A stretch of 20,475 nt of DNA, taken from positions 1-20,475 of the forward strand of contig WJKD01000929.1 in assembly GCA_014729315.1 (NCBI GenBank), read 5' to 3'. The notes beneath the pieces were generated by a model. That model saw nothing but the letters and a program-made list of their open reading frames with translations. It had not been told where the DNA came from and searched no databases. This document shows, piece after piece, positions 1 through 20,475 of the stretch; the first letter of the stretch is position 1; each line of letters begins with the position of its first letter. This DNA comes from Promethearchaeota archaeon. GTDB taxonomy: Archaea > Asgardarchaeota > Lokiarchaeia > Sigynarchaeales > SOKP01. The translations under genes and the position numbers were made by a program.

Positions 1-1773
1 GAGTATTAGATTGCGACTTTGCTTTTTATTACCAAAAAACTGTTTATATTGTTTTATAAGAGATGTTCTAGAAAATTTATAACCATGGTATTTTTGTATA
101 ACACTGTGCATTTTTTTATAATTGTATCCCATAGCAGTGTAAAATATAAGTTGAAAAAAGAGCTCTTGGTTAGCTGACGCTCCTCTCCCAGCAGCATCTT
201 GTCGGTTTAGACCAAACGCTCGAAGATCCAATGGAATTTGATACTCGGCGGCGATCTGTTGGAAATCTTGAAAGGTAAACTTATCCAGAAGTTCTTTATC
301 GCTATCAGAAAGTTTTCTAAATTCGCCGCTTTCCGAAGTAACAAACGCAATAAGCTCTTTTTCCGAAGCCGCTAAGGCGTTTGCCGTCCAGAAAACCCTT
401 AGGGGTTTGAACACGAAGCGTTCTTCAAATCTTTCCTTAGCAAGTATGTAATTAATTTTCCCGTTGTCGTCGTGGAAGTAGTTACTTCCATGAGTTCCAA
501 ACATATATTCGCGAATATAATGATGAATTGTGGGATTTCCGTCAGAAAAGTATTCTTTATCTTTTTGAGATCTGTAGTTTTTATCTCCCGGTTTAGGACG
601 ATATAGCGAGTCTCTCAGATAATACTTAAAGCGGATCGGATGAGGTACTTTAGATAAACCGACCTGAGAAATTCCAGACCATTTATCGTAGAGGATGTAG
701 GTGTAGCCCCACCACATGTATTTCAACTTACCTTCGATTCCGATAATTTCCGTTAAGTCTTCAGCAAGTTGAGCTTTCTGTAATCTCTCGTCATCGAGAT
801 AAAGCTGTTTTAGGTTGTCCCACGATAACTTAAGATTTGGATCGACGTAGTTCAAATGATCGATCACTAATTTTACATTTTGCTTCGCTTCCCTAAGTAG
901 TTTGCGAACAGTTTTGTGTGCGAAATATTTTAGATTTAGCTTTCCGTCAGGATCTTTCGCTTTCCATAGGAAGGATTTCAAATCGTATTGAGTAAACATA
1001 CTGAGGTCTTCCCCACCTCCAACGACTTTTGCCCATATTTGCATAGTACTATCTTGTTCTAATCCAAATTTTTCGACGGCGGTCTGTATAGAAATTTCAC
1101 GAGGTAGAGATTTTCCCTCAAGAACCAATTCCCACGAGCGATCTTCGGACAGAACTAATCCTTCCTCGGAGGCAACGGCTTTTAGGACGCTTTCGATGGT
1201 GTGTTCTGGTTTCGCTTTAATTCGGGTACGCTTTCCGACTCTCGAATCTTCGACGGTAAACCTAATCGATTCAAACGGAGGTTGCGCTTTTTGCCCGATC
1301 TCCATTGAAAATACTTTACCATCTGGCGTAATGGTATTTGACTGCGTTGCGGCGACTACGTAAGCGTTAAACTCGCGAATTGCGTCTAACTCGTTAAGCG
1401 TTGATTCTCCCGGAAATCCGTACGCAATAGGTTTTTGGAACGCTTTAAAGGCGTCCATACTCGAATAATCGCACTTGCCGAGCTCGCTTAATGCGATGGT
1501 TTGAGGCAAATTTGTGCCGATGACAAACGGCGGATTCTTGCCTTTTGCCTCTGAAAGCATTTGTATAGCGGTTGCCGAAACAGTAGCGGCTTTTTGGTAA
1601 TCGAGGTTTGCCGATACTTGGCTCCACGCGGCTTGGGACTTTGATTGTTCGAGTTTTTGTTTCCATGCGTTTTTTTGTTGTTGCTGCTGGGTCTGGCTTA
1701 TCTGGAAAGAGGGTGAATGCATGAGGTTGGTCGTAGTGTCTACTTGAGTCGAGCCGTAATATTGCCGACCCAT
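1..1773 (-). CDS. Large protein with internal ubiquitin-like domain and C-terminal-side HTH (partial)
   Basis: The reading frame is open from ATG at 1773 (a TGA lies three codons upstream) to the left edge, giving 591 residues without the end. Residues 1-60 are polar, with a Gln run (29-33). Residues about 168-254 read as a ubiquitin-like beta-grasp fold: a first strand near IRFTV, a strand ending in KAKP, a helix beginning TIESV, then EGL, a strand WELVLEGKSL, and a last strand STMQIWAKVV followed by GGG at 252-254. This follows the order of ubiquitin (TIENV, EGI, LIFAGKQL, STLHLVL, GG). The chain continues past the glycines for at least 335 residues. Residues about 545-580 (MGYNYKKMH, FSRTSLIKQY) look like a helix-turn-helix. 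I recognise no catalytic domain. By eye, base composition is richer in G+C than in most other genes here, which suggests transfer. There is no clear ribosome site, so a leaderless transcript is possible. The ubiquitin-like call is by eye; other beta-grasp families such as YukD/EsaB are alternatives. Confidence 0.8.
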   Translation of the reverse strand, partial: MGRQYYGSTQVDTTTNLMHSPSFQISQTQQQQQKNAWKQKLEQSKSQAAWSQVSANLDYQKAATVSATAIQMLSEAKGKNPPFVIGTNLPQTIALSELGKCDYSSMDAFKAFQKPIAYGFPGESTLNELDAIREFNAYVVAATQSNTITPDGKVFSMEIGQKAQPPFESIRFTVEDSRVGKRTRIKAKPEHTIESVLKAVASEEGLVLSEDRSWELVLEGKSLPREISIQTAVEKFGLEQDSTMQIWAKVVGGGEDLSMFTQYDLKSFLWKAKDPDGKLNLKYFAHKTVRKLLREAKQNVKLVIDHLNYVDPNLKLSWDNLKQLYLDDERLQKAQLAEDLTEIIGIEGKLKYMWWGYTYILYDKWSGISQVGLSKVPHPIRFKYYLRDSLYRPKPGDKNYRSQKDKEYFSDGNPTIHHYIREYMFGTHGSNYFHDDNGKINYILAKERFEERFVFKPLRVFWTANALAASEKELIAFVTSESGEFRKLSDSDKELLDKFTFQDFQQIAAEYQIPLDLRAFGLNRQDAAGRGASANQELFFQLIFYTAMGYNYKKMHSVIQKYHGYKFSRTSLIKQYKQFFGNKKQSRNLIL

Positions 1774-1846
1774 AGGACTTCATGTAGAAATTGCCCGATT
1801 CCCCCATTTCCCTCACGCTTGAACAAAAAACCGAAAAGGTGAATTA

Positions 1847-2086
1847 CCTACGACTCGAAAATCGAAAAAAAATTTTTTTCTATTCTTTACGCGTCATCCC
1901 CCATTTTTCACGTTTCAATTTTTTATTTTTCATTTGTTCATTTTTTAGTTGGTTGAGTTATGGAGGTTATAACTTTTTTTGGTTTTTTTGCCTAACATCG
2001 AGCGCCTTGCTTTCTCCGAATCCGAGCCATCGAGAACGCCTTTAAGATTGAGTCGTAGGAGCCAGAAACCCCTTCGGTCGGAGAAA
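1847..2086. repeat. GC-rich island with two interleaved inverted repeats
   Basis: The gap 1774-2183 holds no convincing gene. It consists of T-tracts around a GC-rich block (about 1990-2085). CCTACGACTC (1847-1856) is exactly complementary to GAGTCGTAGG (2050-2059). TTTCTCCGA (2011-2019) is exactly complementary to TCGGAGAAA (2078-2086). The order A, B, A', B' would be a pseudoknot in RNA of either strand. CATCGAGCGCCTT (1996) recurs as CATCGAGAACGCCTTT (2028), 32 bp on. It may be a structured RNA, the end of an integrated element, or chance. Confidence 0.4.
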
Positions 2087-2183
2087 TGTAATTTACTAAA
2101 CCGCCCGAATCTTGTTTTTTTTATATAGCACCCCCTTTTTTCTTTATATAACCAAAATTTACCTAACAACAAAAATTTCCACT

Positions 2184-2255
2184 ATGTCTAAAAAGCAAAT
2201 TACACTATTCGAGAACAACCAAAATATGTCAAAGAATTTCAAATCACAATTCTGA
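2184..2255 (+). CDS. Possible 23-residue peptide or gene relic
   Basis: An ATG at 2184 opens a 23-codon frame, MSKKQITLFENN..., closed by TGA at 2253. The lysine-rich start followed by QITLF resembles the N-terminus of a normal soluble protein, so this may be the surviving start of a gene cut short. No upstream ribosome site is visible, and a frame this short can arise by chance. Confidence 0.15.
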   Translation: MSKKQITLFENNQNMSKNFKSQF

Positions 2256-2269
2256 ATTGATATGACAAG

Positions 2270-2278
2270 ATTTAAATA
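2270..2278 (+). promoter_or_regulatory. TATA-like box upstream of the 2326 hairpin
   Basis: ATTTAAATAC is a good match to an archaeal TATA box. Initiation would be expected about 25 nt downstream, near 2297-2303. The first structured element after that is the hairpin at 2326-2412, with a T-run at 2417-2421. A short non-coding transcript of roughly 120 nt would fit, but this is inference from position only. Confidence 0.3.
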
Positions 2279-2325
2279 CGAACATGGGTTAAGACTTTAT
2301 TTGCATTTGATCAATTTTTTGCCAA

Positions 2326-2412
2326 GGGATTATTGTTTCTTTTGATTATGATTGAGTGATATCGGTGAATACCTTTATCTTCGAATCCCGGTTAAACAGA
2401 AGCAATAATCCC
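2326..2412 (+). ncRNA. Candidate structured RNA or mini inverted-repeat element
   Basis: GGGATTATTGTTTCT (2326-2340) pairs with AGAAGCAATAATCCC (2398-2412) over 15 positions with a single G.U, enclosing 57 nt. Inside, GATA (2358) pairs with TATC (2376), and GGT (2364) with ACC (2371), around a GAAT loop. A T-run follows the stem at 2417. TTCGAATCCCGG at 2380-2391 resembles a tRNA T-loop, but no D-arm or anticodon arm can be built, so it is not a tRNA. The strand is inferred from the upstream TATA-like box and the trailing T-run. A small transposon-like element with 15-bp ends is the alternative. Confidence 0.4.
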
Positions 2413-2496
2413 ACCCTTTTTATTGAATTATTATTCATAAACTTTATTAGTGATATGAGTATTAGGAATTATATTAAATTCTAAAGGAATTAGTTC

Positions 2497-2684
2497 AGGT
2501 TACTTATCTATTCCAAAATTTTCGAGAATAAATCGATTTAGTAAAGAGGGATTAGTTATTCTGAAATATAAGTTCTCAAATTTAGAACTTTGATTAAGCA
2601 AAAACGAGAGTTTACAAAAATATCCAAAAAATGTATAATCACTTTTAAAGGATCTATGCTAATATATCAAAGGTTACTTATCTA
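2497..2684. repeat. Pair of 14-nt direct repeats upstream of surface gene 1
   Basis: AGGTTACTTATCTA occurs exactly at 2497-2510 and again at 2671-2684, with 174 bp between the starts. The second copy lies between the probable TATA-like box (2643) and the start codon at 2740. An operator pair or a duplication remnant are both possible. Otherwise the gap 2413-2739 shows nothing recognisable. Confidence 0.35.
2643..2651 (+). promoter_or_regulatory. Probable TATA box of surface gene 1
   Basis: TTTTAAAGG lies 97 nt before the ATG at 2740, which would give a leader of about 65-70 nt. The paralogous gene at 6468 has TTTTTAAAAGC at nearly the same distance (92 nt). This agreement supports the assignment of both boxes. 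Confidence 0.35.
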
Positions 2685-2739
2685 ATAAAAAATTAATTCA
2701 AATTTTTCAGTCCAATTTGAATAAATAAGTGAATAAATT

Positions 2740-5700
2740 ATGAATAACAAAAACCTAATTAGAAGTTTAATATTAGGACTATCGATTTTAATAATCGCTT
2801 CGATTCTTCTCGGAAATCACACCGAAACCACTCAAGCTAACACGGATGTTTTCATTCCAGAAGAGGGATACCGCAACGAATGGCAATGGAACGACACTAT
2901 CGATGTTGGCGATAAGCTGATGTATGAAATTACCTATAAATCAGAAAATCTATCTTACACTTCATTTGGTGGAAGGTTAGTTAAAGATAATTTCATTCTC
3001 AACATCACATCCATCAATAACGACACAATTTTATGGCCTACGCCTTTAGTATTCTCACAGATCAACGCTACACAATTATATTACAATTGTAGCGATGACC
3101 AATTATACGAATACGAAGATGGACTACCATTCAGAATAGCTGCCTCTCGGCATGATCCATCAAGTAACTTTCAATATTTTATCGGTAATGAAAGGTTAGC
3201 CGTTCCGTTCGTCTTACCTTTTAACGATACGATAAATAACAATTTTAATCTGCTTGCTCAATCACTCAATCAATCGTTTTATGATCCTTATTACCAATAC
3301 GGAATTATTAATAAATGGAATTCGTATTCTTACAATGACATCAATAGAAATATTAGATTTGAAAATAGTTCGGGCTACTTTGCAGATCTTACATTCTTTG
3401 AAAATGGAACGCTTAATTCTGCAAGTATGTTCTTTTTACAATTACATGGAGCAGACGGGTATCATAATGTTACGATCAACCTCAAAAGAATCTACGAGCC
3501 AAATGTGCTAAGCGAAACCGAGTGGGGGTTTGAAGAAGGTGATGAAATATACTTAGGATTGAATGATATCGAACCTGGAAGATCTGAATTTATGGAAATA
3601 AAGGTAATCGTTGACCAGATCGTGACCGATCTCAACAACACTTACGCATTCAGATTATACGGAGGGCCTATGATAGACCAATGGACGTGTTTTTCATATG
3701 TGATAGGGGATGTGCGCGGATGGAATCCTCAAACTAAAGATTATGATCAACCGATTCAAACAGACTTCAATTTACTCGTAGCAAATAACCATTATCCTTT
3801 CTTGTTTACTTCTGATGAGAATAAAATAATTACTAATATTCCAGAAAATGTAGAAACGAGCGACCTTTTATATGTAAACGAATTTTATAAATTTTATCAA
3901 GACGATTATCCTTTTGAAAACACTGAAGTGATGCAAGAAAACGGTTTCACCATCGTCAATCAAACAAAAACCGAGGGTGGCGTTTTGTTAAATTATTATA
4001 ATACGACCTCAGGCAAAGGTGTATTACGAATAGAAGAGGACGGTACGGGAAACGAATATAGCGTTGCTTATCCTAAAGAAGAGCATATAATTACTGATGA
4101 TACTCCTAAGGCTTTAAAAAACGAATATGGTCAGTATCTAAAATGGGATGCGGAACTCTCAATCGACTATTCAAATGATATCAAATTATACACAGCATTA
4201 TTTCCGCAAAGTCCAGTTAATTTTTCGACAATAATGATTGATGTCTTAGGACATGAAGGTTTTGATGTGGGGTTTAACGATGAACTTAGCGAATACCGAG
4301 TATATTTAGAATTATATTCAAACTATTCAGATTCTCTTACTGAATCTGATAAAATCAACATTACATTTTCTTACGATAATGGTTTAAAAACCTTGCTTGA
4401 TGCTCGAGGATATTCCTTAAGAGACTTAAGACCCTATTACCTCTATAATGATTCTAGCAACAATCAAGATTTCGATTACTTCTGGCTACCTCTCGATAAT
4501 CAATATATAATTGACATAGACGAGGATAATAATGAGATTATCTTTTCAATCCCTCCTATCGATATAGACATGGAATATCTCTACATCACGGTTGGATTGA
4601 GTACATCAGCGGATATAGATTACTCCGTTCAACCAGGAGATGTCTTTTATTACGGCGGGTTTGACGACGAACCACAACATAACGGAACGGTCGTTGAAAC
4701 AAAAGTAGTAATTGATTATGTGGGAATTGAAAGGAGATCATATAATATGACTGATTGGTATGCGAATAATGGAGATGGAATTATATTTAACGGACCAGGT
4801 CCAGAGATACAAGATTTTATCCTCGTAGAAGCAAATGTCTCTAGGTGGAATAACGAAACAAAATCCTTTGATCAGGAAGATCCTAACATAAAAATAGGCC
4901 TTGGAAATAACTACTTTGCTTTGTTTCCATTTGAATTGCAGTCAGACCTGCGTGCAATGTTCCTACCAATAGGAACTGTAGGCTCAGACTTAGTGAAAAC
5001 CGCGGCGAGTCCATACGATGGTGCATCTACAATTGAAACCGAACATGTCCGATATACGAGCGTAACATATTCCGGAAAGTTCATCGACTTCCGATTCAAC
5101 AGCACTACCGGGCAGATAACAAATATTTACGGTTGGGGCTATAAGGGAAGTGGAAATTTTATGTATCTTTCTCAATTTGAAATGCATAATGAGACTTTAT
5201 TAACTGGTGAAAACTTATATTCATTGAAAAGCGAACTCATAACAGAGAACACATTTACCGCAAATATTTCGGCGGCCGGCGAAACAGATTTCTATTACGG
5301 GTTAATTGACAATAATCCCGTCAACGAATCAATCTCAGGAACTCCATTGTTTTTCCTAGATATATTGATCAATGATTCAAGTAAAGTCAGTTTTATGACT
5401 CTTCTTATCCAACTGAGTTCTTCATACGATGTGTCTAAGATGGATCTTAATATTTATGCGTGGCTTTTCGAAGACTCAATCGGGCGCCACGAATGGAACA
5501 GCGATCCACCACCTTCGACGACTTGGGACGATTGGATCACTATTGATAATCAAGGAAACAATATTTCCATCGTGATTCCATTCGATCCGAGCCGGCCGAT
5601 TGATTTCCTCGTTGCCGTATCTTACACAACTAGTTCTCCCGCACCTCCTGCCGCAGACGACGATGACGACGACGACGACGATGGAGCTCCTGCAGCTATT

Positions 5701-5787
5701 CCGGGATTTGAGATCTACATAATACTAGCCAGTGTCACATTAATCTCACTTTTGGTCATATTGAAGCGAAGAAAATTAGTAAAATAA
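2740..5787 (+). CDS. Secreted modular surface protein with PGF-type C-terminal anchor, shorter paralogue
   Basis: This 1015-residue protein has an N-terminal hydrophobic signal (about 8-33), then an extracellular body rich in N-x-S/T sequons, Tyr, Asp and Asn. The C-terminus has nine Asp (973-981), Ala/Pro, IPGFE (987-991), a membrane helix and KRRKLVK. That layout matches archaeal sorting or anchoring tails of the PGF-CTERM kind, cut by archaeosortases in other archaea. The body is modular. Module A begins with a GD-hydrophobic-Tyr motif (GDKLMYE about 57, GDEIYLG about 266, GDVFYYG about 633). Module B is a beta-rich stretch (about 490-610 and 867-965) containing a D-I/V-L strand and a later Y/W strand. 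The order is A-A-B-A-B. ATG 2740 is chosen because the signal peptide follows directly. The gene is followed by a 680-bp gap and a longer paralogue, so local duplication is likely. A role in the cell envelope is inferred; no enzyme motif is visible. Confidence 0.85.
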   Translation: MNNKNLIRSLILGLSILIIASILLGNHTETTQANTDVFIPEEGYRNEWQWNDTIDVGDKLMYEITYKSENLSYTSFGGRLVKDNFILNITSINNDTILWPTPLVFSQINATQLYYNCSDDQLYEYEDGLPFRIAASRHDPSSNFQYFIGNERLAVPFVLPFNDTINNNFNLLAQSLNQSFYDPYYQYGIINKWNSYSYNDINRNIRFENSSGYFADLTFFENGTLNSASMFFLQLHGADGYHNVTINLKRIYEPNVLSETEWGFEEGDEIYLGLNDIEPGRSEFMEIKVIVDQIVTDLNNTYAFRLYGGPMIDQWTCFSYVIGDVRGWNPQTKDYDQPIQTDFNLLVANNHYPFLFTSDENKIITNIPENVETSDLLYVNEFYKFYQDDYPFENTEVMQENGFTIVNQTKTEGGVLLNYYNTTSGKGVLRIEEDGTGNEYSVAYPKEEHIITDDTPKALKNEYGQYLKWDAELSIDYSNDIKLYTALFPQSPVNFSTIMIDVLGHEGFDVGFNDELSEYRVYLELYSNYSDSLTESDKINITFSYDNGLKTLLDARGYSLRDLRPYYLYNDSSNNQDFDYFWLPLDNQYIIDIDEDNNEIIFSIPPIDIDMEYLYITVGLSTSADIDYSVQPGDVFYYGGFDDEPQHNGTVVETKVVIDYVGIERRSYNMTDWYANNGDGIIFNGPGPEIQDFILVEANVSRWNNETKSFDQEDPNIKIGLGNNYFALFPFELQSDLRAMFLPIGTVGSDLVKTAASPYDGASTIETEHVRYTSVTYSGKFIDFRFNSTTGQITNIYGWGYKGSGNFMYLSQFEMHNETLLTGENLYSLKSELITENTFTANISAAGETDFYYGLIDNNPVNESISGTPLFFLDILINDSSKVSFMTLLIQLSSSYDVSKMDLNIYAWLFEDSIGRHEWNSDPPPSTTWDDWITIDNQGNNISIVIPFDPSRPIDFLVAVSYTTSSPAPPAADDDDDDDDDGAPAAIPGFEIYIILASVTLISLLVILKRRKLVK

Positions 5788-6467
5788 TATAATTTAAACT
5801 CACATTTTTTTTATTTTCATCTTTAATTTTAATATTTTCTCGATGAATAAATTACATTAACGATTCTGAGATCACTCAACAATTTATACCCTATTTTGTA
5901 TAATTTACTAGTATAATCCTCAGCCTAACTTCTTAATGAGGATTGATATCGGAAATAATTTTCTTGCTTTAGATTATTAATATTGGGAACAAAAAACTCT
6001 TTAAACATAATGTCTTCTTTTGTTGTAAATAAATTTGTAAGTCAGTAAAAGCATCTTGGTTAATGGATTAAGGATATAAGTTAATTTTATCGATTCGTAA
6101 TTATTTTTGAAAATATCAGTCAGAAAGAACATATTGTTTCTCTTACCAAAAAGGATATATTTTATCTCTCTGGAAATATCTTTTATCTAACGAGGTAAAA
6201 TGATTCTTGATTCTGCGTAACAAAAAAAGAGCTTATTATCATCGAAATTCATATGATTTACTCGTTTTAATTTTATGAAAAGATTATTTCACCTTATTTT
6301 AGGTCCTTCAAATTTGAAAAAATTAAAATTGAATTCTGTGAGATATAACGAAAAAGTATTGAAGAGGGTATAAGATTTTTAAAAGCACTATAACTATAAT
6401 ACTTAAGTCACATATTTAAGAAAAAATATGTTGAAATTCAATTTATAAATGATAAAAAGATGATATT
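5788..6467. other. 680-bp intergenic region between the surface paralogues
   Basis: No coding frame of note is seen. A T-rich stretch directly after the stop (5805-5840) could end transcription of the upstream gene. AATCCTCA (5915-5922) and TGAGGATT (5937-5944) form an 8-bp stem with a 14-nt loop, with no other support. The promoter box of the downstream gene is listed separately. Confidence 0.4.
6376..6387 (+). promoter_or_regulatory. Probable TATA box of surface gene 2
   Basis: TTTTTAAAAGCA lies 92 nt before the ATG at 6468. The last ten bases, TTTAAAAGCA, recur exactly at 18280-18289 upstream of the flavin-reductase-like gene. This suggests a common core promoter form in this genome. Confidence 0.35.
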
Positions 6468-9400
6468 ATGAAACGAAAACACACGAAACGTATTTTATTG
6501 ATATTTTTACTTGCGTTTCCTACTGCGCTTCTATTTGGATTTTTATTAACTAACGCTCACGCTGAATCCTATATACCAGAACACGCAGATGATAAACCTA
6601 AAAATAATTGGCACTGGGGCGTCGATGAGGGCGATATCATAATGTACGAATTCACCTACGAGGCTATAAATCTAAGCGATTCGGATCAAACAAGAATGAA
6701 AGGTAAATATGTAAAGGCAATGAACATCTCGAGTATTGCTAATGTTTCCGATAGTTATATGGGACTTATATCGGGAGATTTTTCACACCTTAACGTCACA
6801 AATGTATACTGGAACTATAGCGCAGACGAATGGGTTGAATACGATGATGACTATACCATCAGTGAGGCAAGATACGACGATACCGCTGGTTCACCTGAAA
6901 TTTATGTAGAGTTTGGAGATGGTTTAAACTTTTTTGTTTTACCCAAAAACCAAACTGCATTTAACGCTACTGACATAGCTGGATCAGTTAACCGAACATT
7001 AGAGATGTATTATCTGGCTGGCTACGTAAATGATTTTAACGAATATATAACCGAAGATAGCGTTTCGAATAATCAAAAAATCGCCTTCTCGAACACTACG
7101 ATGGATCATTACCTTAATCTTACATATTACGATAATGGCACTTTAAAATATGGTGATTTATCCATAAAAATTAGTACAGATCAAGCTTGGAGCGACTGGA
7201 TGCAGGTAAACATGAAGATTGAAAGAGTTTTTGATTGGAATGTCACTAACGATGTGGAATGGTCCGTAGAAGAAGAGGATGTATTGTACGTGGGAAATAA
7301 CGAAAAATACCCCGAGGGTGAGATTGAACCCGTATACGAAGAAATAAAGATAGAAATTACTGCCATCAATTCGTCTTATTACGAGTATCAAGGTATGAGC
7401 GAGGATGAAATAGTCAGGATGTTATTTGAAAATGTATACGCTGACTTATTCAAATGGAATAGAGAAAACGAAGAATACGAGTTAATATTGGAAGATCAAC
7501 TAATTGCGTGTGCGAATAATTACTATCCATTTCTCTTATTACAATTATTGGCAGGAGATTCAAAAATGTTAGCCCTTATGCCTAAAGATACAACACCTTC
7601 CGACCTTGAATTAATTTTCGACAACAATACTTATTTTATGGAGGAACGGTTAGAAAGCAAGAAGGCTTATTTAGGGTCAGATGGATATATTCGATTGGAA
7701 AACGAAGATATCACCATGCAACGGGAATTTCAATTCGATCTTGAGACGGGTATTTTAAAATGGTTTTACCAATACAACAGCACCGAGAGATTAATGGCGG
7801 GATTCAGGAAAAACTCAACAATACTTACTACCGGTTCGGGAACATTCGATCTGTGGTCTGATGTCGTTACGGAATGGGACCTGTCTATGGATTATACTTG
7901 TAGCTCAGACGCAGAAATCTATTGGTCGGTCCAAAAGCAGAATATTGCATTTGATAGGTCGCTTGAATACAACCCTTGGAAATTGCCAGAACCTAATCAA
8001 ATTTACATCGACGTGTATACCAACGCTTCGGGAGATTTCTCTTACCCGGTTGAATTCACTTTATCTTATTCCGATACGTTAGAAAGTGCAGTCGGAGTGA
8101 ACGAATCTGCGCTAAGACCTTATTATTACGATTTCGAAAATGACGAGTGGGTATTGGTGTCTAATAATTACTTTAACCTTGATACAGAAAATAATGAGAT
8201 TAAGTTCGATTTGATCCAAGACGCCTGGGGGAGCTATTTAACCATCGGCTACGCCTCAGATGCAAATGTATCCTGGTCAGTTGATATCGGAGATGTGCTC
8301 TACCTAGGAAAACGCGAACCTGGAAACAACAATGTAGTACCGGTAAGAATGGAGATTTTATACTTCAATAATTCATACATAGAAAGCGTCGATGATACGC
8401 CATTTGGTTCTAATGGAGGACCGCAAAATCAAGTGTTCTCTAATGTAGTCGCTAATGTATCTGATTGGACTTATAACGATGGAGGTTATTGGCAGGAGCC
8501 GACTGAAATGATTATCGCCTCTTCGAATAATTATTGGGCTGTGGGTCCGCATATGTTAGGTGCAAACAGTCCACCTCCGTCTTTATTACCAATCGGAACA
8601 AATGGAACGGATGTAAAAGATGTATTTGACGGATTAGATTTTTGGGATCAACTAAATACAGGTGTTGATTGGGTTTACTTCTATAATACCACTGCGGACG
8701 TACCATTTATGGCAAATTGGAGCTATGCGACAGGTGAGATCTCTCTCTTAGCGGGTTATATGTATATGGACCAAGGTTGGGACAGTTTTACTTATTATCG
8801 ATATAAGGAAGCGATATATGAATCGAATACTTATACGGATATATCGTTAGATTCGGACTTAGTCGATAAATGGACACTTACCGTTAATTTTACTTGTTCA
8901 GACGACGAGTTAGTTTTGTGGAAAATTTTACCCGTCAATCCTGTACAGCATATAAAATTGATGAATTACCTTCCAGAGAACGCCAGTTTATTCTTTGACA
9001 TCTTCGTAAATAATACGGAAACGATCTCTTCAGTAAACCTTACAATTGACTATGGTTCAGCAGAGACAAGTTTGAATGCAGTAGGGATTTACGCTGAAGA
9101 TTTAAACCCCTATGGTTTGGATCCAGATTTTAATATTTGGAATCCAGCACCATTAGATGCTTTCGATCTTGACGAGACAGATAAAGAAATATACTCGTTT
9201 TCTCTTGAAGAAGCGGGTGCGGTACTTTACGCAATCGGAACATCGATGACAAGTCGTATGGACTGGTCGGTAGAAATAGGTGATATCTTATATTACGGAG
9301 GTCAACCTTATGTAGAACAGAGTGGTACGGAAAAAGGATTTGTTAAAATAGAAATTACTAATATCAACGAAACAGGTGAATTAGTGGATCTAGAGGAAGC

Positions 9401-10457
9401 TGGTGTTGATTACTCAGAGATGCCTCAAAATCAATCTTTTAGCTTAGTTTGGGGCGATTTTTCTCATTGGAACAATACGGCCAGAGAATGGATTAACGAG
9501 GGAGTACAATTAATGGCCGCAGCAAACAATTACTTTCCAACAGCGCCAACGGGAATATATGAAGCAATCGATTCGGGTTCGGGAGGACCGATATATTTAA
9601 TTCCGTTAGGATTTAGCGGAACTGATATCGCAGATTCGTTTATAAGCTGTAGAATCACAAATTATACCGTCGACGATTCAGGAGGCGAATATATTCACCT
9701 TATTTATCCTGAAGACACAACTAAATTCGTAAAATTATACTTTGACGACGAAACGGGCATAGTGAAGGACTACTTTGGATACGATCAACATCCTATTTCA
9801 TTTGACTGGATATATTTTGCCGGGTGGAATTTAAAGAATGAAACATTCACAGCAGGAGATTACGACTACATTGTTGACGGTTTTGGCTTGGAGCAATTAA
9901 ATGTAAATATAACATCTAATATTACGATTACTGGTGGAAATTTTGATCTATTCTCCCATATTTTTACGTACGAGCCCGGTGAAACCCAAATCGGACGAGG
10001 GACACCGATAATCTACATGGATCTGTTAGGAATAAATTTTACGAACAATATTCACAGATTTAATTTTACAATCGAACTCCCAACTTCTATCGATCTATCA
10101 GAAGTAACCATAGATCTTTGGAGATACGAATTAAATGATATTAACGATCCTAACGACGACGATTGGGGAAGACATCCAGATCCTATTGGAGATGGTGCTT
10201 TGGTAATTAACGAGTCAGAGAATTACATCGTCGTTAAATTTTCAACCGAAGGGGGGTCAGGTGGTTCACTTTTCGCCGTTTCTTATTATACACCTAGTCC
10301 TCCGGCTCCACCTCCACCAGCAGGAGACGACGATGATGACGACGACGACGATGATATTCCCGCAGCTATACCGGGTTTCGAAATCTATTTGTTATTCGCA
10401 AGTATCGCAGTGATTTCACTTCTGATAATAGAAAAGCGCAGAAAACTAATCAAATAA
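6468..10457 (+). CDS. Secreted modular surface protein with PGF-type C-terminal anchor, longer paralogue
   Basis: This 1329-residue protein has a basic N-terminus (KRKHTKR), a hydrophobic signal to about residue 32 ending in AHA, an extracellular body dense in N-x-S/T sequons, ten Asp (1287-1296), IPGFE (1301-1305), a membrane helix and KRRKLIK. Module A starts (W.V..GD/ED..Y) are at about 51, 265, 603 and 934. Module B stretches start at about 512, 840 and 1183. The order is therefore A-A-B-A-B-A-B, one A-B pair (roughly 330 residues) more than the upstream paralogue, which accounts for the 314-residue length difference. Several A modules also share a later NNY(F/W/Y) motif. Function is probably structural or S-layer-like, or binding at the cell surface; no catalytic motif is recognised. 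The T-rich 3' flank converges with the minus-strand gene ending at 10488. Confidence 0.85.
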   Translation: MKRKHTKRILLIFLLAFPTALLFGFLLTNAHAESYIPEHADDKPKNNWHWGVDEGDIIMYEFTYEAINLSDSDQTRMKGKYVKAMNISSIANVSDSYMGLISGDFSHLNVTNVYWNYSADEWVEYDDDYTISEARYDDTAGSPEIYVEFGDGLNFFVLPKNQTAFNATDIAGSVNRTLEMYYLAGYVNDFNEYITEDSVSNNQKIAFSNTTMDHYLNLTYYDNGTLKYGDLSIKISTDQAWSDWMQVNMKIERVFDWNVTNDVEWSVEEEDVLYVGNNEKYPEGEIEPVYEEIKIEITAINSSYYEYQGMSEDEIVRMLFENVYADLFKWNRENEEYELILEDQLIACANNYYPFLLLQLLAGDSKMLALMPKDTTPSDLELIFDNNTYFMEERLESKKAYLGSDGYIRLENEDITMQREFQFDLETGILKWFYQYNSTERLMAGFRKNSTILTTGSGTFDLWSDVVTEWDLSMDYTCSSDAEIYWSVQKQNIAFDRSLEYNPWKLPEPNQIYIDVYTNASGDFSYPVEFTLSYSDTLESAVGVNESALRPYYYDFENDEWVLVSNNYFNLDTENNEIKFDLIQDAWGSYLTIGYASDANVSWSVDIGDVLYLGKREPGNNNVVPVRMEILYFNNSYIESVDDTPFGSNGGPQNQVFSNVVANVSDWTYNDGGYWQEPTEMIIASSNNYWAVGPHMLGANSPPPSLLPIGTNGTDVKDVFDGLDFWDQLNTGVDWVYFYNTTADVPFMANWSYATGEISLLAGYMYMDQGWDSFTYYRYKEAIYESNTYTDISLDSDLVDKWTLTVNFTCSDDELVLWKILPVNPVQHIKLMNYLPENASLFFDIFVNNTETISSVNLTIDYGSAETSLNAVGIYAEDLNPYGLDPDFNIWNPAPLDAFDLDETDKEIYSFSLEEAGAVLYAIGTSMTSRMDWSVEIGDILYYGGQPYVEQSGTEKGFVKIEITNINETGELVDLEEAGVDYSEMPQNQSFSLVWGDFSHWNNTAREWINEGVQLMAAANNYFPTAPTGIYEAIDSGSGGPIYLIPLGFSGTDIADSFISCRITNYTVDDSGGEYIHLIYPEDTTKFVKLYFDDETGIVKDYFGYDQHPISFDWIYFAGWNLKNETFTAGDYDYIVDGFGLEQLNVNITSNITITGGNFDLFSHIFTYEPGETQIGRGTPIIYMDLLGINFTNNIHRFNFTIELPTSIDLSEVTIDLWRYELNDINDPNDDDWGRHPDPIGDGALVINESENYIVVKFSTEGGSGGSLFAVSYYTPSPPAPPPPAGDDDDDDDDDDIPAAIPGFEIYLLFASIAVISLLIIEKRRKLIK

Positions 10458-10470
10458 CGGAATTTTAAAA

Positions 10471-10506
10471 TTTTCTTTTATTTTATTTTATTTTATCATT
10501 TTTACT
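10471..10506. terminator. T-rich convergent termination region with (TTTTA)4
   Basis: The 30 bp between the two converging genes hold T-runs with four exact TTTTA units (10476-10495). On the plus strand this is a typical archaeal U-rich terminator for surface gene 2. The minus-strand stop codon at 10488-10490 lies inside the repeat. Confidence 0.5.
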
Positions 10507-11972
10507 CTTACAAATAAATTAAATGTTCGAGGACCGAACGTGACTAGCACGTAGAAGTTTTCTCGGCTGCCGATTTCAAATTTTCCGTCTAATATAGGAA
10601 GGATTAATTGACGACTTCCATAAGTGCTTGCTAACTCGTGGTCGTAGTGATTAAAGTCGGCCCGATTTTCTAACGCCCGCACGGTATGCAAAAATTCAGA
10701 ACTGTCTTTTTTTGAAATCTCTGCAAACGCGTAATGTAAATCGAGATAATTACCATACTCGTGCTCGTTTATAACAAGCGTGGTGGTCGTATGATAGGAA
10801 CGTACGAACATTTCGCCATTTTTAAAATCACCGTATTTTTTACAGGAAATACCTAAAATTGTCTTGAAAAGATCTGTGAGAAAAATGAGTTGGGTAATAC
10901 TATAGCTCCTTAGTTTAACTTTATAAATCATTTCGACTTCAGTGTCAGTTTCGATAATATTTTTTAATTCAATATTCCTAAGCGTCTTATAATACTCATG
11001 TGAACTGTCTTTTTGTGAAGCAAAAGATCGTGAATTAAGCCTAACTACATTTCGAAATGCCCAACTGCGCAATGTACTCCTTTGTGAAAATGTAAGGCTT
11101 TCGGAAGCTTCGTAGAACCCTCGGACAACTTGCGAAATTTCGAGCGTAGGAGTTGCACTTCCAATTAATATCCTACTCCAACAATTTTGAACAAACCCAT
11201 CCATCTTAAAAAGATTTGTAAATACATCCGTTGGAGTTGTACCGCCGAACGTACGCGGATCTATTTCGAGCCACACGTTATTAAAATATTTTAAGAGTGG
11301 ATAATATCGTGTAATGTCGCTTGTAAGATCAAGTCCACTTAAAATAACAATATTTTCTTGATACAAAGAAAGGAACGATTGTAGTTTTTCCTTAGATATG
11401 ACGTCGTAAAAATTAGGAAAGAAGTAATTACCTATATCAATCTTTAAAAATAATTCGTTAGTTTTTAAATACGCTAATAATTCAGAGAACGAGCTATTCT
11501 TGAGTTTGCTTAAATCAAGATTAGTATAAGTAGGATAAACCACAATTCCGATTACATCGCATTCCTTTTGATATTTATTTAATTCTCCTATAATATGTTC
11601 AAAGTTAGATTTATCAGATAAATTGAAGGACAAAATCGCTTTGAAAGTTTTAGTGTTCTTCCTTACAGCTGTGATTACGTCCTCGTTTAGGATTCCATAC
11701 TCTCGACCTAAATCCATCGCTTGTAAGAAAGCCATATTTAAGTTAGCGCAACTTAATTCGACGATTTCATCTTCAACCGTTATTCTTCTCGTATAAAAAT
11801 ACCCTCTTCCTTGTGGGTTTTGGAGAGACAGCAAATTTTTTAACTGATTTGACTTTTCGATGTCTTCAAAAATAGGCCACACTAGAGAATCAACTTGCGG
11901 AAATATGAACGCGTTTGCGAATTTTTCTCCGAAGATACAAGAAAAATCGGGTTGATATAATCGTTCTTCCAT
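10488..11972 (-). CDS. Degenerate amidohydrolase-like barrel fused to a YjbQ/UPF0047 domain
   Basis: The protein has 494 residues. The C-terminal part (about 355-494) matches the YjbQ family (TIGR00149, secondary thiamine-phosphate synthase activity): HTTTTLVINE (His394), FLH (His429), HYDHELAS (His445), then LPILDGKFEIGS and a GPR near the end. The putative metal-site histidines are kept. The N-terminal part (1-330) follows the order of an amidohydrolase_2 barrel (strand FKAILSF, VIGIVVYP, LFLKIDIG, NIVILSG, NVWLEIDP, RILIGSATPT). However, the ligands seen in the intact homologue at 17207 are absent: there is no N-terminal HxH, IHSG has become IDIG, AHCG has become LSGL, and GTDGS has become GSATP. 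The barrel is probably non-catalytic, perhaps a binding or scaffold domain. The gene lies 114 bp downstream of the sensor genes on the same strand. The YjbQ call is firm; the barrel call is moderate. Confidence 0.75.
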   Translation of the reverse strand: MEERLYQPDFSCIFGEKFANAFIFPQVDSLVWPIFEDIEKSNQLKNLLSLQNPQGRGYFYTRRITVEDEIVELSCANLNMAFLQAMDLGREYGILNEDVITAVRKNTKTFKAILSFNLSDKSNFEHIIGELNKYQKECDVIGIVVYPTYTNLDLSKLKNSSFSELLAYLKTNELFLKIDIGNYFFPNFYDVISKEKLQSFLSLYQENIVILSGLDLTSDITRYYPLLKYFNNVWLEIDPRTFGGTTPTDVFTNLFKMDGFVQNCWSRILIGSATPTLEISQVVRGFYEASESLTFSQRSTLRSWAFRNVVRLNSRSFASQKDSSHEYYKTLRNIELKNIIETDTEVEMIYKVKLRSYSITQLIFLTDLFKTILGISCKKYGDFKNGEMFVRSYHTTTTLVINEHEYGNYLDLHYAFAEISKKDSSEFLHTVRALENRADFNHYDHELASTYGSRQLILPILDGKFEIGSRENFYVLVTFGPRTFNLFVRVKMIK

Positions 11973-12086
11973 AGTTCTATATAACTCGTATCATTTATGA
12001 ATATTTTGTAGTGAATTACAACAAAATGAAAAATGGGTTAGCGTAGGAATACTTAATAACGTAGTTTTTACGTATTAATGATCCTC

Positions 12087-12800
12087 TTACTGAATCCAGG
12101 TCAGTTTTAAATCAAAAACTGCCTTCAGCTGTGCTAAAATCTCCTCCAATAACTCAATCTCTTCTGGGGTGAATACTTGTTCCTCAAGATAAGAGATTTT
12201 AATGCTTAGGAGTTTTTGTTTGATTCGTACTTCTCTTGATATTTTCCAGCGGGTGTGCTGATAATTATTAGTCGTGTAAATTTCGTCGTTATATTTTATC
12301 TGAACGCATATTATATTCGGAAACTGCCACGCACAACGAATTTTTTCGAGGGTTGATGTAAGAATTTCTTCGATCGATTGGTTCGGATTGTTAATAGATT
12401 TGATTATTCCGTAAAGGCAATTCAATTCTTTCACCCTTCCATGAAGTCTCTCTTGAGACTCCGAAATTCGTTCGCTTAAGCTTACCACGACAACACCTAT
12501 TCCCATTAAGAGTAATGCTCTCAACAAGTTGTCGATAGAGATAAGACTTATGGTTTCCATGTGAAGATAAAAGGGCAGAAAAAGAATCAAGACGGACAAG
12601 AAAATTGGAATAATAAGTCCTTTTCTCTTGAACCATAAACACGCAAGGATAATAGGAATATAAAAGAAATGTGAAAAAACAATACTCGTCTGCAAAATAA
12701 AGATAAAAAAGATTGCTAAACTAACCGAAAGTATAAGAGAAAATAACACGATAAGTAATTGATATCTTTCCTTGCTTTTATCTGTTTTATATAATCTCAT
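12087..12800 (-). CDS. Membrane sensor protein: four TM segments plus GAF-like C-terminal domain
   Basis: This 237-residue protein has four hydrophobic segments (about 15-38, 43-57, 61-79, 88-106), with FFYIPIILACLWF in the second. This pattern is common in 4-TM input modules of archaeal and bacterial signalling proteins. A short coiled coil (about 107-122) leads to a domain at about 122-235 starting KELNCLYGIIKS, with AWQFPNIICVQI and a closing LEEILAQLKAVFDLK. The same domain ends the neighbouring PAS protein and is seen in many histidine kinases between the PAS and kinase parts. No HisKA, HATPase, cyclase or DNA-binding domain follows, so it must act on a partner. A TTTAAA box at 12818-12826, 18-26 nt before the ATG, suggests a leaderless transcript. 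Confidence 0.7.
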   Translation of the reverse strand: MRLYKTDKSKERYQLLIVLFSLILSVSLAIFFIFILQTSIVFSHFFYIPIILACLWFKRKGLIIPIFLSVLILFLPFYLHMETISLISIDNLLRALLLMGIGVVVVSLSERISESQERLHGRVKELNCLYGIIKSINNPNQSIEEILTSTLEKIRCAWQFPNIICVQIKYNDEIYTTNNYQHTRWKISREVRIKQKLLSIKISYLEEQVFTPEEIELLEEILAQLKAVFDLKLTWIQ

Positions 12801-12817
12801 ATATCGACTAGATAAGA

Positions 12818-12826
12818 TTTTTAAAT
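12818..12826 (-). promoter_or_regulatory. TATA-like box of the membrane sensor gene
   Basis: On the minus strand CTATTTAAAAATCT covers this position, 18-26 nt before the start codon at 12800. That spacing would place initiation at or next to the ATG. A separate promoter here means the two sensor genes need not be strictly one operon. Confidence 0.3.
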
Positions 12827-12882
12827 AGAGATTTTACCAGAATAAAAAATATTCAAAATAAAATTATAAATTTTTTTATCGT

Positions 12883-13725
12883 TTATCCGAGCCAATCTAA
12901 TTTGAACTCGATGACCGCCTTAATTTCGTCTGCAATTTGTTTGATAAATTTCTTCTGATCGTCGATATATTCTGTCTCTTCAGAGTAATAGATATCGAAG
13001 ACCATTTCTTTATCGTTGATTGAGATTATATGTCTAGTATGGTAAGGTGTTTCTTTAAAATCTTCACTTTTATATTCAGTACCGTTGAATGTTATTTTCG
13101 CACTCAATGGATGCGGTCCGTCCCACCCTGCTTTAATGTGATCTAAAGTTCCCAAAAAAATATCGTCTATAGGGATGTTTGGATTTTTTATGAATTTTAT
13201 AATTTTATGCAAACAACTTAACTCGTTGACTTTTTCTTTCAAATCTGCTTTAGAATTTCTTAATTTCTTTTCCGCTAATTTAATATTCGTTATGTCCCTT
13301 ATTGTTTCTATTGCTCCCGTGATCTTACCTTCAGAATCGTATAGAGGTCGCGCTTTTGCCCACAAAAACGCTCCTCTCTCGCCTAAATGCGGAACAAAGA
13401 CTTCCGAAGTAAGCGTTCCGTTAATTCTCTCAAATTGCAGATATTTTTCTTCATACTTTTTCTGTTTTTCCAAGGCTAAGTCGATAAGAATGGGACGTCG
13501 TTCGTTATAAAAAGGCACCGAGTATGCGTAATTATCCTTTCCAATGATATTTTCTTGTTTTATGTTAGTTAATTCTTCCATCGATTTATTCCAGGCAATT
13601 ACCTGTCCCTTCGTATTAATAATGAAAGTCGCGTCGGGAAGGAAATTAATCACTTCTTTTAAACCGTGTTCTAGATCTTGAAAAAATTCTTCAGTGATAT
13701 TTGTATCAAATTCTTTCTTACTCAT
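12883..13725 (-). CDS. Cytoplasmic PAS sensor with GAF-like C-terminal domain, no output domain
   Basis: This 280-residue protein has no membrane segment. Residues about 24-150 form a PAS domain: LPDATFIINTKGQVIAWNKS, then IIGKDNYAYSVPFYNERRPI, ending with the PAC-type GAIETIRDITNIK. A helical linker (152-168) leads to the domain VNELSCLHKIIKFIKNP through IKAVIEFKLDWLG, homologous to the C-terminal part of the neighbour at 12087. The FYNERRPILID segment is typical of PAS domains in archaeal and bacterial histidine kinases. No kinase domain follows, so it is probably a detached sensor or adaptor for a kinase encoded elsewhere. It lies 82 bp upstream of the membrane sensor on the same strand, and divergent from the phosphoesterase gene. 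Confidence 0.75.
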   Translation of the reverse strand: MSKKEFDTNITEEFFQDLEHGLKEVINFLPDATFIINTKGQVIAWNKSMEELTNIKQENIIGKDNYAYSVPFYNERRPILIDLALEKQKKYEEKYLQFERINGTLTSEVFVPHLGERGAFLWAKARPLYDSEGKITGAIETIRDITNIKLAEKKLRNSKADLKEKVNELSCLHKIIKFIKNPNIPIDDIFLGTLDHIKAGWDGPHPLSAKITFNGTEYKSEDFKETPYHTRHIISINDKEMVFDIYYSEETEYIDDQKKFIKQIADEIKAVIEFKLDWLG

Positions 13726-13880
13726 AGTCTACCAATGGTTTTAAATAATTACCATATATTGCTTTGTAGTAAAACATTAACTATTTTTTGAATGTTTGGT
13801 ATTAAGTACTCTAATGTATTGAATAATTATTTATACTTTGAAATAAAATGATCCTAATATTTAACCTTAGATTTTAATGG

Positions 13881-13888
13881 TATAAATA
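13881..13888 (+). promoter_or_regulatory. TATA-like box of the phosphoesterase gene
   Basis: TATAAATA lies 63-70 nt before the ATG at 13951, giving a predicted leader of about 40 nt. It is the best box in the 225-bp divergent gap. On the other strand an ATATAT stretch near 13755 lies about 30 nt before the PAS gene and could serve it. Confidence 0.35.
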
Positions 13889-13950
13889 ATTTCTAAAAAC
13901 ATTCTATCGGCTCGATTAGGGTTAAGCTATTATTAAAGTATTATTAAACA

Positions 13951-15990
13951 ATGAATTCGCTAGATTTTAAACGAGGAACATGTCCGATAATTATCAAACC
14001 CAATCTTGGACAACCCTTATTGATAAACATTAATGATTCGAAGGACATAAATGGAAAATTTCTATCCAAAATCAATCTTTCCTTCGTTCTCGTAGCAGGT
14101 TCTGAAATTCCAATTAGTAAAATATCTTCGGATATTAGCTCAAATGTCTACATCCAACCAATCTTGAAAGCTGAAGGAGATTTTCATAAGAGAAGAGGAA
14201 AATTATACTCATTAGAATTAGAAAAACTCGAAAAAATCGAAAGACCAAAAGCATTAATCAAAAAAAGAGTGACGAAAAAGAATTACCAGCATTGGGATAT
14301 ATTTAATAATTTAACAGAAATCAATAATTTATACGGTAAGAGAAGTGAACTTTATAACGCCTATTTTCAATGGACGAATGCCGAGGATATTTTAAACCTA
14401 TTCAAGACTCTGGATCGCGAAGTAATTCTTTTTGATTTAATCCAAGAGATCCCTAAGAAATCAGCAAGAAGAACCAACTATCATAGTGTTGCGATTTACA
14501 ACAAAAGGTTTGAATACTTCAAATTTATCCATTCTACGGACCCGCATATTGCGAGAAGATGCGATTTCTTAATCAAATTAATAAAAGACAGAGCTAAGCG
14601 GAAGTTAAATTATAGAATTAATAGAAAAACGATAGATCATGATAAAGTGCCATTTATTCTAAAAAGAGATTTTGAAATTAAAGAAGGGTTTCAAAAAGCG
14701 CGCGTAGAGAAAATTCGATATGCTAAATACAATTACAATTATAATTTACGTTTATTAATTGATTTTGTAAATAGTCAAGTATGTGATAAAAATTTAGATT
14801 TTGTGGCGATTACTGGCGATCTGGTTGATTATATCAGAATTGCAAGAGGAAATTTTGAATATGAAAATAATTTCGAAGTCTTTATTGATATTATTTTAGG
14901 AAGGCATAAAGATTTAGACAAATTTCCATTTTTCAGAGATAAAGAATTCATAAACAAAAAAGAAATACTTGCCCCAATATTCACTCTCGTAGGGAATCAC
15001 GATTATAGAAAAGGGCACTATAATATAAGGTTTGGAAAGTTTAGAAAAATGTTTGGACTTCGTAAAAACGACTTAAACGATTATTACGATATGAAATATT
15101 TCAACTTTTTATCGTCCCTTTTATCAAAAAAGAAGTATTTGAGAGATTATTTTCGACATATCAATCCTAATTTAACCTATTCACTCACCTTGAGTAATGA
15201 TTTTAAATTTATTTTTCTTGATACAGGTCAAGATTTATTAATCAACATAATTGGTTTATTAAAGGGAACACCAAGCACCAAAGGATTAAGATTTCACCAT
15301 ATACGTCTATTACGGAACTATATTCTGGAAGCTCAGAATAAAAAACTAATTTTATGTATGCATGCTCCTCCTATCTCCCCAAATCTAACATATTTCAAAA
15401 GAAAGAAACTTAAAAAACTCCTAAATGCAGAGGAGGGTAATCTTAAATGGTCAGAATTTTACGAGGATAACTTGGAGGGAAATTTAGGTACGAGGCAAAT
15501 CCAAGAAATTTTAAACTTAAAACATCAAACAATTATGTATAATTGGTCGAGGCTTTTAAAATTAATAACAGGAACTGATAAAGTTGCCGATCGTAGATTA
15601 GATCTAGTGCTATGCGGTCATACACATACTTTAAAAGAATTTAGGTTGAAACCATTGCCTCATCATGCTCTAAAAAAAATCGATCTTGATTTTCATATAG
15701 GTCCTCTCTTTCGAAAAATTCCTTGTGAAGTATATACAGATAAATACAGAGAAAAAATTAAGAATTATGAAGATCCTAAAGAACTAGAAGAGTGGTTTGA
15801 AAAAAATAAGCCATTTGTCATCCAAACGCAAGCCATAGGACCAATTTCTGCGAAAAAAAAATTCAAACCACCGGGTTTTAGGTTGGTGGAAATAAAAAAC
15901 AATTTAATAAGCAAGCTTGATATTTATTCTCTTCATTTAAAAGAACGAAGTATAATCAACAGAGAATCAGATTATCCGAAACTAAGTTAA
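13951..15990 (+). CDS. Large calcineurin-type metallophosphoesterase
   Basis: The five metal-binding blocks of the calcineurin-like superfamily are present in order: STDPH (Asp197, His199), TGDLVDY (Asp290), VGNHD (Asn349, His350), CMHAPP (His471) and CGHTH (His557, His559). At 679 residues the protein is far longer than a minimal domain. About 185 residues precede the first motif, with a Lys/Arg-rich stretch at about 85-115. Long basic inserts separate STDPH from GDLVD, and GNHD from the HAPP block. There is no signal peptide or membrane helix, so it should be cytoplasmic. The substrate is unknown; phosphodiester or phosphomonoester hydrolysis with a two-metal site is expected from the family. 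It is divergent from the PAS gene, and its last 9 bp overlap the end of the converging sugar kinase gene. Confidence 0.85.
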   Translation: MNSLDFKRGTCPIIIKPNLGQPLLININDSKDINGKFLSKINLSFVLVAGSEIPISKISSDISSNVYIQPILKAEGDFHKRRGKLYSLELEKLEKIERPKALIKKRVTKKNYQHWDIFNNLTEINNLYGKRSELYNAYFQWTNAEDILNLFKTLDREVILFDLIQEIPKKSARRTNYHSVAIYNKRFEYFKFIHSTDPHIARRCDFLIKLIKDRAKRKLNYRINRKTIDHDKVPFILKRDFEIKEGFQKARVEKIRYAKYNYNYNLRLLIDFVNSQVCDKNLDFVAITGDLVDYIRIARGNFEYENNFEVFIDIILGRHKDLDKFPFFRDKEFINKKEILAPIFTLVGNHDYRKGHYNIRFGKFRKMFGLRKNDLNDYYDMKYFNFLSSLLSKKKYLRDYFRHINPNLTYSLTLSNDFKFIFLDTGQDLLINIIGLLKGTPSTKGLRFHHIRLLRNYILEAQNKKLILCMHAPPISPNLTYFKRKKLKKLLNAEEGNLKWSEFYEDNLEGNLGTRQIQEILNLKHQTIMYNWSRLLKLITGTDKVADRRLDLVLCGHTHTLKEFRLKPLPHHALKKIDLDFHIGPLFRKIPCEVYTDKYREKIKNYEDPKELEEWFEKNKPFVIQTQAIGPISAKKKFKPPGFRLVEIKNNLISKLDIYSLHLKERSIINRESDYPKLS

Positions 15991-16932
15991 TAATTCCATT
16001 ACTTGATCATAGGTAGTGTCTGGCATAGGTCCAAAGTTCTGAACCTTTAACGCTCCAACAGCATTTGCAAATCGGGTTGCTTTTTGTAGATTCCAATTTG
16101 CCAAATAAGCAACAATAAAAGCACCACCAAACGAGTCTCCTGCGCCCGTGGGATCCATTTCCTCAACTTTAAAGCTTGGTACAAATAAACCGTTAAGATT
16201 GTCCCTGGTATAGACCGTACTTCCTTTCGAGCCTTGTTTTAGAACAACTATATTTACTTTTTCAAGTAATTTTAAACAAGCTTGTGTTTCTCCTTTCGTT
16301 TTAGCCAACATTTCAGCCTCTTCTCCGCTAGGAAGTAGAATATCAGTTACTTCAAGTACAGGTTCACAAATTTTTAATATTTCATCAAGGTCTAACATTT
16401 CTGGTCTTAGATTGGGATCAAACGATATAAATATTCCAGGATTTTTCCGTTTGGCAATTTCGAGTGCCTTATAACATGCATTTCGAGATTTTAAACTAAT
16501 TGAAAGTGCGCTTCCCATTATATGTAGATTTTTAACACCTTCAAAATATTCTGGATTAACATCCTCCGGAGAAGTCTCACCGGCAGCTCCAGCAGCGAAT
16601 ATGAACTTCCTCGAGCCATCTGAATTGTATTGGTTAAAGGCTATACCTGTAGTTCTGGATTTATCTTTTCTTATTTGTGAGATATCAACACCGTCTTTTT
16701 TTAATTTTTTAATGATACATTCCCCAAATTCGTCTTCTCCTACAACTCCGATATACCCCGTAGAAAAACCCAACATTTTTGACATCCGAGCAGCAGAATC
16801 TATGAATATTGCGGGAGCACCACTAGGGTAAGGTCCTTTATAGAGTTCGCCTATATTCCCATGAGGTGTGTCCATCTCCGTCCTCATTATCTCTACTAAT
16901 AGCTCTCCCAAACATATGATATCAGGACTCAT
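15982..16932 (-). CDS. PfkB-family sugar kinase, tagatose-kinase-like
   Basis: This 316-residue protein is normal length for a ribokinase/PfkB enzyme. It starts IICLGELLVEIM and has GPYPSGAPAIF, GVVGEDEFG with KDGVD, the GSRKF strand, SFDPNLRP (substrate region), LLPSGEEAEML, LKQGSKGS and the signature DPTGAGDSFGGAF with the catalytic Asp at about 266. The early pattern LGELLVEIM...GP(Y/F)PSGAPAIF resembles proteins annotated as tagatose kinase, but 2-keto-3-deoxygluconate kinase or fructokinase cannot be excluded. It phosphorylates a sugar or sugar acid with ATP in the cytoplasm. The start at 16932 places the conserved first strand right after Met. The gene ends tail-to-tail with the phosphoesterase, overlapping it by 9 bp, and is divergent from the amidohydrolase gene. 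Confidence 0.85.
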   Translation of the reverse strand: MSPDIICLGELLVEIMRTEMDTPHGNIGELYKGPYPSGAPAIFIDSAARMSKMLGFSTGYIGVVGEDEFGECIIKKLKKDGVDISQIRKDKSRTTGIAFNQYNSDGSRKFIFAAGAAGETSPEDVNPEYFEGVKNLHIMGSALSISLKSRNACYKALEIAKRKNPGIFISFDPNLRPEMLDLDEILKICEPVLEVTDILLPSGEEAEMLAKTKGETQACLKLLEKVNIVVLKQGSKGSTVYTRDNLNGLFVPSFKVEEMDPTGAGDSFGGAFIVAYLANWNLQKATRFANAVGALKVQNFGPMPDTTYDQVMELLT

Positions 16933-17192
16933 TCATTTCCCTCTTAAAAAGAATTACTTTGACTTTATTAAAGTTTTATTTATCTTATGATGAGTGAAGG
17001 ATTCACTTTTTTTATTATTTGCGTAAGAAATGATAAATAGCATGCGATTTCAAAATTGTTATTGATCTAGAATGGATAAGTTAAATTTCTTAGGATAAAA
17101 TAATCTATTTTAGTAAATAGATATAATTAGAATTAGAAAAAATATAAATTCGAAATAAAAATTGCTAAAGATTAAAAAATAAAATAAAAAAC

Positions 17193-17199
17193 GAGGTGA
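17193..17199 (+). promoter_or_regulatory. Strong Shine-Dalgarno that decides an AUA start
   Basis: GAGGTGA is a near-perfect Shine-Dalgarno, 7 nt before ATA at 17207. Most other genes in this window have no such site. Its position points to 17207 rather than the downstream TTG at 17294 or ATG at 17321. The rest of the divergent gap 16933-17192 is AT-rich and shows no other clear element. Confidence 0.6.
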
Positions 17200-17206
17200 C
17201 AAAAAG

Positions 17207-18142
17207 ATAACAATTGATTCTCATGTTCATCTATTCTTTGAAGGTTCCGATCCTGAGGAATTTTTCCTTGGGTGCGCTAGAACCGGAGTTGCTTTGTTTG
17301 GAAAAGAAAAAGGGGAATACATGGATGCGAAACAATTATACGAACAGCAAATGAGTATCCTTCACGATAAAACTGGGGAAAGGCTTATCAAAGAGATGGA
17401 TAAAGCAAAAATAGAAAAAGCTATTCTATTACCTCTTGATTTTTGGTTAAAATATCCCACATCTGAAAATCTAGGAATTTCCATAAAGGAAAAGAATAAA
17501 ATTTACGGAGAAGTCGTCCAAACATATCCGGACAGATTAAAAACGCATTTCGGTATAAATCCTTTGAGAAAAGATGCGATTGAACTTTTAGATTTTACTA
17601 TGAAGCATTGGGAGCCAGTTGGACTCAAAATCCATCCTACAGCAGGATTTTATCCTGACGATCCCTCGTGTTATCCCCTATATCAAAGAGCGGCCGAATA
17701 TGATCTTCCTATTTTAATTCACAGCGGTAATGAACCCGCTCCGATGGACGTGAAGTATTCTCATCCGATGTATATTGATGCCGTGGCTTCGGAATTTCCG
17801 GATATAAAGATCATAATTGCACATTGTGGACATGGATGGTGGCAGCAAGCTATAGATTTTGCCACGATGAAACCAAATTTATACGTTGATTTTTCCGGAT
17901 GGCAAATACCATTTAATCAAAATCCGAATTATTTTTGGACGCCGCTTCGAAAAGCAATAGATATGTTAGGTCCATGGCGTGTCCTCTTTGGAACGGATGG
18001 CTCGATGTTAGACGTATTTTTATCTCCAAAAAAATGGGTAAATGCCGTTAAGACACCAAGCAAGACTACTGATATCAAATTTACGGAGCAAGAAATTGAA
18101 ATATTTACTTCAAAAGCAGTAAAAAAACTTTACAATATTTAA
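17207..18142 (+). CDS. Metal-dependent amidohydrolase (amidohydrolase_2 / ACMSD-like fold)
   Basis: Read from ATA at 17207, the protein is 311 residues and begins ITIDSHVHLF, the usual first strand with the HxH metal motif (His6, His8). The other ligands follow in order: LIHSGNE (His172), IIIAHCGHG (His206) and LFGTDGSM (Asp264). The segment THFGINP...GLKIHP is typical of the family, which includes decarboxylases (ACMSD) and amide or lactone hydrolases; the substrate is unknown. No ATG, GTG or TTG lies in frame between the upstream stop (17180) and the HxH motif. A start at TTG 17294 would delete the motif, so AUA initiation with the strong ribosome site is proposed. Alternatively one A is missing from the run at 17201-17205, which would place GTG 17196 in frame. 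The gene is divergent from the sugar kinase. It is an intact counterpart of the degenerate barrel at 10488. Confidence 0.8.
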   Translation: MTIDSHVHLFFEGSDPEEFFLGCARTGVALFGKEKGEYMDAKQLYEQQMSILHDKTGERLIKEMDKAKIEKAILLPLDFWLKYPTSENLGISIKEKNKIYGEVVQTYPDRLKTHFGINPLRKDAIELLDFTMKHWEPVGLKIHPTAGFYPDDPSCYPLYQRAAEYDLPILIHSGNEPAPMDVKYSHPMYIDAVASEFPDIKIIIAHCGHGWWQQAIDFATMKPNLYVDFSGWQIPFNQNPNYFWTPLRKAIDMLGPWRVLFGTDGSMLDVFLSPKKWVNAVKTPSKTTDIKFTEQEIEIFTSKAVKKLYNI

Positions 18143-18147
18143 ACATT

Positions 18148-18205
18148 CTTTAATACAAGCTCTCTTTTTTCTCCTTTTATTTTCTTTCCAATTTTCTCCT
18201 CGATT
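18148..18205 (+). terminator. T/C-rich termination region after the amidohydrolase
   Basis: Repeated T-runs (CTCTTTTTTCTCC, TTTTATTTTCTTT, AATTTTC) follow the stop codon within 60 nt, with no stem. This is the usual appearance of archaeal factor-independent termination. Confidence 0.4.
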
Positions 18206-18279
18206 TTTATGATTCTCCGCATAAATAATATCAGTTGTGTGTATTTGCATAATTTATATTTTTTGATAGATAAAAATCA

Positions 18280-18289
18280 TTTAAAAGCA
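18280..18289 (+). promoter_or_regulatory. TATA box of the flavin-reductase-like gene
   Basis: TTTAAAAGCA lies 44-53 nt before the ATG at 18333 and is identical to ten bases of the box before surface gene 2 (6378-6387). Initiation would fall about 20 nt before the ATG. Confidence 0.35.
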
Positions 18290-18332
18290 AATAAAATTAA
18301 AAAGCACTTAACGTTCATTTATCAAGATAGAT

Positions 18333-18806
18333 ATGTCTGAAAGAATAGAAATTGGACCATACGATTACTCCGACCACTTTTTTAAAAGAGCGGCATTATT
18401 AGTCTCAATGGGTAAAGATAGAACCCCAAATGTTATGGCTCTGCAATGGAAGACTATAGGAGAATTATGGATGATTCCCGTGATAACCGCAGCGGTAGCC
18501 CCGTCGAGATATTCCTTTTCCTTGCTTACCGAAGGAATTCGAGAATTTACGATCAACATTCCCTCAGATCAAAATGCTAACGCGATTAATATTACTGGGA
18601 CTTCTTCCGGAAGAAATACGGATAAATTTAAAAAAGCGGGATTGGAATTAATCGATGGTACAAAAACGACAGTGCCTACGATTAAAAATTGTGATCTGAA
18701 TTACGAATGTAAAATAGTCCATCAAGCAGAATCCGGTAGTATGGCAAGCCATCATCTATTTTTTGGCGAGATTTTAGCGGCTTTTGCCTCTAAAAGATTG
18801 TTATAA
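18333..18806 (+). CDS. Flavin reductase-like, FMN-binding split-barrel protein
   Basis: This 157-residue protein has the order of the flavin reductase (DIM6/NTAB) family: AALLVSMGKDRTPNVMALQW, then a strand and VAPSRYSFSLL, EFTINIPSD, TGTSSGRNTDKF, a Cys/Glu strand LNYECKIVHQ, and HHLFFGEILAAF at the end. The PSRYS and NIP motifs bind FMN in known members. Such proteins reduce flavin with NAD(P)H or act as FMN-binding oxidoreductases in the cytoplasm; the exact partner cannot be read. The length is slightly below the usual 170-200 residues, but both ends are intact. It stands alone between a terminator and the converging regulator gene. Confidence 0.8.
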   Translation: MSERIEIGPYDYSDHFFKRAALLVSMGKDRTPNVMALQWKTIGELWMIPVITAAVAPSRYSFSLLTEGIREFTINIPSDQNANAINITGTSSGRNTDKFKKAGLELIDGTKTTVPTIKNCDLNYECKIVHQAESGSMASHHLFFGEILAAFASKRLL

Positions 18807-18840
18807 AATCTAATTTATTCAATCTTCTTTCTTTTTATTT
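18807..18840. terminator. Short convergent T-rich spacer
   Basis: The 28-bp gap between the converging genes reads into CTTCTTTCTTTTTATTTG on the plus strand. This is suitable to end the flavin-reductase transcript just inside the regulator's 3' end. Confidence 0.35.
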
Positions 18841-19254
18841 GTGATGCTCAATGCAATAACAGCCTCTTGCGTTTGGGATCAATTCGTTTTGTGGAGTCTT
18901 CTTCGGATGTCCGTATTTCTCGCATATTTTTTTAATTGTCTTACAAGAAAAGAGAAGATTAAACTTTTCACTTTCAGCTTGAGCCTCTTTGTTGCTGAGT
19001 CCTAATTCTTTGTGTAAAAGCAATTCTAATAGTTTTGCGTGTCGAATTAATTCAAGAGCGAGATCAACCCCTTTATCGGTTAATCTTACTTTCTTATAAC
19101 GTCTATATTTCACTAATCCTTGTTCCTCTAATCTCTTAATGCAACTCCCGATCGTAGAGTGTGCTAAATCCAATAAGGAAGAGATATTTCCCACCTTTAA
19201 ATTTTCTGGCGATTTATACAGTAATTTTATAACCTTGTAATCTAAATCGATCAT
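18835..19254 (-). CDS. DtxR/MntR-type metal-dependent repressor with altered metal site
   Basis: This 139-residue protein has the two-domain length of MntR rather than long DtxR. Residues 1-60 are a winged helix-turn-helix (VGNISSLLDLAHSTIGSCIKRLEEQGLVKY, wing RYKKVRLTDKG). The dimerisation part reads LIRHAKLLELLLHKELGLSNKEAQAESEKFNLLFSC and then YGHPKKTP...LIP. In usual members the segment AE.LEH supplies metal ligands; here the E-H pair is replaced by Asn-Leu (SEKFNL), with a Cys three residues on. The tail ends GCYCIEHHK, adding two Cys and two His. It lies directly downstream of the ZIP transporter genes, so it probably controls them in response to zinc, manganese or iron. A metal other than Mn/Fe, or a Cys-based site, is possible. 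AAGG lies just before the ATG. Confidence 0.8.
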   Translation of the reverse strand: MIDLDYKVIKLLYKSPENLKVGNISSLLDLAHSTIGSCIKRLEEQGLVKYRRYKKVRLTDKGVDLALELIRHAKLLELLLHKELGLSNKEAQAESEKFNLLFSCKTIKKICEKYGHPKKTPQNELIPNARGCYCIEHHK

Positions 19255-19272
19255 CCTTTAACATCCAAATAT

Positions 19273-19337
19273 ATTAAATCTATATATAAAAAAAAATTGT
19301 CTATAACTAAACTAGTTTATTTCAAGAATGAACTAGT
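19273..19337 (-). promoter_or_regulatory. Promoter and candidate operator of the metal regulator gene
   Basis: On the minus strand, TATATATA (19281-19288) lies 27-34 nt before the ATG at 19254, fitting a leaderless transcript. Upstream of it is the perfect 12-bp palindrome TAAACTAGTTTA (19308-19319). A second ACTAGT (19332-19337) overlaps the end of the ZIP gene exactly 21 bp from the first ACTAGT (19311-19316), or two helical turns. This layout suits a dimeric regulator bound twice on one face, possibly autoregulation. Confidence 0.45.
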
Positions 19338-20094
19338 GACCATGTCCCCCCAAATTAAATATTAACAATAATGTTAGTACGCCTAAAATTATGAGAACTA
19401 GCTGCCGAATGGTGTGTTTTATTCCTAATTTCTGGTGTAGTTCAGGCGTTAAATCGGAAAGAGCGATATATATAAAACTCGCAGCTGAAATTGCAAGAAC
19501 ATATGGAACAAAGATTTGGATGTTTCCTAATATAAAATAGCTGAGTATAGCAGAAGGAATCGTAGTTGCGCTTGATATGGCGTTAGCTACGTAGGATTTC
19601 TTTTTTGACATGCCACTATGTATTAAAATACCAAAATCCCCAGTTTCTTGAGGAATCTCGTGGGCAATAATAGCAAATCCCACAGCAATTCCTACCATTA
19701 TGTTAGTCAAAAATGCAGCAGCAATGACAATTCCATCAGTGAAATTGTGAAGAGCGTCCCCGATAAGCACTATAGGCCCTGCGGCTTCACCATGTATATC
19801 GCAACTCGGCTCAGAACAATTTCTCCATATTATAATTTTCTCAAGAAGAAAAAAGAATAAAATTCCTCCTATTACGACCAACATTACGTTATGAGATTGG
19901 TGTCCAGTTAGATGGATAGCTTCTGGAATTAAACTGTAAAACGCTGCTGTTAAAAGAGTTCCAGTTGCAAAAGCAATCAAAATGGATATTATGCTTTTTT
20001 GCCTCCTCTCGCTTAATAAAATAAAACCTGCAGCAGCAGTAATAGCTCCTATTGAGCCTAAAATACTGAACAATATTATCCATGTTAGAGTCAT
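19333..20094 (-). CDS. ZIP family divalent metal transporter
   Basis: This 253-residue, eight-helix membrane protein has the ZIP core motifs HNFTDG (His116, Asn117, Asp120) in the fourth helix and HEIPQE (His145, Glu146, Glu150) in the fifth, which form the binuclear metal path. A loop between helices three and four carries CSEPSCDIHGE, and the C-terminus ends GGHGH; both could collect metal. The FATGTLLTAAFYSLIPEA start of helix two is typical. It imports zinc or another divalent metal across the cell membrane. The gene is 30 bp downstream of a second ZIP gene and 78 bp upstream of the DtxR-like gene, all on the minus strand, so an operon is likely. ATG 20094 places the first helix immediately after Met. 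Confidence 0.9.
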   Translation of the reverse strand: MTLTWIILFSILGSIGAITAAAGFILLSERRQKSIISILIAFATGTLLTAAFYSLIPEAIHLTGHQSHNVMLVVIGGILFFFLLEKIIIWRNCSEPSCDIHGEAAGPIVLIGDALHNFTDGIVIAAAFLTNIMVGIAVGFAIIAHEIPQETGDFGILIHSGMSKKKSYVANAISSATTIPSAILSYFILGNIQIFVPYVLAISAASFIYIALSDLTPELHQKLGIKHTIRQLVLIILGVLTLLLIFNLGGHGH

Positions 20095-20117
20095 TGACCA
20101 TCAAATGTTTTGTTATT

Positions 20118-20130
20118 ATTAAATCTATAT
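20118..20130 (-). promoter_or_regulatory. AT-rich box shared with the regulator gene upstream region
   Basis: ATTAAATCTATAT here is identical to 19273-19285. Read on the minus strand (ATATAGATTTAAT), it ends 23 nt before the ZIP start at 20094 and overlaps the stop codon of the upstream ZIP gene. It may be an internal promoter or a binding site common to both genes. Confidence 0.35.
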
Positions 20131-20475
20131 CATACCTTTTAGCGAAAAAATTATCACCATTATAGAAATACCTAAAAATACTAATATCAACTGCCTCAAT
20201 GTATAACTAATACCCATTTTATGATGCAGTTGTGGAGTTAAATCCGATAAAGCAATGTATAAAAAGCTTGCTGCGGATATTGCTAATACGTAAGGGATTA
20301 AGAGGGAAATTTTATCCAAGATAAAATAACCAAAGATCCCAGCGGGAATAGTAGAACAACCAGATAGACTATTGTAAATAAAAGCCTTTTTTGCAGGGTA
20401 ATTCTTATCCATTAAAATACCAATATCTCCAACTTCTTGTGGGATTTCGTGCGCAATAACAGATAAGCTTACAGC
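20125..20475 (-). CDS. Second ZIP family metal transporter (partial, C-terminal part)
   Basis: The frame is open to the right edge; 116 residues and the stop are visible. It begins inside the fifth helix with AVSLSVIAHEIPQEVGDIG, so only the last four helices are seen and the HN..D motif lies outside the window. The stretch PYVLAISAASFLYIALSDLTP is nearly identical to the downstream ZIP protein, which shows a tandem duplication, while the middle part (MDKNYPAKKAFIYNSLSG) has diverged. It ends in KGMI without the His-rich tail of its paralogue. The pair may differ in metal preference or affinity. Confidence 0.85.
   Translation of the reverse strand, partial: AVSLSVIAHEIPQEVGDIGILMDKNYPAKKAFIYNSLSGCSTIPAGIFGYFILDKISLLIPYVLAISAASFLYIALSDLTPQLHHKMGISYTLRQLILVFLGISIMVIIFSLKGMI

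Follow-up and report, generated by a model that had tools for sequence, protein, structure and literature searches.

In eukaryotes ubiquitin is produced in fused form and has to be released by proteases, and it may be asked where this habit came from. The window analyzed here (the whole stretch of 20,475 nucleotides) raises the same matter in an archaeon, since a gene at its left edge encodes a ubiquitin-like (UBL) domain ending in Gly-Gly-Gly inside a long protein. What is such a domain doing there? The first-pass annotation placed it at residues 168-254 (window 1272-1012, minus strand) of a DNA-binding-type protein and considered a cleavable precursor, a self-processing polyprotein and a fixed interaction module.

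The gene at the left edge

The whole open frame (1..1773, minus strand) encodes 591 amino acids, and the contig end cuts its C-terminus. Residues 1-72 (1558..1773) form a cassette junction with 85% identity to residues 659-730 of P0002 (GF383_14210), a partial Lokiarchaeota protein whose last 72 residues are the matching ones; in P0002 this stretch comes directly after a conserved core. The junction is followed, on the same minus strand, by a linker with no detected relatives (residues 73-166, 1276..1557), a UBL domain of the UBL-A type (residues 167-251, 1021..1275), the Gly-Gly-Gly (residues 252-254, 1012..1020), a GIY-YIG-like nuclease region recognized by motif order in an 8-row alignment (residues 276-530, 184..948) and a putative DNA-binding tail read from the alignment as a helix-turn-helix-like repeat (residues 531-591, 1..183), the remainder of which lies beyond the contig. 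An in-frame TGA stop (1780..1782, minus strand) is located directly 5' of the ATG, and tblastn within the window found no P0002-like core 5' of the ORF, indicating that the cassette stands alone. A simple hydropathy scan revealed no hydrophobic segments above threshold in the ORF.

A protein search with residues 165-400 returned the window protein as the sole match, a scan of genome_contigs with the whole protein gave no match and PADLOC returned nothing for five proteins. A viral origin of the gene was considered and dropped, since no viral relatives were found in viral_contigs with the whole protein, the UBL alignment or the core alignment as queries, and phage tblastn with the window protein was also empty. 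The gene is carried by a single contig, and of the candidates scored out of 5.8 billion sequences none was a full-length relative, as would be expected if unrelated genes had been joined in one frame by the assembly. However, three parts with independent Lokiarchaeal relatives share one uninterrupted frame, and the order UBL-GGG-effector recurs in two further genomes, G157 and G158, so that an assembly chimera is hardly credible.

The embedded domain is kin to free-standing modifiers

Taken alone, segment 168-254 gave a sub-threshold Pfam match to TUG-UBL1 (E 0.031) and matched ubiquitins in the PDB at E 0.3 and worse. A ubiquitin fold was supported when the UBL profile A4 was searched against the PDB, and was recognized by Foldseek and VIA-align in a model of residues 162-262 (pLDDT 65.9), bearing out the fold first proposed from the sequence. 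Four of nine Lokiarchaeal genomes match the window protein, at one place each and within residues 158-256; the matching frames have 93-107 codons (E 1.7e-18 to 4.1e-16, 35-40% identity), and these small genes end in ...ALWARVVGG or VVGGF. The glycine tail noted earlier is also real: VVGG is aligned in five of five rows, among them the window, whose domain ends in VVGGG, and the first two Gly of its Gly-Gly-Gly align with the C-terminal Gly-Gly of free UBL-A and with the end of ubiquitin. These results confirm that residues 168-254 are a ubiquitin-type domain whose nearest kin are the Lokiarchaeal free-standing UBL-A modifiers, and we hold both the identity of the domain and its genomic context with high confidence.

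The UBL-A profile matches 29 of the 227 genomes of the phylum, with free-standing genes in 26; the other three contain an embedded copy only (G157), a 24-position fragment (G004) and a weak match in a 195-codon frame (G168). Gly-Gly is present in all 31 free UBL-A of the fetched loci, and 24 of them carry 1-4 further residues, suggesting that trimming would be needed. A second free-standing modifier, UBL-B, was matched by profile A8 in 113 of 227 genomes at E<=0.001, a figure that takes in weak matches and embedded copies. Among 45 free-like rows Gly-Gly was found in 31/31 of UBL-A, 11/12 of UBL-B and 1/2 of the others.

The window UBL combines a beta-grasp ubiquitin fold with a di-glycine at the fold end, and 337 residues come after its Gly-Gly-Gly in place of a free C-terminus or short tail. 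It is therefore not classed as a mature modifier, in agreement with the first-pass annotation. It could still be the precursor of a true modifier, from which cleavage would make a conjugatable linker-UBL-GG with the nuclease as a passenger. The conserved VVGG tail, together with the frequency of Gly-Gly plus a short tail among free UBL-A, would suit such a precursor, but the 166-residue N-terminal linker is of the cassette type and the body of the UBL has changed far more than that of free UBL-A, although a modifier must fit E1, E2 and E3. This makes a modifier precursor very improbable. The self-processing polyprotein gained no support, as Pfam finds no protease in the window protein.

Ubiquitin machinery beside free-standing UBL-A

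The expectation that Asgard archaea carry E1, E2 and Rpn11-like genes holds for the relatives, in which such genes adjoin UBL-A: an E2 at L081 (Pfam UQ_con, 2e-9), an E1 at L084 (ThiF, 1e-49) and a JAB protease at L290 (Pfam, 6e-13) and L302 (2e-10). A membrane protein with RING-like cysteines is also present at L081 (Prok-RING_1 E 0.023, below cut-off). At four loci (L290, L291, L301 and L302) a row consisting of a P-loop-like gene, JAB, E1 and E2 faces UBL-A; Pfam UQ_con, ThiF and JAB were confirmed on single examples. The P-loop-like gene of L290 gave weak AAA/Roc matches below cut-off, and the JAB frame of L291 (G126:C1:2666498-2666830) sits between the first gene and the E1. A membrane gene adjoins UBL-A at L290 and L291; other, cysteine-rich genes occupy this place at L301 and L302 (by eye). 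Pfam JAB is found in 5-7 copies per genome in all ten genomes tested, and in all seven of these with a free UBL-A a JAB frame of 164-202 codons lies <=5 kb from it.

The clustering of Lokiarchaeal ubiquitin-type genes with their enzymes resembles the Asgard Ub-ESCRT system (PMC9192718), whereas a UBL embedded in a large protein is not mentioned in the available sections of that work. At L116 (G126:C1:1978000-1997000) two extra UBL-A paralogues adjoin GTPase-like and TM/RING-like genes, and no E1 or E2 was recognized by eye among the listed frames.

A GIY-YIG-like nuclease and helix-turn-helix in the C-terminal part

For residues 276-591, partial matches were obtained in six genomes, at seven places overall (E 9e-23 to 0.004). 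Two of the seven are the core-bearing frames G128:C8 and G128:C9, with no UBL found behind the core in either, and five are frames without a detected core. In the window and these seven relatives G356, Y359, G372, R381, E471 and N523 are invariant and follow the GIY-YIG order. In L222, a core protein, Pfam recognizes a GIY-YIG domain (E 2.3e-5, above cut-off), and a weak HTH_23 match follows it. Profile A7, built from the window nuclease and its relatives, aligns with this domain at the motif; the score is 34.4, and 30 shuffles reached 20.2 at most. When A7 was compared with a profile of 11 UvrC-type and short GIY-YIG sequences (one of 12 having been excluded for a stop), it scored 16.6 and the best of 28 column-shuffled controls 12.7, so that the bridge to L222 is the stronger of the two. 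A7 also finds L240 (E 2.5e-26) and L217 (1e-11), both core proteins, and by its last third only a further one, L229 (9e-8); L240 (G142:C74) is a frame of 13,771 codons and the longest tipped by a nuclease of the window type. Pfam PF01541 (GIY-YIG) matched neither the window protein nor the relatives' places in 8 genomes, a PDB profile search of the nuclease region gave no GIY-YIG match and a model of residues 335-534 had a pLDDT of 32.5. The motifs and the bridge to L222 suggest that residues ~276-591 constitute a GIY-YIG-like nuclease plus helix-turn-helix, for which nuclease activity is predicted. The first-pass description of a DNA-binding-type protein was close: the helix-turn-helix agrees with it, and the C-terminal part as a whole now reads as a putative nuclease.

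Related giant proteins share one core and vary in their tips

The core that precedes the junction in P0002 is a conserved stretch with a hydrophobic segment. Thirty of 227 genomes contain matches to its profile, A6, at 61 places in all; the matching frames reach 14,833 codons, and the surroundings were taken for all but one of these places. After removal of repeats, fifty frames remained whose 3' end is complete and whose tail comprises >=350 residues. Their cores form one cluster with 84.5% of pairs linked, whereas their last 250 residues fall into 24 clusters with 4.5% of pairs linked; a shared junction and replaceable tips, as in polymorphic toxin cassettes, are thus both present. A same-strand gene follows within 150 bases in 41 of 49 core frames; for other genes at these loci the figure is 28 of 96 (Fisher p 2.6e-10). 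In no fewer than two of the 41 cases (L218, L242) the next gene resembles a broken frame of the same gene. The 3' side of the window gene lies beyond the contig, and this pattern is read from its relatives. The gene 3' of P0005, a protein of G157 with embedded UBLs, is related to the gene 3' of core protein L223 (z 8.8, none of 500 shuffles as high), and the genes 3' of L146 and L228 are unrelated (24/500 shuffles). A likeness between the tips of P0005 and L223, seen by eye, is not claimed, since 15 of 500 shuffles scored equally.

In the 950 residues that come directly after each of the 50 cores, Pfam (E<=0.01) found the S24 peptidase and HTH_23 twice each, and LAGLIDADG_3, LAGLIDADG_1, ubiquitin, GIY-YIG, HTH_3, DUF2207_C, Eaf7, PBECR1 (a toxin-type nuclease, E 0.005), CENP-H and DUF4379 once each; at least 36 of the 50 frames had no Pfam match there. 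The LAGLIDADG endonuclease domain lies in the core-protein tips of L223 and L224 (G147:C10 and C26), two copies with equal scores, and the tip of L147 resembles a VSR-type PD-(D/E)XK nuclease (by eye only).

Eleven Lokiarchaeal frames of 9,130-14,833 codons carry the core near the C-terminal end. From core to C-terminus there are ~1,100 residues in G130:C3 (L286-L288, L230), ~780 in G139:C48 (L232) and ~805 in G142:C74 (L240). Within the first 1,055 residues of G130:C3, the longest frame of all, ten stretches are hydrophobic according to a hydropathy scan only.

The LAGLIDADG domains of L223 and L224, the existence of GIY-YIG/HTH frames without a detected core (L175-L177, L179 and L180) and the publication of giant genes of Asgard mobile elements (PMC8813620, in part) would all be compatible with something other than a toxin, namely a mobile or domestic GIY-YIG/HTH nuclease of the homing type that acquired the UBL and linker, the giants being mobile-element or surface proteins. 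Such an origin appears quite improbable in view of the single core facing 24 tip clusters, the excess of close same-strand genes, the related genes downstream of P0005 and L223 and the variety of the nuclease-type tips. Since the window gene is one cassette of a modular giant-protein family with variable tips, which goes beyond the earlier reading of this locus, a toxin-type cassette is its best reading. The layout of the Lokiarchaeal giants is that of polymorphic toxins; toxicity, immunity and delivery would be the functions predicted from it.

Tox-URI, a domain of polymorphic toxins, is itself a GIY-YIG domain. As in those systems, the giants have a constant N-terminal part, variable nuclease-type tips, close downstream genes and, in some members, a candidate processing domain before the tip (PMC3482391). 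The processing domains described there are peptidases, for example HINT and caspase-like, unlike the UBL of the window; no ubiquitin-like processing module was met in the available part of that source, which also states that classical polymorphic toxin systems are few in most archaea. Giant Asgard proteins have been published in a paper whose main text does not contain the words toxin or ubiquitin (PMC8813620), and we found no description of Asgard giants with a polymorphic-toxin layout in the open-licence literature.

Which embedded UBL domains keep Gly-Gly

After repeat removal there are 18 rows of embedded UBLs, and Gly-Gly is kept in five: the window (VVGGG), the first UBL of P0005 (VVGGG), its second UBL (KGG), L146 (YGGG) and L144 (SGGA). 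Five of the 61 core-bearing rows gave a UBL, many of these loci extending only 500 residues past the core. Gly-Gly is lost in L142 (AAG), L149 (AAA) and L215 (RGN), which are all three of the core-bearing rows with a readable tail; in L213 and L214 (both core-bearing) and in L297 the UBL match ends short of the tail. It is also absent from L112, L143, L147, L148, L250, L298 and L299, which have no core in frame; L143 abuts a core frame, and L147 and L148 are contig-edge fragments. With 5 of 18 embedded rows keeping Gly-Gly, a cut at this site cannot be a general rule.

UBLs such as those of Rad23 or parkin are fixed interaction modules. The window UBL might likewise never be cut and might dock to an E2, an ESCRT UEV protein or an unfoldase, thereby steering or holding the nuclease. 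The UBL-B domains of L142, L149 and L215 speak for this, having lost Gly-Gly, and L142 is still above the Pfam ubiquitin cut-off (32.6 vs 25.4 bits), indicating that the fold was kept without the tail. On the other hand, both UBLs of P0005, that of L146 and that of the window keep Gly-Gly directly before the next part. P0005 has the order UBL-A-GGG, UBL-B-GG and then 341 amino acids, and L146 has UBL-B-GGG followed by 325 amino acids with an HNH-like tip (HNH by eye). The two UBL-A copies have also retained their tail despite branch lengths of 2.56 and 2.13 (median 0.027): conserved columns are kept in 11 of 12 positions of the tail and 52 of 118 of the body (Fisher p 0.0015 for both copies; the window alone is weak, p 0.08), with the reservation that embedded UBL-A is known from two copies only and that structural constraints may preserve the last strand. 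In a tree of 33 UBL-A rows the two embedded copies did not group, their branches being too long to trust. We consider a fixed module unlikely for the window. Of the readings first put forward, the fixed interaction module is favoured for the UBLs of core-bearing giants that lack Gly-Gly, and the cleavable precursor for the copies that keep it; the embedded UBL itself is confirmed and its earlier interpretation partly supported.

The place of the UBL within the cassette was compared with L228, in which a signal-peptidase/S24-like domain containing the motif GVSMYP comes after the core and before a tip of the L146 type. Pfam S24 matched the last 450 residues of L228 at E 1.3e-4 (22.1 bits vs a cut-off of 23.3), and the tips of L146 and L228 are alike (z 16, 0/500 shuffles), suggesting that UBL-GG occupies the slot taken by a protease-like domain in another member. 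In the draft genome G157, the carrier of P0005, six JABs and no free-standing UBL-A were found; if this absence is real, the cutter would be one of its own JABs or one of the recipient's.

Further arrangements were noted at other loci. In L144:5926-7668 (G159:C5) a UBL-B ending in GGA is N-terminal in a 581-codon frame with many paired cysteines, which appear zinc/RING-like and in a parkin-like order of parts (by eye). P0005 lies near tyrosine recombinase-like and HicA/HicB-like genes (L114, G157:C59; by eye). L250:1-1971 (G157:C37) encodes a UBL-B (tail AAAS) with an HNH-like tip, one gene 3' of a core frame; an LRR gene intervenes between the two frames, and the UBL-B frame resembles another orphan cassette. 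L112 (G168:C168) has a UBL-like stretch without Gly-Gly followed by a zinc-ribbon-like tail. A UBL after the core of P0004, suspected by eye, was dropped because its hhalign E-value was 0.13, a level that several shuffled controls out of 20 also reached.

A possible release site before the nuclease

We propose that the window gene belongs to a Lokiarchaeal polymorphic-toxin-like family as an orphan C-terminal cassette, with the order junction linker, UBL with intact Gly-Gly-Gly, GIY-YIG-like nuclease and helix-turn-helix. In full-size relatives such cassettes form the variable tips of giants behind the conserved core. UBL-GG would be the release site, where a JAB/Rpn11-type protease, belonging either to the producer or to the cell receiving the protein, would cut after Gly-Gly and free the nuclease. 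We regard this reading, in which both toxicity and cleavage are predicted, as having a nearly even claim to be right. A more specific version, in which UBL fusions and JAB act together as a release switch and the nuclease stays locked until a JAB, possibly that of the recipient, cuts, is put forward tentatively and with less assurance. If true, ubiquitin chemistry would take part in cell-to-cell conflict in the archaeal lineage nearest eukaryotes.

The release model is founded on the slot seen in L146 and L228 and on two lines of published work. Tip release in the polymorphic toxins of bacteria has been ascribed to peptidases located immediately in front of the tip (PMC3482391), and Caldiarchaeum Rpn11 cuts pro-ubiquitin after Gly-Gly and detaches ubiquitin from a ubiquitin-GFP fusion (PMC5654768). 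The Lokiarchaeal case resembles that of Caldiarchaeum in its ubiquitin fold, in the residues beyond Gly-Gly and in the JAB near E1/E2 genes, and differs in that the natural extension there has 9 residues and the modifier is the product (PMC5654768), whereas in the window >330 residues of nuclease-like protein come after Gly-Gly and a 166-residue linker precedes the UBL.

In eukaryotic ubiquitin-ribosomal protein fusions UBL-GG also stands before an unrelated protein, from which it is separated by proteolysis; the cargo there is a ribosomal protein and in the window a nuclease-like cassette. We found no description of the layout UBL-GGG-nuclease in the open-licence literature, including the available part of PMC6393860. 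With the Lokiarchaeal cassette, the processing of a ubiquitin fusion that carries a biological cargo could be tested directly outside eukaryotes, and the matching free modifier, E1, E2 and JAB are present in relatives of its carrier.

Other genes in the window

Two large, related-looking proteins of secreted type with poly-Asp are encoded at 2740-5787 and 6468-10457 (by eye); both have a C-terminal end of PGFEIY, a hydrophobic stretch and RRK, as in surface proteins (by eye). A 494-residue protein encoded at 10488-11972 has a C-terminal UPF0047 match and a different N-terminal part. At 19333-20475 there are two adjacent ZIP transporter genes, 55% identical in alignment. The one at 19333-20094 has 72% identity to a ZIP gene of a Lokiarchaeia genome, in keeping with an Asgard host. 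Both are adjoined by a DtxR-type regulator gene (18835-19254).
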